IMG/VR virus record: IMGVR_UViG_3300021197_000131
Location: 1-55,166 of that record
Direction: 5' to 3' (one strand)
DNA length: 55,166 nt
Origin: a virus
Shown here: positions 1 through 55,166 of the stretch, in pieces
Position numbering within the stretch: position 1 is the first letter of the stretch
Layout of the letters: every line of letters begins with the position of its first letter
Notes under the pieces: generated by a model
What the model was told of the DNA's origin: nothing
Database searches by the model: none
Seen by the model: only the letters and a program-made list of their open reading frames with translations
Made by a program: the position numbers and the translations under genes

Positions 1-2453
1 TCCTGTATCTCGTTAGAAAGTTGTGGGTTACTGTAGTCTGTTGTGGGTGGTGTAGGGTCGGGATCAAAAGGTAAGAACGGCTGTGTACCCCCTGCCTCAT
101 ACGTTTCTGCTGCGCTTTTATTTGCTGCTGCTATCTCTGCTGCTTCTGCAACGTTTGGCCCTGTTTCACGTGGTATAGGTGGGAAGTCCTGTGTTACACG
201 TGTGTCAGGGTCTACCCAACCTTCTGCTGAATACTCAGGCTCTTCCAAGGCTTCCTTAACTGCAGCATCTACAGCATCAGGGTCTACTACAGGTTTATCT
301 TCTTCCTTACTCCCAAATATACGCTCTATTAAACTAGGTTTGTCTTTTTCCATTATTTCTAGTAAGTCTGTATAAGCACCTCTTTCATCTGGCGTAAGAC
401 CGTCTAGAGTAGACCTGCGCTTTATTTCATTCTCAATCTGTTGCGCCTGATGCCACATAGCACCTTTAACTGCTACACCCAACAAAGGATTAACTATGCC
501 AAAGATACCTGCAGCAACATCACCTGTAACGCCCTGCTGTTCTTCTACCATATCTGTTAGCTCTTGTAAAGTCAAGCTCTTATAATCAATAGGGTCTGGC
601 GGTTCTACTGATGTAGATGAACCACCACCGCTAGACTTTGGTTTAGGTTCTTCTTTAGGCTCTTCTTTCTTAGCTTCATCTAATGGATAGTAACCATCAG
701 GTATAGCCATCATGGGTGTGTTACCTATAAACATAATATAGATAATATCACCTGCATCATTTGTATAAGCACGTGTCTCTATGCCTGTTGATGCTTCACC
801 GCCACTTAGTCCAATTCCTTCTGAGCCTAAGCCTAGAGCGCCACCATCATCTACAAAGCCACCCTCATCAAAGCCCATCACACCATCATCAACAACCTCT
901 AGCTCAGACATATCAAACTGCATATCTTCTGGTTCTACTATCTCCATGCCCATAGGCTCACCACCTATGCGACCATTGGCTTCCATGGTATCAAAACCCA
1001 TCTTAGCTTGACTGCGTAGGTCTTCAAAGAACTTAACACCGTAGTAACGAACTACATCTGCAGGTACAACATATTCACCCTCACTTAGTCGAGCAGGTAT
1101 ATCATCTCGTACTTCTTCTGGTAATGAACCTGTAGGCACTTCATTGCCTGACACAGGGTCTACCTCTTCTACTGCACCACCTAGAGCATAGCCCCTTGAG
1201 GACTTAAATACCATTTCCATTTGATCGTCCATTGCAAGTCCACCTTCATTGTATCCTGTATATTCCATATCAAGTTTAGCATTCTTAGCTAAAACAAGTG
1301 GACCTATTTGTATTACTTCACTTGCTTCACGTACAGGTATGTGTTTATTTTCACCTGATCTTACGTAGAAGCCACCCTGTCTGCGAGGGTCAAAACCTAC
1401 TTGTGTCCACTCAGGGTCTTCTAAAAGCTTAGCAGCTTTATCACGTATCGCTTCTACATCTAGGTCTTTTATTTCACCTGATACTGTAGCGTAACCTGTT
1501 TTACCTTCTTCTCCTGTACCAATTTTTTCAGACTTTTTAGTAGAAGCTAAGAATCTTACAGGCTTATCATCTACACCTTTGTAGTGAATAGCTTTAGCGT
1601 AATGCGTTACACCTTTTTCAGCAGTAGATGTACCTGCTACAATCCATGTATCAAAGCGATTATAGGCAGGGATGTCTAACCTACCGTTAAACTTATCACC
1701 TACTTTTAGTGCTGACTTTTCTACATTTAAATTTTTAACTGCTTTGTCAGGTAGTATGAACTTACCTTTTTCTCTTTGGTCTGGCTTTAAAGAAAACACA
1801 GTAGCTTTGCTTGATGGTTCTCTAGGTAATGCATCCCAAGCTTCAACAGGTTTATACTTATCTACGTTCTGTAAGTGCTGCTCTCTAGTAATCTTACCGT
1901 CAATTAAATCTTTAGTTGAATCTTCTAGTTCAGGTGTTCGTACAGTAGGATTAACATCTCTTGATTCCGTTACATATGCGCTAACAGTGTTTTGCCAATC
2001 ATCAGCAGTTTCTGATTTATCAAACTCAGCCATCTTCTTTTGGTATTCGATATTAGAAAGCTTTGGTGTAGCTTCTTCTACAGGTGGCTTTAACTTAATG
2101 TTACCACCTAATGATCCTACAGTATTAGGGTCAACCTCAATGCGCTTACCTATATCTACAACTTTTCTAGCACCTGCCCTTATCGCATTAGCTGCAGCGT
2201 CACCTAATCCCGGCACAAGACCTATAACTGCAGCACCACCTAACGCACCTGCTAAGTAGTAATTAGGGTCATCTTTCTGTAACTCATCATATACTTCTTT
2301 GGCTGCCATAGCATCACCTATTATAGGTGTAGCTTGTGCGACAAACGTAGCGGCATCCTTTAGGGTTACATCTTTTGGGGTATACTCTTGTGCATACTTA
2401 GCGCCTTCTGCAGCGTAACCTAGAGCCTCTTCCGTTTGATCATCAACCGCCAT
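1..2453 (-). CDS. Large virion-associated protein, 3' end cut by window
   Basis: The frame is open from an ATG at 2451-2453 to the first base of the window (817 codons seen, no stop), so the C-terminus is missing. A Shine-Dalgarno AAAGGAG sits about 7 nt before the ATG, and the start overlaps the preceding small gene by 11 nt. Residues about 25-75 are a small hydrophobic Gly/Ala segment (ATPIIGDAM ... IGLVPGLGDAAANAI). The middle is a soluble, charged domain. Further on is the stretch LSEGEYVVPADVVRYYG followed by KFFEDLRSQAK, a motif I know from structural or internal proteins of many marine phages, and then Asp/Gly-rich DEGGFVDDGG-type repeats. Its place after the portal fits a virion or ejected protein. 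Exact function unknown. Confidence 0.8.
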   Translation of the reverse strand, partial: MAVDDQTEEALGYAAEGAKYAQEYTPKDVTLKDAATFVAQATPIIGDAMAAKEVYDELQKDDPNYYLAGALGGAAVIGLVPGLGDAAANAIRAGARKVVDIGKRIEVDPNTVGSLGGNIKLKPPVEEATPKLSNIEYQKKMAEFDKSETADDWQNTVSAYVTESRDVNPTVRTPELEDSTKDLIDGKITREQHLQNVDKYKPVEAWDALPREPSSKATVFSLKPDQREKGKFILPDKAVKNLNVEKSALKVGDKFNGRLDIPAYNRFDTWIVAGTSTAEKGVTHYAKAIHYKGVDDKPVRFLASTKKSEKIGTGEEGKTGYATVSGEIKDLDVEAIRDKAAKLLEDPEWTQVGFDPRRQGGFYVRSGENKHIPVREASEVIQIGPLVLAKNAKLDMEYTGYNEGGLAMDDQMEMVFKSSRGYALGGAVEEVDPVSGNEVPTGSLPEEVRDDIPARLSEGEYVVPADVVRYYGVKFFEDLRSQAKMGFDTMEANGRIGGEPMGMEIVEPEDMQFDMSELEVVDDGVMGFDEGGFVDDGGALGLGSEGIGLSGGEASTGIETRAYTNDAGDIIYIMFIGNTPMMAIPDGYYPLDEAKKEEPKEEPKPKSSGGGSSTSVEPPDPIDYKSLTLQELTDMVEEQQGVTGDVAAGIFGIVNPLLGVAVKGAMWHQAQQIENEIKRRSTLDGLTPDERGAYTDLLEIMEKDKPSLIERIFGSKEEDKPVVDPDAVDAAVKEALEEPEYSAEGWVDPDTRVTQDFPPIPRETGPNVAEAAEIAAANKSAAETYEAGGTQPFLPFDPDPTPPTTDYSNPQLSNEIQ

Positions 2454-2634
2454 TGACAGTCTCCTTTAATAGTCTCATCTTCCTCAGTTGAAAGATAGCA
2501 CCCTGCGCCCTATATACAGATGTATGGTCATTAGCCTGTTCCATCATCTTATGCTGAATATAGATTTGATCGTCTATGTGTTGAATAAAGTCTTCCATAG
2601 CGTTCTTATCATTAACCCATTGCTTGAGGCTCAT
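2443..2634 (-). CDS. Small conserved-position protein after portal, 63 aa
   Basis: A 63-residue charged, helical protein (MSLKQWVNDKN start) with no recognised domain. It begins with ATG inside the last codons of the portal gene (23 nt overlap) and ends 11 nt inside the following virion gene, so it is translationally coupled on both sides. That tight packing is the main support for it being real. Possible roles are a head-tail accessory or small scaffold helper, but nothing in the sequence decides this. Confidence 0.65.
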   Translation of the reverse strand: MSLKQWVNDKNAMEDFIQHIDDQIYIQHKMMEQANDHTSVYRAQGAIFQLRKMRLLKETVNGG

Positions 2635-4729
2635 TACCTGTAAATCCTTGTTCGCCCGGTGTAGGTGCAGTACCTATACCTATTTGTGATCCACCACCAC
2701 CTGATGTATCTGCTACAGCCTGTGGTCCTTGTCCTTCTGGTGAAGGTACGCCTTGCTCTGGTGTAGGCGCAGGTGCTTGAAATCCTTTTAGTATCTCCGC
2801 TTGTATGGCTGCATCCTGCATGGAGTTAGTAACCTTATCAGGGTCGAGGTCCATGCTCTTTGCAATCTCACGTATAATATAATCCATTTTTGCGAAAGGT
2901 GCAAGTACTGGATTCTGTGCAACCTGTAAAAATTGCATTAAACGTTGACTGCGTACTTCGTTAGCCATCAAGCTCTCTGTACCAGAAGCGTTTACTTCCA
3001 AGTCTCCACGAATAGACTCATCAAAGTCAAACTGCATATTGAAAGAAAAGAATGCTTTACCTAAAGGGCGAATGAGATAATCATCTACGTTCTTTACAAC
3101 AGTTCTGATAGAACCATTAGCAGCAGACATGAGCATACTAATACCAGATGCCGTTCTGCCCACACCCGATACACCAGTTTGACCATGTGCAAAAGAAGGG
3201 AAGCCAGTACTTTCATCTGCTAATACCCTAGCCTTATCAAAGAGTTGCATGTTTTCACTTGCTACGTTAGGGAACTTAGTGCCGAAGATGGCTTGACCCA
3301 TTGCACCACCCTGTCTACGAAACACTTTTCCGGGATACACAGACATATCCTGTCCCGGCACAAGGTTAGTCTCATCAACCTCAATGATTAAGTTACCCGA
3401 AAGGGCAGCATTATCTATTGCCATACGCATAAACCCATTCATAAGGGTCTGTGTATCATCCATATTCTCTGCAATACCTACCCCAAAGAATGAGTAAGGG
3501 TTATGCTCATAAGGTACAGCGTAGTAAGGGATACGTGTAGGCTTGAATGGGTTAAGTACAAAGCGTAGTACCTCACCGTTACAAATCCATACGTTACAGT
3601 TTACCTCGTCTAATTCAGACAACTCAGATGGAATAGACACGCCATGCTCTTTTAGAACATCAATATCTACATATCCCCAAAACTCTAGGACTTCCCAACG
3701 CTCAGAGGTAGGCTGAGTGTCATCATCTTCCATAGACATTTCCCAATGCTTTTGGGTGTAGTCTGGTCCTTTGTCTACAGCTAGTTGAACTGCATCATCC
3801 ATAAAGTAGGGACGGTTCTTTAGCGCACGTAGTTGTGTACGTGACATCTTGTGACGCTCTACAACGTACTCAGCGTCATCCATAGACTTAGCCTCTGGGT
3901 CAGGGTAGAAATCCCATACGCTTACGTGGCTACACTCAGGAACAGTCTTAACTACAGGGTCGTACTCCCCTTCATCATTCCAGTTAGGGTATTCCTTATC
4001 TACAGCGAATGGCCCTTTCATAACACCTGTGCCTAGCAGAGCCATCTCAAATGCCATGGAGCGTAGATGTACAGAAGCGCCTGACTCCTGTAGCTGATCA
4101 TGTATCTTCTTCTCCATCTTCTTAGCTGCAATCATAGCAGGATGGAATGTTACTGTAGTCTGTGTAGTACCGTCACCCTCAACAATCTTATCAGATACAG
4201 ATTCTAGTTTAGAACTAATACCACCTAAGCGTGACTGCAGATCAACTAATGTTTCTCCCGGTTGTAGCTTAGTGTCTCCATCAATAAGATAAGGTGTAGC
4301 AGGTTTCTGTTCTGTTGCAGCATTAAGTTGCTCTCCTGCTGCTGTAGCATTAGGGTCAATGTTAATGTGTACAGACTCAGCTACGCCATCTGGTAGTACA
4401 GAAGGATTGACTGACATAGGGAACTTGTTATTACCAAACAGTACATCTACAATCTGACCATACGCTGCTAAGGTTTTAGTCTTAGTAACCTTAACAAACA
4501 CACGTGACTTTTCTGTGTCAGTGAACTGTACATCTGATCCGTACAAACCCCTATAGTTTCTGTAGGCTCGTAGCCATCTAGTTTCATCTGCGTCACGTGC
4601 ATCCTCTGCTCGACGGTAGCGTTCTTCAACAAATGCTACTACGCCAGACTTTTCCTCAAAGATACTGTCAGTACTGTCTTCTGCAGCAATGACTTCATCT
4701 GTCTCAAACATCTCTTCTTGTTCTGCCAT
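2612..4729 (-). CDS. Portal (head-tail connector) protein
   Basis: A 705-residue protein directly downstream (3 nt gap) of the large terminase, the standard portal position. The N-terminal 100 residues are acidic and then contain a conserved stretch (RWLRAYRNYRGLYG). The centre has a typical portal-like mix with Asn/Pro turns (VPYEHNPYSFFGVGIAENM) and the region GQTGVSGVGRTASGISML that I associate with portal proteins of P22-like and marine podoviruses. The C-terminal 60 residues are Gly/Pro/Gln-rich and probably disordered. It would form the dodecameric ring through which DNA is packaged and ejected, and to which TerL and the tail dock. The start is ATG; the ribosome site is weak, consistent with coupling to terL. 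Confidence 0.88.
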   Translation of the reverse strand: MAEQEEMFETDEVIAAEDSTDSIFEEKSGVVAFVEERYRRAEDARDADETRWLRAYRNYRGLYGSDVQFTDTEKSRVFVKVTKTKTLAAYGQIVDVLFGNNKFPMSVNPSVLPDGVAESVHINIDPNATAAGEQLNAATEQKPATPYLIDGDTKLQPGETLVDLQSRLGGISSKLESVSDKIVEGDGTTQTTVTFHPAMIAAKKMEKKIHDQLQESGASVHLRSMAFEMALLGTGVMKGPFAVDKEYPNWNDEGEYDPVVKTVPECSHVSVWDFYPDPEAKSMDDAEYVVERHKMSRTQLRALKNRPYFMDDAVQLAVDKGPDYTQKHWEMSMEDDDTQPTSERWEVLEFWGYVDIDVLKEHGVSIPSELSELDEVNCNVWICNGEVLRFVLNPFKPTRIPYYAVPYEHNPYSFFGVGIAENMDDTQTLMNGFMRMAIDNAALSGNLIIEVDETNLVPGQDMSVYPGKVFRRQGGAMGQAIFGTKFPNVASENMQLFDKARVLADESTGFPSFAHGQTGVSGVGRTASGISMLMSAANGSIRTVVKNVDDYLIRPLGKAFFSFNMQFDFDESIRGDLEVNASGTESLMANEVRSQRLMQFLQVAQNPVLAPFAKMDYIIREIAKSMDLDPDKVTNSMQDAAIQAEILKGFQAPAPTPEQGVPSPEGQGPQAVADTSGGGGSQIGIGTAPTPGEQGFTGNEPQAMG

Positions 4730-4731
4730 TC

Positions 4732-6330
4732 TTAATACCCGAATGTTGTGTCACTGGCTTGGAAGCCTGTGCGCTGTGTTGCAGGATTAAAATCCCAAAT
4801 GCTGCTACGTGGTCTTGTCATTATACCATAACGAAGCGCATCATACAAGTGGTCTTCTGCTTTGGTATCTACATCTTCTGGGTTTTTCTTATCCAGAGGA
4901 ATACTAGGAAGTTGTGCTATAGTGTTAGTACAGTTATCCATAAATACAAGGCGAGGCTTTTCAGTGAACTCATCTATTTGTAAACGCCTATGTATCTCGT
5001 TTTTACCTGCGACACGTGACCCTCTGGAACGGTCTGAAGGTCGCCAACGACATCCCTTCATGTTCATTTGTTCCGCTAGTGACGGGCCAGTGTCGCCACG
5101 GTTGTGCCATAAAGAGGAGTCAAGCACACCGTATCTCATACCACCGTCATGTGCCTCTACTTCTAGTATCATGTCTGCTAAGTCAGATGCAGTAACTTTT
5201 GATACATACATTTCACGGTAGACTATTAGTTGTTCATCAGGAGCAATAGTAAACCAGAGGACACCAGTGTAACTGCCGTAGCCATAATCGCAAGCCCTGA
5301 ACCTAACCCAACTGTCAGGGATTTCAAACTGTTCGACAACGTGGGTAGTTCTGTCAAACTCAGGAAATGCTGCTCCTTCGTTGATGTCCCAATTTCCCTC
5401 AAGGAGTTGCTTCCGTTGATGCTCTGGGAGAGATAAGAGCATTGCCTCATAGTCTCCCTCTTCTGACAGGTAGGGGTTGTCGAACAAAGACGCAGGAATA
5501 AACCTACGCTTAAATAAAGGCTGACCTTCTTTGCTGTGTCCTTTAGGGTACGTAATGGTTTCGCTAGTTTCAACATTGGTAGCCCAAAAAGATTTACCTG
5601 CAGGGGAAGGATCAATAAACATCTTCTTAACCCAAGCATGTCCTGCACCGCCGGGGTTTGTTGTTGCTCTCATGTACAGCCCTAGTTCTCTAGATGCTGC
5701 ACTACGTAAACGTGACCTCATATAATCCCAAGCGTAAGGTGTAGGCCATTGAGTAAGCTCGTCAAATCCAATCCAGTTAAAAGCCTGACCTTGGTATCTT
5801 GTGACATCCATGTCCTTGTCGAGGTACGACATCCATAGCCTACCCCCTCTGGGAGAAATCCATTGAGATTTACGCTCTGACCACTTAATACCCGGAATAG
5901 CACGAGGATATAACTCCTGAGATTTTTGTATGAGTTCCCTTAGTTCTTCTGTAGTGTGTCGTACTAACAACCCTGAAAAGTTAGGATCGTTTAAACCGTG
6001 TAGTGGATCAGCAAGCATAGCGTATGATTTACCGCCACCTGCTGCACCACCATATAAAACCTCACGCTCTGACGCACTCAGGAATAACGTCTGAGGGCCG
6101 GGGTTTGGTTTGAAGACAATATCCTGTGCTTCTTCCACATCAAACTCAGGCGCAGCTACTTGAGCAGGTACAGTCTCTTGGGGGGTAACGACTGTTTCAA
6201 CTGTCTCTACTTCCTTCTGAGTATGCCCCGACCCCTTGCGTTTCGAGCTTTTCGATTTCCTCAAGGGTTTCTTCGAGCCACTTGGCAAACTTACGCTTAA
6301 TTGTAGCTGCTTTTTTACGTCTTTGCTCAA
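4732..6330 (-). CDS. terL: Terminase large subunit
   Basis: ATP-driven packaging motor and headful/end-cutting nuclease. Walker A is GGAAGGGKS at residues 94-102, Walker B is WIGFDE around 186-191, and the nuclease half shows acidic motifs in RFRACDYGYG, MRYGVLDSS and DHLYDALRYG, the usual RNase H-like pattern. Length (532 aa) fits the family. The first in-frame start is TTG at 6328-6330; there is no ATG before Walker A. The K/S-rich first 45 residues share DNA with the upstream gene in another frame (134 nt overlap), so the true start is uncertain; GTG at residue 65 is an alternative but has no ribosome site. Confidence 0.93.
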   Translation of the reverse strand: MSKDVKKQLQLSVSLPSGSKKPLRKSKSSKRKGSGHTQKEVETVETVVTPQETVPAQVAAPEFDVEEAQDIVFKPNPGPQTLFLSASEREVLYGGAAGGGKSYAMLADPLHGLNDPNFSGLLVRHTTEELRELIQKSQELYPRAIPGIKWSERKSQWISPRGGRLWMSYLDKDMDVTRYQGQAFNWIGFDELTQWPTPYAWDYMRSRLRSAASRELGLYMRATTNPGGAGHAWVKKMFIDPSPAGKSFWATNVETSETITYPKGHSKEGQPLFKRRFIPASLFDNPYLSEEGDYEAMLLSLPEHQRKQLLEGNWDINEGAAFPEFDRTTHVVEQFEIPDSWVRFRACDYGYGSYTGVLWFTIAPDEQLIVYREMYVSKVTASDLADMILEVEAHDGGMRYGVLDSSLWHNRGDTGPSLAEQMNMKGCRWRPSDRSRGSRVAGKNEIHRRLQIDEFTEKPRLVFMDNCTNTIAQLPSIPLDKKNPEDVDTKAEDHLYDALRYGIMTRPRSSIWDFNPATQRTGFQASDTTFGY

Positions 6331-6499
6331 CTTCTATTCTCTTCTTTAGACCCATATGTGATATGTAGCGGTCTGTTTCTTTGCTTAACCAGTTAGCTAC
6401 TGCTCTGTAACTATACTGTAAAAGATGTCGTTTAGCAAGCTCTAACGCTTCAAGTTCTGAAATAATTGGTACAAGCAGCTTGTCGTTCTCTGGATGCAC
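6197..6499 (-). CDS. HTH-like terminase-associated protein (start uncertain)
   Basis: A 100-residue frame from a GTG, between terS and terL. The region YSYRAVANWLSKETDRYISH plus LKKRI resembles a helix-turn-helix of the kind encoded next to terminase genes in marine phages, so a DNA-recognition role in packaging is plausible. The C-terminal half is a charged helix (RRKKAATIKRKFAKWLEE). The reading frame stays open for 38 more codons upstream of the GTG, through IPFGYEV and GFWQLPKPPKNH, which look like real protein and which I recall from homologues, but no ATG, GTG or TTG occurs there; the frame begins at ATA 6611-6613 overlapping the TAG stop of terS. So the real protein is likely about 138 aa with a non-standard start or is made by frameshifting. 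Confidence 0.7.
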   Translation of the reverse strand: MHPENDKLLVPIISELEALELAKRHLLQYSYRAVANWLSKETDRYISHMGLKKRIEVEQRRKKAATIKRKFAKWLEETLEEIEKLETQGVGAYSEGSRDS

Positions 6500-6609
6500 C
6501 TCATAACCGAAGGGTATCTTCTTGGTTACTCTTACTATTTCATGCCATTCTTTGTCGTGGTTCTTGGGTGGCTTTGGTAGTTGCCAGAAGCCTAGCTCTC
6601 TTTGTGGTA

Positions 6610-6978
6610 CTATTCGTTATCACCTTCTTTGGGCGGCAAGTAAAAGATACCGCCGCCTGATGTTACATCTACTTTGTCTACTTTACCAAGCCCTGCCCTG
6701 TCAAGCAAGTCCTTAGCCGCAACCATCTTCTCTTTAATACCTAGCTCTGTAGGGTCATACAAAGCACCTACCATAGCCATAGCTGCTTTAGGTGCAGTAC
6801 GAGCAAAGTAAGTGCGTGTCTTTTCAGCAATCTCATCTTTTAGAGAATCGACAATAGCGGAAGTGCTAGAGTTATCACCATACCCTGCTAGTTTCTTAGC
6901 AGCTACAACGTCACCCCCTGCACTATCAAATAGTACCTCAAGAAACAGTTGTTGCTTTTCCGTCAGTGTTCTCGCCAT
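6610..6978 (-). CDS. Terminase small subunit
   Basis: A 122-residue protein upstream of terL. The N-terminal half (LTEKQQLFLEVLFDSAGGD, then AAKKLAGYGDNSSTSAIVDS) has the helical DNA-binding layout of TerS proteins, which recognise the packaging start. The centre is Ala/Met-rich helix; the C-terminus ends LPPKEGDNE. It starts with ATG preceded by AGGA about 8 nt away, and its start lies 41 nt inside the DUF1127 gene. Identification rests on position and helix-turn-helix-like pattern, not on a strict motif. Confidence 0.75.
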   Translation of the reverse strand: MARTLTEKQQLFLEVLFDSAGGDVVAAKKLAGYGDNSSTSAIVDSLKDEIAEKTRTYFARTAPKAAMAMVGALYDPTELGIKEKMVAAKDLLDRAGLGKVDKVDVTSGGGIFYLPPKEGDNE

Positions 6979-7120
6979 AAACGATTCCTTGTATTTGTGA
7001 GCGGCTTATACCTATGTCACGTAGCTCACGTTCACTCAATGTATTTAGCAGAATATAGTCTGCACGTTTCTGTTGTCTTTTGCAGTGGTTGTCCCAACGG
7101 CGTTTAAAGAATGCTTTCAT
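6938..7120 (-). CDS. DUF1127 small Arg-rich protein
   Basis: A 60-residue protein with a basic N-terminus (MKAFFKRRWDNHCKRQQKRA) followed by LLNTLSERELRDIGISRSQI, a clear match to the DUF1127 (YjiS-like) domain that is abundant in Alphaproteobacteria. In Agrobacterium and Rhodobacter, DUF1127 proteins have been linked to RNA turnover and nutrient or stress responses. Strong ribosome site AAAGGAG 8 nt before the ATG. The 3' end overlaps terS by 41 nt. A TATAAC hexamer at 7155-7160 in the 83-nt upstream gap could be a -10 but no good -35 is seen. A phage copy could act on host RNA or regulation; this is inference. Confidence 0.8.
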   Translation of the reverse strand: MKAFFKRRWDNHCKRQQKRADYILLNTLSERELRDIGISRSQIQGIVYGENTDGKATTVS

Positions 7121-7203
7121 TGCACCATCTCCTTTTTGTTAGTGTGCGGAGATAGTTATACACATTTGTTAGCGCTAGAGTAGATACATTCTTTGCATAG
7201 CCG

Positions 7204-7521
7204 CTACCCTTTATCCTCTACCCACGCTTCATTCTCTGGGGTATTAGGGTCATCTGCAACGTAGTGGCCTTTGTCATTCCTTGCACGTTTCATTTTCTTC
7301 TTAGGCTTCACAGCTTTCTTGATCTTATTAAGGATACCAGACTCTTCTGCAATACGACAGATGTCTGTTACGTTAGGGTCTTTACTTTGTACGTTACCGT
7401 ATGTATCTTCACCTGCAGCCTGATTACCAGAGGCATCCCATACATAACCCTCTGCGTCTACTGTGTACCCTGCCTTGTTAAGTTGCTTCTCATACTTGTG
7501 ATAGTACTTGTTTCTGCTCAT
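7204..7521 (-). CDS. Small basic protein with RARNDKGHYVADD tail motif
   Basis: A 105-residue hydrophilic protein. The C-terminal part, RARNDKGHYVADDPNTPENE, is a motif seen at the ends of small proteins in many marine phage genomes; the function is not known to me. The centre has a Lys-rich patch (KIKKAVKPKKKMKRAR). The ATG at 7519-7521 overlaps the end of the next upstream gene by 4 nt, so the pair is coupled. Possibly a minor virion component, judging from its place among late genes. Confidence 0.7.
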   Translation of the reverse strand: MSRNKYYHKYEKQLNKAGYTVDAEGYVWDASGNQAAGEDTYGNVQSKDPNVTDICRIAEESGILNKIKKAVKPKKKMKRARNDKGHYVADDPNTPENEAWVEDKG

Positions 7522-7676
7522 TTTGCTTTCCGCTTTGTTGGATTAGATGCGCCACACTTTGCGTACCCACCTTTGTTGTAACCCTTCTTCTTAGCCATAC
7601 CACCATAGGCGTAGCCCATCTTCTTAGCTACTTCTGGTGCTTCTTTCTTTAGTGCTTTCATGCCTTTGTTCATCAT
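7518..7676 (-). CDS. Tiny Lys/Gly-rich protein, 52 aa
   Basis: Starts at the double ATG 7671-7676, with GAGGAA 7 nt upstream; a longer frame from a GTG at 7715 has no ribosome site. The protein is short, basic and rich in Gly-Tyr-Lys steps (GYAYGGMAKKKGYNKGGYAK). Proteins of this kind recur in marine phage genomes, often several per genome; function unknown. It overlaps the upstream gene's stop by one base and the downstream gene's start by 4 nt. Confidence 0.65.
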   Translation of the reverse strand: MMNKGMKALKKEAPEVAKKMGYAYGGMAKKKGYNKGGYAKCGASNPTKRKAK

Positions 7677-7900
7677 TATGCTTTCCTCTTTTTTCCTGAT
7701 GCTGTTGTAGACCACTTAACTCTCTTAGGTCCAGTTTTCTTTTGTGCCTCTTTCTTGCTTATCTTAGAGGCTACCTTTGCAGGTCTACAGGCAGGGTAGG
7801 ACTTACGCTTCTCGCCAGACTTTCTGCCACATGGCTTGCCTGTCTTAACGTCTACCCACTTCTCATCAAACCACTGTCCAAGACCACCACGCTTAGCCAT
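7676..7900 (-). CDS. Small Lys-rich protein with CGR/YPACRP motif
   Basis: A 74-residue basic protein. It carries WVDVKTGKPCGRKSG and YPACRPA, then a Lys-rich C-terminus ending ASGKKRKA. The combination of W-V-D, C-G-R and Y-P-x-C-x-P is a signature I know from small phage and giant-virus proteins of unknown function. Two Cys could bind metal or form a disulfide. It is coupled to its neighbours by 1-nt overlaps. Confidence 0.7.
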   Translation of the reverse strand: MAKRGGLGQWFDEKWVDVKTGKPCGRKSGEKRKSYPACRPAKVASKISKKEAQKKTGPKRVKWSTTASGKKRKA

Positions 7901-8070
7901 TACTTCTTGGCTTTCTTCTTGGCTGTAGCACTTAGTTCATTAAAGTGATACAAACGCTTACTGGTTTTACCGTGCGTTTTACCTGAGTGTAGCTGTCCAT
8001 TGGGCATCTTGTGCATACCACCCTTATGCTCTGTGCCATCCTTAAAGTAATGCTTAACACCTTTAGCCAT
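7900..8070 (-). CDS. Small His/Lys/Gly-rich protein, 56 aa
   Basis: ATG at 8068-8070 is preferred over an in-frame GTG at 8103 because AAGGTG lies about 9 nt before it and the upstream gene ends at 8073. The protein is KHYFKDGTEHKGGMHKMPNG followed by a His/Ser/Lys stretch, similar in style to small marine phage proteins with alternating Gly, His and Lys. No function can be assigned. Confidence 0.65.
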   Translation of the reverse strand: MAKGVKHYFKDGTEHKGGMHKMPNGQLHSGKTHGKTSKRLYHFNELSATAKKKAKK

Positions 8071-8072
8071 TA

Positions 8073-8237
8073 TTATGCCACCTTGTTGTTGCCACCCTTC
8101 CACTTACCGCCTTTTTCCTTGTACCACTTGGAAGCCCAAGCATTAGCGTAAGCAGATGGGTATACTTTAAACTTCTTCTTAGCTGCTGCCTTAGCACGTG
8201 ACCAAAGAGCAGGGTCTTTAGGTGTAGACTTAGCCAT
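8073..8237 (-). CDS. Small DUF5872-like protein, 54 aa
   Basis: A 54-residue frame from ATG 8235-8237 to TAA 8073-8075. It reads LWSRAKAAAKKKFKVYPSAY then ANAWASKWYK and a Gly/Lys tail. The K-F-x-V-Y-P-S-A-Y-A-N-A-W pattern is a small conserved family (I believe DUF5872) found in phages and large viruses. The start shares one base with the stop of the upstream gene (TAATG), a classic coupled junction. Short length is normal for the family. Confidence 0.75.
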   Translation of the reverse strand: MAKSTPKDPALWSRAKAAAKKKFKVYPSAYANAWASKWYKEKGGKWKGGNNKVA

Positions 8238-8680
8238 TATAACCTACCTGTGTAGTGCATCAATCCTAGTATACCAAATCCTGAGATAAATGCAAGTATT
8301 AATATTACGCTACCATAAATTAATATCTGTTCCATTAGCGCTTCTTGTTTCTTCTTCTTAGCTGCTAGGTCATTCTTCTTCTGTACACGTATGTCTTTAC
8401 GTAAGGCAAGAAGCTCATTCCATGCTGAGAAGCCCCTAGTAGATATTACAATAGCCCTTAGCTGCTCTTCTATGTCATCTGCTTGCTTACGCTTTACAAA
8501 CGTATCAAGAGCCTCTTCATTAGCTGACGAGAAGGGGCTACTCTTCTTCTTGTCGTGATCAGACTTAGCTGAGTCAATAGCATCAAAGAGTGAACCTAAG
8601 TCCTTAGCTAGAGATGCTATCTCTTTACCTGCAGCTATCCCTGCCTTCACACCTGCAAATATAGTTAATGGGTCTACCAT
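8237..8680 (-). CDS. Membrane-anchored protein with amphipathic N-terminus
   Basis: A 147-residue protein starting MVDPLTIFAGVKAGIAAGKE, an amphipathic Ala/Gly helix known from small proteins of marine phages. The middle is charged and probably coiled coil (residues about 45-115, many Lys/Glu). Residues about 118-142 (ILIYGSVILILAFISGFGIL) form one clear membrane helix near the C-terminus. The topology could suit a lysis or virion-associated membrane protein; that is inference. The frame ends in a TAATG junction with the next gene. Confidence 0.75.
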   Translation of the reverse strand: MVDPLTIFAGVKAGIAAGKEIASLAKDLGSLFDAIDSAKSDHDKKKSSPFSSANEEALDTFVKRKQADDIEEQLRAIVISTRGFSAWNELLALRKDIRVQKKNDLAAKKKKQEALMEQILIYGSVILILAFISGFGILGLMHYTGRL

Positions 8681-8911
8681 TCATGCTACCACAAAGTCTA
8701 CTAGCAACCCCTCTGGCTGCTTATTTTTATGATGTGGGTGGTAAGCATAAGGAACTTCGTGTCTATACAAGTATGCTTTCTTGTCTACAGCCTTATGTGT
8801 TTCCTCTACCCTTGTCTCTTTCTCACTCTTCCCACTTTCAAACACGATATTCTTGTGTGTATCAAATGGCATATAAGGCAACGGAAAGTGTGCTAACAGT
8901 GTTGCCTTCAT
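8681..8911 (-). CDS. Hypothetical protein, 76 aa
   Basis: ATG at 8909-8911 is chosen because GGTGAT lies just upstream and because the preceding gene ends at 8916; a longer frame reaching 9052 would lie mostly inside that gene. The product is a small protein with LAHFPLPYMPFDTHKNIVFE near the start and a His/Tyr-rich segment (YRHEVPYAYHPHHKN) before a hydrophobic C-terminus. Not recognised. Position in the late cluster suggests a minor structural or assembly role at most. Confidence 0.55.
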   Translation of the reverse strand: MKATLLAHFPLPYMPFDTHKNIVFESGKSEKETRVEETHKAVDKKAYLYRHEVPYAYHPHHKNKQPEGLLVDFVVA

Positions 8912-8915
8912 AATA

Positions 8916-9200
8916 TCACCAAGCCTTACAAGACCAGTACCTTGCTGTGAACTTATCTGTCGCTGTATCACAGTTGTGCCTTGCTCTGAAGGATTTGCGC
9001 CTACTAGGTTGATCTTTCTTGATAGACATATTAGGATCACCGAAGCGTACAACCTTTACTTGGTCGCCCTTCTTAGCTAACACAGCAGACTTCTTAGCAC
9101 CACCCGGTGTCTTCTTAGGTTTGTTGTATCCGGGGTAAGTCTCTCCACGATACTTCAGCTTACCGCTAGGAAGACGTTCTACATCTTTAGTTGTTGCCAT
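8916..9200 (-). CDS. DUF6321-like phage protein, 94 aa
   Basis: The C-terminal half contains VKVVRFGDPNMSIKKDQP, then RRKSFRARHNC and ARYWSCKAW, a pattern widespread in tailed phages and assigned in my memory to DUF6321. The N-terminus has LPSGKLKYRGETYPGYNKP. Highly basic; function unknown though conserved late-gene neighbourhoods suggest a virion or packaging accessory. ATG start, directly adjoining the upstream gene. Confidence 0.8.
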   Translation of the reverse strand: MATTKDVERLPSGKLKYRGETYPGYNKPKKTPGGAKKSAVLAKKGDQVKVVRFGDPNMSIKKDQPSRRKSFRARHNCDTATDKFTARYWSCKAW

Positions 9201-9467
9201 CTATCCAATACCTTCACGCTCTCTGTCAGGGTCTAACACGTCTTTACGCTCTATCCAACCCTCTAAGTACATAGCTCTCTCTACGTGGTCTAGAGTGTAA
9301 CGCACTCCTGTGTCACTCTCTATTGCTGCACGTACATAGAATACGTCAGACTTAGGAATGTGTATACGTCTTAGAGCTTTACTGTCTTCTGATACTAAGG
9401 CAGAGTAAAACTCTTCTATTACGTTATCTGATGCATATAGTTTTACTTGTCTTTTCTTCAAAGTCAA
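9201..9467 (-). CDS. First gene of the leftward late operon, 88 aa
   Basis: An 88-residue acidic/basic mixed protein with no recognised domain (YTLDHVERAMYLEGWIERKD). No ATG is available: the start is TTG at 9465-9467 (AAGG lies 4 nt upstream) or TTG two codons later. It is the promoter-proximal gene of the leftward unit, about 130 nt downstream of the strong promoter at 9608-9636. Function unknown. Confidence 0.6.
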   Translation of the reverse strand: MTLKKRQVKLYASDNVIEEFYSALVSEDSKALRRIHIPKSDVFYVRAAIESDTGVRYTLDHVERAMYLEGWIERKDVLDPDREREGIG

Positions 9468-9488
9468 TACCTTATATTAAAAAATAAA

Positions 9489-9562
9489 GGTACGTGTCGC
9501 AAACTTACGTGTGAGAGGAGGAGACATGAGGAAGAGTGACACATATATTCGTGACACGTACC
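9489..9562 (-). repeat. 10-bp inverted repeat in leader of leftward operon
   Basis: GGTACGTGTC at 9489-9498 is perfectly complementary to GACACGTACC at 9553-9562, with 54 nt between. It lies just downstream of the leftward promoter, so it would be transcribed into the 5' leader and could fold or act as an operator pair. Confidence 0.6.
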
Positions 9563-9607
9563 AGTGTAACACTTATTTGTTACGTTTATTATTGTGTTAC
9601 TGTAATT

Positions 9608-9636
9608 AGTATACAGATATAAGAAGAGTTTGTCAA
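9608..9636 (-). promoter_or_regulatory. Strong sigma70-type leftward (late) promoter
   Basis: On the minus strand TTGACA (9631-9636), a 17-bp spacer and TATACT (9608-9613): 11 of 12 consensus bases with ideal spacing. Transcription would start near 9601 and run into the 9467-to-1 gene block. A TAGTTAAACT repeat lies 5 bp upstream of the -35, a position suited to an activator or repressor. Confidence 0.85.
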
Positions 9637-9641
9637 GGGAA

Positions 9642-9761
9642 TAGTTAAACTTTCTAGTTAAACTCTACCTATGTCCACTATCTTATTTGCAACACTCTTT
9701 ATTTAGTTAAACTATCTTTTATTTATTACTTGATTAAGTTAAAACACTTAAAGTTTAACTA
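9642..9761. repeat. Four TAGTTAAACT repeats upstream of the leftward promoter
   Basis: Direct copies at 9642-9651, 9655-9664 and 9704-9713 and one inverted copy (AGTTTAACTA) at 9752-9761. The first two are 13 bp apart and abut the -35 box. A 10-mer occurring four times within 120 bp is far above chance and suggests a binding site for a phage or host regulator, or for an initiator. Confidence 0.75.
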
Positions 9762-10066
9762 TACCCTGCTACTGCTACGCAGTTATACACATATATCAGC
9801 CTGTGTCAAGCGCTTATTTAGCTAAGTGCGACAATCTGTCACTGTATATACATAAAATAAGCCGTTTCAAAAATCACTTCTGTGTGCTTGTACATATACA
9901 CGTAGCGTATATACCCCCCATGGCGCTCGCCGCCCCACTCTTTTTTGTTGTCGCTGTTGTTTTTCTGCGGTGTTTTACTCTAAGTCATTGTATTTATTGC
10001 ATTTTATAACTGATATATCCTCAATTCAGGCTAAAAAGGTGTTGTAAATATGTCACATTTCAGGTT

Positions 10067-10159
10067 TGTGATCACAAAACCAAAATGGATGCACAAAAAC
10101 ACAGACCGCCTATCCAAATGTGATCACAAAAAAGCATACCCCTATAAAATGTGATCACA
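10067..10159. repeat. Three TGTGATCACA palindromes
   Basis: Exact copies at 10067-10076, 10119-10128 and 10150-10159; the first extends to a perfect 14-bp palindrome TTTGTGATCACAAA. A partial copy (GATCACAA, 10443-10450) overlaps the ribosome-site area of the first rightward small gene. The half-site TGTGA resembles CRP/FNR-type operators but without the usual 6-bp spacer. Confidence 0.75.
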
Positions 10160-10379
10160 AAACGCTGCAGCATTCCGTCATTCATTATAAATATAAAAAT
10201 ATAAATGTTACATTATAACAAACCAACCAAGAGCAAACCCAAAACAGAACAAACCATAAACGAATTACCAACACCAAACAAAACCACGGAACAAAGTAGA
10301 ACAAAAGGCGAACCCGGTTTTGATTCACTAAATAAAACGCTTTGTTTTCAATGACTTATAAAATAGTTCATTTTAGGGC

Positions 10380-10408
10380 TTGAACGGTTTTTAAATATCT
10401 GGTCTAAA
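10380..10408 (+). promoter_or_regulatory. Possible rightward promoter
   Basis: TTGAAC (10380-10385), 17-bp spacer, TCTAAA (10403-10408). Moderate match (8 of 12), placed about 40 bp before the first rightward gene. Confidence 0.4.
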
Positions 10409-10451
10409 TTGTCTCAAGCAAAACGAAACACAAACCAAAGAGGATCACAAA

Positions 10452-10589
10452 ATGACAAAGGTAGATAGAATAGAACTAGATGAACGGATCAAGGCGCTAG
10501 ATTATTGGGGCAGACTGACATGCGAAAAAATGCTAGAACTAAGAGTAAAAACTAAAAAAGAATTATTGGCAGAACTAAGAGCAAAATAA
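10452..10589 (+). CDS. Small helical protein, 45 aa, first rightward gene
   Basis: ATG at 10452-10454 to TAA at 10587-10589. AGAGGA lies 8 nt upstream. The product is a charged helix with LDERIKALDYWGRLTCEKML and a Lys-rich end. It is isolated from the main rightward operon by about 500 nt. No known domain. Its position at the head of the rightward region, next to the TGTGATCACA sites, would suit a small early regulator, but nothing in the sequence proves it. Confidence 0.6.
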   Translation: MTKVDRIELDERIKALDYWGRLTCEKMLELRVKTKKELLAELRAK

Positions 10590-10592
10590 TCC

Positions 10593-10629
10593 TTGACAGT
10601 CTTTTTTGTATCCCTCATGCTAGGGGTAC
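10593..10629 (+). promoter_or_regulatory. TTGACA promoter element over an 8-bp dyad
   Basis: TTGACA (10593-10598) is followed after 17 bp by CATGCT (10616-10621), a poor -10. That hexamer is exactly the loop of a dyad GTATCCCT (10608-10615) / AGGGGTAC (10622-10629) with one G-T wobble. The layout suggests a regulated promoter or a 5' RNA hairpin. No T-run follows, so it is not a simple terminator. Confidence 0.45.
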
Positions 10630-10997
10630 AAGATGGAAAGTCAAATCAGCAAGCCGAGCCTAGAGCCATGACGTTTGCCTTGACCTATACAAGCTCTGCA
10701 GGTGTAAGCTAGTCCTGCATTGGTAAAAAGAAAAGACTTGACTACAAGACGAAAATAAACAAGACTGAATACACATTGTGGATTTTCCCCATGGCTGGGA
10801 ATGCAACGAAAGAGCGTCTAAAGAAAAGCGCCACGTACAGCCTACGGAATATTAGTTGATCCTCTTAGCGCCGTTGTGGGCTTTGTACATTGTAGAGCCG
10901 TATTGATAGTCGTGCCGTAGCGGGAAAGTCTAGGCTGTGCAAATCAGGTAGCAGAGAGAGACACAGAGAAAGCTTTCCCTAGACGTTGTATTTCTTG

Positions 10998-11067
10998 GAC
11001 GCATCTAGTCTAACAGTTCAAAGCTGCATATACTTGACATATGGGATAAATTATAATTAGATGCGTC
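10998..11067 (+). promoter_or_regulatory. Inverted repeat enclosing promoter-like boxes before rightward operon
   Basis: GACGCATCTA (10998-11007) and TAGATGCGTC (11058-11067) are a perfect 10-bp inverted repeat 50 nt apart. Between them lie TTGACA (11034-11039) and a perfect TATAAT (11052-11057), but only 12 bp apart, so they cannot act together as a normal sigma70 promoter. An activator-dependent promoter using TATAAT is possible. Confidence 0.45.
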
Positions 11068-11098
11068 TTACTAAATACAGTTTCAAAAGAGGTGAGAC

Positions 11099-11314
11099 AT
11101 GGATAACAATACACAAAGCGAAACCTTTTGGATTGTCAGAAAATGGTTTGAAGATGATAGTGACATCCAAGATGTAAATGACTATGAAAAGCATTGGTCT
11201 TTTGCATCTGCTGAATGTGCCTTGTCAGAAGAGAGTCACAATGGCTATGATAAAGGCTTGACAGGTAAAATATTTGAAGTTAAAGCAACCTATGCTTTGA
11301 AAGGTATAGAATAA
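11099..11314 (+). CDS. Small acidic protein, 71 aa
   Basis: ATG preceded by GAGGTGAGAC. The protein is acidic and aromatic-rich (FWIVRKWFEDDSD) with no recognised domain. It opens the main rightward operon and ends in a TAATG junction with the next gene. Such small acidic early proteins are often host-takeover factors; here that is only a guess from position. Confidence 0.65.
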   Translation: MDNNTQSETFWIVRKWFEDDSDIQDVNDYEKHWSFASAECALSEESHNGYDKGLTGKIFEVKATYALKGIE

Positions 11315-11478
11315 TGACACTGTACACGCTACCACACAAGTTTACTGTGCATAAAGAACGACACGGAAACGGTGGAAATTTTATCTTAAAATGCAATGGT
11401 AATTTTGTCTATTGGGCAGAAACATTGGATGAGATATTTATTGCTTATGGTAATCATCTGAAACATGCAAGAGGATAA
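11314..11478 (+). CDS. Small protein, 54 aa
   Basis: ATG 11314-11316 shares a base with the stop of the upstream gene (TAATG); ends TAA 11476-11478. The product has HKERHGNGGNFILKCNGNF then VYWAETLDEIF, looking like a compact beta-rich fold. Not recognised. The tail of this gene supplies the ribosome site (AGAGGATAAGAC) of the next one. Confidence 0.6.
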   Translation: MTLYTLPHKFTVHKERHGNGGNFILKCNGNFVYWAETLDEIFIAYGNHLKHARG

Positions 11479-11481
11479 GAC

Positions 11482-12069
11482 ATGACACAGTACACTAGAA
11501 ACATCTTGAAAGTTTTCAATCAGGCTACGCAGTCAGAGATTGATCACGGTTTGACATGGTACGCTGACGCTAAGAGCAAGGCACAAGAAATGGCTGACTA
11601 TCTAGAATTGCCTTTGCATATTGTAGTCGGCGTTATCGCTGCGCTTAGTCCTACTAATAAATGGGAACGCAATTTAAAAGATGCATATGATATGCTGCAT
11701 ACTTTTACTGCAGGTGGATACGTCGAAGACTGCAGGCCGTGTACATACAAAACCATGCGTGACAAGGCTTGGTCTATCTTGACTAGTATGCCACACAATA
11801 ATGATGATACTGCATTCATCTTGAACGGTGCTAAGATCACGGACTTTTTCTACTGCATCATGGGCGAGGATGTGTGTGTCATTGATGGACATGCTTGGTG
11901 CATTGCTAACAATGATCGCCGCACAATGCAGGAAGTGCCGAACATTGGCAAAAAACTAAGACAAGATTTACAGACCTGTTATAGTCGAGCAGGTAAAAAA
12001 CACGGCATGACCGCATACGAAATGCAAGCCGCTACATGGGTGACATGGAAGCGCATTCATAACGTATAA
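11482..12069 (+). CDS. HhH-GPD-like phage protein (DNA glycosylase-like, DUF7178 type)
   Basis: A 195-residue helical protein. Features: GVIAALSPTNKWERNLKDA (residues about 50-68), a KI-T-FFY segment (ITDFFYCIMGED), VIDGHAW near residue 135, and a C-terminal QAATWVTWKRIH. This set of motifs belongs to a widespread phage family whose fold resembles helix-hairpin-helix DNA glycosylases; I recall it as DUF7178. The Asp/His of the VIDGHAW motif may be functional. A role in base excision, protection of modified DNA or interference with host DNA is conceivable, but activity is not established from sequence. Confidence 0.7.
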   Translation: MTQYTRNILKVFNQATQSEIDHGLTWYADAKSKAQEMADYLELPLHIVVGVIAALSPTNKWERNLKDAYDMLHTFTAGGYVEDCRPCTYKTMRDKAWSILTSMPHNNDDTAFILNGAKITDFFYCIMGEDVCVIDGHAWCIANNDRRTMQEVPNIGKKLRQDLQTCYSRAGKKHGMTAYEMQAATWVTWKRIHNV

Positions 12070-12138
12070 ATTAATTCTTGACAACAAAACCAGTCTATGC
12101 AAGAACTATAGACACAACAAACATAAAGGAGACAAAAA

Positions 12139-12363
12139 ATGTTTGTACTATTCGCAACTAAACCGCTCAATGATGGCACACAAGGCTATCGCTTTAACTT
12201 TGCAGGTGTCAAAGGCTTAACACGTAAGCGCAAGTTTCTAAACCGTGTTGGCATTACTCGCAAGGACTGCATGACAGGACTGCACTTAGGTAAGCGCAGC
12301 GTTTACATTGAGCGCAAGCCTAATCGCTCTACTGAACGCAAGTTTCACCACTTTGCAGGTTGA
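12139..12363 (+). CDS. Small very basic protein, 74 aa
   Basis: ATG preceded by AAAGGAG. The product is rich in Arg/Lys (KGLTRKRKFLNRVGITRKD) and beta-like at the start (MFVLFATKPLNDGTQGYRFNF). Likely nucleic-acid associated on charge alone. Not recognised. A TTGACA at 12078-12083 lies in the short upstream gap but lacks a usable -10. Confidence 0.6.
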   Translation: MFVLFATKPLNDGTQGYRFNFAGVKGLTRKRKFLNRVGITRKDCMTGLHLGKRSVYIERKPNRSTERKFHHFAG

Positions 12364-12365
12364 TT

Positions 12366-12620
12366 ATGGCACATGATATAAACAACATTAGAGTGGCCTA
12401 CAAAGGCCACACTATCTCAATAGCGCAAAATCAGTATGATCAAGGCAATAGCATTGAAGAAATACTTAACTTGGGCAATGGAATATGTGATGATTTTTCT
12501 GGTGATCCGTTGCCCTACAATGGTTCACTTACTATACTACTGCGTGAGCTAAATAAAATAAAAGAGGCTATAGATGCTAACACATATGAACAGAGAAATC
12601 TTAGCAGGGGCATGGCATGA
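12366..12620 (+). CDS. Hypothetical protein, 84 aa
   Basis: The ATG at 12366-12368 is preferred to a TTG two codons earlier. The product begins MAHDINNIRVAYKGHTISIA and ends in a helix (LTILLRELNKIKEAIDAN). No recognised domain. The last 47 nt overlap the next small gene in another frame. Confidence 0.6.
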   Translation: MAHDINNIRVAYKGHTISIAQNQYDQGNSIEEILNLGNGICDDFSGDPLPYNGSLTILLRELNKIKEAIDANTYEQRNLSRGMA

Positions 12621-12750
12621 TTGTGTCTCTGCAAAAGAAAAGCTAAAAGAGCTTGACGATTTCTACTTTTCTACTGTACATGAAGACACAGTGAAAAAGC
12701 TAGACGATAGCTTGCACTTGATAGGCGAGTTATTAAAAGGTAAGATTTGA
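12574..12750 (+). CDS. Small helical protein, 58 aa
   Basis: ATG 12574-12576 with AGAGG 7 nt upstream; a second in-frame ATG follows four codons later. Ends TGA 12748-12750. Predominantly a charged helix (SAKEKLKELDDFYFSTVHED). It starts inside the upstream gene, typical of the compact packing in this arm. Function unknown. Confidence 0.55.
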   Translation: MLTHMNREILAGAWHDCVSAKEKLKELDDFYFSTVHEDTVKKLDDSLHLIGELLKGKI

Positions 12751-12763
12751 CAGGAGAGAGACA

Positions 12764-12952
12764 ATGCAAATCACTATGGAATCTATGCTGACAGGTAACG
12801 TATCCACTATGGATATTGATGTGACCTTAGAGCAACTCGAAGCATGGCATAACGGAATGCTAATCCAAGAGGCGATGCCACACTTGACAACACATGAGAG
12901 AGAGTTTATCAAGACAGGCATAACACAGGAAGAATGGGACACAGCGTTATGA
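12764..12952 (+). CDS. Conserved small phage protein, 62 aa
   Basis: Strong ribosome site AGGAGAGAG before the ATG. The sequence TMDIDVTLEQLEAWHNGMLI and PHLTTHEREFIKTGITQEEW is a small family I have seen in many phage genomes (pattern L-x-x-W-x-x-G-x-x-I-Q-x-x-M-P-x-L), with no assigned function. It ends in an ATGA junction with the methyltransferase-like gene. Confidence 0.75.
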   Translation: MQITMESMLTGNVSTMDIDVTLEQLEAWHNGMLIQEAMPHLTTHEREFIKTGITQEEWDTAL

Positions 12953-13677
12953 GCAAGGGTATAGTGATTAGTTTGTATGACTACACAGGTGAAGCATTGA
13001 AGCCATGGGCAGAAGCAGGATACCATTGCTCTGCCTTTGACATACAACATTCACCTGTTGGTAAGCTACAAGGTTTCGACAGTGGCGGTTTCATTAGGTA
13101 TGAGGGTAAAGACTTACACGACAAGCGTAGCATATGGAATCTACAACAGCGTTTCCAAAACAAGAATGTAGTATTCGCTATGGCATTCCCTGTCTGTACT
13201 GACATGGCTGTATCAGGTGCAGCACACTTCAAGCGCAAGGCAGAGCGTGACCCTAAGTTCCAAGAACGTGCAGTTAATTATGCGGTTTGGTGCAGCGAGT
13301 TGTTTCAAAACTTAGGTGTGCCATACTTCATAGAAAATCCTGTGTCAGTATTGGCTACCAAGTGGCGCAAGCCTGACTATTCGTTCCACCCTTATGAGTA
13401 TGGTGGATACATACCAGATGATCAAGCGACACATCCAGTGTGGCCTGACTATATCGCACCGAAAGATGCGTACCCAAAGAAGACTTGCCTTTGGACAGGC
13501 AATGGGTTTACTATGCCTTGGACTGATCCAGTAGAACCAGAGCTAGGACACAGTAGACAGCACCTAAAGCTAGGTGGTAAGAGCATGAAGACCAAGAACA
13601 TACGCAGTGCTACGCCGAGAGGCTTTGCACAGGCGGTGTATGAGTTTAACTCAGTAGAAGAAATGGAGACAGTATGA
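12949..13677 (+). CDS. Putative DNA cytosine methyltransferase-like protein
   Basis: A 242-residue protein from the coupled ATG at 12949-12951 (ATGA overlap); an in-frame ATG at 12934 with AGGA close by is an alternative. The N-terminus VISLYDYTGEALKPWAEAGY and SAFDIQH match the SAM-binding start of phage C5-type methyltransferase-like proteins, and FPVCTDMAVSGA stands where the P-C catalytic loop is expected (Pro-Val-Cys instead of Pro-Pro-Cys-Gln). Further motifs are FIENPVSVL and KKTCLWTGNGF, with RGFAQAVYEFN at the end. It could modify phage DNA or be an inactive relative; the catalytic loop needs checking. Confidence 0.7.
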   Translation: MSKGIVISLYDYTGEALKPWAEAGYHCSAFDIQHSPVGKLQGFDSGGFIRYEGKDLHDKRSIWNLQQRFQNKNVVFAMAFPVCTDMAVSGAAHFKRKAERDPKFQERAVNYAVWCSELFQNLGVPYFIENPVSVLATKWRKPDYSFHPYEYGGYIPDDQATHPVWPDYIAPKDAYPKKTCLWTGNGFTMPWTDPVEPELGHSRQHLKLGGKSMKTKNIRSATPRGFAQAVYEFNSVEEMETV

Positions 13678-13829
13678 AGTACATAGTATATGTAACTGTC
13701 CGTAACTCTTACGAGGTAGAAGCTTCTAGTAAGTATGATGCTGAAATGCAAGTGAGAGACATGGACGCAGAAGAAATACTTAATGATAGCGACTTTACAA
13801 TACAGGAAATAGAGGAGACAAACCAATGA
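13674..13829 (+). CDS. Small protein, 51 aa
   Basis: ATG 13674-13676 in an ATGA junction with the upstream gene; TGA 13827-13829 in an ATGA junction with the downstream gene. The product starts MKYIVYVTVRNSYEVEASSK, a beta-strand pattern, and ends with an acidic helix. Two perfect coupled junctions are good evidence that it is translated. Function unknown. Confidence 0.65.
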   Translation: MKYIVYVTVRNSYEVEASSKYDAEMQVRDMDAEEILNDSDFTIQEIEETNQ

Positions 13830-14200
13830 CAACGTTTAGCAGAGAAGAACTAAAAGCAATTCGTGTAGCAATGCAGGATGCACTAGATGCGCTTGACATT
13901 GATGCCACAATCAATGTAGGTAACTGTACCTATGACGGTGGCGAGGCTAAGTATACAGTCAAGCTAGTGAAGCAAGGCGCAGTGACACAAGAAGAAAGTG
14001 CTATGAGTTTTTGGGCAGATAATATGCAGCTTGACACAAACAAGATCGCTAAGATCAATGGACAAAGTGTCACATTGCATAGCTACAAAAGCAAAGCTAA
14101 GAAGTATCCATGGATTGTTGCAAGCCTGACAACGGACAGCAAGTGGAAGCTATCAGACAGTCAGGCCAAGAGTATGTTTAGCAAGGAGAAAGTAGCATGA
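13826..14200 (+). CDS. Hypothetical phage protein, 124 aa
   Basis: N-terminal helix (FSREELKAIRVAMQDALDAL) followed by a small beta-rich domain. The motif INGQSVTLHSYKSKAKKYPW is shared by a family of phage proteins that bear a short SH3-like C-terminal domain; no function is known to me. ATGA-coupled at the start and overlapped by 4 nt at the end. Confidence 0.7.
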   Translation: MTTFSREELKAIRVAMQDALDALDIDATINVGNCTYDGGEAKYTVKLVKQGAVTQEESAMSFWADNMQLDTNKIAKINGQSVTLHSYKSKAKKYPWIVASLTTDSKWKLSDSQAKSMFSKEKVA

Positions 14201-14538
14201 TTGAGTTAAACACAGAAGCACATCCCCAATACACTAGGCCACAACTAGGTGAGTGGATGGGATTGATAGGTGTATGGTTTAGCGAATGGCAGTATTCATG
14301 GCTAGACTATAAAGAGGATATGGTGCAGTACATGCAAGACAACTACGGCTTTGGTCAACTGTACAAGATGGGCGGTAGTGTATCTGACAGTGGTACATAT
14401 GTCAGCAGCTATGAAGATGATGAAGACCTTGATTGGATTGGCAGGATTATGACATCAAAGGGCTATGCTTACTGCTTCCCTTATGGTATCGTAGCAATCC
14501 CGACTGATGATGGTCACTTCATAACAAGGATGGACTAA
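14197..14538 (+). CDS. Hypothetical protein, 113 aa
   Basis: Aromatic-rich protein (MGLIGVWFSEWQYSWLDYKE) with an acidic middle (YEDDEDLDWIG) and a hydrophobic beta-like end. Not recognised. ATGA-coupled to the preceding gene. Confidence 0.6.
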   Translation: MIELNTEAHPQYTRPQLGEWMGLIGVWFSEWQYSWLDYKEDMVQYMQDNYGFGQLYKMGGSVSDSGTYVSSYEDDEDLDWIGRIMTSKGYAYCFPYGIVAIPTDDGHFITRMD

Positions 14539-14539
14539 G

Positions 14540-14716
14540 ATGCAAGAAGAATTAAATATAAACCATGAGCCTAGCCTTAATCATTGGGCTAGGTGCATAG
14601 CTGATGATGATATAGACACAGGTTATCATACCAGTTGGGATGCAGCGTATGAAAGTGCTTGGATGTATCTAGACGCTGAGTATAACTACAACTATGAGTA
14701 TAGGATGAACCAATGA
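14540..14716 (+). CDS. Small acidic Tyr-rich protein, 58 aa
   Basis: ATG 14540-14542 to TGA 14714-14716. Very acidic with many Tyr/Trp (DAAYESAWMYLDAEYNYNYE). Ends in an ATGA junction. Not recognised; charge and shape suggest a DNA-mimic-like or binding protein, but this is speculation. Confidence 0.55.
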   Translation: MQEELNINHEPSLNHWARCIADDDIDTGYHTSWDAAYESAWMYLDAEYNYNYEYRMNQ

Positions 14717-14940
14717 CAGACACAGAACATAACGAACTATTTGCTGCAATATCTGGACATTACTTAACTGAACAGTTGCCCTCTCAGTGGGCTTACTATG
14801 ACGATGATCGCCTTGAGGAATGGTTTAAAGAGTATGCCCTAGAACTATATGAGTATTGGGATTGGAAGGCTGTTTATGCACAAATAGAAGAAGTAACATA
14901 TACGGTGAAAGAATTTATGGCGAAGGAGACAAACCAATGA
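14713..14940 (+). CDS. Small acidic Tyr/Trp-rich protein, 75 aa
   Basis: Another acidic, aromatic-rich small protein (LEEWFKEYALELYEYWDWKA), similar in composition to the gene before it. Helical. Bounded by ATGA junctions on both sides. No known domain. Confidence 0.6.
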   Translation: MTDTEHNELFAAISGHYLTEQLPSQWAYYDDDRLEEWFKEYALELYEYWDWKAVYAQIEEVTYTVKEFMAKETNQ

Positions 14941-15194
14941 CACCAGAAGAAATCGCAGATAGCCATACTACATGGCAAGAGCAACGTGATGCAGCCAATG
15001 CAGAAAAGAATGCAGCTACTGATCACCTAACCCAAGAGCAGCGTGATGCTATTGAGTTTGCGTATAAGGCTGTGCGTGATGCAGAGAATAGCTTACGTGA
15101 GATGCTAGACTTGACACTGGATGATGCACGTGCATTAGATTGTTCAGAGTGGAAGCTACGCTCTGCATTCCCTGCTATAGCAGAAGGGTCTTGA
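14937..15194 (+). CDS. Hypothetical helical protein, 85 aa
   Basis: The coupled ATG at 14937-14939 is used; a longer frame from 14856 would overlap the previous gene without a ribosome site. The product is a long charged helix pair (TWQEQRDAANAEKNAATDHL ... IEFAYKAVRDAENSLREML). Function unknown. Confidence 0.6.
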   Translation: MTPEEIADSHTTWQEQRDAANAEKNAATDHLTQEQRDAIEFAYKAVRDAENSLREMLDLTLDDARALDCSEWKLRSAFPAIAEGS

Positions 15195-15199
15195 CACAG

Positions 15200-15346
15200 A
15201 TGTATCTTAACTATAAGCTCATGCTGTATGATAGTAGTGGTGAAGTATTCTGCTATCACAGTTTTAAAAGTAAGTATGAAGCGGAAAGATGGATAGCAAA
15301 GTATAAGAAGTTCTTTCCTAAGATGAAGGTAGAAGTAAATGAGTGA
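15200..15346 (+). CDS. Small protein, 48 aa
   Basis: ATG 15200-15202. The product (MYLNYKLMLYDSSGEVFCYH then KYEAERWIAKYKKFFPKM) looks like a beta-hairpin plus helix. TTGACA (15191-15196) followed after 15 bp by TATAAG overlaps its start and could be a weak promoter. Ends 8 nt inside the next gene. Not recognised. Confidence 0.5.
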   Translation: MYLNYKLMLYDSSGEVFCYHSFKSKYEAERWIAKYKKFFPKMKVEVNE

Positions 15347-15512
15347 CTACAATACAGACTATATCGTACCTGCAGCAGAGTATCAGAACTCTTTACTGCG
15401 TCAGATTGACAACAACCTATGGGAAGGTGAAGATGTGTATGCTCTTGAGCTAGAGCTAGAAGATGTCAACACTTATGTAGAGCGAGGTGAGAAATGGTAT
15501 CCACTATTCTGA
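15339..15512 (+). CDS. Small acidic protein, 57 aa
   Basis: ATG 15339-15341 to TGA 15510-15512. Acidic helix-rich (VYALELELEDVNTYVERGEK). Overlaps both neighbours by a few bases, in keeping with the dense packing. Function unknown. Confidence 0.5.
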   Translation: MSDYNTDYIVPAAEYQNSLLRQIDNNLWEGEDVYALELELEDVNTYVERGEKWYPLF

Positions 15513-15595
15513 TGCATGCATTGCCACTGGCGGTAGCCTTTGCTTATGTCTGTGGCTTCCTGTATCTGTGGTATAAAAATGTCAAAGGAGAATGA
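15494..15595 (+). CDS. Single-span membrane microprotein, 33 aa
   Basis: ATG 15494-15496 with GAGGTGAG just upstream, TGA 15593-15595 in an ATGA junction with the next gene. Residues about 4-27 (TILMHALPLAVAFAYVCGFL) form one membrane helix, followed by YKNVKGE. It precedes another membrane-anchored gene, so the two may work as a pair in the host envelope. Confidence 0.5.
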   Translation: MVSTILMHALPLAVAFAYVCGFLYLWYKNVKGE

Positions 15596-15831
15596 CCCCT
15601 ATGATGATGTTACGCATTGGGTTGGTAAGCTACCTAAAGAAGATACTGATAGCGACAAGCGTACTGATGAACGTGATACTAGGCGGCAAGCTAAACCAGA
15701 CATTCTCAGCGAGGAATTGGGAGTGGAAAAGAAACGGTAAGCCTAATATCAGTTGGCTTATAGATAAGATACTAGGTAAGGATCACTGCAGTAGGTGTTG
15801 GTCTTACTGGAAAACAAGGAGACAATGGTAA
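15592..15831 (+). CDS. Membrane-anchored conserved phage protein, 79 aa
   Basis: The N-terminal hydrophobic segment (residues about 8-32, KKILIATSVLMNVILGGK) is a signal anchor. It is followed by NQTFSARNWEWKRNGKPNIS and WLIDKILGKDHC, a pattern (Q-T-x-S-x-R ... D-x-x-x-x-x-D-H-C) typical of a widespread short phage protein of unknown role found in early regions. Starts in an ATGA junction. An overlapping +1 frame (15579-15740) encoding a very charged peptide is judged a shadow. Confidence 0.75.
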   Translation: MTPMMMLRIGLVSYLKKILIATSVLMNVILGGKLNQTFSARNWEWKRNGKPNISWLIDKILGKDHCSRCWSYWKTRRQW

Positions 15832-15832
15832 C

Positions 15833-16750
15833 ATGAACATCCCCAAGAAAAATGCTAGGCTACAAGTTGTTGTAGACTTTTATCTGAACTCAAGAAAGTT
15901 TGCTAAGCTGAGTGGTACAACTCAGAAAGACTATGAGTATCAGCTAGGTGTCGTATGCAATACAGTAGTGGAAGGTAAACGTCTTGGGGATTACACATTA
16001 AAAAGTATAAAGGTGCGTCACCTGACACAGGCATATGAGACATGGACTGAGACAGGTATACGTTCAGCTAATTATCGCCGGGATGTTCTTTCTGCTGCGT
16101 GGAAAAATGCAATGCGCTATGACGTTATGTCACACAATCCTGTTAGTTTAATAAAAGCAGAGGCATCAAAGGATCGCAGAGTATTCTGGACACGTGATCA
16201 GATTTCTACTTTTCTTTCAACGGCTTACAGTAATTACAGTTGGCGCAGCATAGGTCTGATCTTACACATGGCATACGATTGGGGTCAGCGCTTAGGTGAT
16301 ATGCGTCTGCTTACATGGGATGCACTAGACTTAGATGGGTGTCGCCTTGACATCACACAAAGTAAACGTAATGCAGAAGTACACTTGCCAATCGCATCTG
16401 ATTTGTGTAAGATGCTGCAACAACAGAAGGAAGACTTTGGGTTTCAAGATTATGTAGCGCCAAGAGTTAAGCCAAGGGCAGGTGCATACACACCATACAA
16501 CAAAGAAGAAATATCGCCACTTATCAATGAGGTACTAGAAGAAGCTAATCTACCACATGAACTTACTGGCATGGACTTGAGGCGTACTGCTGTGACTGAG
16601 ATGATGGAAGGTGGTGCAAACATGACAGAGATTATGCAGGTGACAGGCCATAAGAATATGGCATCACTGCGTCCTTACATGGTGAACACATTGAGTGGTG
16701 CATCAAAGGCTCTAGCAACCAGAGGTAATAATGAGGATGAACATTCGTGA
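15833..16750 (+). CDS. int: Tyrosine recombinase / integrase
   Basis: A 305-residue tyrosine recombinase. An N-terminal SAM-like core-binding domain (residues about 10-105) precedes the catalytic domain. Visible residues: Arg153 in DWGQRLGDMR, Lys178 in ITQSKRN, Arg250 in MDLRRT, His273 in TGHKNM and Tyr282 in LRPYM. The usual first His of the H-x-x-R box is Met247 here. Such genes occur in several marine podoviruses of otherwise lytic type and may give site-specific integration or dimer resolution. No attachment site or tRNA fragment is visible nearby. Confidence 0.92.
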   Translation: MNIPKKNARLQVVVDFYLNSRKFAKLSGTTQKDYEYQLGVVCNTVVEGKRLGDYTLKSIKVRHLTQAYETWTETGIRSANYRRDVLSAAWKNAMRYDVMSHNPVSLIKAEASKDRRVFWTRDQISTFLSTAYSNYSWRSIGLILHMAYDWGQRLGDMRLLTWDALDLDGCRLDITQSKRNAEVHLPIASDLCKMLQQQKEDFGFQDYVAPRVKPRAGAYTPYNKEEISPLINEVLEEANLPHELTGMDLRRTAVTEMMEGGANMTEIMQVTGHKNMASLRPYMVNTLSGASKALATRGNNEDEHS

Positions 16751-17516
16751 ATACGTAGATGGCTTAGGCTTGCGTGATGGCGAAAGCTATAGAGGCAACT
16801 GCCCTGAGTGCCGTGGTAAGAATACCTTCACTGCATACAACGACTATGGTACACTCAAGTACAACTGCTTCAAGCTGATGTGCAAGGTGGGTGGGCTATA
16901 CAACACAGACATGACAGCAGCAGAGATAATGATGCGGCTATCACCTAGACAGGAAGAGCCTGAGAAAGAAGTAGAGACTATGGAAATACCTGCCTACATG
17001 GTACAACCTAACACAGAACACCCAGAGTTTCACAGATTTGTTAAGCGTTGGGGTTTACCTACGGATGATCTTATGTATGACCTAGTGCAGCAGCGTGTAG
17101 TGTTTCCTATACGACACAAGGGGCGTATCATTGATGCTGTAGGTAGAGCAGTGGGTGTAAAGAAACAACCTAAGTGGTATCGCTACACAGGTAAGGCAGG
17201 ATACTACACCAGTGGTACAGGTAGCACTGCTCTTATAGTAGAGGATGTAGTGTCAGCTATTGTAGCAGCGCAGGAAGTACCTGACATCACAGGTATAGCT
17301 ATTCTAGGTACATCACTTACACCTAAGCACATGGAGAAAATATCTGAGTATGATAATATAATTATTGCACTTGATCCAGACGCAGTATATAAGACCATAG
17401 AGTATCGCAGAGAGATAGAGTTATGGACAGGAACAAAGACCATAGCTATGAATGTGTCTGATGATATTAAGTATCGCAGACCAGAGGATATAACTAAATT
17501 GAAAGGCTTGGTATGA
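16731..17516 (+). CDS. DNA primase (zinc-ribbon/TOPRIM)
   Basis: A 261-residue primase related to the N-terminal half of T7 gp4. The zinc ribbon uses Cys24, Cys27 (CPEC), Cys46 and Cys51. The TOPRIM part has Glu171 in LIVEDVVSA and the acidic pair in IALDPDA (215-217). It makes RNA primers for the DNA polymerase. Primase and helicase are separate genes here, about 1.2 kb apart. It overlaps the end of the integrase gene by 20 nt. Confidence 0.88.
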   Translation: MRMNIREYVDGLGLRDGESYRGNCPECRGKNTFTAYNDYGTLKYNCFKLMCKVGGLYNTDMTAAEIMMRLSPRQEEPEKEVETMEIPAYMVQPNTEHPEFHRFVKRWGLPTDDLMYDLVQQRVVFPIRHKGRIIDAVGRAVGVKKQPKWYRYTGKAGYYTSGTGSTALIVEDVVSAIVAAQEVPDITGIAILGTSLTPKHMEKISEYDNIIIALDPDAVYKTIEYRREIELWTGTKTIAMNVSDDIKYRRPEDITKLKGLV

Positions 17517-18256
17517 TTACAGTAACACATATAGACCACATGGGCAGTGATCTGTCTGTCGTTAATGCAGCTAGGGTATCCTTTGGTAAGAAGGCTGATT
17601 GGAAACACCCCTCTATTGGTCAGGAGTCTGGCCTGTCTGATCGTGACACCAAGCTAGTGTACTACCTAGCAAAGCACAAACATATGTCACCCTTTGGTCA
17701 TGCCTTTGCTACCTTCCATGTCAAAGCACCTGTGTTTGTGGCACGTCAGCTAGTCAAGCATAAGTTCTTACGTTGGAATGAGATTAGCCGTAGGTATGTG
17801 GACAGTGAACCTGAGTTCTATCTACCTGACGTATGGCGTGGACGCAGTGAAGACAAGAAGCAGGGCAGTGAAGGTGAGGTGAAGATTGAAGACTATAAGA
17901 TTGAACTAGCCTTTTCAAAACCAAACACAGGTAAAGCTGTAGCAGCCTCTAAAGAGCCACCTCATCAATGGAATACATACGATCAGATAGAGGACGATTA
18001 CGCAGGGTTAATGGTTTTATATACAGGTCTTCTTGACATGGGCGTCTGCCCAGAGCAAGCACGTATGGTGTTGCCCCAAAGCACCATGACTGAGTGGTAC
18101 TGGTCAGGGTCACTAGATGCCTTCTCTGATATGTGCCTACTGCGTTGTGCCAGTGACACTCAAGCTGAGACACAAGAGGTAGCTAATCAAATCAGCCTCA
18201 AGATGCATGAGTTATTTCCTGTGTCGTGGATGGCACTTGGTACAGGGAGACATTAA
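17513..18256 (+). CDS. thyX: FAD-dependent thymidylate synthase
   Basis: Makes dTMP from dUMP using FAD and methylenetetrahydrofolate. The substrate-binding motif is present as KHKFLRWNEISRRY (Lys82 to Tyr95), where the textbook RHRX7S reads KHKX7S. Other family features are HMSPFGHAFATF near residues 57-68, PEQARMVLPQSTMTEWYWSG in the C-terminal half and LRCASDTQAE. Length 247 is normal. It starts in an ATGA-type overlap with primase and ends TAATG with the next gene. Supplies thymidine for phage replication together with RNR and MazG. Confidence 0.93.
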   Translation: MITVTHIDHMGSDLSVVNAARVSFGKKADWKHPSIGQESGLSDRDTKLVYYLAKHKHMSPFGHAFATFHVKAPVFVARQLVKHKFLRWNEISRRYVDSEPEFYLPDVWRGRSEDKKQGSEGEVKIEDYKIELAFSKPNTGKAVAASKEPPHQWNTYDQIEDDYAGLMVLYTGLLDMGVCPEQARMVLPQSTMTEWYWSGSLDAFSDMCLLRCASDTQAETQEVANQISLKMHELFPVSWMALGTGRH

Positions 18257-18462
18257 TGCCGTATGTAGTAGAGATTGAGATTGAACTAGGCGAGTTTACC
18301 TATGTCCGTAAGGAGAACCCTTGGACAGAGGATCACAAAGTGTGGGTGTTCAACAACAAAAACGAAGCAGAAGAGGAAGCTAAGAGATGGAACACAGGAA
18401 GAGTTGTTCCTTATATAAGGCCAATGTCTAAGAGCGTAACCCAAAGATCAAAGGATAAGTAG
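18256..18462 (+). CDS. Hypothetical protein, 68 aa
   Basis: The ATG at 18256-18258 shares a base with the thyX stop (TAATG). The product starts MPYVVEIEIELGEFTYVRKE and continues with a helix (NKNEAEEEAKRW), a small alpha/beta layout. No known domain. Confidence 0.65.
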   Translation: MPYVVEIEIELGEFTYVRKENPWTEDHKVWVFNNKNEAEEEAKRWNTGRVVPYIRPMSKSVTQRSKDK

Positions 18463-18463
18463 T

Positions 18464-18736
18464 ATGTTTACTGTTGAGTTTGAACCAGACGCATCTATAA
18501 TATGTAGCCTTGATGAAACCGGGAAGCATGAGGACGTTGAAGTTATCATAGGTGATGATGCTGTGGTATATATACGTCAGTGGGATACAGATTTTGAGGC
18601 ATATCAAATGTTGATCTTGACATACCAACAGCTACTGGATATAACTGCATCCCTTAGTACACCAGAGGGTATGCACAGACTAATGAGAGGAAGACAATAT
18701 GATGGAACTGGCCTTGGTCAAAACTCTACTAAGTAG
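18464..18736 (+). CDS. Conserved hypothetical phage protein, 90 aa
   Basis: The ATG has AAAGGAT 8 nt upstream. MFTVEFEPDASIICSLDE, VEVIIGDDAVVYIRQW and LILTYQQLLDI are features of a small family that recurs next to helicase or polymerase genes in marine phages; its role is unknown. The C-terminus overlaps the helicase start by 38 nt. Confidence 0.7.
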   Translation: MFTVEFEPDASIICSLDETGKHEDVEVIIGDDAVVYIRQWDTDFEAYQMLILTYQQLLDITASLSTPEGMHRLMRGRQYDGTGLGQNSTK

Positions 18737-19925
18737 AGACTTCTATGATCAACACAAAGGTATACGGTGTCCCGACAAGATATTCACTAAGGATGTCCGT
18801 AAGATAAAGCAAGCACTAGACGCAGCTATGGAAGCATATGATGGAGACTTGTCTGCAGATGATTTACAGGCAGTGTTCAACCGTATGAACCAGAGCATGA
18901 CAACAGCCACACGTACAGCATACGACGATTTATTCAGACGTATCAGTAACGCACAACCAATCAAGGACGAGATAGCAGAGGACACATTGTCTCAGTTGTT
19001 TCAGCAACACGTAGGTGATCGTGTAGCTAACCTTGGCTTTGACTTTGTGAACGGTACAGAGAATAGTCTTGAGCCGCTACGTAGATTACTAGAGGATTAC
19101 AAAGATGACTTTACTCCTAATCTCCGTGTTGAGTGGGATGACATTAGCATTGACACACTACTTACTGCCAACGATCTTGAAACCCAATGGAAGTTTAACA
19201 TTCCAAGTCTCCGTAGGAAGGTGGAAGGCGTTAGCGGTGGTCATCTGTTGTTGGTCGGCGCTCGTCCCAATACTGGTAAGACTTCTTTTCACGCATCCCT
19301 TATAGCAGGGGCAGGTGGTTGGGCATCTCAAGGTGCTAAGTGTATTGTGTTGTGTAATGAAGAGAGTTATGAACGTGTAGGCTCACGCTACCTAAGTGCT
19401 GCATGTAACATGAACATGGATGAGGTGCGTCAGAATGTCGCATTAGCACGTAGTAGATATGAACCTGTGCGTAAGAACATACGTATCAAGGATAGCACTA
19501 ACAAAGATATGCAATGGGTTGAGGCTATTGTTAAGAATGAGAAGCCTGACATTGTAGTGCTAGACATGGGCGATAAGTTTGCTACAAAGAACACAGACAA
19601 GTCAGACATATATCTCAAGGATGCTGCAATACACGCACGTAACATTGCAAAACAGTATGATTGTTGTGTGATCTGGATGTCACAGTTATCTGCTGTAGCA
19701 GAAGGTAAGGTGTTTGTTGATCAGTCTATGATGGAAGGAAGTAAGACAGGCAAGGCAGCAGAGGCAGACCTAATGGTGTTAATATCTAAGAACCCTATGG
19801 TAGAAGGTGCAGAGGAAGGAGACACACAACGGCACTTGAACATAGCAAAGAATAAACTAAAGGGTGGATACCATGGGGTCATTCACTGTGAGTTGGACGG
19901 TGGTAGATCACTATACACTGCATAG
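18699..19925 (+). CDS. Replicative DnaB-like helicase
   Basis: A 408-residue RecA-fold ATPase. Residues 1-150 are a helical N-terminal domain; the motor begins at residue 180 with Walker A GARPNTGKTS (187-196), Walker B IVVLDMGD (284-291) and a sensor stretch CCVIWMSQLS. It would unwind the fork ahead of the polymerase with the separate primase. The start is a double ATG within the upstream gene. Confidence 0.88.
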   Translation: MMELALVKTLLSRDFYDQHKGIRCPDKIFTKDVRKIKQALDAAMEAYDGDLSADDLQAVFNRMNQSMTTATRTAYDDLFRRISNAQPIKDEIAEDTLSQLFQQHVGDRVANLGFDFVNGTENSLEPLRRLLEDYKDDFTPNLRVEWDDISIDTLLTANDLETQWKFNIPSLRRKVEGVSGGHLLLVGARPNTGKTSFHASLIAGAGGWASQGAKCIVLCNEESYERVGSRYLSAACNMNMDEVRQNVALARSRYEPVRKNIRIKDSTNKDMQWVEAIVKNEKPDIVVLDMGDKFATKNTDKSDIYLKDAAIHARNIAKQYDCCVIWMSQLSAVAEGKVFVDQSMMEGSKTGKAAEADLMVLISKNPMVEGAEEGDTQRHLNIAKNKLKGGYHGVIHCELDGGRSLYTA

Positions 19926-19934
19926 GACGTAGAC

Positions 19935-21983
19935 ATGAGACTTGTATTAGATGTTGAGAACAGCGTCACATGGCGTGATGGTAAGATACACAACGATCCC
20001 TTTGAACCTAACAATACTCTTACACAGGTGGGGATTGTCAATGCAGATAACAAAGAAGAGTTACATATTGTAACACTTGATCATGTAGAACATAAGGATG
20101 TGTCTGGCTCTGGTAGAAAACTTATTCAAGACATCCTTGACATGACTACCCTTTTGATTATGCACAATGCTAAGCATGATCTGATGTGGCTGTGGGAGTG
20201 CGGCTTTAAATATGAAGGAGCTATATATGACACTATGTTAGCAGAGTACATACTGGCAAGAGGACAGAAGATACCTGTCAGCTTATCGGCTTGTGCTATC
20301 CGTAGAAACTTAGCAGAGCAGAAAGAGGACTACTTATCTGCCTGTCTAAAGAAAGGGATAAACACAAATGAAACCAATCTATCTCAGCTTAGCCTTTATC
20401 TTAGGCATGATCTGCTCACAACTTGTGAGTTGTTCCACAGTATCGAATCAGACTATTCCAAACCAGAATCAGAGTCCCTTGCTGCCGTCAAACGTGTCAC
20501 CTTCGACACATGCAGAACCCTCACAGAGTTGTACATGCAAGGAGTCAAGGTTGATCTTTCGGAGCTTGGGCGAGTAAAGGAAGAGTTTGAAAGAGAGAAA
20601 GCAGACATAGAAGACAGACTACAAAAGAAGATACGTGGGCTTATGGGTGACACACCTATCAATGCTAACTCACCAGAGCAGATGTCTCAGGTAGTTTTCA
20701 GTAGACGTATACACAACAAGAAGGAGTGGGCAGACCTATTTAATTTTACTGAAACACCTGCAGAGTTCAAGGCTGCTGTGAAAGCAAACAGTTCTACTAT
20801 CTACAAGACAAAGGCGTTTACCTGCCCTGTCTGTAATGGGCAAGGAAAAACGTATAAAGTAAGGAAGGATGGAACAAAGTATGCAAGACCCAATAAATGT
20901 AAGGCGTGTGACGCAAGAGGCTACCAACTAAAGGAGACTAATCAAGTAGCAGGTCTGCGTTTTTCTGCCCCTAGCAAGAAGTGGACAAGCAACCATGGGT
21001 TCAGCACAGGAAAGAGTAACTTAGATGTACTCATGGCTACTGCAAAGAACAACAACATGCAGGATGCCGCAGACTTTCTGGCTGACCTAAAGCGTTTGTC
21101 TGCTGTCAGCAGTTACCTGTCTTCGTTTGTTGAGGGTATTGCTACTAACACCAAGGAAGATGGTAGGCTTCACGTACAGCTTACGCAACACATCACTGCA
21201 ACAGGAAGGTTTAGTGGTAAGCAACCCAACATGCAGAACATGCCAAGAGGTAACACATTCCCTGTTAAGAAAGTATTTGTGTCTCGTTGGGATGGCGGCT
21301 ACATATGCGAGGCTGACTTTGCTCAGCTTGAGTTTCGTACCGCAGCATTCTTAGCACAGGACAAGGTTGCTATGGAAGAGATTGATACAGGGTTTGATGT
21401 ACACAGCTACACTGCCAAGGTTATCAGTGATGCAGGGCAACCTACGTCACGTCAAGATGCCAAAGCTCATACCTTCGCACCTCTCTTTGGTGCTACTGGA
21501 TACGGTAGGTCTAAGGCTGAGCAATCGTACTACACACACTTCATTGAAAAGTATAAAGGTGTAGCAGCGTGGCACAAGGACTTAGGCAACCAAGCACTAC
21601 GTCTAAACAAGATCACCAGTAAGTCAGGTAGGCAGTATGCTTTCCCTGATGTAACACGAAGAGCAAACGGATCACCGTCACACTTCACTATGATCAAGAA
21701 CTATCCAGTGCAGGGCTTTGCTACTGGTGATGTTGTCCCGGTTGTTCTAAATGAAATGCACAAACGCCTAGAGAATATGCACTCATGTTTGGTAAACACA
21801 GTACATGATTCAACCGTGATTGATGTGCATCCAGAAGAGAAAGATCAGGTACTACAAATCGTACAAGACTTAAACGATAATCTAGTTGAGTTGATAGAGG
21901 AAGCCTATAACATTACTATGAATGTACCTCTATTATTAGAGGCTAAGATAGGCCCGAATTGGCTTGACACGGTGGACGTTTAG
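19935..21983 (+). CDS. polA: Family A DNA polymerase with DnaJ-like zinc finger
   Basis: A 682-residue replicative polymerase. The 3'-5' exonuclease has LVLDVEN (residues 3-9), HNAKHDLMW and the YLRHDLL motif. Polymerase motifs are TGRFSGKQPNMQNMPRG, motif A EADFAQLEFR, motif B KAHTFAPLFGATGYG and motif C VHDSTVIDVH. Between exonuclease and polymerase lies a Cys4 finger: Cys297/Cys300 (CPVCNGQG) and Cys322/Cys325 (CKACDARG), the repeat form of DnaJ proteins. A partial DnaJ domain in the polymerase is the trait I associate with HMO-2011 phages. AGGA lies 7 nt before the ATG. Confidence 0.95.
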   Translation: MRLVLDVENSVTWRDGKIHNDPFEPNNTLTQVGIVNADNKEELHIVTLDHVEHKDVSGSGRKLIQDILDMTTLLIMHNAKHDLMWLWECGFKYEGAIYDTMLAEYILARGQKIPVSLSACAIRRNLAEQKEDYLSACLKKGINTNETNLSQLSLYLRHDLLTTCELFHSIESDYSKPESESLAAVKRVTFDTCRTLTELYMQGVKVDLSELGRVKEEFEREKADIEDRLQKKIRGLMGDTPINANSPEQMSQVVFSRRIHNKKEWADLFNFTETPAEFKAAVKANSSTIYKTKAFTCPVCNGQGKTYKVRKDGTKYARPNKCKACDARGYQLKETNQVAGLRFSAPSKKWTSNHGFSTGKSNLDVLMATAKNNNMQDAADFLADLKRLSAVSSYLSSFVEGIATNTKEDGRLHVQLTQHITATGRFSGKQPNMQNMPRGNTFPVKKVFVSRWDGGYICEADFAQLEFRTAAFLAQDKVAMEEIDTGFDVHSYTAKVISDAGQPTSRQDAKAHTFAPLFGATGYGRSKAEQSYYTHFIEKYKGVAAWHKDLGNQALRLNKITSKSGRQYAFPDVTRRANGSPSHFTMIKNYPVQGFATGDVVPVVLNEMHKRLENMHSCLVNTVHDSTVIDVHPEEKDQVLQIVQDLNDNLVELIEEAYNITMNVPLLLEAKIGPNWLDTVDV

Positions 21984-21992
21984 GTGTATAAC
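21964..21992 (+). promoter_or_regulatory. Internal sigma70 promoter at the end of polA
   Basis: TTGACA (21964-21969), 17-bp spacer, TATAAC (21987-21992): 11 of 12 consensus bases, at the polA stop. It would start transcripts near 21999 and boost the following nucleic-acid-binding and nuclease genes. Confidence 0.7.
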
Positions 21993-22025
21993 TAAGGCTC
22001 TTTAACTCTATAGAAAGGTATAGAA

Positions 22026-22907
22026 ATGAGTACAGAACTAGCAGTAGCAGCAGAACGAGGACAGTCCATGGCTGAGCTAATGGGCGTGTCTGCAGGTGGT
22101 GGCAGTAGTGAAAGCACACCATCAATCTCACGTGTAGGCATGATCCATCAGCCTGTCATGGGTGAGGTAGACTTCAATGGTAAGACTATCAAGACAGAGG
22201 TGCTACCTATTGGAACATTCACCCTAAAGAAGGGTGATGATATTATCTACAGTAACGGTATTACTCTGCGTATATTTGCTCAGCGTAATCAGTGGCAGCG
22301 TTGGAACAGTGCATCAGAAGAGATGGAAAAGTCTGTGCTGTCTAACTCTCTTAATGGAGACTTGAAGGACAGCGTTGGTGGTTTCAATCTTGGTAGACCA
22401 TCAGGTTATATCGAAGACTTTCAAGCGTTGCCTGATGCTATGAAGCAAGTCATTCGTTCAGTCAAGCGTGTCGTAGTTTACTTTGGTACAGTCACACTAG
22501 ACAATCCTGTAGATGAAAATGGTCAGCCTGTATCAGGTGACTTTACTGATGTGCCTATTGTTATGGATGTAAAGAACCGTGATAGCTTGAAGAGTATCAA
22601 TGGTGTATTAGGCAGTCTCAAGTCTAAGAACCTATTACCTATCATGTCAACTATCAAACTAAGCGGTGTAGAAGATAGCATTCCAACAGGTGCTACCTTT
22701 GGTAAGATTAGTGCTGCCCTTGGTGACAAGGTAGACATCTCTGACCATGACAACGATACACTGCGTGACTTTGTAGAGCTTATTGAGTACATGAACGGTA
22801 AGGTTCTTGACTTACACAATGAGCGAAATGATGATGCTCTAAGTACAGAAGATGCCAGTATGGTAAAGGACATCATTAACAATGACTTCGTGGATGTAGA
22901 CGAATGA
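22026..22907 (+). CDS. Putative ssDNA-binding protein (acidic C-terminal tail)
   Basis: A 293-residue protein just after polA, the usual place of the phage ssDNA-binding protein. A disordered Gly/Ser N-terminus (residues 1-35) precedes a beta-rich domain (VDFNGKTIKTEVLPIGTF; VVVYFGTVTLDNP), and the last residues NNDFVDVDE form the acidic tail typical of SSB partners docking. It has its own promoter at the end of polA and an AAAGG ribosome site. I do not recognise a strict SSB motif, so the function is inferred from position, tail and expression. Confidence 0.5.
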   Translation: MSTELAVAAERGQSMAELMGVSAGGGSSESTPSISRVGMIHQPVMGEVDFNGKTIKTEVLPIGTFTLKKGDDIIYSNGITLRIFAQRNQWQRWNSASEEMEKSVLSNSLNGDLKDSVGGFNLGRPSGYIEDFQALPDAMKQVIRSVKRVVVYFGTVTLDNPVDENGQPVSGDFTDVPIVMDVKNRDSLKSINGVLGSLKSKNLLPIMSTIKLSGVEDSIPTGATFGKISAALGDKVDISDHDNDTLRDFVELIEYMNGKVLDLHNERNDDALSTEDASMVKDIINNDFVDVDE

Positions 22908-23770
22908 ACCATCCTGCAGAACTAAAGGTCTTCAACTTCTTACAGAAGGCCATGGCAGGTGAAGCAACAATGACAGAAGAGGTGGCCCAACAGGTCGCCT
23001 CTGATGTTAAGACTGCTATGGATAAGCAGTTCAACTCAGGTCCACGTGGAGACTTTCGTTTACGTATGTCTAATATAGGTAAGCCTAAGTGTCAGCTATG
23101 GTTTGAGAAGAACGATCCAGAAGATAAGAAGCCTTTCCCACCACACTTCCTAATCAACATGATCTTAGGTGATATAGTTGAGGCTGTGTTCAAAGGACTA
23201 CTACGCTCAGCAGATGTAGAGTTTAAGGATAACGATACCGTCACACTAAAGCTACCTCATGGTCAGGAGATCAAAGGTGAGTATGACATGGAAATGGATG
23301 GCAAGATTGATGATGTGAAGTCTGCGTCACCTTGGTCATACAAGAATAAGTTTGCATCCTTTGATGCGCTGCAACAAGGCGACAGCTTTGGCTATGTGTC
23401 ACAGCTTGTAGGCTACGCTACTGCAGCACAGAAGGGTGTAGGTGGTTGGTGGGTAGTCAACAAAGCAAACGGAGAGTTCAAGTATGTGGACGCATCTGAG
23501 GTAGATCAGCAAGAGGTTATAAACAACATACAAGAGACAGTAGATTACATAGATAGTGGTGCTAGTTTCACACGTTGCTTTAATCCTGTACCAGAGACAT
23601 TCTATCGTAAGCCTACTGGAAACATAGTGCTTCCTTCTGCTTGTAAGTGGTGTGACTTCAAACACAAGTGCCACCCTACCTTACAAACACTACCAAGTAG
23701 GATGTCTAAAGCAGCTAACCCACCAGAAGTAGATTATGTATTCATAGGAGATGAAGGTGCGGCGGCATAA
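22904..23770 (+). CDS. RecB/Cas4-like PD-(D/E)XK nuclease with Fe-S cluster
   Basis: A 288-residue nuclease. The catalytic core shows Asp132 (EMDGK), the D-V-K triplet at 137-139 (DDVKSAS) and a QxxxY motif at Gln167-Tyr171. Cys63 together with Cys247, Cys250 and Cys256 (CKWC ... C) has the spacing of the 4Fe-4S cluster in Cas4/AddB-type exonucleases. Likely a 5'-3' exonuclease that degrades host DNA or processes recombination ends. It overlaps the previous and next genes. Confidence 0.85.
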   Translation: MNHPAELKVFNFLQKAMAGEATMTEEVAQQVASDVKTAMDKQFNSGPRGDFRLRMSNIGKPKCQLWFEKNDPEDKKPFPPHFLINMILGDIVEAVFKGLLRSADVEFKDNDTVTLKLPHGQEIKGEYDMEMDGKIDDVKSASPWSYKNKFASFDALQQGDSFGYVSQLVGYATAAQKGVGGWWVVNKANGEFKYVDASEVDQQEVINNIQETVDYIDSGASFTRCFNPVPETFYRKPTGNIVLPSACKWCDFKHKCHPTLQTLPSRMSKAANPPEVDYVFIGDEGAAA

Positions 23771-24182
23771 TAAAAGAATGTATCGCAGTGGCCTTGAAGA
23801 AGAGGCTGCTGCTTTCTTAAAGGCTAGACAGAAGGTAGTATCATATGAAAAGTTAAAGATAGAATGGGAAGACCTAAAGTACAGAACTTACACACCAGAC
23901 TTTGAGTTAGACAACGGTATCATCATAGAGACTAAGGGTATCTTTAGTGCGGCAGATCGTCGCAAGCATATTGAAATACAGAGACAGCACCCTAGCTTAG
24001 ATATTAGATTTGTATTTAGTAATGCTAAGGCTAAACTATACAAGGGTGCTAAGTCTAGATACTGTGATTGGTGTGATACTAAAGGTTTTCAGTGGGCGCA
24101 CCGTATCATACCCGAAGAGTGGTTAAAAGAAAAGGGTAAGAGAATGAAAGAGCAGCGTGTAAAGGTAAACAGGAGAGACTAA
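23751..24182 (+). CDS. T7-type endonuclease I (Holliday junction resolvase)
   Basis: A 143-residue protein with the catalytic pattern of T7 gp3: Asp50 in YTPDFEL, Glu60 and Lys62 in IIIETKG, keeping the D-(x9)-E-x-K spacing, plus a Glu cluster at 16-18. The C-terminal region CDWCDTKGFQWAHRIIPEEW is also typical. It would resolve branched replication intermediates before packaging and help break host DNA. Starts within the upstream nuclease gene. Confidence 0.9.
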   Translation: MKVRRHNKRMYRSGLEEEAAAFLKARQKVVSYEKLKIEWEDLKYRTYTPDFELDNGIIIETKGIFSAADRRKHIEIQRQHPSLDIRFVFSNAKAKLYKGAKSRYCDWCDTKGFQWAHRIIPEEWLKEKGKRMKEQRVKVNRRD

Positions 24183-24532
24183 TGGATATTAATGCAGGTG
24201 AAGTAGCTATTATCTTACGCCCCATGGAAGATGATAAAGGTAAATGGACAGGAGAGTTAAAGACAGGCATTATGTTTGGCGATGAACGAATGCCTGATGG
24301 TATGAGAGCAGCACTAGATGTGGCACTTACTATGGCATCAGCACAGTTCTTCTTAGAAGATAACCCGGAGTACTTGGAAGAGTTTGATTACCACAGGTCT
24401 GAGATACTAAGGGATATATTTCCTGACTTCTTTGCAGAAGTAGAAGCAGAGATAGAAGAAGAGAATAAGATTGCACGTGATGGCAACATAATCAAGTTAA
24501 ACAAGTGGACAAAGACAGAAGGTAGTGCATGA
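24182..24532 (+). CDS. Conserved hypothetical protein, 116 aa
   Basis: An acidic helical protein: a beta-like start (GEVAIILRPMEDDKGKW), then PDGMRAALDVALTMASAQFF and a strongly acidic segment (FFAEVEAEIEEENK). Similar short acidic proteins sit beside nuclease genes in related phages. The function is not known. ATG overlaps the previous stop by one base; ATGA junction at the end. Confidence 0.65.
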   Translation: MDINAGEVAIILRPMEDDKGKWTGELKTGIMFGDERMPDGMRAALDVALTMASAQFFLEDNPEYLEEFDYHRSEILRDIFPDFFAEVEAEIEEENKIARDGNIIKLNKWTKTEGSA

Positions 24533-24756
24533 CTGATCCAGTAAACAATCCAGTACATTACAATCAAGCAGGTATAGAATGCATTGATGCTATAGAAGCT
24601 ATGACAGAGAATATGTCAGGTGCTATTGCACCACAGGCAGCAAACGTACTCAAGTACATGTGGCGCTGTGAATACAAGAATGGCTTAGAGGATATAGACA
24701 AAGCTATCTGGTATCTCAATAGGCTACGTAAGCGTTGGGTGGAGACACACAAATGA
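24529..24756 (+). CDS. DUF3310 protein
   Basis: A 75-residue protein matching the DUF3310 pattern: VNNPVHYNQAGIECIDAIEA, NVLKYMWRCEYKNGLEDIDK and IWYLNRLRKR. In T7 the equivalent domain is part of the gp1.7 nucleotide kinase region, so a nucleotide-related role is often suggested. Neighbours MazG, RNR and ThyX fit that. ATGA junctions at both ends. Confidence 0.88.
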   Translation: MTDPVNNPVHYNQAGIECIDAIEAMTENMSGAIAPQAANVLKYMWRCEYKNGLEDIDKAIWYLNRLRKRWVETHK

Positions 24757-24923
24757 AGCGTAAGTTCAGCGTAACATACATAATGGAAGTAGATGAGTAC
24801 AACAATATCCTATCATCATTTGAGGACAACCATGAGGAAGATGTACATGATCTTATCGTAGATATAATGTATGACGTTGATGATATTAAAGTATACAATC
24901 TAGTAGTGAAGGAAAGAGGATGA
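24753..24923 (+). CDS. Small acidic protein, 56 aa
   Basis: The coupled ATG 24753-24755 (ATGA) is used. The product reads MKRKFSVTYIMEVDEYNN followed by acidic helices (NHEEDVHDLIVDIMYDVDDI). Not recognised; sits between DUF3310 and MazG genes. Confidence 0.6.
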   Translation: MKRKFSVTYIMEVDEYNNILSSFEDNHEEDVHDLIVDIMYDVDDIKVYNLVVKERG

Positions 24924-25282
24924 TTACACAGGAAGACATTGACGCATTTCAGCGTTTCAATGAGGTAGCAATGGACATGAGTGAGTACCAAGACGTTGCA
25001 TCAGATACAGCTATCTACCCACCAGAGCATGAGATTATTTATCCTGCACTTGGTCTAGCTGCAGAGGCAGGTGAGGTAGCTAATAAAGTAAAGAAGATTT
25101 TACGTGATGATGCGTTTGATAAGGACGCTATTGCAGACGAGGTAGGTGATTGCCTCTGGTATATTGCGGCACTGTGTCGTGACTTGAGGGTTGACCTGTC
25201 AGAGGTGGCCTTTAATAATCTAAAGAAGTTACAAGATCGTAAGCAACGTGGTAAGCTACAAGGAAACGGAGACAAAAGATGA
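24920..25282 (+). CDS. mazG: MazG-like nucleotide pyrophosphohydrolase
   Basis: A 120-residue all-helical MazG-type enzyme with LGLAAEAGEVANKVKK (E-x-x-E type metal site) and DEVGDCLWYIAALCRDL (E-x-x-D). It hydrolyses NTPs or dNTPs to monophosphates, or lowers ppGpp as proposed for marine phages. It precedes the RNR gene with a 4-nt overlap, forming a nucleotide-metabolism block. Confidence 0.9.
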   Translation: MITQEDIDAFQRFNEVAMDMSEYQDVASDTAIYPPEHEIIYPALGLAAEAGEVANKVKKILRDDAFDKDAIADEVGDCLWYIAALCRDLRVDLSEVAFNNLKKLQDRKQRGKLQGNGDKR

Positions 25283-27213
25283 GCAACTTATTACCAACAG
25301 ACTATCAAGCATTTATACACAAATCACGTTACGCTAAATACTTTGATGGTAAGGGTCGTGAGAGTTGGAGTGAGACAGTAGGGCGCTACGTGGACCACGT
25401 AGTCAATGATGTTGTTATGAAACCTGAGCGACTAGACGAGGTAGATGATGTTACATTAAGTAGTGTTGTCCATGATATTGACGAGGCTATCTTGAACCTA
25501 GAGATTATGCCTAGCATGAGGGCAATGATGACAGCAGGGGCTGCATTTGCACGTGACAACACGGCAGGATATAACTGTAGTTACCTACCCGTAGATGATC
25601 CTAAGTCCTTCGACGAGGCTATGTTCATTCTCTTGTGTGGCACTGGAGTTGGGTTCAGTGTTGAGCGGCAGTTCATCTCTAAACTTCCCGAAGTCCCTGA
25701 GCTTTTCGACAGTGATACCACAATCGTCGTGAAGGATAGTAAAGAAGGTTGGGCTAAGGCTTTCCGTCAACTGTTAGCACTCCTATGGGCAGGGGAAATT
25801 CCTAAGTGGAACACGTCTTTGATTAGACCTGCAGGTGCGAGACTTAAAACGTTTGGTGGTCGGGCATCTGGTCCTGCTCCTCTGATTGAGTTGTTTAACT
25901 TTGCTGTAGCCACATTCAAGGGCGCACAGGGACGTAAGTTATCTTCTATGGAATGCCATGACCTAATGTGTTTCATTGGTCAGATCGTTGTTGTAGGCGG
26001 TGTACGCCGTAGTGCTATGATCTCCCTGTCCAACCTGAGTGATGATCGTATGCGTCATGCTAAGTCAGGTCAGTGGTGGGAGACTGCAGCACACAGGGCA
26101 TTGGCTAATAACAGTGTGTCTTACACAGAGAAGCCAGACATTGAAACGTTTATGCGTGAATGGACTGCGTTGATAGAAAGTAAATCAGGTGAGAGAGGTA
26201 TCTTTAATCGTGAAGCAAGTAAGAAGCAAGCTGCTAAGAATGGTCGGCGTAATTCAGACCAAGAGTTTGGGACTAATCCATGCAGTGAAATCATACTACG
26301 TCCGTACCAGTTCTGCAATCTTACAGAGGTGGTGGTACGAGCCACGGACACGGTTGATGACTTGGCTAGAAAGGTCAGACTCGCCACAATACTTGGGACG
26401 ATCCAAAGCACGTACACAAAGTTCCCCTACCTCAGAAAAATCTGGCAGAAAAACACAGAAGAAGAACGGCTCTTAGGTGTATCTCTGACAGGCATTATGG
26501 ACAACCCTCTAATGACAGCTAAGAATGCTGCGTTAGACAAAACATTGGAGCATCTAAGAAATGTCGCTATCACTACTAATGCTGAATGGGCTGAGCGCCT
26601 TGGTATCCCTGCTTCTGCTGCTATCACTTGCGTCAAACCTAGTGGCACTGTCTCCCAACTTGTTGATTCTGCTAGTGGTATACATGCTCGTCACAGCGAT
26701 TATTACATCCGTACAGTTAGGGGTGACAATAAAGACCCACTGACACAGTTTATGATTGACAGTGGCATACCTAACGAGCCTTGTGTGTTCAAGGGTGACA
26801 CTACAACTGTGTTTAGTTTCCCTGTTAAGTCACCTGATAATGCGGTAACACGTAATGATATGACTGCCATTGAACAATTAGATACGTGGCTTATGTATCA
26901 ACGTCACTGGTGTGAACACAAACCTAGTGTGACAATCTCTGTGCGTGACCATGAGTGGCTAGATGTAGGTGCATTCGTGTACCGACACTTTGATGAGATG
27001 TCAGGTGTGTCATTTTTACCACACTCAGATCATACATATCAGCAAGCACCATATCAAGACTGTACTAAAGAGCAGTATAAAGAGATGGCTGATCAGATGC
27101 CAGTGGCTATTGATTGGGCTGCACTAGGTACGTATGAGCATGAAGACAACACAGTAGCTATGCAGACAATGGCTTGCTCTGGGGATAGCTGTGAGATTGT
27201 GGACTTGGTATGA
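25279..27213 (+). CDS. nrdJ: Class II (B12-dependent) ribonucleotide reductase
   Basis: A 644-residue monomeric reductase of the RTPR type, which uses adenosylcobalamin to make dNTPs. Key residues: Cys100 (YNCSYLPV), Asn333-Pro-Cys335-Ser-Glu337 (active-site NPCSE) and Cys346 (QFCNLTE), matching the Cys trio of the Lactobacillus enzyme, and a C-terminal redox pair Cys633/Cys638 (CSGDSCEIVDLV). CVKPSGTVSQLVDSASGIH is also typical. The adjoining glutaredoxin probably recycles the C-terminal pair. Class II does not need oxygen but depends on host B12. Confidence 0.94.
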   Translation: MSNLLPTDYQAFIHKSRYAKYFDGKGRESWSETVGRYVDHVVNDVVMKPERLDEVDDVTLSSVVHDIDEAILNLEIMPSMRAMMTAGAAFARDNTAGYNCSYLPVDDPKSFDEAMFILLCGTGVGFSVERQFISKLPEVPELFDSDTTIVVKDSKEGWAKAFRQLLALLWAGEIPKWNTSLIRPAGARLKTFGGRASGPAPLIELFNFAVATFKGAQGRKLSSMECHDLMCFIGQIVVVGGVRRSAMISLSNLSDDRMRHAKSGQWWETAAHRALANNSVSYTEKPDIETFMREWTALIESKSGERGIFNREASKKQAAKNGRRNSDQEFGTNPCSEIILRPYQFCNLTEVVVRATDTVDDLARKVRLATILGTIQSTYTKFPYLRKIWQKNTEEERLLGVSLTGIMDNPLMTAKNAALDKTLEHLRNVAITTNAEWAERLGIPASAAITCVKPSGTVSQLVDSASGIHARHSDYYIRTVRGDNKDPLTQFMIDSGIPNEPCVFKGDTTTVFSFPVKSPDNAVTRNDMTAIEQLDTWLMYQRHWCEHKPSVTISVRDHEWLDVGAFVYRHFDEMSGVSFLPHSDHTYQQAPYQDCTKEQYKEMADQMPVAIDWAALGTYEHEDNTVAMQTMACSGDSCEIVDLV

Positions 27214-27434
27214 CATACGTAGTTGTATCACGTAGCGAGTGTCCCTTCTGCACTATGGCTACAGAGTTACTAAAAGAAAAGGGGGTAGCATATACATGCT
27301 ACTCTCTAGAGTCCTCTCGTTGGGTGCTTGACCTGTTTAAGAAATCCAATATAACTACTGTGCCTCAGATATGGGATACAGAAGGGAATCATATTGGCGG
27401 TTACAAAGAACTAGAAAAACACATGAGGCTATAA
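27210..27434 (+). CDS. Glutaredoxin
   Basis: A 74-residue glutaredoxin with the redox motif Cys11-Pro-Phe-Cys14, the cis-Pro motif TTVPQ and the GGYKEL glutathione-side motif. It overlaps the RNR stop by 4 nt, so it is most likely the electron donor for RNR. Ends TAATG with the next gene. Confidence 0.93.
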   Translation: MTYVVVSRSECPFCTMATELLKEKGVAYTCYSLESSRWVLDLFKKSNITTVPQIWDTEGNHIGGYKELEKHMRL

Positions 27435-27832
27435 TGCAATTAGACCTATTCCTTTTGGAAGAAAACTACAAGCCTTTGTCTGGTACAACGCAAGTATGTA
27501 AGCTATGCTCTAAAGAAAAGGATATTGTGCATTTTAATAAGCACATAGGGTTCAAGACAGGTATAGATAACAGGTGCAGGGCTTGCATAAAGAAAGAGAC
27601 TAAGGTACGCAATGAGTTAAAAGAAAGATTTAAACACCTAAAGAAAAATACGTGCGCCTGTTGCGGTAAGACACACCCTAAAAGTATGGTGTGCGACCAC
27701 GATCACAACACACTAAAATTCAGAGGATGGATATGTGATCCCTGCAATATGGGAATAGGCAAACTAGGAGATGATCTTGAGGGTATTGAGAAGGCTCTTG
27801 CATATTTAAAGGGACACTATGAACGAACTTGA
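27434..27832 (+). CDS. Recombination endonuclease VII-like HNH protein
   Basis: A 132-residue protein. The C-terminal half has CACCGKTHPKSM, VCDHDHNT and RGWICDPCNMGIG then LGDDLEGIEKALAYL, the signature of endonuclease VII with a zinc-binding Cys4 site and an H-N-H type catalytic core. The N-terminal half adds a second Cys pair (CKLC ... CRACIKK). Either a second junction resolvase or a homing-type endonuclease lodged between glutaredoxin and phoH. The coupled ATG at 27434 is used. Confidence 0.85.
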   Translation: MQLDLFLLEENYKPLSGTTQVCKLCSKEKDIVHFNKHIGFKTGIDNRCRACIKKETKVRNELKERFKHLKKNTCACCGKTHPKSMVCDHDHNTLKFRGWICDPCNMGIGKLGDDLEGIEKALAYLKGHYERT

Positions 27833-28529
27833 ACCACCAAAGAAGCAAACACGGTCACGCCGAAAGACAAACTACAAGAACGCAGCTAACAAAAGAGTAT
27901 CAGGTTTTGTACCACGAACAGAGCGACAGAAGCAGCTATGGGATGCAATGCGTGACAGTACACAGGTCATGGTGCTTGGCCCTGCAGGTACAGGTAAGAC
28001 TTATGTAACAGCCACCCACGCTGCTGATCTGTATACACTGAAAGAGATTGACAGGATAGTTATAACTAGACCTCATATATCTGTAGGTAAAGACATAGGG
28101 TTTCTTCCGGGTTCACTTGAAGAGAAGACCTACCCATGGGCATTGCCTGTGCTTGACGTACTGCAGAAACACTTAGGTAAGGGCGCAGTAGACACAGCCA
28201 TAAAGAATGGTAACATTGAGATGTCGCCCTTGGCACTGATGCGAGGGCGTAGCTTTGATAGCTCCTTCATCATAGTAGATGAAACACAGAACATTACAAC
28301 GCATGAGCTAAAGATGTTGTTGACACGTGTGGGAGAAGGGAGTACAATAGTACTCAATGGCGATGCACAGCAGTCAGACTTAAAAGAAGCAGATGGTCTA
28401 TCTAAGATCATTCACTTAGCTAAGAAACATATGCTACCTGTACCCATCATTGAGTTTGGTGTAGAGGATATTGTACGTAGTGACATCTGTGCAGAGTGGG
28501 TAAAAGTATTTATGGATGAAGGCTTATGA
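27819..28529 (+). CDS. phoH: PhoH-like ATPase
   Basis: A 236-residue PhoH-family P-loop ATPase: Walker A GPAGTGKT (54-61), VITRPHISVGKDIGFLPGSL typical of the family, and Walker B IIVDETQN. PhoH is common in marine phages; its role (RNA metabolism or phosphate stress) is unsettled. A basic N-terminus (KKQTRSRRKTNYKN) precedes the core. Overlaps neighbours slightly. Confidence 0.93.
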   Translation: MNELEPPKKQTRSRRKTNYKNAANKRVSGFVPRTERQKQLWDAMRDSTQVMVLGPAGTGKTYVTATHAADLYTLKEIDRIVITRPHISVGKDIGFLPGSLEEKTYPWALPVLDVLQKHLGKGAVDTAIKNGNIEMSPLALMRGRSFDSSFIIVDETQNITTHELKMLLTRVGEGSTIVLNGDAQQSDLKEADGLSKIIHLAKKHMLPVPIIEFGVEDIVRSDICAEWVKVFMDEGL

Positions 28530-28729
28530 AACTAGAACAAGAAGCACAAGAATACCTAGAGGCTAAACGTAAGCAGCTTAACAATGACGTAGATAATACA
28601 TGGGCTGCTTTTGATATATTACTGGATGATGCATTGCTTGAGTCTGATGAAAAGATCAGTGCTTTACAAAGGCTGTACGAATGTTTGATGTGGGCTAGAC
28701 TAGCCATAAAGAACAACAAGATAAAATAA
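28526..28729 (+). CDS. Small helical protein, last rightward gene, 67 aa
   Basis: ATGA-coupled to phoH. A charged helix (EQEAQEYLEAKRKQLNNDVD) followed by a second helix with Cys/Trp. Not recognised. The stop is immediately followed by the terminator at 28731-28747. Confidence 0.65.
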   Translation: MKLEQEAQEYLEAKRKQLNNDVDNTWAAFDILLDDALLESDEKISALQRLYECLMWARLAIKNNKIK

Positions 28730-28730
28730 A

Positions 28731-28747
28731 AGGGGCTAAGCGCCCCT
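28731..28747. terminator. Bidirectional intrinsic terminator
   Basis: AGGGGC (28731-28736), loop TAAGC, GCCCCT (28742-28747). On the minus strand it is followed by TTTTATTTTAT; on the plus strand by CTAAGTTTT. It lies between the convergent 28729 stop and 28755 stop, so it can end both transcripts. Confidence 0.85.
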
Positions 28748-28754
28748 CTAAGTT

Positions 28755-31700
28755 TTACATCTTGCCAACCTCTTCGTACATATCCTCAAGGTAGTCTATA
28801 AACTCTGCGTATATTTCTAACTCATTAAAGTTATAATCTCTTGGGCTACCAGTTATACCGTATGTAGCTTTTAGTAGCTTCTGTGCTTCACGCCTTATCT
28901 CTTTAGTACCCTTAGTATCTAATTTAGCAGCCATGCGTAGCCTTGCATTAGTACCACCTGTGTAACCTTCCTGCATCTCTTTACGTACATGCCTTTTCAT
29001 ATCAGACATTAAGGTTTTCAACATCTCACGTTTACCTGTGAGACTAGCCTTCTCAAATGCAGGTGTGTCAATAAGTCTCTGCGTCTGAGCCTCTAGGATA
29101 GGAGCTAGAAGACCATTGAACGCCTTATCATAGGCAGGTACATTAGTTCTTTCACTAGCAGTCCAAGGAAACATCTCTGCCATAGAGTATGCTTTCTCTG
29201 TAGCAGTTCGTCCCGGTTTTATAGTCAGACCAAAGATACGAGCAAATGGGTTGGCATCATATATCTCACCCTCACGTGTAGCTACCCTTAACTCTTCCCC
29301 TGTTATAGCATCTGTCTTGTCAATGAAAGCCTCTAGTATATTATCTATATACTTAGTAGAGGACTGAGTGAAGACATCAAAACCTCTAGCCTGTCTCACG
29401 TCCTTGGCTGTATCTGTACCCATAGCAAAGCCGATTGTTTTATTAACTGCGTCTAGCGGCCTTGTTACACCAGATAAAAAGTTACCTGCTACTTTGGCGA
29501 CACCTTCAAGCCCTGTGCTTCTAGCGCCCTCTTCTCTGTTCACCAAGATGTCTAGCAGATTGTTGATGTCATTACCAAACTGTGCATCACGTGCAAGCTG
29601 ACCTACACCTAGCTGAGTGCCTAGCTCTTGGTATACCTCTTTAGGTACTTCTTCTCCATTCAAAATCATATTACCCACACGACCTGCTGCTAGGAATATA
29701 GAGAAAGGGAATGTGTTCTTAGCGTCTACTATAGTACCACCACCTGCATCTACCTCATAGATACCTAGACCTTTAGCACGTCTTTCTGTGTCGTAATCTA
29801 TAGCCATAAGCAGACCTGTAGTGCCTACCATCATACGAGCAAATGCGTCACGCTCACTTATTGTAGTACCTTCTTGCTTAGCTGTTCTTTTTGCAAACTT
29901 AAAGAGAAGCTCTGGTGAAGCAAGTGGCGACCACTGATATGTAGTAGCAACTACGTTATTAAAGAAGCGCCCAAACGGTAGGATTGTACCAAGTCCCGGT
30001 GTGTTAGATATAGTCTCAACAAACCTAGCCGTAGTACGGATCAACTCACCCTGATCTGCTGTGGTGTAGTCTTTTGCGAACACAGACTTGAGTGTGGTGT
30101 CCAGTGCGCCCTGCAGAACTGTGTCATCAATTATGTTTTCTTCTGCTGACAGTGCTTCTTTTAGTGTAGTGCCTTTGTTGATACGTAGATATTTATCCAT
30201 CTCAGTCATAAACATCTGAGACTTAGTAAAGCTGTCCTGTATACGAACACCTGTTATCTGATTGGCTGCTTTAGCAAAAGCCTCAACGTTGTTAAAGACT
30301 TTACTGTTAGGGTCAAGTCCATACCTAGTAGCTGTAGCCTCAATGCCACCTGCCATAGTCTCAAACAAAATCTTTTGTAGGTCTTGGTTCTCTTCTAGGA
30401 ACTCCATATATACATCATGGGTAGTGTAAGGGTCTAGCAGATTACGCATCTTCTGACCCTGTATTGCAACATAAGCATGTGCCTGTTGGAAACTTTCTTT
30501 AGCTGCCTCTCTGTTATACGCAGATTGACCTAACCCTTTAGTCATTAAAGCCGTGGCATTAAACAGATCAGCTAAAGTAGAACCTACATAGTACTGACTA
30601 AAACCTGCTACGTTGACAGCCGTTGTTGCAGGAGATGAAACAAGCAAACGCTTCCACACAGATTGACCATAGCGAAGTTTGTCTGCTTTCTTTAGCTCTT
30701 TAGCTATTTCATCCTTAGCCTCTATCTCATCAAGCGTTGCAGCCATCTTGTCGTTAGCGGCAACAATACCTGCATCCAGTGTTTTACGAACTTGAGACAT
30801 AACGTTGAGTGTCTTAGCTGATCTATTTATTTCACTAGCAAGCATGTCACTCATTGTTATCTGTGAACCAGACATATCACCTAGACTTAGACCTGTATAT
30901 TTATTTAACTCTTTGTTAATTCTAGTTAGCTCTTCCTGTGGCATAGACCTAGCAACATTAGTCATAACATCTGATAGGTGTTTTTCTCTACCAATCTTAA
31001 AACCACTGTCTTTAAATACTTTAGCCAGACCACCCTTACCATCTGATCCTATCATTATATTCTGAATTAGCTCTGCAGGAAAAGCTCTATTCTCATATGC
31101 ACTGCCACGTGCTACCTTAGTATTCCAATCTTCAATCTCTTTCATCACAGTCTTAGCTGCACCCTTTGCTGCTTCCTTGTCAAGCATAGGTGTGTATTCT
31201 TCTATGATGTTGTTAGTTACTTTGTCTAGAGCAGAGCTTGTTTCCTTTAAGCCTGATGATCCACGAAACGCACCTGCGGCTAACTGTGCAGCACCTGCTA
31301 CACCACCTAGAACAGAAGAGAAGCCTGTCTGTAGTAAGCTATATTCTTCTTGTGCGCCTACATCAATCATAACATTCTGAGCCATGATGTCTTGCATCAC
31401 AGCAGCAGACGCATCTAGTGCTACTGTCTGTTTCAATGAGCGTGTTGCAGCAGTCTCAAACAACTCTGCTTGCTTCTTAGCCATAGCATCTTTAGCTAAC
31501 GCACGTCTACCTTCATTGGCAACTCTCTTAGCTACTTGTTCATTTACTTTGCTTGCTGCTTTTTCAGTCATGCCTTTAGCAACTGCACGTCTAGCTGCTT
31601 CTATACCTGCCCTCTGTGCAGCTTCCTTGGCTGCTGCTCTACCTGCACCACTCTGTGCAGCTTGCATACCTGCTTGTCTCACCGCAAGTTTGACCGCTTG

Positions 31701-32195
31701 TTTACCTGTAAGACTTACACCTGCTGCACCTGCACGTGCCACACCACCAGTAAGCAAACCAAGATAGTTGGTAGGGTCTTTAGCTGCAGCAAACACGTAG
31801 TCTTTAATGCCATCCACTGCACCCATAAGACCGTCATTCACAAAGACGTTACCTAGTTGGTCATAAATCTGATAGGCTTTCTCAGCCTTTGCTTTACGGT
31901 TATCATCTGCCTTACTAATAAAGCGTACCTCTCCTGCAGTAGACACAGTATTAGCATTGAAGTAACGCATGTGATCTACAAAGTCTTCCACTACTTCATC
32001 AGCTTCTTTGTCTTTGTAGTCTACGCCCTTACGCTCTATCATGTAGTCACGAATAGGGTTAAGGTACTGGTATCTTTTAAGATCATCCTTCTTTAGGGTT
32101 GCACCTGTGTCAAACAGTTCTTCGTCTACAGGCTGTTGATCTGTAGAGCTTGATCCGTTTGACTTAGCCCACTCTTGTAGTTCATAATAATCCAT
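28755..32195 (-). CDS. Large internal virion (ejection) protein, 1146 aa
   Basis: The largest gene and the last of the leftward late unit. Residues about 150-250 are an Ala/Arg/Lys-rich helical zone (AVRQAGMQAAQSGAGRAAAK), the rest long helical segments and several hydrophobic stretches (LGVGQLARD, MMVGTTGLLMAI), like the T7 gp15/gp16 class of ejected internal proteins. No transglycosylase motif is evident. It would be packed in the head and injected to form a channel through the host envelope. Confidence 0.8.
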   Translation of the reverse strand: MDYYELQEWAKSNGSSSTDQQPVDEELFDTGATLKKDDLKRYQYLNPIRDYMIERKGVDYKDKEADEVVEDFVDHMRYFNANTVSTAGEVRFISKADDNRKAKAEKAYQIYDQLGNVFVNDGLMGAVDGIKDYVFAAAKDPTNYLGLLTGGVARAGAAGVSLTGKQAVKLAVRQAGMQAAQSGAGRAAAKEAAQRAGIEAARRAVAKGMTEKAASKVNEQVAKRVANEGRRALAKDAMAKKQAELFETAATRSLKQTVALDASAAVMQDIMAQNVMIDVGAQEEYSLLQTGFSSVLGGVAGAAQLAAGAFRGSSGLKETSSALDKVTNNIIEEYTPMLDKEAAKGAAKTVMKEIEDWNTKVARGSAYENRAFPAELIQNIMIGSDGKGGLAKVFKDSGFKIGREKHLSDVMTNVARSMPQEELTRINKELNKYTGLSLGDMSGSQITMSDMLASEINRSAKTLNVMSQVRKTLDAGIVAANDKMAATLDEIEAKDEIAKELKKADKLRYGQSVWKRLLVSSPATTAVNVAGFSQYYVGSTLADLFNATALMTKGLGQSAYNREAAKESFQQAHAYVAIQGQKMRNLLDPYTTHDVYMEFLEENQDLQKILFETMAGGIEATATRYGLDPNSKVFNNVEAFAKAANQITGVRIQDSFTKSQMFMTEMDKYLRINKGTTLKEALSAEENIIDDTVLQGALDTTLKSVFAKDYTTADQGELIRTTARFVETISNTPGLGTILPFGRFFNNVVATTYQWSPLASPELLFKFAKRTAKQEGTTISERDAFARMMVGTTGLLMAIDYDTERRAKGLGIYEVDAGGGTIVDAKNTFPFSIFLAAGRVGNMILNGEEVPKEVYQELGTQLGVGQLARDAQFGNDINNLLDILVNREEGARSTGLEGVAKVAGNFLSGVTRPLDAVNKTIGFAMGTDTAKDVRQARGFDVFTQSSTKYIDNILEAFIDKTDAITGEELRVATREGEIYDANPFARIFGLTIKPGRTATEKAYSMAEMFPWTASERTNVPAYDKAFNGLLAPILEAQTQRLIDTPAFEKASLTGKREMLKTLMSDMKRHVRKEMQEGYTGGTNARLRMAAKLDTKGTKEIRREAQKLLKATYGITGSPRDYNFNELEIYAEFIDYLEDMYEEVGKM

Positions 32196-32205
32196 ACTAT
32201 ATTAC

Positions 32206-33711
32206 CTAGTCTCTTTTAGCAAACTTACTAACTAATGTGGTAGTTATCTTTTTCTTAGTAGGTTTTTCACCTTCACGATATGTTTCTATAGTAATGTCTG
32301 GTCTAAAGCCCTCAAAGAAACTGTCATCCATAGAAGCAAGCTGCTCAGCAGTTACATGATAAGAACCTATACGCCCTCTAACTTTAATCTTGTATGTGTC
32401 CTGTGTTCCCTCTGTCTTGAGGTTCATGTTTATGTTGCGCTCTTCTAATAGTTCGTCTACCTCATCTCTAAAGTGCTTTGACATTCCACCTGCTTTACTT
32501 TCAGGCAAGCCTAGACGTTTACGTGTGCCTCTGCTCATCTTGTTCCACTGCTCTCTAGTATAGAACTCTATTACTTCTTCGTCTACATTTTCACCAATAG
32601 TGAATTTGTCTTTAAGTACTTCTTTTTGAGCAGGTGTTAGCGGTGTTGCTTTAGGGTATTTAACATCATCCTCAGAAACAGGTGTTACTGGTTCAACAGG
32701 TTGATCTGCGTCCATCTTTTCTGTAATAACAGTATCTACTTCTTGTTGCACCACCTCTTCTTCATCAGGTGCTTCCGTTGCATACAATTCCATAAGATCA
32801 TTTAAATAGGTTTCCCCCATAACAGTTTTTATTTGTTGTGTAGCTAACTTGTTATTAAAGAAACCACCTGCATAGTATGTCTCAGCAAAGTAGTCTATTA
32901 AAGGCTTAGCAGCAGTTGTTTGTAAGTACTGTTGCGCAGTTTGGGCTGCAACATTAGGGTCTTCCCCATTGTCTATGGCGTTATTCCTTGCACGTTTTAT
33001 ATAATCTTTACCTGCTGAAGAACCAACTGCATCTGACATAGCTTTGGTTATTTTAGTGTTGAAATCTAAAGCAGCCTCTGCTGTAAAGTAATCTACATCT
33101 GCAAACGTCATGTAAGCGCCACCAATAAGCTGCTGATACTCTGCTTGTTTAGACATAGCATTGATGTCTGCAACAGTCATACCACCCATGTAGTCTGTCT
33201 CAGCTAGTTTTTGTTTGGTTCTGTCCATAGCACCAAAGCCGAAGAGCCTACCTACAATGTTAGTATCGTCTTCTACTGCAGCCCTATCTATAGGCATTGC
33301 ACCATAAGTACGCTTAGCAAAGTCGTCCAGTGAACCGTCCATCATCTCAGTATTAACAGCAGGAATACTAGGCATATTTACAATGGCTTCAATGTCAGCA
33401 TCCCCTAATGTCTTAACACCCTTCTGCTCCACTGCTTGCTGTAGCTTCTGATTTAGTTCAGTTATACCTGTCATACCAGAAGACATAGCAGTTCTAACCT
33501 GCGCCTCACTTGCACCTAGAGCCATAGCACGTCTACCTATCTGTGCCGCTTGTTGCGCTCTCATGGTACGCTGCTGAACAAGAGCAGCATTACGATCTGC
33601 TGCGTCTGTCTGTTGCTTTCCAAAATCTTTAGCTTCTTCCCTACGTTCTTCAATGCCTTTAGTAAGCCTACCTAAAAATTGTGCAAGAAATGCGTCTTTA
33701 TCAAATTTCAT
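32206..33711 (-). CDS. Internal virion protein, 501 aa
   Basis: N-terminal 100 residues are a Gln/Ala/Arg-rich coiled coil (RNAALVQQRTMRAQQAAQIG). The middle is acidic (EAPDEEEVVQQEVDTVITEK), the C-terminus basic. It adjoins the 1146-aa protein and the 177-aa virion protein, forming an internal-core gene block as in T7-like phages. Function by position and composition. Confidence 0.75.
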   Translation of the reverse strand: MKFDKDAFLAQFLGRLTKGIEERREEAKDFGKQQTDAADRNAALVQQRTMRAQQAAQIGRRAMALGASEAQVRTAMSSGMTGITELNQKLQQAVEQKGVKTLGDADIEAIVNMPSIPAVNTEMMDGSLDDFAKRTYGAMPIDRAAVEDDTNIVGRLFGFGAMDRTKQKLAETDYMGGMTVADINAMSKQAEYQQLIGGAYMTFADVDYFTAEAALDFNTKITKAMSDAVGSSAGKDYIKRARNNAIDNGEDPNVAAQTAQQYLQTTAAKPLIDYFAETYYAGGFFNNKLATQQIKTVMGETYLNDLMELYATEAPDEEEVVQQEVDTVITEKMDADQPVEPVTPVSEDDVKYPKATPLTPAQKEVLKDKFTIGENVDEEVIEFYTREQWNKMSRGTRKRLGLPESKAGGMSKHFRDEVDELLEERNINMNLKTEGTQDTYKIKVRGRIGSYHVTAEQLASMDDSFFEGFRPDITIETYREGEKPTKKKITTTLVSKFAKRD

Positions 33712-33715
33712 TATA

Positions 33716-34249
33716 TTAACCCTTTGCCATCAAACCCATAGGTTTGTCTTCTTGTGTTGTTTCTTCTTCTACAACAGGCTCTTCTGCCTCTACCATTTCA
33801 CTAAGCATTTGCTTGCCGGGATCAGACATATCAGAACCTTCATCCTTTAGATACTTAGTAGCCAGAAGCATGAAGCGGTTCATCTCAGCTTTCTCTGCTT
33901 GTTTCTGTGGGTCTTTACCACTGTCTTTTACTGTGACACCCATAGCTTCAATAGACTGTTTCAAGAAAGCGTGTATTACAGGTGCTACTACAATACCTGC
34001 ATCTAGTGTGTGTAAGCCACGCATAACACCCTGCAGGTAGGTACTCTCTACAATGGGTGCTAGAGATACACCTGCTTCACACATAGCAGCAAAGTCATCA
34101 AGAACATCCTGATTGGCTAGGCGTTCAATGTAGTACTTAGCTACATCCTCTACATTAGCCATCTCTGGTGGTTGCTCCCATGGGTTGTTACGTGGTTCGT
34201 CTGTTAAAGACTGTCCGGGAATGGGTCTATCAAATGCTGTTGTAGCCAT
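33716..34249 (-). CDS. Virion protein with FDRPIPGQSLTDEP motif, 177 aa
   Basis: Begins MATTAFDRPIPGQSLTDEPR then NNPWEQPPEM, a motif recognised from structural proteins of marine cyanophages and pelagiphages. The centre is helical; the last 25 residues are acidic (EAEEPVVEEETTQED). Probably a small internal or tail component. Confidence 0.75.
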   Translation of the reverse strand: MATTAFDRPIPGQSLTDEPRNNPWEQPPEMANVEDVAKYYIERLANQDVLDDFAAMCEAGVSLAPIVESTYLQGVMRGLHTLDAGIVVAPVIHAFLKQSIEAMGVTVKDSGKDPQKQAEKAEMNRFMLLATKYLKDEGSDMSDPGKQMLSEMVEAEEPVVEEETTQEDKPMGLMAKG

Positions 34250-34257
34250 AATGTATC

Positions 34258-34701
34258 CTATTTAGTAAATCCTGCACCAAAGTAAAGTCCTACAATGGCT
34301 GAAACTATGTGTGTGTCTAGTGGGGTGATAACGAAACCTTCTGCGTACTTCCATTGTATTGCCTCTGCAGGTCCGAACAGCCAGTTAAGTATGCCACCTG
34401 TTGCTTCTGTGTACCCTACGAATACACCAACATCAGGATACCACACTGCGACTAGCTTTGGCAAGACAATAATGCTGAATACTGCAGATAATGCTATAAG
34501 TCTACGTGTCCAAGCGAAGTGTTTATCTGTTCTACCTGCGTCACGTGCATCTGCTACAGCACTACGGTTGAACTCTGCACGTTGCATTAGCATCTCCTGC
34601 TGCTGCTGACGTGACTTCATGCTCTGCCCCCATATAGACATTACTCCACCAAGGACGGTAGAGAAGAGCATGGTTATGAGTTCTAAGGGTAAGCCTAACA
34701 T
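34258..34701 (-). CDS. Multi-span membrane protein, holin-like, 147 aa
   Basis: Three or four hydrophobic segments: residues 3-24 (GLPLELITMLFSTVLGGVMS), about 68-95 (LIALSAVFSIIVLPKLVAVW), and a C-terminal one near 130-145 (IVSAIVGLYFGAGF). Between 1 and 2 lies a Gln/Arg-rich amphipathic helix. The pattern VGYTEATGGILNWLFG ... ITPLDTHIVSAIVGLYFG is common in marine phages and often labelled holin or structural. Next to a lysozyme-like gene, so a lysis role is plausible. Confidence 0.7.
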   Translation of the reverse strand: MLGLPLELITMLFSTVLGGVMSIWGQSMKSRQQQQEMLMQRAEFNRSAVADARDAGRTDKHFAWTRRLIALSAVFSIIVLPKLVAVWYPDVGVFVGYTEATGGILNWLFGPAEAIQWKYAEGFVITPLDTHIVSAIVGLYFGAGFTK

Positions 34702-34704
34702 TAT

Positions 34705-35946
34705 CTAAAATACCGCCAGTTCGCCTAATGAATTGTCGCTATGTAAAGACCTAGTAGTAGGCTCAAACCTATTCAACTCATTACCCTGAGCATCTTTCCA
34801 TATAAATATAGGAGTTTGCCTTGTACCTGCTGTTTCCACGGTTGCAATAGGAACGTAACCCCTTATGGCCCTGCCTATTATGTTAGCTTCTATAGCCCTT
34901 CGTTTGCTTAAACCAGACATAACACGTTCTTCATTTCCTGCAGCAGGGTCAGCAGCAGAAATGGTGTCTTTCATTTCATCTATAAAACCTTCAAGATTAT
35001 TAGAACGTAACTCTCTTAGTTGGTTTGTATAAAATTTACCAGTGTTCCATAAGAAACTTTGCAACCCTAGCTCCACATTCTTATCTAAGTCTGTGGTAAA
35101 TACATCAGGGTACAGACCTTCCATATCCTTTCTGTACTCTGTAGCAAAAGCCCTAGCAAAGTCTTCCATGTTATCATAGTCTTCTGGTATCATATTATAC
35201 TTATTGGCTCTTGCTACCGTTATACCGTAGTCATAGGTAGGTTCTAAATCTCCTAAAACAGTATCACCACCCAGACCTTCTACCTCTAGTATCTCAGGAA
35301 TAAAGGTATCTAAGTAAGCATCCATCTCAAGTTCATCATACGACTCTCGTAGATCACCGTCCTTACCGTCTAAGCGAGGTGACATCAAGCCGCCGCCCTC
35401 AGAAGCCATACGCTTAATTGCAGCAGCCTCTTGATCTGCTAGTTCCTGTTGTTCTGCTTCTGTAGTACCCTCTATTGCAGGTGCAAGCTCTCCTGTTTGG
35501 ATAGCAGGTTGTGTAGGTACAGCACGATAGGGTGTAGTTGCATCTGAGACAGTCATTTCAGGTAAGCCATACTCAACTATGTCACCGTCTGGACCTATAC
35601 CCATAGTACCTGTTGTTGACTTAGGCTCATCATCATCTTGGAATGCACCCTTACCAGAAGGAAAGGTTGTACCATAAGGATTGTCAGGGTCTGTAAAACC
35701 TCTAGCGCCACCCTCATACTCTTTTCCAAGGGTAAACTCAGGTTTGCTATATAGCTTAATAGGGTCAGGCTTAGGCGCAGGTCTACCAAACCTAGCTTGA
35801 GCTTTATCAAATGCTGATCCTGCTTTGTCTAACCACGTAGGCTCAGGCTTGTCTGCCCTCTTTTTATTGCTAGTACCCAAGCCGCCTGACTTAGTGTCTA
35901 TAGTAGGCTTACTCTCTACGGAGGGTTCAAATGGTCTATATAACAT
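34705..35946 (-). CDS. Virion protein with lysozyme-like C-terminal domain, 413 aa
   Basis: The ATG at 35944-35946 (AAAGG 7 nt upstream) is used; a longer frame to 36138 would lie inside the upstream gene. Residues 1-200 are low complexity and Pro/Gly-rich. The C-terminal domain shows LEVEGLGG, TYDYGITVARANKYN, LGLQSFLWNTGKFYTNQL and GLSKRRAIEAN, resembling muramidases of the GH108/phage-lysozyme type, with Glu in LEVEG as candidate catalytic residue. Likely cuts peptidoglycan during entry, perhaps also lysis. Confidence 0.7.
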   Translation of the reverse strand: MLYRPFEPSVESKPTIDTKSGGLGTSNKKRADKPEPTWLDKAGSAFDKAQARFGRPAPKPDPIKLYSKPEFTLGKEYEGGARGFTDPDNPYGTTFPSGKGAFQDDDEPKSTTGTMGIGPDGDIVEYGLPEMTVSDATTPYRAVPTQPAIQTGELAPAIEGTTEAEQQELADQEAAAIKRMASEGGGLMSPRLDGKDGDLRESYDELEMDAYLDTFIPEILEVEGLGGDTVLGDLEPTYDYGITVARANKYNMIPEDYDNMEDFARAFATEYRKDMEGLYPDVFTTDLDKNVELGLQSFLWNTGKFYTNQLRELRSNNLEGFIDEMKDTISAADPAAGNEERVMSGLSKRRAIEANIIGRAIRGYVPIATVETAGTRQTPIFIWKDAQGNELNRFEPTTRSLHSDNSLGELAVF

Positions 35947-35956
35947 ACTTATACCT

Positions 35957-37828
35957 TTATGTGAATATATAACTTGCAGCTTCGTCTGCGATTGCGCCCA
36001 AGAAAGCCCCGGCTGCAGCACTAAGTAAGCTACCACTATCATCATCTTCTGCTCCGATTTTAGCGATAGCAATAGCTGAATCCCTCTGTGATGCGTTTTC
36101 TGCTGACTGCCAAGCCCATGACAGAATATCTCTTTCACGTTGTACTATATTATTATATGCAGTCATTGTCAAGTTATTTGCTTGAAGTGCTGCATCACGA
36201 TTGGCTTGGTTCTGTGCGGCGTTCTCTGCTGTTGTAATACTCTGCGCCCATGCAGTGTTTGCTTGCGCTACAATCAAGTGGTTCTGTGCATTAAACTGAT
36301 CACGTGCATTGTCCTGTGCTGTGTTAAATTGAGCTAAAGCATTTATCTCACCTGCATTAAAGCGTTCCTGTGCATCCTTACGGTTTGCATTGTCTAGTTG
36401 AACCTGTGTTTGGATACTAGCCATGAATTGCTTCGTCTGGTTCTCTGATGTAGCATTAAACTGTTTGGTTGCGTTCTCTGCAGCAGTATCACTCAGGATA
36501 GCGTTAGCACGTTCCTGTGCTTTAAACAATGATGTCTGCTGTTCATTGTCTAGGTTAGCCATGTCCATAGCTAAGAAGTTCTTTGCGTTCTCTACATTAG
36601 CTATCTGTTGATTACTCAGGTTAGTCAGGTCCATCTGAGACATAGCTGCAGCATCTGATAGTACCTTGGCGTTCTTAGCATTTAGGTTGGCTACGTTCAT
36701 GGTGTTAGCCATACGAGCATTCTCTAGTGCTACCTGCTGCTCAGCCGTAAAGTTAATGTTAGCTATGTCACTGATCTTAGCAGCGTTAGCTACACGTGCT
36801 TGAAACTCTTGGTCAAACTCCATGCCTAAAAACTTAGCACGTTCCTGTGCGCCTAGCATTGCAGCCTGTTGTCTGTTAGACAGGTTCTGCTCTTCAAACC
36901 TTGCAAAGGTCTGTGCATCTGCCATAGCTACAGGTAGAGCAGATTCCATAGCAGACTGTATAATAGCCTGACCTGCCATAGAGCTAGAACCTAAACCACG
37001 TGAGGCCATAGCAGAGGCTGCTGCTCTCATAGCACCTGCTGCCCATGGTGGCGGCTCACTACCCTCAAAGTCTTCCATCAAGCCTGTAAGCTGACCCTGT
37101 ACAGTTGCCTCTGTAGAGGGTGATCCTGTAGCCGCCTCAAAGTTTACCTCTTTCTTGACACGCTCCATGTCAACAGTAGAGCCTTCAATCATCTCACCTT
37201 CTTCAACCTTACGAGGTGCGACCTTCTCTACCTTAGCAGCTTCGCCTTGAGCAGCCTCTAGTTTAAGGGCTGATAGTTTTGCAGGATCGCCTTGTGCAGC
37301 CTCAACCTGTGCTTCTTCTGAGACTTCACCCTTAGCTGCCTCTACATCTTTCAGAACTTTATCTACTTCATCTGATGCTTTAGTGGTGTCAACTGTAGTT
37401 GTCACTATATCAGCAGGGGCATCTACTTTAGCTGCATCTCCTGCTTTCGTGACCTCTGCCTGTGCAGCATCACCTGCCTGACCTGTAGTTGTAGCAATAG
37501 TACCCTCTTGCTTTTGCTCATCTGTAGTCTTAGCTATATCTGCTTCTGTGACTAACTTAGTAGGATCAGCAGTAATGGCCTTAGTGAACTTATTACCTGA
37601 AGTCTCTTCTGGTTTTTTAGTATCACCACCTTCAGCCATCTTAACAGGCGCACCCTCAATAACACGCCTAGCAGCGAGAGTATACTTACCCATCTTAGCT
37701 GCTGCTGCAGGGTTAGCCGCTAGGAAAGCGTTAATACCTGCCTGTGTCATAGGGCCATCATACCCTAAAGCAGGTAGTATTTTCTTTTGCATTGTTTCAG
37801 GTTTAAATCCTGCGAATTTCTTAGCCAT
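35957..37828 (-). CDS. Repetitive coiled-coil virion protein, 623 aa
   Basis: N-terminal residues 1-55 are a small domain (KILPALGYDGPMTQAGINAF); residues 70-230 are low-complexity acidic Ala/Glu/Lys (KGEVSEEAQVEAAQGDPAK). At about 270-310 is a conserved stretch (WAAGAMRAAASAMASRGLGS), then residues 320-590 form an Asn/Ala/Gln-rich coiled coil with repeats of the type FNAxxENxTKQF and NAKNFLAMDMANLDNEQQ. I recognise it as a common marine phage structural protein; it may be a tail needle or internal core fibre. Confidence 0.75.
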   Translation of the reverse strand: MAKKFAGFKPETMQKKILPALGYDGPMTQAGINAFLAANPAAAAKMGKYTLAARRVIEGAPVKMAEGGDTKKPEETSGNKFTKAITADPTKLVTEADIAKTTDEQKQEGTIATTTGQAGDAAQAEVTKAGDAAKVDAPADIVTTTVDTTKASDEVDKVLKDVEAAKGEVSEEAQVEAAQGDPAKLSALKLEAAQGEAAKVEKVAPRKVEEGEMIEGSTVDMERVKKEVNFEAATGSPSTEATVQGQLTGLMEDFEGSEPPPWAAGAMRAAASAMASRGLGSSSMAGQAIIQSAMESALPVAMADAQTFARFEEQNLSNRQQAAMLGAQERAKFLGMEFDQEFQARVANAAKISDIANINFTAEQQVALENARMANTMNVANLNAKNAKVLSDAAAMSQMDLTNLSNQQIANVENAKNFLAMDMANLDNEQQTSLFKAQERANAILSDTAAENATKQFNATSENQTKQFMASIQTQVQLDNANRKDAQERFNAGEINALAQFNTAQDNARDQFNAQNHLIVAQANTAWAQSITTAENAAQNQANRDAALQANNLTMTAYNNIVQRERDILSWAWQSAENASQRDSAIAIAKIGAEDDDSGSLLSAAAGAFLGAIADEAASYIFT

Positions 37829-37829
37829 A

Positions 37830-38087
37830 TTATTTGTTCCCTAGTTGCATCCACATTGATGCTGCAATAAATGTTATAATAGCAATGGTTGACATCTTTA
37901 CTATGGTAGACCAAATACCCTTACGTGTATCTCGCCATGTATCTAACAGGTTACGCATCTCACTGATGTCTCTACCTGCTGTTTCATCATGCAATCCTAT
38001 AGATGATAGGGCTTGCTTAGCACCCCTACTAGCGGCACGATCAAGCATAGCTTCAAGTTCGTCAGGTGTAAGGGTGACAGTATTCAT
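37830..38087 (-). CDS. Small tail-anchored membrane protein (DUF6127-like), 85 aa
   Basis: Soluble N-terminus with ISEMRNLLDTWRDTRKGIW followed by a single membrane helix (STIAIITFIAASMWMQL) at residues about 62-80. The pattern recalls DUF6127 small proteins of alphaproteobacterial phages. One-helix proteins near lysis genes are sometimes pinholins; the role here is uncertain. Start codon ATG; the gene ends 2 nt before the upstream edge of the 623-aa gene. Confidence 0.7.
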   Translation of the reverse strand: MNTVTLTPDELEAMLDRAASRGAKQALSSIGLHDETAGRDISEMRNLLDTWRDTRKGIWSTIVKMSTIAIITFIAASMWMQLGNK

Positions 38088-38100
38088 TAGGTATTCCTTA

Positions 38101-38952
38101 TTAACTTAAATAATATCTTACGGCAGTAATACCACCACCTGCACCACCACAATTACTTGAGTATGTAACAGAACCAGTATCACTAGAACCTCTTGTATCA
38201 TACCCCATTCTTGAATAGTTTCCAGTTACTTCTGAACCACTGTCAACATTAGCTATGGCTGCAGGTGTAGTTGCATTTCCTACAGTACTAACAAAAACAA
38301 CGTCACGTTTATTTGCATTTATAGAAACCTGTGCTGTACTAGATGCAGGAGAAGAGTTACTCCACTCACCGGCAATTTCTGTGTAGTTTGCAGGGGATTT
38401 TGTGGTTCCACCTAATTGAAGATTACCAGTGCATTCCCAAATACGCCACCCACCTGCTGCAGGAGTGCCACCAAAGCCGCCTCTTGTACCTGTTAGGGTA
38501 ACAGATGTAGCTGTTCCAATATAAACTCTGTACCACCTTAGATATTTCTTTTCATCAAACGCATCATCATTAAAAACAAGATCAGAGTTAACAGTGTGAC
38601 CACCACTAGAGGATAAAGATGGGGAACTTGGAGACAAACCTGAGTGGTTTTTATCCATCCAATGAGCGCCTATAACAAGGGTTGTTGGACTAGATGAAAG
38701 CCCTGATAAGGACATTGTTGTAGTAGCACTCATACTACTTGAACCTGTGTAATCATACTTAGATATATGTGTAACAGCAATAGGGGGTGTTGCTTCATGC
38801 CACTCACTGAAAGACATTTCTGAAGCAGAGGATTTAAATATCATACCCCTTATGTCTGCATCATTTATAGACACCGAACTACCAGAAGTACTAAATACTT
38901 CTGTGTGCATTTGATCTAAAGATATAGAGTTTCCACTTGCAGGTAATGCCAT
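38101..38952 (-). CDS. Tail fibre / receptor-binding type protein, 283 aa
   Basis: Begins MALPASGNSISLDQMHTEVF and SINDADIRGMI, the attachment domain found at the N-terminus of many phage tail-fibre tip proteins. The remainder is Ser/Thr/Gly-rich beta structure ending with a Gly-rich segment (NCGGAGGGITAV) and RYYLS. Probably a distal adhesin attached to the upstream fibre. Its ATG overlaps the stop of the 617-aa fibre. Confidence 0.8.
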   Translation of the reverse strand: MALPASGNSISLDQMHTEVFSTSGSSVSINDADIRGMIFKSSASEMSFSEWHEATPPIAVTHISKYDYTGSSSMSATTTMSLSGLSSSPTTLVIGAHWMDKNHSGLSPSSPSLSSSGGHTVNSDLVFNDDAFDEKKYLRWYRVYIGTATSVTLTGTRGGFGGTPAAGGWRIWECTGNLQLGGTTKSPANYTEIAGEWSNSSPASSTAQVSINANKRDVVFVSTVGNATTPAAIANVDSGSEVTGNYSRMGYDTRGSSDTGSVTYSSNCGGAGGGITAVRYYLS

Positions 38953-40805
38953 TAAATTGATCCGTATGCTGTTACATTACCTACAACGGTAAGGTTTCCA
39001 GAGGTATCTAATTTCATTTTACTTGTACTGCCGTACTTTATAATAAGATTATTTGATACTACTTCAAAAGACCAATCAGATGCACCTTTGGTCATCTTAA
39101 TGTCATTACCAGCAGTTAAATCATTAGCTGCAGTAATATCAGCAGTTGCATAAATATCATTATCTGTAGGTGCTGTAGTATCACCAACACGCAACCCTTC
39201 TATAACATTTACACCTGTTGTAACAAGACGCAGTTGTTCCTCTGTACCCGCTTTAATTTTTACGGTGTTTGCCGTACCAACGTTAATACTTCCCCTAGTA
39301 GTACCACCATCTTTAAATACAATATCACCACCATCAACATCTACATTAAGATCGCCACCAACATCTAATGTCATAGAGTCAGAGTCAGAAATGGTACTAT
39401 TATTAATAGTGATATCATCAACAGTTAGTGAAGTAAGTGTACCAAGAGATGTAATATTAGGCTGTGCTGCAGTTTGCAATGTGCCTGTAACATTACCTGT
39501 AACAGCACCAGTTAGATTGCCTTCAAATGTACCTGCTACAAGTGTTTCACTACCTACTGTCCACTTGTCTGTACTCTCATCCCACACAAAAGTTTTATTA
39601 GCAGATGTACCACGTTCAATCTCAATACCACCGTTTTGTGAAGGTGTACCTGTCTCGTTGGAATTGAGGACAATCTGATTATCTGCTAAATTAATAGTCT
39701 CTGTGTTTACTGTAGTAGTTGTACCCGATACAGTCATGTTACCACTTACAGTAAGATTACCACCTACTGTAACATTGTCAGGCAAACCAATTTGTATCTG
39801 ATTATTAGATACTGTAGTTTCTATTTCATTAGTTGTACCTGCAAAAGTAAGAGTATCATCTGCAAGAGATACAGTGTCATTTGAGCCACCGCCAAGGTTT
39901 GCTGTATCTGCAGTAATAGTAAGATTAGTAGTAATAGCTGCTGTGCTTGCTGCAGTAACAAGACCTTTACCGTTTACTGTAAGTACAGGTATAGCTGTAG
40001 CACTACCAAAAGAACCTGTATTAGAGTTTACTGTGTCTAGTGTAGTGGTAAGAGTGATGTTACCTGTGCCATCAAAGTTAGTAGCAGATGCATCTACGTC
40101 ACCATCAATAGTAATACTACGTGCTGTTGCTAGTGCCGTTGCTGTAGATGCATTACCTGTTAACGGCCCGACAAGTGATGTTCCTGTAATTGTAGTACCT
40201 GTAATAGCTGCTGCACTATTAGCACCAATAACAGTACCATCAATAGCACCACCATTAACGTCTACTGTTGCAAGAGTAGATAGTCCTGTAACACCTAGTG
40301 TACCTGCAATGGTAGTATTACCTGTAGTATCGGCTACAACAAACTTGTCTGTGTCCATAACAAGTCCACCATTTAATGTGGTTTGACCTGTAACTGCTAA
40401 TGTTCCACCTACAGTTGTGTTGCCTGTAATAGCTGCAGTACTAGATAATGTTGCTGCTCCTGTGACACCTAGAGTACCACCAACTGTACCATTACCAGAA
40501 ACAGTAAGTGCATCTGTATCTACTGTACCATCAAAGAATGCGTTTTTAAACTGTGCTGCACCTGAGCCTAAGTCGAGGGTGTTATTGGTCTTAGGTAGTA
40601 CACTGGTTGCTGAAACAATAAGGTCTTGGCTAGGGCCAACCTTGGTAATAGGTGCGCCGTTACCAGTAGTACCATCATGGACGTGACCACTTGATGCATT
40701 GAAAGCAGATTCAACTTGATTGAACTCACCATCTAAATCATCTGCATCAATAACATTACCATTAGCTATGTTGTTAGCTGTATCTTGACGTGTGTAACCT
40801 GCCAT
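38952..40805 (-). CDS. Beta-repeat tail fibre protein, 617 aa
   Basis: N-terminus MAGYTRQDTANNIANGNVID and FNQVESAFNASSGHVHDGTT is the virion-binding part of a marine phage tail fibre. Residues about 85-600 consist of short repeats such as GNTTVGGTLAVTGQTTLNGG, giving a beta-helix or stacked beta-prism. Internal DNA repeats generate long meaningless antisense frames. Likely the main fibre shaft for host contact. Confidence 0.85.
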   Translation of the reverse strand: MAGYTRQDTANNIANGNVIDADDLDGEFNQVESAFNASSGHVHDGTTGNGAPITKVGPSQDLIVSATSVLPKTNNTLDLGSGAAQFKNAFFDGTVDTDALTVSGNGTVGGTLGVTGAATLSSTAAITGNTTVGGTLAVTGQTTLNGGLVMDTDKFVVADTTGNTTIAGTLGVTGLSTLATVDVNGGAIDGTVIGANSAAAITGTTITGTSLVGPLTGNASTATALATARSITIDGDVDASATNFDGTGNITLTTTLDTVNSNTGSFGSATAIPVLTVNGKGLVTAASTAAITTNLTITADTANLGGGSNDTVSLADDTLTFAGTTNEIETTVSNNQIQIGLPDNVTVGGNLTVSGNMTVSGTTTTVNTETINLADNQIVLNSNETGTPSQNGGIEIERGTSANKTFVWDESTDKWTVGSETLVAGTFEGNLTGAVTGNVTGTLQTAAQPNITSLGTLTSLTVDDITINNSTISDSDSMTLDVGGDLNVDVDGGDIVFKDGGTTRGSINVGTANTVKIKAGTEEQLRLVTTGVNVIEGLRVGDTTAPTDNDIYATADITAANDLTAGNDIKMTKGASDWSFEVVSNNLIIKYGSTSKMKLDTSGNLTVVGNVTAYGSI

Positions 40806-40806
40806 A

Positions 40807-42696
40807 TTATTGCCTATCGTTTTGTCTATACTCTAACAACGCAGTGTCGAGTGTGAATGTTGGGTTAGTTGAGTTTTCTTCTATACGTATAGCTATTGTT
40901 TTAGCTGATCCAATTAGGTTAGTGTTATATATTTTGTCTAGCTCGCCACCATACGTTACTTCTGTTTCTGTTACTATGTTAGCAGTACCACCCATTCCAC
41001 TATGGTTAGTACAATAGTAATACAGTGTTGGTGTGCTGTCTGTGATTGTTATTTCAGTGTATGCACCAGAGCTTCCTGCTGTACCGCCTGTAGTAACACC
41101 TGTAGTATATTCAGAACCCCCACCATGTGTACCGTTTGCCGTAGTAGAAAACCGCAAAGGGTGGCTTGAGTTACTTCCATCTGCTTGTGTAAATCTATAA
41201 GTACGACCTTTAGTTAGGCTTAGGGTGGGTGCAGGACCAGTGTGGTCTGATATATAATATTTATTACCTGAACCCGGATTAGATACGGTAACAGCATAAG
41301 TAACATTCTTAGCATAATATACAGCACTTGATGCACCATAAAGAAATACAGATGTACCTGAACTGGCTATGCTTTGTGTTGATGGTTGTATAGTAGTGGG
41401 GCTATCAAAGTCATACTTGATGTTAAGGTCTATAGACGTGCTACCTGTAGGTGTAGCATACAAAGTCATCTTATAAAATGTCTTACGCATCTGAGGATCA
41501 TTGATGGGCATGAAGGGTGACTCATAGATAGCTTCAATGTTAGACCCATCAAAGTTACTGCCTGTTTCCATCTTATATACGTAGCCATCATCATTAGCAA
41601 ACATGGCAGTCTCTTGATCACCTGCATATCTACTGTCTGCTACATATGCTCTTATGCCTTTTGTATTAGCCCAACTGATACCACTAGAACCTTGAGCAAT
41701 AAACTTAGTTGCTATCAAACCTTTAGCAACAGCATTTCTCTCAGATGATACGTAAGCAAAGATGCGATACTGAGATTTATCCCTTAGTATCATAGAAGAG
41801 AATATGTCTGATGTGTTTAAGAAAGAGGTAGCATCTCTGTGTATGCTGTCTGACGCAATGTCTAAACCAAAATCACCAATACGGTCTGTAGCACTTAGTA
41901 GTCGGATACCATCAGGAGCTAAGTATATAACGTCACCACCAACCTCTTGTATTGTATCTCCATTAATACAACCTATTCGGTTTGTGATAGGTGACATTTT
42001 AAAATCAGCAGATGTACTACCTGTAACTTTTTGTATAGTATCAGTTGTAAAGATAATTAGTTGATCACGAAAGGTTGTAAGACCTGTTATGTCATGTCCT
42101 ACGTTTATACTACCTGCGCCATTGCTTGATGCAAAATCATCTACTGTTTCAGGTGCAGTAAAAAATACGTTGTTTCCTTTTGCGTAAAACGCTGTGTTCT
42201 TAAATATGGCTACATGCTCAGCACCACTAACATCTGTGCTATTACTAGATGTCATAAAGGACATACTATTACCAGATGTATTATATACAGCAGGGTAGTT
42301 AGTACCGTCTACAAACACAACCTTATCATCACCATTTAAGTTAAACTCAGCGTGACGTGCTTTACCACCATTAGTACCAACACTGGTAGCCATGCTAGTC
42401 CATGCCGTACCTGTGCCATAATAATACTGTGTTTGACTGCTTCCGTTCTTACGTGCTGCTACTACACGACCAGATGAAATAACTTTAAGAGCCAGTATAG
42501 GACCAGAGCCTGTGACTACTGTACTACTGTACTTAGTATAGCCTAGTAACTTACTGTAGCCACCGTCTTTGTTAGGCTCAAAGTTCTGTAATATAGTAGC
42601 AGAGCCTACAGCATTACTGCCTTGCTGTAGAGGGCTAAGGTTGGAGATTAACCCACCCTTAAACTCTATAGGGTATGTCTGCCATTGTGTTGCCAT
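40807..42696 (-). CDS. Tail tubular protein B-like with cupredoxin-like insert, 629 aa
   Basis: Follows the adaptor protein, as tail tubular protein B does. N-terminus IEFKGGLISNLSPLQQGSN and beta-propeller-like repeats (GGDVIYLAPDGIRLL) fit this class. Residues about 470-580 form a separate domain: TLSLTKGRTYRFTQADGS, HPLRFSTT (His512) and YYYCTNHSGMGG (Cys562, His565, Met568), the ligand set of type-1 copper proteins with the C-x2-H-x2-M spacing of amicyanin. The domain probably decorates the tail or binds a receptor; metal binding is untested. Confidence 0.8.
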   Translation of the reverse strand: MATQWQTYPIEFKGGLISNLSPLQQGSNAVGSATILQNFEPNKDGGYSKLLGYTKYSSTVVTGSGPILALKVISSGRVVAARKNGSSQTQYYYGTGTAWTSMATSVGTNGGKARHAEFNLNGDDKVVFVDGTNYPAVYNTSGNSMSFMTSSNSTDVSGAEHVAIFKNTAFYAKGNNVFFTAPETVDDFASSNGAGSINVGHDITGLTTFRDQLIIFTTDTIQKVTGSTSADFKMSPITNRIGCINGDTIQEVGGDVIYLAPDGIRLLSATDRIGDFGLDIASDSIHRDATSFLNTSDIFSSMILRDKSQYRIFAYVSSERNAVAKGLIATKFIAQGSSGISWANTKGIRAYVADSRYAGDQETAMFANDDGYVYKMETGSNFDGSNIEAIYESPFMPINDPQMRKTFYKMTLYATPTGSTSIDLNIKYDFDSPTTIQPSTQSIASSGTSVFLYGASSAVYYAKNVTYAVTVSNPGSGNKYYISDHTGPAPTLSLTKGRTYRFTQADGSNSSHPLRFSTTANGTHGGGSEYTTGVTTGGTAGSSGAYTEITITDSTPTLYYYCTNHSGMGGTANIVTETEVTYGGELDKIYNTNLIGSAKTIAIRIEENSTNPTFTLDTALLEYRQNDRQ

Positions 42697-43385
42697 TAGA
42701 AATGAACTCTTGTATCACGTAAATATTCAGTACGGTTAATGTGTAGGCTTCTTAATTGCTTAATACCTTGAGTAAACTTTTGTAGTGCAGCCTGTGCAGC
42801 TTGCATATCGCCCCGGAACTGGTATGCGTAATACATAGCACCATCTACTATAACATACTTGTATTGCTCTGGAAGGGTAGGCACATCTCCATGCAACTCT
42901 AAGTCATATGCCAAAGTGTAGTACTCATATATTACTTCGTAGGCTTTATCGGGTGCAGGGTAGAATATAAGCTCTCTGCTAGGTGTTCTAACCACGTGGG
43001 TAGGAACGGTACGTGTATCTGTACTAGAGTTATACTCTGAATCGGCGTGTTTGTCAAGCCATTCTTCATAGCTAAGTACTTTTAATTTAACAGTTTCTAC
43101 ATTTAATGCGCTGTCCCTCTTAATACGGAAGCTATTTAGGTTGACTGTCTTAGCGTCATAGGGCATACTGTAGCGAACTTCACCTGCTAGTAAAATCTCT
43201 GTTTCCTCTACATGATTCCAAGGCCATTCAAACTCTTCTTGATTGATGTGACGAATTGACGCATTTACTGCATCCTTAGCAAAACTATAGAAGCCTGTAG
43301 CAGAAGCAAAGTTAGTTGTACTTAGCTCTACTTCGTTTAACCTACGGTTAATATCATTTACTAAAGTTAAAAAGTTGTAGGCCAT
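42696..43385 (-). CDS. Tail tubular protein A-like adaptor, 229 aa
   Basis: Starts MAYNFLTLVNDINRRLNEVE and contains IRHINQEEFEWPWNH, VIYEYYTLAYDLE and VIVDGAMYYAYQFRGD, the pattern of T7 gp11/P22 gp4 type head-to-tail adaptors that join portal and tail tube. Its stop overlaps the ATG of the tail tubular B-like gene by one base. Length fits. Confidence 0.85.
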   Translation of the reverse strand: MAYNFLTLVNDINRRLNEVELSTTNFASATGFYSFAKDAVNASIRHINQEEFEWPWNHVEETEILLAGEVRYSMPYDAKTVNLNSFRIKRDSALNVETVKLKVLSYEEWLDKHADSEYNSSTDTRTVPTHVVRTPSRELIFYPAPDKAYEVIYEYYTLAYDLELHGDVPTLPEQYKYVIVDGAMYYAYQFRGDMQAAQAALQKFTQGIKQLRSLHINRTEYLRDTRVHF

Positions 43386-43387
43386 TA

Positions 43388-43705
43388 TTACTTCTCCTTA
43401 ATGCGTAAGAATACAGAGCGTTCATACTGTAGTCCACCGTTTGTTGTAATCTTACACGTTATTCTATACCTGACATTGTTAGTACCTAAGCCTACTCTGA
43501 TTGTGGTTACAGTATTAGTGTAAGTACCTTGTGCAAACTGTAGGCCATTTACTACGTCTGTAGCTGCTACCTCTGTCTTTGTATCATTAGCATCATCTAT
43601 ATACCAAGTTACACCAGAAACAGTATCTGTATCAAGGAAACGTGACCAATCAATACTATAGTCTATTAGTTCATCTTTATCTTTATCGGGCCACTTGTAT
43701 GACAT
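43388..43705 (-). CDS. Small beta-sandwich virion protein, 105 aa
   Basis: A compact beta-rich protein: LIDYSIDWSRFLDTDTVSGV, TIRVGLGTNNVRYRITCKIT and YERSVFLRIKEK. This layout (D-Y-x-I-D-W ... R-S-x-x-L-x-I) is a common phage structural protein placed near tail genes, possibly decoration or connector. ATG start, tightly packed. Confidence 0.75.
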   Translation of the reverse strand: MSYKWPDKDKDELIDYSIDWSRFLDTDTVSGVTWYIDDANDTKTEVAATDVVNGLQFAQGTYTNTVTTIRVGLGTNNVRYRITCKITTNGGLQYERSVFLRIKEK

Positions 43706-43716
43706 TATATAATCCT

Positions 43717-45720
43717 TTAGGCTGCAATCTTGATAGTTTGTGTATTGTTATTTTGTTTAGCTATATACAGGGTTCTACTTTGTGGGGGTATAACAACTGT
43801 ATTATTATTATCTTGTGATGCTGCGTATAGAGTTCTTTGTCTGTTGTAAGCATCTGGGTCAAAATTAAATACAACACCTGTTGCAGTAAGTTGTCCTAGT
43901 GCCACCTGTAATCCAACAGATGTTAGGCTCTGTGTTGCAGGGAAAGAAAGAAGTCCAATAGAACCTGTTGCAAAGACACTATTTAAAACTTCACTAACTT
44001 TAGCTTCTAAGCCCTCAACTTCACCTGCGACAACTACGCCTGTTAAAGTGGTAGAGTTGCCAACACCTAAAGAACCTACACCACCAGAAGCACTAGCACC
44101 TGTTATTACTTGTGTTATGTTTACGACAGGATTTAGAGTGTTTACTGTTCCAGAGCTTTGTACTCCTGTCAGTGTTATACTTACACTAGTTTCTAGAGAA
44201 CCTACACTACCTGTAGCACTTACAGAGTTTAAGGCTTCTGATGTATCAGCAACTACAGAACCTAAAGCTGTTGTACCTACTACACCAGATAGACTTTCTG
44301 AAATATTTACAGATACAGAATTTACAGAACCAGCAGAGCTTACAGAGAGTAGTCTTTCTGATACATCAATTTCAAAACCGTTTATAGATACAGAAGTTAC
44401 TATGCCTGTAGAAGATACACCTGTAAGACCACTAGCTGTATGGGTTTGAAGTGTTCCAACAGAACCAGAACCCTGAACACCAACAATGCTTTTACTTACT
44501 TTAGGTTCTATTGTTCCTAAAGAAGAAGTTAGTCCACTGCTTGAAATGGCTATGTTAGAAGTTGCAGTAAGTGTAAGTGTACCTACACCTGATGTAGAAG
44601 ATACACTAGCTAACTTTTCTGTAACGTTTATTTGTACTGTGTTTAGGTTGGTTGTAGAACTAACACTGTTTAATTTTTCAGAAAGTTTTACTTCTACTGT
44701 ACCTATAGAACCAGTTGTGTTTACACCTACAAGACCTGAACCTGTTAGTGTTTCAACAGCATTTACTGAGCCAGTACTGTTTACACTTCCTAACGACTCT
44801 ATTATATTTACAGTTACAGAGTTAATATGTCCTGTACTGCTAACACTTGACAGAGCTTCAGTTGGTTTTTCTTCTAGTGTATTTACAAAACCTGTAGCTT
44901 CTACTGAAGAGGTTACGAAATTAAGGTTGACTGTTACTGTATTAGTATTTGCAGAAGCAGAAATTGACCCTATACTTTCTGCTATATGAACTTGTGTTGT
45001 ACCTAAAGATGTTGTACCTTGTACGCCTAATATAGAACCAATAGCTGTTACTTCTATAGAACCTAAATGTGCAGTAGCTCCAAGACCAGAAACACCTATA
45101 TTAATATTTTCTGTTACAGTATTTACTGAACCTGTAGCTGAAAGACCAGTTAGTGTAACTGTGTTACTATGCTCTAAAGTTCCTACTGAACCTGTAGAAG
45201 AAACACCAGTAAGAGTAAAAGTATTACTATTTTCTAAAGTTCCTACTGATACAGTGCCTTGTACTGAACTAAGGGTGATATCTATATTAGTTGTTACAGA
45301 GTTTACTTGCCCTGTACCACTTACACCAGATAGACTTTCAGTTGGTTTTTCTTCTAGTGTATTTACTGCACCTGTACCCAATACACCAGTAAGTGTAACT
45401 GTATTGCTGTGTTCTAGTGTGCCTATTGATCCAGTACTTTGTACTGCTGTAGGTGTTACAGTTAGATTTACAGATACTGAACTAATACCTGTTGTACCAG
45501 AAACACTGCCTAGCTTTTCTTCTGTATTGAAACTTATAGTTCCTACAGCACCTGTAGCACTTACAGAGCTAAGTCTTTCTGAGATGTCAACTTCAAAGCC
45601 ACCAACAGATAGACCTGCTACTGCAGTACTAGCAGAGACACTACCTAAAGAAACATCTGCAGATACAGATGAAGATGATACACCAAAGGGCGTTTCAGAT
45701 AGTGCTGCGAAACCGAACAT
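43717..45720 (-). CDS. Fibre protein made of 20-residue repeats, 667 aa
   Basis: N-terminus MFGFAALSETPFGVSS, then about 30 tandem units of exactly 20 residues with the form LTGVSSTGSVGTLEHSNTVT, covering nearly residues 30-610, and a C-terminal cap with twin motifs RTLYAASQDN and RTLYIAKQNN plus TVVIPPQ. The 60-bp period shows in the DNA. Each unit likely forms two beta strands, giving a long solenoid or triple-helical shaft. A tail or head fibre is the natural reading. Confidence 0.8.
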   Translation of the reverse strand: MFGFAALSETPFGVSSSSVSADVSLGSVSASTAVAGLSVGGFEVDISERLSSVSATGAVGTISFNTEEKLGSVSGTTGISSVSVNLTVTPTAVQSTGSIGTLEHSNTVTLTGVLGTGAVNTLEEKPTESLSGVSGTGQVNSVTTNIDITLSSVQGTVSVGTLENSNTFTLTGVSSTGSVGTLEHSNTVTLTGLSATGSVNTVTENINIGVSGLGATAHLGSIEVTAIGSILGVQGTTSLGTTQVHIAESIGSISASANTNTVTVNLNFVTSSVEATGFVNTLEEKPTEALSSVSSTGHINSVTVNIIESLGSVNSTGSVNAVETLTGSGLVGVNTTGSIGTVEVKLSEKLNSVSSTTNLNTVQINVTEKLASVSSTSGVGTLTLTATSNIAISSSGLTSSLGTIEPKVSKSIVGVQGSGSVGTLQTHTASGLTGVSSTGIVTSVSINGFEIDVSERLLSVSSAGSVNSVSVNISESLSGVVGTTALGSVVADTSEALNSVSATGSVGSLETSVSITLTGVQSSGTVNTLNPVVNITQVITGASASGGVGSLGVGNSTTLTGVVVAGEVEGLEAKVSEVLNSVFATGSIGLLSFPATQSLTSVGLQVALGQLTATGVVFNFDPDAYNRQRTLYAASQDNNNTVVIPPQSRTLYIAKQNNNTQTIKIAA

Positions 45721-45731
45721 TTAGTTTATCC

Positions 45732-46430
45732 TTAGTCTACTTGTTCTCTTAGTTGTTTAAGAACCCTTTCACGCTTTCTAGCTTGAATAAATTTATCGTA
45801 TAAATAAGATAAGGGTTTATTCCTATGAGCATTTTTCATATTTAAACAAGCCATTGAATCACGTTTTAATGAGTCTGTTATTGTAACTCGTTGTAAATCT
45901 ACAGGTTTATCGAATCTAACGTAGGCCATAGGTTCACCTGCCTTTATTTCAATAGGTTCGCCACTGTATCTAGACGCAAAGCTAACACCTCTAAACCACT
46001 TACCACAATCAAAAGAACCTGAAATACCGTAGATTTTATTGGTATGATAGTAAGGTGGGAGTATTGTCATTATAGTGCTTTCTTCAGCAAAGAAATGGTA
46101 AAGACCATCACCTAACCATTGCACAACATTTTTACCTTCCTTGGTTTGATGCTTGCCTAACTCTACATCTTGTCCTTTTTTTATTACTGCATATGCATAA
46201 CCTGTTCCACTTGGTTTTAATACAATCTTAATATCTACAGGTGCGTTGACAGCATACATATTTTTTGCTGCAGCAATCATTGAGGGACAAAGTAATAAGC
46301 CATCTAGATCATTTTCTTTAAAATGTCTCTTTATACTTTTAAATAAAGGTTCAGGCTTTTCCATTGATAACTCTAATAGATGCCCTTGTATACTTCCAAA
46401 GTATACTGTTGTTTTATTCTTTACCGCCAT
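45732..46430 (-). CDS. Hypothetical protein in accessory cassette, 232 aa
   Basis: An alpha/beta protein with hydrophobic strands (VDIKIVLKPSGTGYAYAVI; AYVRFDKPVDLQRVTI) and a very basic C-terminus (KFIQARKRERVLKQLREQ). The overall pattern faintly recalls DUF6065 proteins of phage cassettes. No catalytic motif is evident. It overlaps the oxygenase gene upstream by 10 nt, so it belongs to the same translation unit. Confidence 0.65.
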   Translation of the reverse strand: MAVKNKTTVYFGSIQGHLLELSMEKPEPLFKSIKRHFKENDLDGLLLCPSMIAAAKNMYAVNAPVDIKIVLKPSGTGYAYAVIKKGQDVELGKHQTKEGKNVVQWLGDGLYHFFAEESTIMTILPPYYHTNKIYGISGSFDCGKWFRGVSFASRYSGEPIEIKAGEPMAYVRFDKPVDLQRVTITDSLKRDSMACLNMKNAHRNKPLSYLYDKFIQARKRERVLKQLREQVD

Positions 46431-46972
46431 TTTGGGCCTTCAAACCAAGCTACAAGACTTCTCCTTAAACCTGATGTAACAGGGGTGACTTGGTGGCTTG
46501 TATAGCTTGGGAAGATTAAAATACTACCTTTCTGTTTAGCTTGCTCTGGATCAGGGCTTTCACCTTCAATAATAAAATCTCCACCTTCGTACTCATCAGG
46601 ATCACTTAATTGTACTGTTACAGATAATTTTCTATCATAGGGCTGAGTATTCATCCAATCAACATCAACATGCCAACCGTAGTGTCCTTTTACTTTTCCA
46701 TCATACTCTGTGTATTGCAAGTCTGCGACATTATCTACATGAAAGCCATAAGCAAGACGATTGGCTTTTTTAACATATTCAAAAAGGTAGTCTCTCATAT
46801 CTGATCTATGGGAAAGCCAACCTATTTTACTATTTCTGTTGTGTAAACCTTCATCATTGTTTTGATTAAATGTTGTTGCTTGTATTAACTCCTGATCCGA
46901 TCCCGTATCTATCACTGTAGATACAAAACCTTCATCTGCTGCACCAGAAAATAATTGCCACATTGGTTTCAT
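46421..46972 (-). CDS. 2OG-Fe(II) oxygenase (PKHD-type)
   Basis: A 183-residue double-stranded beta-helix oxygenase. Iron ligands: His101 and Asp103 in YGWHVDVDW, His160 in SYTSHQVTPV; Arg170/Arg171 (LRRSLVAWFEGP) binds 2-oxoglutarate. QLSDPDEYEGGDFII is also typical of prolyl-4-hydroxylase/PiuC relatives. It would hydroxylate a protein side chain or small molecule. It is 4 nt-coupled to the radical SAM gene. Confidence 0.88.
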   Translation of the reverse strand: MKPMWQLFSGAADEGFVSTVIDTGSDQELIQATTFNQNNDEGLHNRNSKIGWLSHRSDMRDYLFEYVKKANRLAYGFHVDNVADLQYTEYDGKVKGHYGWHVDVDWMNTQPYDRKLSVTVQLSDPDEYEGGDFIIEGESPDPEQAKQKGSILIFPSYTSHQVTPVTSGLRRSLVAWFEGPKWR

Positions 46973-47949
46973 TTATATTCTCCAAGGTTAAAATCTGTTC
47001 CTAGCATATTTCCTATATGCCTATCCTTGGTACTATACACTAAAACTTCTGGGTCTTCAACTAAAAAATCACACGACTTGCAGTAGTCAGGGAAATCTTT
47101 ATTTCTGTGTTGCTCTCTTAGTTTGTTGTAAGCCTCACCATTCCAAACTTCTTTTAAAGTATTTGTACTTAAATGACCTAATACTGCAGCTTCATCATTA
47201 CCTAAAACCTGACAACAAGGATGTACTGCTGCTGTATTACCATCATTTCCCCCTGCTCTAACGACCACATCAGGGGAAAAGGGTCTTCCACATCCTACCT
47301 TTTTACCTTCTCTTTTATACGTACTGTCATATGTACCAGACCAGTTATGCATACGCCAGATGTCAATATCCATATCATCAAAAAGAGATTTATATGCTTC
47401 TACTTCTACTGGCTCATTATCGTTGTTTAGTATTAAATGATATGCTGCTACTGTACAATCTTTATCTTTAGCATACTCTCGCATCTCTTTAGCATTTTGT
47501 ATAACTAAGTTAAAGAAAGGACTGTTCATCCACTTTTTATATGTCTCTTCGTTGTAACCTATAATAGAAAATCTAAAAAAGTTAAGCCCGGCATCAACCG
47601 TTTCTTTCATAAAAGACCCACGCATATTCTTACCATTAGAATATATGTAAGCCTTTGCTCCGTATTTTCTTACAATCTCAATATATCTTGGAAGGTTTCT
47701 ATTTAAAGTAGGCTCTCCTGATCCTTCAAGATTTATAATTTTTACTTTGTGTTCTGCACACTGAGCAACAATGTCTTCAAACTGATCCAGTGGCATCTTC
47801 TTTAAGAAACCTTTTGGTCTTTTAGGGTCTGTTTGAGGACACATTTGACAGGTGTAATTACACCCACCATTTATCTCAATTACGGCTCTTTCTAAGGAAG
47901 GTATTGTAAGTAAGTCTGTATTTGTGTTCAGGGTTGCATTTGTATCCAT
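46969..47949 (-). CDS. Radical SAM enzyme with SPASM-like C-terminus
   Basis: A 326-residue radical SAM protein with the cluster motif Cys30-x3-Cys34-x2-Cys37 (GGCNYTCQMCPQ), GSGEPTLN for SAM binding and C-terminal Cys at 220, 245, 246, 290 and 293 (HPCCQV; YCKSCDF) that could hold an auxiliary 4Fe-4S cluster, as in peptide-modifying or dehydrogenase SPASM enzymes. Its ATG lies 74 nt inside the upstream oxygenase gene. Substrate unknown; neighbours are oxygenases and a glycosyltransferase-like protein. Confidence 0.9.
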   Translation of the reverse strand: MDTNATLNTNTDLLTIPSLERAVIEINGGCNYTCQMCPQTDPKRPKGFLKKMPLDQFEDIVAQCAEHKVKIINLEGSGEPTLNRNLPRYIEIVRKYGAKAYIYSNGKNMRGSFMKETVDAGLNFFRFSIIGYNEETYKKWMNSPFFNLVIQNAKEMREYAKDKDCTVAAYHLILNNDNEPVEVEAYKSLFDDMDIDIWRMHNWSGTYDSTYKREGKKVGCGRPFSPDVVVRAGGNDGNTAAVHPCCQVLGNDEAAVLGHLSTNTLKEVWNGEAYNKLREQHRNKDFPDYCKSCDFLVEDPEVLVYSTKDRHIGNMLGTDFNLGEYK

Positions 47950-48430
47950 GCCAAGTTATTCCTTTTATACCCGAAAAAATTAAAGCTCTATTTGGTTTCC
48001 ATTTAATTTCTGTAAAAAAATCTTTGTTTGCTTTATGTATTAATGTCCCTGTCCCTTCGTCAGGAGCAATGTACACAACTACACTCATTATTTTTGAGGG
48101 GTGTTCAAAATGAAGAGGGTACTCAAAACCTTTACCGTCTTTTGGTACAATAAAATTAAACCATCTTTCTAAGGTAAATCCGTATTTTTCATCAAAGTCT
48201 TTTATATCATCCCTGTTTTTATTCAGTTCTTTAAAGAAAGATTCATAGTCGTGATTATCTAACTTAGCTATTTCTAGTGGGACTTCACATTTATTTCTAT
48301 CTAAGGGTTTTAAGTCATATTGACTATAAGCTTCTTTTGCTCCTTGTTTTATTTTTTCTAAAACATCACTAGAGTAAAAGTCATCAATTACAATATAAGG
48401 CCACGGCTCTTGAAAGTATTCCACTTGCAT
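47876..48430 (-). CDS. 2OG-Fe(II) oxygenase-like protein, 184 aa
   Basis: N-terminus EPWPYIVIDDFYSSDVLEKI is the classic opening of small 2OG oxygenases of phages. Candidate ligands are His107/Glu109 in LHFEHPSKIMSVV, distal His161 in TWHGYKC and Arg172 in HKYRLTYNTF. KPNRALIFSG is also typical. Located between radical SAM and glycosyltransferase-like genes with overlaps at both ends. Confidence 0.8.
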   Translation of the reverse strand: MQVEYFQEPWPYIVIDDFYSSDVLEKIKQGAKEAYSQYDLKPLDRNKCEVPLEIAKLDNHDYESFFKELNKNRDDIKDFDEKYGFTLERWFNFIVPKDGKGFEYPLHFEHPSKIMSVVVYIAPDEGTGTLIHKANKDFFTEIKWKPNRALIFSGIKGITWHGYKCNPEHKYRLTYNTFLRKSRN

Positions 48431-49296
48431 ACGTCTTTGTCTTTCTTACCTTCTTCATATAAATCTATTCTATAGTTTATACGTTCTTCAAAGTCTTTAC
48501 GATTCATGTCATTACAGATTACAGCATAAAACCAATTTAACCATTTTGTTCTATGTTTTTGTTGCACAGGTTTAACATCTAATATACTACTATCTAACTT
48601 AGGTATTAGAGGTATTAAATCAATCATTGGCCCTGCTCTCATCATAAACGTAGGTTTATTTTTAACAAGAGCTTTAAATGACAATGCACTATCTGAACTA
48701 AATACAAGATTTGCACCTTCAACTAATTCTTCACTACGATAACCATGACAGTATTTTGTGTATTCTGTAACATATCCTTTTTTATTAGCATGTGTCCAGA
48801 ATTTGGGATAGTTTTGGTGTACATCTGCCGCAGGGTGTGTTTTAAATAAAGTATATTGTTTGTTTTCTGTTGCCCACCTCATAGCAGCTAAAGTATTAAA
48901 GTAGTCTTTTGGGTATATCATTTGTAAACAAAACAAATTATAGGGTCTGTCTTTTACAAAAATACCTTCATGTTGTTTATACCTGTCATTAGACAGGTTG
49001 TAAAAAATATCGTATATGTCTTCGTTTTCATCTGCATTTAAGTAGTCCATAGTCTTATCGTATCTAGTAATGTAAAGACCTTTTGACAACCTCATATGTG
49101 GAAAGTTACCAAACCCCCCTGAAAATTCATAGTCTGGTGCAATTTGTTCCCATCCAACAGTTCGACCATCTAAACGTTTTCCTAAAACTTCACACATCCG
49201 TTTCATTAAAGGCACTAACTCTGCCTTACCGTGTGCATGTTGTCTTACTTTATACCAGTGAAGATAAAACTTACTGACGTAATTTGTAATGTCCAT
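48388..49296 (-). CDS. Capsule-type glycosyltransferase-like protein, 302 aa
   Basis: A 302-residue soluble protein. The C-terminal half shows YTLFKTHPAADVHQNYPKFW, then GYRSEELVEGANLVFSSDSA and ALVKNKPTFMMRAGP, the layout of capsule polysaccharide (Kdo-transferase/Capsule_synth) type glycosyltransferases, where His-Pro and the Ser/Gly nucleotide-sugar region sit in this order. Identification is by pattern and moderate. Might glycosylate a virion protein or alter host surface sugar. Confidence 0.6.
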   Translation of the reverse strand: MDITNYVSKFYLHWYKVRQHAHGKAELVPLMKRMCEVLGKRLDGRTVGWEQIAPDYEFSGGFGNFPHMRLSKGLYITRYDKTMDYLNADENEDIYDIFYNLSNDRYKQHEGIFVKDRPYNLFCLQMIYPKDYFNTLAAMRWATENKQYTLFKTHPAADVHQNYPKFWTHANKKGYVTEYTKYCHGYRSEELVEGANLVFSSDSALSFKALVKNKPTFMMRAGPMIDLIPLIPKLDSSILDVKPVQQKHRTKWLNWFYAVICNDMNRKDFEERINYRIDLYEEGKKDKDVCKWNTFKSRGLIL

Positions 49297-49788
49297 TCAA
49301 GATAGAAACCCAAACGAAAATCTACGTCCTTTAGCCCAGATCGTATGCCAAAACAAATCATCTTTGGATATTTTAAATTGATTAACGTTCCAACCTATAT
49401 CATCTTGGACAGAAACTATTTCTCCTGTTTCAACATCTTTATACCTAAAGATACCACCATCCATAGAAAAAGTATAATAAGTTCTTATTCCCTCTAAATC
49501 ACTGTTTGTATGCCACGGCAACATAGTTTTTGGGGGGTAATAAATACTATTAGTAACACGTTTTGCTTTAAGTATTTCTCTGCATTGATCTAATTGTGAA
49601 TCATAGCCTCGTAAAGGTATACCAGAAAAGGTAGTAGATACGTCTTTTTTAGGTATAGGTCTTTCTAAAAACTGTTCTTCTGTAAAACTTTTATTGATCT
49701 TTCCTTCAACCCAAACAGCCTTACTTGCCATTATTAATTCACCAAGTATTTTTGTAACTTCGTCTAAGGGCTTTTCTTTTGTTAGCAT
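49297..49788 (-). CDS. 2OG-Fe(II) oxygenase-like protein, 163 aa
   Basis: Pattern of a compact DSBH oxygenase: YYPPKTMLPWHTNSDLEG with His93, IRTYYTFSMDGGIFRYKD, DDIGWNVNQF and LFWHTIWAKGRRFSFGF with His148 and Arg155/156. The first ligand motif reads His-Thr-Asn rather than His-x-Asp/Glu, which could mean altered chemistry or a non-canonical ligand such as Asp97. Adjoins the glycosyltransferase-like gene. Confidence 0.75.
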   Translation of the reverse strand: MLTKEKPLDEVTKILGELIMASKAVWVEGKINKSFTEEQFLERPIPKKDVSTTFSGIPLRGYDSQLDQCREILKAKRVTNSIYYPPKTMLPWHTNSDLEGIRTYYTFSMDGGIFRYKDVETGEIVSVQDDIGWNVNQFKISKDDLFWHTIWAKGRRFSFGFLS

Positions 49789-49790
49789 TA

Positions 49791-50219
49791 TTATAAACCT
49801 AGCATGTCTTTCATAGCTTGTTGCTCTGCTTGTGTTAAAATGTTATCTTCAAAATAAGCAGCCACAGCTTCATTTCCTAAAATTTGAACTGCAACAAGTT
49901 GTATAACATCAAAATCATCAGGTTGATCTTCTTTATTTAAGTGTGAATATATAGAAAGATATTCATGCAACTTCTTTTTATGTCTAATACTTCCAAAAGA
50001 ATACACGTTATCAGGTACAAATGCTTTACCAGTATCTTTGTTATAGTGTAACACAGTAAACTCATCTGATTCGTATGAGCCTATTTGTTCGCCTGAAAGT
50101 TCCACTTGAAAAGCAACTCTTCCCTCTCTGTCTATTATTTTTTCCACAAAAGAATCGTCAAATTTTTCATCACTGGACGTACAATAGCTAGTGTCTGCGT
50201 TAAATATAAACCAAGTCAT
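49791..50219 (-). CDS. Hypothetical protein at cassette edge, 142 aa
   Basis: N-terminus MTWFIFNADTSYCTSSDEKF followed by an acidic beta-rich domain and a helical end (NILTQAEQQAMKDMLGL). It sits between the collagen-like fibre gene (2 nt away) and the oxygenase cassette, so it may be a fibre chaperone or assembly protein. Not recognised. Confidence 0.6.
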   Translation of the reverse strand: MTWFIFNADTSYCTSSDEKFDDSFVEKIIDREGRVAFQVELSGEQIGSYESDEFTVLHYNKDTGKAFVPDNVYSFGSIRHKKKLHEYLSIYSHLNKEDQPDDFDVIQLVAVQILGNEAVAAYFEDNILTQAEQQAMKDMLGL

Positions 50220-50221
50220 TA

Positions 50222-52444
50222 TTAATATGTCCTATACACTTTTCTGAAAGCCCACCATGTAGTATAATAATCCCCACCCCAAGCATCTGTACCTGATCTG
50301 TCAAGTTTCATAAAAGGCCAATCATTGTCATCCTGAGCATTAAACCAGTTACTAAAATCATCTTGTTCATAGTTACCGCCGGGAACCCAATAAGTAGAAG
50401 CCCTCCAAGGGCCATACAAAAGACCACTAAAGGATGCACCTGACGGTCCTGTTGATCCTGTTGGTCCTGTCGGGCCAGTAGGTCCAGTTGGTCCAGTTGG
50501 GCCTGTACCACCATCACTACCTGCTGCTCCATTACTACCTGCAGGTCCAGTAGGTCCAGTTGGCCCTGTCGGCCCTTGCAGTGCTGCATTAGCAATAGTT
50601 TGCTTTTCCCATGCACTAGCACTAACATCATATACAGGGATAAGATCAGAAGACCCTGCATCTGTACCAGTAGAAAATGCAGTAAGGGCAGCACCTACAT
50701 TAGTTGCATCTGTTACATCTGAACTGGCTTCAACACCATCTAACTTTAGGCCATCTGCAGAAACATCTCTACCGTCTACAGTTCCTGAGACAACGACATT
50801 GCCAGTTACGTCAATACCTGTGGAAGTGGTGGCTAGTTTTTCATTGTTATTATGGTACAGCTTTACGTCAGAGTTATCGTTAAATTGAGCTAGAACCTGA
50901 GAGCTTTGATCCCGAAACTCAATAGTTCCTGCTGATGACGATCTTACGATTAGCTTACCCGTGGCGTTATCAATCTCCGTGTTTGTCCCATCATGATAAA
51001 TCTGTAGGTCACTACCTGTTCCAAAGATAGCCTTGCCATTATCTGCAAATTCGGCGTTACCAGTTACATCAATACCTGTTGCGTCTGTGCGGAGTTTTTC
51101 TTGATTGTCATAATAGAGCCGAACACCACCATCTTTAAATGCTCGGAGCATACTTTCAGAACCACCTTGCAAACGTATTTCAGAACCATCTGTGCGTAGA
51201 TATAGATTGCCAGTACCATCGTCTTGTATATAGCTATGAGAACCATCATGATAAATCTGTAGGTCACTATCTGCACCAAACTTGGCCTTGACGTTATCTC
51301 CGTGTGAGACATCACCAGTAAACGTACCCCCTGCTTTAGGCATGGCTGCATCAGCAGTAGTACCATCTGCAGCAACATCTCTACCGTCTACAGTGCCTGA
51401 TACAGTTATGTTGCCAGTTACGTTAATACCTGTGTTAGTTGTTGATAACTTTTCTGAGCCTTGATAATAAAGTTCTACGTCACCATCATTGGTTGCTCTA
51501 ACTGCGTTACGGATATTACCTGCACTATGCTGTTTTATAACAAGGTTTGAACTACCATCTTGGTTGCTGATTTGCATATCAGAACTGGCTGATGTACTTT
51601 CTTGTTGAATTACTAACCCACCATTACTATCATACATACGTCCAGTTGTGCCATAAGTGCTATCTTTAAATTCAAATTCCATAAAGTCATTAAACGTCAA
51701 AATATTTGCTGACTTATCAAAAACAAGATTTGAATTTGCGCCTGTAAACGTCACATCATCAGTAAACGTTCCACCTGCTTTTGGCATAGCTGCATCAGCA
51801 GTAGAACCTTGTGCAGCAGTTGCATAGTCAGAGCTATCAAAGGCTTTAACTTGAGAAAGGTTAGTTACCTCACTATCCATCAAAGCACCTGCAGAAGTTA
51901 CGTTGGCTGTATCTGTTACATCTGCTGATGCTTCAATATTATTTAACTTATTATGATCAGCATCAGTAAAGACGTTACTATCAGATGCAGCTTCAACGGC
52001 GGCTCTTATCTCTGCGTTTGTCTGATCTGCCGTAGCACTAGCTTCAATACCGTCTAGCTTATCACCGTCTGTAACAAGGTCACGTCCATCTATAGTGCCG
52101 GGAATAGATATATTACCTGATGCATCTTCATATACTGCTTTATCTGCAGGATATGTCATAAATATATTTTTAGTACCTGCAGAAAAATCTACAGCATTAT
52201 TAGAATTAGAACTGGCTAGGATAGTAGTTCTAGCTAAAGTATTACCACTACTAGTATAAGTACCAATACCTACTTCAAACTCATTATCATCACCTTGTTG
52301 CTCAATAGCATAGTAAGTGGTGTCGGCATTAGAAAGGGCAGAACTAAAGGTTTTAAACTTAGTTACTGCCCCTCCCAAAGAGATACTACCTGTACCTGTA
52401 GTTGTGGTTGTTTCTTTAACCCTATCTTTTACGACAAGTGCCAT
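50222..52444 (-). CDS. Tail fibre with collagen-like repeats, 740 aa
   Basis: N-terminus [20 protein letters not shown] and [20 protein letters not shown] is a virion-attachment domain known from marine phage fibres. The middle has [14 protein letters not shown], repeated [10 protein letters not shown] elements and copies of [10 protein letters not shown]. Residues about 620-670 form a collagen-like tract of G-P-T triplets, followed by an aromatic C-terminal tip ([18 protein letters not shown]). Likely the receptor-binding fibre; internal DNA repeats favour variation. Confidence 0.82.
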
Positions 52445-52467
52445 AGTATACCCCTACTTCTTTTGTT

Positions 52468-52905
52468 TTAGGCGATACGAATGACTGCTGTAGATGCTCC
52501 TGCAGCAGGAAATTCAATAGTAAGATCACCTGCGGTAGCACTGACTGTACCACCAAAGTCAATTACTGCAATAGCTTTATTAGATGCAGATGCATTATAA
52601 ATAATACAACCTGCTGCAGAAGTGGTTACGTTAGAAAATACCTCGTCTGCAAAATCTACTAAGGCAGTAGTTCCTGATGTAGTAATAGCTGCACTGTCTA
52701 GGTTTTGACCCCCTGCAGTGTAGTTAGTACCTGTAGCCTCATCAGAGTTACCTGTAACATTTGAGTAGTTTGTTGTAGCTGCCCCATATGTTCCAGACAT
52801 CCCACTCTTAATTAAAGCCAATTTAATTGTGTGAGTGTTTAAGTCGTGTGCACCATCAAGTAGCTCAGACTTAAAACTTGTACACATTGCTGTTGTGATT
52901 GCCAT
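52468..52905 (-). CDS. Small virion protein downstream of capsid gene, 145 aa
   Basis: Starts MAITTAMCTSFKSELLDGAH and has IKLALIKSGMSGTYGAATTN, YTAGGQNLDSAAIT and DLTIEFPAAG, a conserved small beta-rich protein found after the major capsid gene or near tail genes in many phages; probably capsid decoration or tail-associated. GGAGAT lies before the ATG. The region is separated from the capsid gene by a hairpin. Confidence 0.78.
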   Translation of the reverse strand: MAITTAMCTSFKSELLDGAHDLNTHTIKLALIKSGMSGTYGAATTNYSNVTGNSDEATGTNYTAGGQNLDSAAITTSGTTALVDFADEVFSNVTTSAAGCIIYNASASNKAIAVIDFGGTVSATAGDLTIEFPAAGASTAVIRIA

Positions 52906-52927
52906 TTTTTATCTCCATATAGCAATG

Positions 52928-52953
52928 AAGAGGCCACCCTAGAGCAGCCTCTT
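52928..52953 (-). terminator. Hairpin after capsid gene (attenuator-like)
   Basis: AAGAGGC (52928-52934) pairs with GCCTCTT (52947-52953), 7-bp stem, 12-nt loop, 13 nt after the capsid stop. No U-run follows on the minus strand, so it may be a partial terminator or mRNA-stabilising stem rather than a full stop. Confidence 0.5.
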
Positions 52954-52965
52954 TGTGTGTTAAGA

Positions 52966-54060
52966 TTAAGCTGCGTTGTAGTTCGCAGTTACGATTGCCT
53001 CTGGACGCAGGATTTTGCGACCATAAAGGTGCATCCCACGAACAATGTCAGCAAAGCTGTCAGGGTCACGATAGCTCTCAACGTTGTTGATTTGCTCAGC
53101 AGAAGCTACTGCTTCATCCTGACCACCAACGAGTACACCGAAGTTAGTCTCCTGTGCAAGTGCGCCACTTGTAGCTGCTCCTGTACCCAAGTAAGGCAGG
53201 TTGTTTGAAACATATACACGGAAGCCGTGCAAGTTATTCATTACCAAACCATTCTGTAGTCCAGAACCACCGAAGTCAGCATTCAACATGCGGCTGTCTT
53301 CGTCTTTCAGCATTTCTACAAATACCGGGTCAACTACGAGCCAACGACCACGTGAGTCAACATTGTTGGTATCCAACAGACGTGACATACGTGCTACCAC
53401 TGACAGAGGTGACACAGTGCTTGAAGACAACGCTGTTGCGCCGGGCAAGCGTGGTGCTAATGGGATAGAGTCACCTGCATTGTATGCAGTTGAAGCACTA
53501 TCAGCAGAACCCAACTGACCAAACTTAGTAGCGTCCAAGCGGTTAGCTGCCAAAAGTTCAGCACCTACTTTGTCGGCTGCAGAACCTGCAGAGCCTGAAG
53601 CACTAGCTTTGTCGCCAGAAGCAGTAGTGTTTACTGCCCATGAACCTGCTCCACCAGTGTAGCCTGAGAGATAACCCAAGCATTCTTCATCCATCTTGTC
53701 AGCCATTTTATAAGCTGCACGATCCGATGCCATGCGAACAAAGTCAACATGAGAGAACTGCTCTTCAATGTCATCCATTTTGAAAGCAAAGTAGTTAGCT
53801 TTGTCAATGGTCAAAGAGAAGTCTTGGTCATCAAGTTTCTCTACTGAGATACCTGTGTGACGCTGTAGAGCGTTGACGGTTACGTCAGGCTCTTTTTGGA
53901 TACGAACTGTATCCCCTTGATTTGCAATGTCTCCAAAGTAGGAGTTGTTAGTGATTGCGTTTACAACTGCAGATTTGCGAAGCGCAATCTGTGCAGTTTT
54001 TGAGTAGATAATTGGCGAGAAGTTGCCATTAAATCCACCTGATGCTGATGCAATAGCCAT
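52966..54060 (-). CDS. Major capsid protein
   Basis: A 364-residue coat protein, HK97-fold expected. N-terminus MAIASASGGFNGNFSPIIYS, then AITNNSYFGDIANQGDTVRI, EKLDDQDFSLTIDKANYFAF and DRAAYKMADKMDEECLGYLS. The C-terminal part has GRWLVVDPVFVEMLKDEDSR and GVLVGGQDEAVASAEQINNV, matching coat proteins of marine podoviruses. Ribosome site GAAAGGAATATAACT before the ATG. It has its own promoter and a long leader, in keeping with high expression. Confidence 0.9.
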   Translation of the reverse strand: MAIASASGGFNGNFSPIIYSKTAQIALRKSAVVNAITNNSYFGDIANQGDTVRIQKEPDVTVNALQRHTGISVEKLDDQDFSLTIDKANYFAFKMDDIEEQFSHVDFVRMASDRAAYKMADKMDEECLGYLSGYTGGAGSWAVNTTASGDKASASGSAGSAADKVGAELLAANRLDATKFGQLGSADSASTAYNAGDSIPLAPRLPGATALSSSTVSPLSVVARMSRLLDTNNVDSRGRWLVVDPVFVEMLKDEDSRMLNADFGGSGLQNGLVMNNLHGFRVYVSNNLPYLGTGAATSGALAQETNFGVLVGGQDEAVASAEQINNVESYRDPDSFADIVRGMHLYGRKILRPEAIVTANYNAA

Positions 54061-54285
54061 AGTTATATTCCTTTCAAAGATATGGCGTTCAAATATAACA
54101 CTACATATTCACTGAAAAGAGGCTCTTTGTCTTAGGGTAGTCGGCTGTGTTATCAGGATGGCCGTCCTTCTAACGCCGGGCCTATACTTAGAGGTAGTTC
54201 TTTTAACGTGGTTAGTGCTTGTTAAAGCATACACACTTTAAATGTGCATATGCTATAGTTTTACATACGATAAGAGAAATGTCAA
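54061..54285 (-). promoter_or_regulatory. Promoter and long structured leader of the capsid gene
   Basis: On the minus strand TTGACA (54280-54285), then 16-bp to TAAAAC (54258-54263), or 17-bp to AAAACT; start near 54250. The leader of about 190 nt holds a TTAAAG/CTTTAA stem (54222-54241) and a GGACGG/CCATCC-type dyad near 54164. The long leader before the capsid gene may stabilise the message or be regulated. Confidence 0.6.
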
Positions 54286-55166
54286 TCATTTCTTTGACAT
54301 ATCGTAAATAAAATTTCCTGTGCGCTGAGCTTCCATTATCTCATCCATGCGCTTCTCGTATTCCTTAATAGACATCTTAGCTACTTGAGATTCACGAATG
54401 TACTTAGACGAATCATCTGCCTCTGGTGTAGCTTTGCCCTTTGTCTTCACAGACGCTGCAGCAGCCTTGTCAGTGCCGCTTTTCTTTTTGGTAGTGATAC
54501 CCTTATCAGCTTTGTAAAGGTCAATCACACGTGCCACAGACTTAGCGTCTTCTGCATTCTCGTATAGAGCATCCTGTACCCACTTAGGCTGATCACCTGC
54601 CCATGTATGAAAAACATCATCTTCACGAATGTCAACAAAGTCAGGGTGAATACCTGCGAGTTCAGCTTCTGCTTTCTCTCGACGTGCAGTTACACGTAGC
54701 TCTTCTAGCTCTTGCATACGTGTCTCTAGATCAGTGGCACGTTCATTAGCTTTCTTATCAGCAATGGTTTCAATGATACCTGCAACGTCAGGGTACTTCT
54801 TAGCCCACGCATCTACTTCTTCTGTAGACTTAGGTAGTACAAGCTCATTCTTGGTTGCTGCGTCTAGCTGCGCCTCTAGCTTCTCAATCTTAGTTGAGAA
54901 CTCTTTTTGCTTATCATCCATGTGACGGCGAATATCACTGTATCGCTGCTTAAACGTTTTCTCTTCCGCACTTAAATCTTCTTCTTGTGCTTCTGATTTG
55001 GGTTCTTCTTTTTGTTTGGTATCACCCTCTGCCTGAACTGGTTGCTCGACAGGCTCTGCGCTACTGGATTCCTCTTCTGTAGCTTCTTCTGAAGTTTCTT
55101 GCCCATCTGGGATACCTGCTTCTTTTAGCAGCTTGCTTAGCTCTGCTTCATCACGCTGTACACGTG
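54286..55166 (-). CDS. Scaffold protein, 5' end cut by window
   Basis: The frame continues past the last internal Met (54921) to the window end, so about 292 residues are seen and the true start is beyond it. Very acidic, helical and coiled-coil-like: GQETSEEATEEESSSAEP, VEARLRE-type stretches such as DLETRMQELEELRVTARREK, then a Lys-rich part and C-terminal KMSIKEYEKRMDEIMEAQR typical of scaffold capsid-binding ends. Lies directly upstream of the capsid gene, the normal place for the scaffold. Confidence 0.82.
   Translation of the reverse strand, partial: RVQRDEAELSKLLKEAGIPDGQETSEEATEEESSSAEPVEQPVQAEGDTKQKEEPKSEAQEEDLSAEEKTFKQRYSDIRRHMDDKQKEFSTKIEKLEAQLDAATKNELVLPKSTEEVDAWAKKYPDVAGIIETIADKKANERATDLETRMQELEELRVTARREKAEAELAGIHPDFVDIREDDVFHTWAGDQPKWVQDALYENAEDAKSVARVIDLYKADKGITTKKKSGTDKAAAASVKTKGKATPEADDSSKYIRESQVAKMSIKEYEKRMDEIMEAQRTGNFIYDMSKK

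What the first reader, a model, noticed from the sequence alone, without database searches (positions are those of the whole stretch)
45732..50219. Accessory cassette of radical SAM, three 2OG-Fe(II) oxygenases and a glycosyltransferase-like protein between fibre genes
Seven overlapping leftward genes, visibly more A+T-rich than their neighbours, lie between the 20-residue-repeat fibre and the collagen-like fibre. The mix of a radical SAM/SPASM-like enzyme with several oxygenases and a capsule-type transferase suggests a pathway that modifies a virion protein (Pro/Lys hydroxylation plus sugar, on collagen-like G-P-T repeats for example) or a surface sugar. I know similar genes near T4-like cyanophage fibres, but not this full set in a 55 kb podovirus.
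Basis: partly seen in the sequence, partly recalled or inferred. Interest (0 to 1): 0.75.

Follow-up and report, generated by a model that had tools for sequence, protein, structure and literature searches.

The report
Phage genes that modify collagen-like fibre
A marine virus of bacteria carries a seven-gene enzyme cassette beside a collagen-like tail fibre; comparison with over 100 related virus fragments suggests that one enzyme hydroxylates the fibre's prolines, much as animals treat collagen, and that most of the others travel with the fibre's receptor-binding tip.

Summary
Seven leftward genes (GC 0.342 against 0.427 ± 0.015 elsewhere) sit between the two fibre genes of an HMO-2011-type podovirus. 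They encode a radical SAM/SPASM enzyme, three 2OG-fold proteins, a capsule-type transferase and two unknowns. CRP-603 and CRP-207 lack the block; IMG/VR relatives carry it in the same order, also on another backbone.

It is two modules. Module A (g7-g6-g5-g4-g3, often a second radical SAM) travels with the ~70-residue C-terminal tip of the fibre (23 of 25 contigs), with or without collagen. Between the window and its close relative L002, tip plus g7-g4 diverge while flanking DNA stays 77-96% identical. Module B follows the collagen repeat. Close g2 relatives lie beside Gly-Pro-X collagen in 62 of 63 clusters. Some relatives add a GT25/PLOD-GT/2OG fusion resembling human LH3 plus procollagen galactosyltransferase; it is present exactly when Lys occupies the Y position (36/36 versus 0/27, Fisher 2e-18), also in cultured CRP-6 and S-CAM9.

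Best reading: g2 hydroxylates X-position prolines of the fibre (probability 0.8). Module A probably modifies the fibre tip (0.5) or host surface sugars (0.3). No modification has been measured.

The parts
50222..52444 (-). Collagen-like tail fibre (740 aa), proposed substrate
   Evidence: PF01391 and tail-fibre PHROGs
50432..50575 (-). Collagen segment of the fibre: 16 Gly-X-Y triplets, Pro in X 62%, Thr in Y 62%, Lys in Y 0%
50225..50431 (-). C-terminal tip domain of the fibre (about 70 aa), ending FRKVYRTY
   Evidence: alignment A8; same ending beside the core cassette in 23 of 25 contigs
49791..50219 (-). g7, 142 aa, unknown; directly after the fibre tip in nearly all cassettes; possible fibre chaperone
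49297..49788 (-). g6, 163 aa, 2OG-dioxygenase fold with HxN..H..R
   Evidence: no family match; model pLDDT 94; matches PHD2/AlkB; residues
48388..49296 (-). g5, 302 aa, capsule-type (GT-B-like) transferase
   Evidence: 11 of 18 homologues match PF05159; weak KpsS match
47876..48430 (-). g4, 184 aa, probable 2OG-Fe(II) oxygenase with HxE..H..R
   Evidence: 11 of 14 homologues match PF13640; invariant residues
46969..47949 (-). g3, 326 aa, radical SAM/SPASM-type enzyme (CxxxCxxC plus conserved C-terminal Cys)
   Evidence: PF04055, PF13186; best solved relative BtrN; alignment A7
46421..46972 (-). g2, 183 aa, PKHD-type 2OG-Fe(II) oxygenase, predicted collagen prolyl hydroxylase
   Evidence: PF13640 54.6 bits; PKHD structures; association with Gly-Pro collagen
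45732..46430 (-). g1, 232 aa, unknown; occurs with Gly-Pro collagen and g2
   Evidence: structure model failed
43717..45720 (-). 20-residue-repeat protein that bounds the cassette

Best explanation
The block is a fibre-modification island of two modules. Module B (g2, perhaps g1) acts on the collagen-like shaft: g2 hydroxylates the X-position prolines of the Gly-Pro-Thr repeats, presumably stabilising the triple helix or creating sugar attachment sites. Module A (g7, g6, g5, g4, g3) is co-inherited with the C-terminal tip domain of the same fibre. g7 probably helps the tip fold, and the two 2OG-fold proteins, the radical SAM enzyme and the transferase probably oxidise and glycosylate the tip or something bound to it. 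Shown here: gene identities, conserved order, separability of the modules, linkage of g7-g4 with the tip, and the match between enzymes and collagen composition. Inferred: every chemical step, the tip as substrate, and any effect on adsorption or stability.
For: g2 relatives: 63 of 74 clusters have a collagen ORF within 9 kb, and ten of the other 11 have under 2 kb of upstream sequence; 62 of 63 have Pro in at least 13% of X positions. Control radical SAM loci: 1 of 74 has a collagen ORF. Loci with the PLOD fusion but no g2 have Pro in at most 1% of X positions. The sister PLOD fusion is present exactly when Lys is in Y: 36/36 versus 0/27, with 8 changes on the g2 tree and all independent pairs concordant. 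The pattern extends to cultured phages: CRP-6 (no g2) X-Pro 0.06, Y-Lys 0.26; S-CAM9, S-PRM1 and S-8S56 (g2 and fusion) X-Pro 0.38-0.53, Y-Lys 0.37-0.44. g2 keeps H101, D103, H160 and R170. Module A with tip: 23 of 25 contigs; every tip ORF in the fetched loci had the core. CRP-603, CRP-207 and HMO-2011 fibres have neither. Tip and g7-g4 diverge between the window and L002 while flanking DNA is 77-96% identical.
Against: g2 against X-Pro changes only twice on the PLOD tree, so independent events are few; L237 has g2 but no X-Pro. Gly-Pro collagens without g2 exist, e.g. in CRP-207. Core enzymes co-diverge with each other (rho 0.46-0.84) but not with the tip (0.03-0.31). L082 and L113 have core genes without a tip. 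g6 lacks the usual acidic iron ligand. Nothing shows that the virion protein is modified.
Confidence: 0.55

Rival explanations
1. Module A enzymes modify a host surface glycan (LPS or capsule), for example to stop superinfection or progeny binding to debris. They travel with the tip because the tip recognises that glycan. Module B still modifies the collagen shaft.
For: g5 is a capsule-type transferase. The radical SAM's 50-63% relatives in T4-like marine phages sit among glycosyltransferases, sugar epimerases, a carbamoyltransferase and methyltransferases. Such genes in pelagimyophages have been read as O-chain modification (PMC7029224). Tip and enzymes do not co-diverge.
Against: The cassette itself has no recognised nucleotide-sugar or membrane-transfer genes. 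It lies inside the structural gene cluster between two fibre genes, directly behind the tip and g7.
Confidence: 0.3
2. One reading: all seven genes form one pathway that hydroxylates and glycosylates the Gly-Pro-Thr collagen repeats.
For: The genes form one overlapping operon next to a Gly-Pro-Thr fibre, and g2 tracks such collagen.
Against: g7-g6-g5-g4-g3 occur in many phages without a collagen ORF or g2 (L098, L101, L103, L106-L109), and g2 with Gly-Pro collagen occurs in dozens of phages without them.
Confidence: 0.1
3. The block is an auxiliary-metabolism or small-molecule cluster unrelated to the fibre, parked at a recombination hotspot between fibre genes.
For: Low GC marks it as recently acquired or mobile, and it is absent in some relatives.
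Against: Fixed position and order, the tip linkage, and enzyme content matched to collagen composition.
Confidence: 0.05

Closest known systems
PKHD-type and prolyl-4-hydroxylase 2OG-Fe(II) oxygenases (PiuC/YbiX; B. anthracis P4H)
   Same: PF13640 domain, HxD..H..R, PKHD structures as best solved relatives of g2. B. anthracis P4H hydroxylates both X and Y prolines of collagen-like peptides (PMC8968730).
   Different: g2 is phage-encoded, scores far below the PKHD NCBIfam cut-offs, and is associated with X-position prolines followed by Thr.
Animal LH3/PLOD and COLGALT1, and mimivirus L230 collagen lysyl hydroxylase-glycosyltransferase
   Same: Sister cassettes encode one protein with GT25, PLOD-GT and 2OG domains next to Gly-X-Lys collagen.
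   Different: Three domains in one phage protein; absent from the window itself.
Glycosyltransferase and radical SAM islands in the host-recognition cluster of marine T4-like phages
   Same: Same radical SAM family at 50-63% identity; such islands lie near fibre genes (PMC7029224).
   Different: Different partner genes; the window's set is compact and follows a particular fibre tip.
BtrN radical SAM dehydrogenase
   Same: Best solved relative of g3 by profile, E 4e-13.
   Different: Only the N-terminal ~100 residues align; substrate and reaction unknown.
HMO-2011-type podoviruses (CRP-2, CRP-603, CRP-207)
   Same: Capsid proteins 58-76% identical; tail genes related.
   Different: They lack the cassette and the tip domain.

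Membership tests
PKHD/prolyl-hydroxylase-like 2OG-Fe(II) oxygenase (g2) | 2OG-FeII_Oxy_3 domain above the curated cut-off | tested here: met
   54.6 bits against 27
PKHD/prolyl-hydroxylase-like 2OG-Fe(II) oxygenase (g2) | HxD..H iron triad and 2OG-binding Arg | tested here: met
   H101, D103, H160, R170; invariant in A5 and A15
PKHD/prolyl-hydroxylase-like 2OG-Fe(II) oxygenase (g2) | Equivalog score of PKHD-type hydroxylase YbiX/PiuC | tested here: not met
   74.2 bits against 143 and 42.5 against 399: a relative, not an orthologue
PKHD/prolyl-hydroxylase-like 2OG-Fe(II) oxygenase (g2) | Hydroxylates prolines of collagen-like protein | not testable with these tools
   Only genomic association
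2OG-Fe(II) oxygenase (g4) | Family domain and metal triad | tested here: inconclusive
   Window protein 16.3 bits, below 27; 11 of 14 homologues match; HxE..H..R conserved
2OG-Fe(II) oxygenase (g6) | Double-stranded beta-helix fold of the family | tested here: met
   Foldseek to PHD2/AlkB, E 1.7e-4, prob 1.0, TM 0.5
2OG-Fe(II) oxygenase (g6) | HxD/E..H iron triad | tested here: not met
   Invariant HxN..H in 17 homologues; may be a two-His enzyme or inactive
Radical SAM/SPASM (g3) | CxxxCxxC and radical SAM domain | tested here: met
   PF04055 54.9 bits; C30, C34, C37
Radical SAM/SPASM (g3) | Complete SPASM auxiliary cluster set | tested here: inconclusive
   PF13186 38 bits; five conserved Cys outside the SAM motif, nearer to a BtrN-like single cluster
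Capsule_synth-type transferase (g5) | PF05159 domain | tested here: inconclusive
   None in the window protein; 11 of 18 homologues, best 7.6e-8
Collagen lysyl hydroxylase-glycosyltransferase (PLOD) system | PLOD GT plus 2OG domains and Lys in Y of the collagen | tested here: not met
   Absent from the window; present in sister cassettes
Phage LPS/O-antigen-modification cassette | Linked nucleotide-sugar synthesis or membrane flippase/transferase genes | tested here: not met
   None recognised among the seven genes

The most novel reading that the evidence does not exclude
Module A is a RiPP-like maturation system built into a tail fibre: radical SAM and 2OG enzymes plus a transferase install modifications in the variable middle of the C-terminal tip, with the conserved RKxYRTY end as recognition element, so that the phage's receptor-binding surface is chemically diversified beyond the twenty amino acids, on top of an animal-like hydroxylated collagen shaft.
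Probability: 0.2. Interest if true: 0.92.

Novelty: new variant of a known kind. Interest (0 to 1): 0.74.

Why it matters
Papers read here state that bacteria and viruses lack the collagen prolyl hydroxylases (PMC3368898) and that phage collagens are short, with hydroxylation and glycosylation known in giant viruses (PMC8968730). The enzyme-to-composition match found here implies that many marine phages hydroxylate, and some glycosylate, collagen-like fibres with enzymes resembling the animal pathway. Cultured phages (CRP-6, S-CAM9, S-PRM1) carry module B enzymes, so the claim can be checked by mass spectrometry now. The tip-linked core would add a little-known layer, enzymatic tailoring of receptor-binding tips.

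Tried and rejected
DNA search of the cassette against 50,697 phage records: no match. A g5 relative (from L108): no match in phage records; the g5 family: no confirmed relative in bacterial genomes. Structure prediction of g1 from four sequences failed (pLDDT 37). Profile-profile comparison of g2, g4 and g6 found no significant similarity. PDB sequence profiles of g4, g5 and g6 gave no meaningful hit. Promoter and terminator scans were below or near shuffle expectation; no Rfam match. My first idea that g2 marks any collagen fibre was dropped: cassettes with Lys-rich, Pro-free collagen lack it. Mirror-tree did not support tip-enzyme co-divergence. Literature searches found no report of phage collagen hydroxylases, but the library is open-access only.
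Full report
WHAT IS THERE. The window is a 55,166-base virus record. Its capsid protein is 75% identical to Roseobacter phage CRP-2 and 58% to HMO-2011, so it is an HMO-2011-type podovirus. From the fibre downward they are g7 (49791-50219), g6 (49297-49788), g5 (48388-49296), g4 (47876-48430), g3 (46969-47949), g2 (46421-46972) and g1 (45732-46430).

IDENTITIES. g2 is a PKHD-type 2OG-Fe(II) oxygenase (PF13640 54.6 bits; PiuC/Sbal_3634 structures) with HxD..H..R intact. g3 is radical SAM with SPASM; BtrN is the best solved relative. g4 is a probable 2OG oxygenase by its homologues (11 of 14). g6 has no family, but a confident model (pLDDT 94) matches PHD2, AlkB and other 2OG folds; its invariant motif is HxN..H..R, so iron binding is unproven. 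g5 belongs to the Capsule_synth type by its homologues (11 of 18). g1 and g7 are unknown.

DISTRIBUTION. CRP-2, CRP-603, CRP-207 and HMO-2011 have no cassette at this place. IMG/VR contigs L001/L004, L002/L003, L062/L063, L081, L082 and L104 carry it, with partial gene losses and additions, in the same order. A second group (L092-L103, L106-L112) carries a shorter core, g7-g6-g5-g4-second radical SAM-g3. L081 and the L101/L103/L106 group have different tail backbones. No g5 relative was found in cultured phages or bacterial genomes.

MODULE A FOLLOWS THE FIBRE TIP. In second-group contigs such as L098, L101, L103 and L106-L109 no collagen ORF was found near the core, yet the fibre in front of the core still ends in a ~70-residue domain with a conserved start (ISGxxY), an N-x-W and a terminal RKxYRT(Y/F). 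I count 23 of 25 contigs with the core that show this ending, and all 44 tip ORFs (redundant views of those contigs) have the core. Exceptions are L082, whose g4 is gone and g2 is a fragment, and L113, a 163-kb phage with only g7-g5-g4. Fibres of CRP-603, CRP-207 and HMO-2011, and collagen fibres of module-B-only phages, lack the tip. Between the window and L002, DNA runs at 88-96% identity through much of the fibre gene up to base 50447, inside the collagen segment; tip and g7-g4 are then mostly unalignable (two patches at 67-68%), and identity resumes at 77% in g3/g2 and 89% beyond. The exchanged unit is thus tip plus g7-g4. Individual genes also recombine: g5 is 88% identical to L081 while g3 is 87-90% identical to L001/L002.

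MODULE B FOLLOWS THE COLLAGEN REPEAT. In L062/L063, L104 and L082, g1 is replaced by an FkbM-type methyltransferase and a fusion of GT25, PLOD-type GT (8e-37) and 2OG domains; its best solved relatives are human LH3 and, for the GT25 part, procollagen galactosyltransferase 1. These fibres have Gly-X-Lys repeats. The fusion occurs in 48 IMG/VR loci. A search from g2 gave 74 clusters at 95% identity; 63 have a collagen ORF within 9 kb (ten of the other 11 have under 2 kb upstream), and 62 of 63 have Pro in at least 13% of X positions, with almost none in Y. Among these, the fusion is present in all 36 with Lys above 10% of Y and absent in all 27 with at most 1% (Fisher 2e-18). Leaving out four short contigs keeps p at 7e-17. 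The fusion changes state at least 8 times on the g2 tree, and all independent pairs agree (3 on well supported branches, 8 on the best tree). Loci with the fusion but without g2 have Pro in at most 1% of X. A check in cultured phages, with the expectation written before looking, agreed: CRP-6 (no g2) X-Pro 0.06 and Y-Lys 0.26; S-CAM9, S-PRM1 and S-8S56 (g2 homologue and fusion) X-Pro 0.38-0.53 and Y-Lys 0.37-0.44. The radical SAM control loci show a collagen ORF in 1 of 74.

LIMITS OF THE ASSOCIATION. The g2-to-proline contrast rests on 9 fusion-only clusters and only two changes on the fusion tree. L237 has g2 without X-Pro. The g2 sample is the 80 closest relatives of collagen-linked g2 proteins. 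CRP-207 has a short Gly-Pro stretch without g2, so Gly-Pro collagen does not require g2.

MECHANISM. Most likely, g2 hydroxylates X-position prolines in the fibre's 16-triplet Gly-Pro-Thr segment (probability 0.8 by inference from family and association). For module A the linkage is to the tip, not to collagen. Enzymes acting on the tip (0.5) or on the host glycan recognised by the tip (0.3) both fit; lack of co-divergence between tip and enzymes and the sugar-island context of distant g3 relatives (PMC7029224) favour caution. Every chemical step is inferred.

NOVELTY. Mimivirus collagen modification by a bifunctional lysyl hydroxylase-glycosyltransferase is known (cited in PMC8968730). Ghosh et al. 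2012 state that bacteria and viruses lack prolyl hydroxylases for collagen (PMC3368898). I found no report of matched collagen-modifying enzymes in tailed phages in the open-access library. I rate it a new variant of a known kind.

Noticed in passing
L063 7050-8786, L104 6940-8646, L082 9567-10841; cultured CRP-6 gp58 (L255 6944-8713), S-CAM9 gp218 (L256 6875-8716), S-PRM1 gp162: Phage proteins fusing GT25, PLOD-type GT and (by Pfam in the IMG/VR copies and CRP-6) 2OG domains, next to Gly-X-Lys collagen fibres; annotated only as hypothetical protein in CRP-6, S-CAM9 and S-PRM1.
   Followed up: partly
L001 6615-7529, L062 4352-5275, L108 5387-6157: Many relatives of the cassette carry a second radical SAM/SPASM enzyme next to g4 that the window lacks.
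   Followed up: partly
L104 5319-6309: The radical SAM gene is split over two overlapping frames, either a frameshift or a sequencing error.
   Followed up: no
L195, L202, L242, L244: Distant g1 relatives (34-36%) lie beside g2 and Gly-Pro collagen without the tip core, so g1 may belong to the collagen module.
   Followed up: partly
L005-L061, L087: Radical SAM relatives at 50-63% in T4-like marine phages sit in sugar-biosynthesis islands, often next to a conserved ~270-290 aa protein of unknown family.
   Followed up: no
window 43717-45720: The 20-residue-repeat protein is 92% identical in L002 but only partly alignable in L001, so it varies strongly between close relatives.
   Followed up: no
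L099 5339-5911, L106 12001-12573: Some second-group cassettes add a further ~190-aa protein after g3, weakly 2OG-like (Pfam E 0.005 in L099).
   Followed up: no
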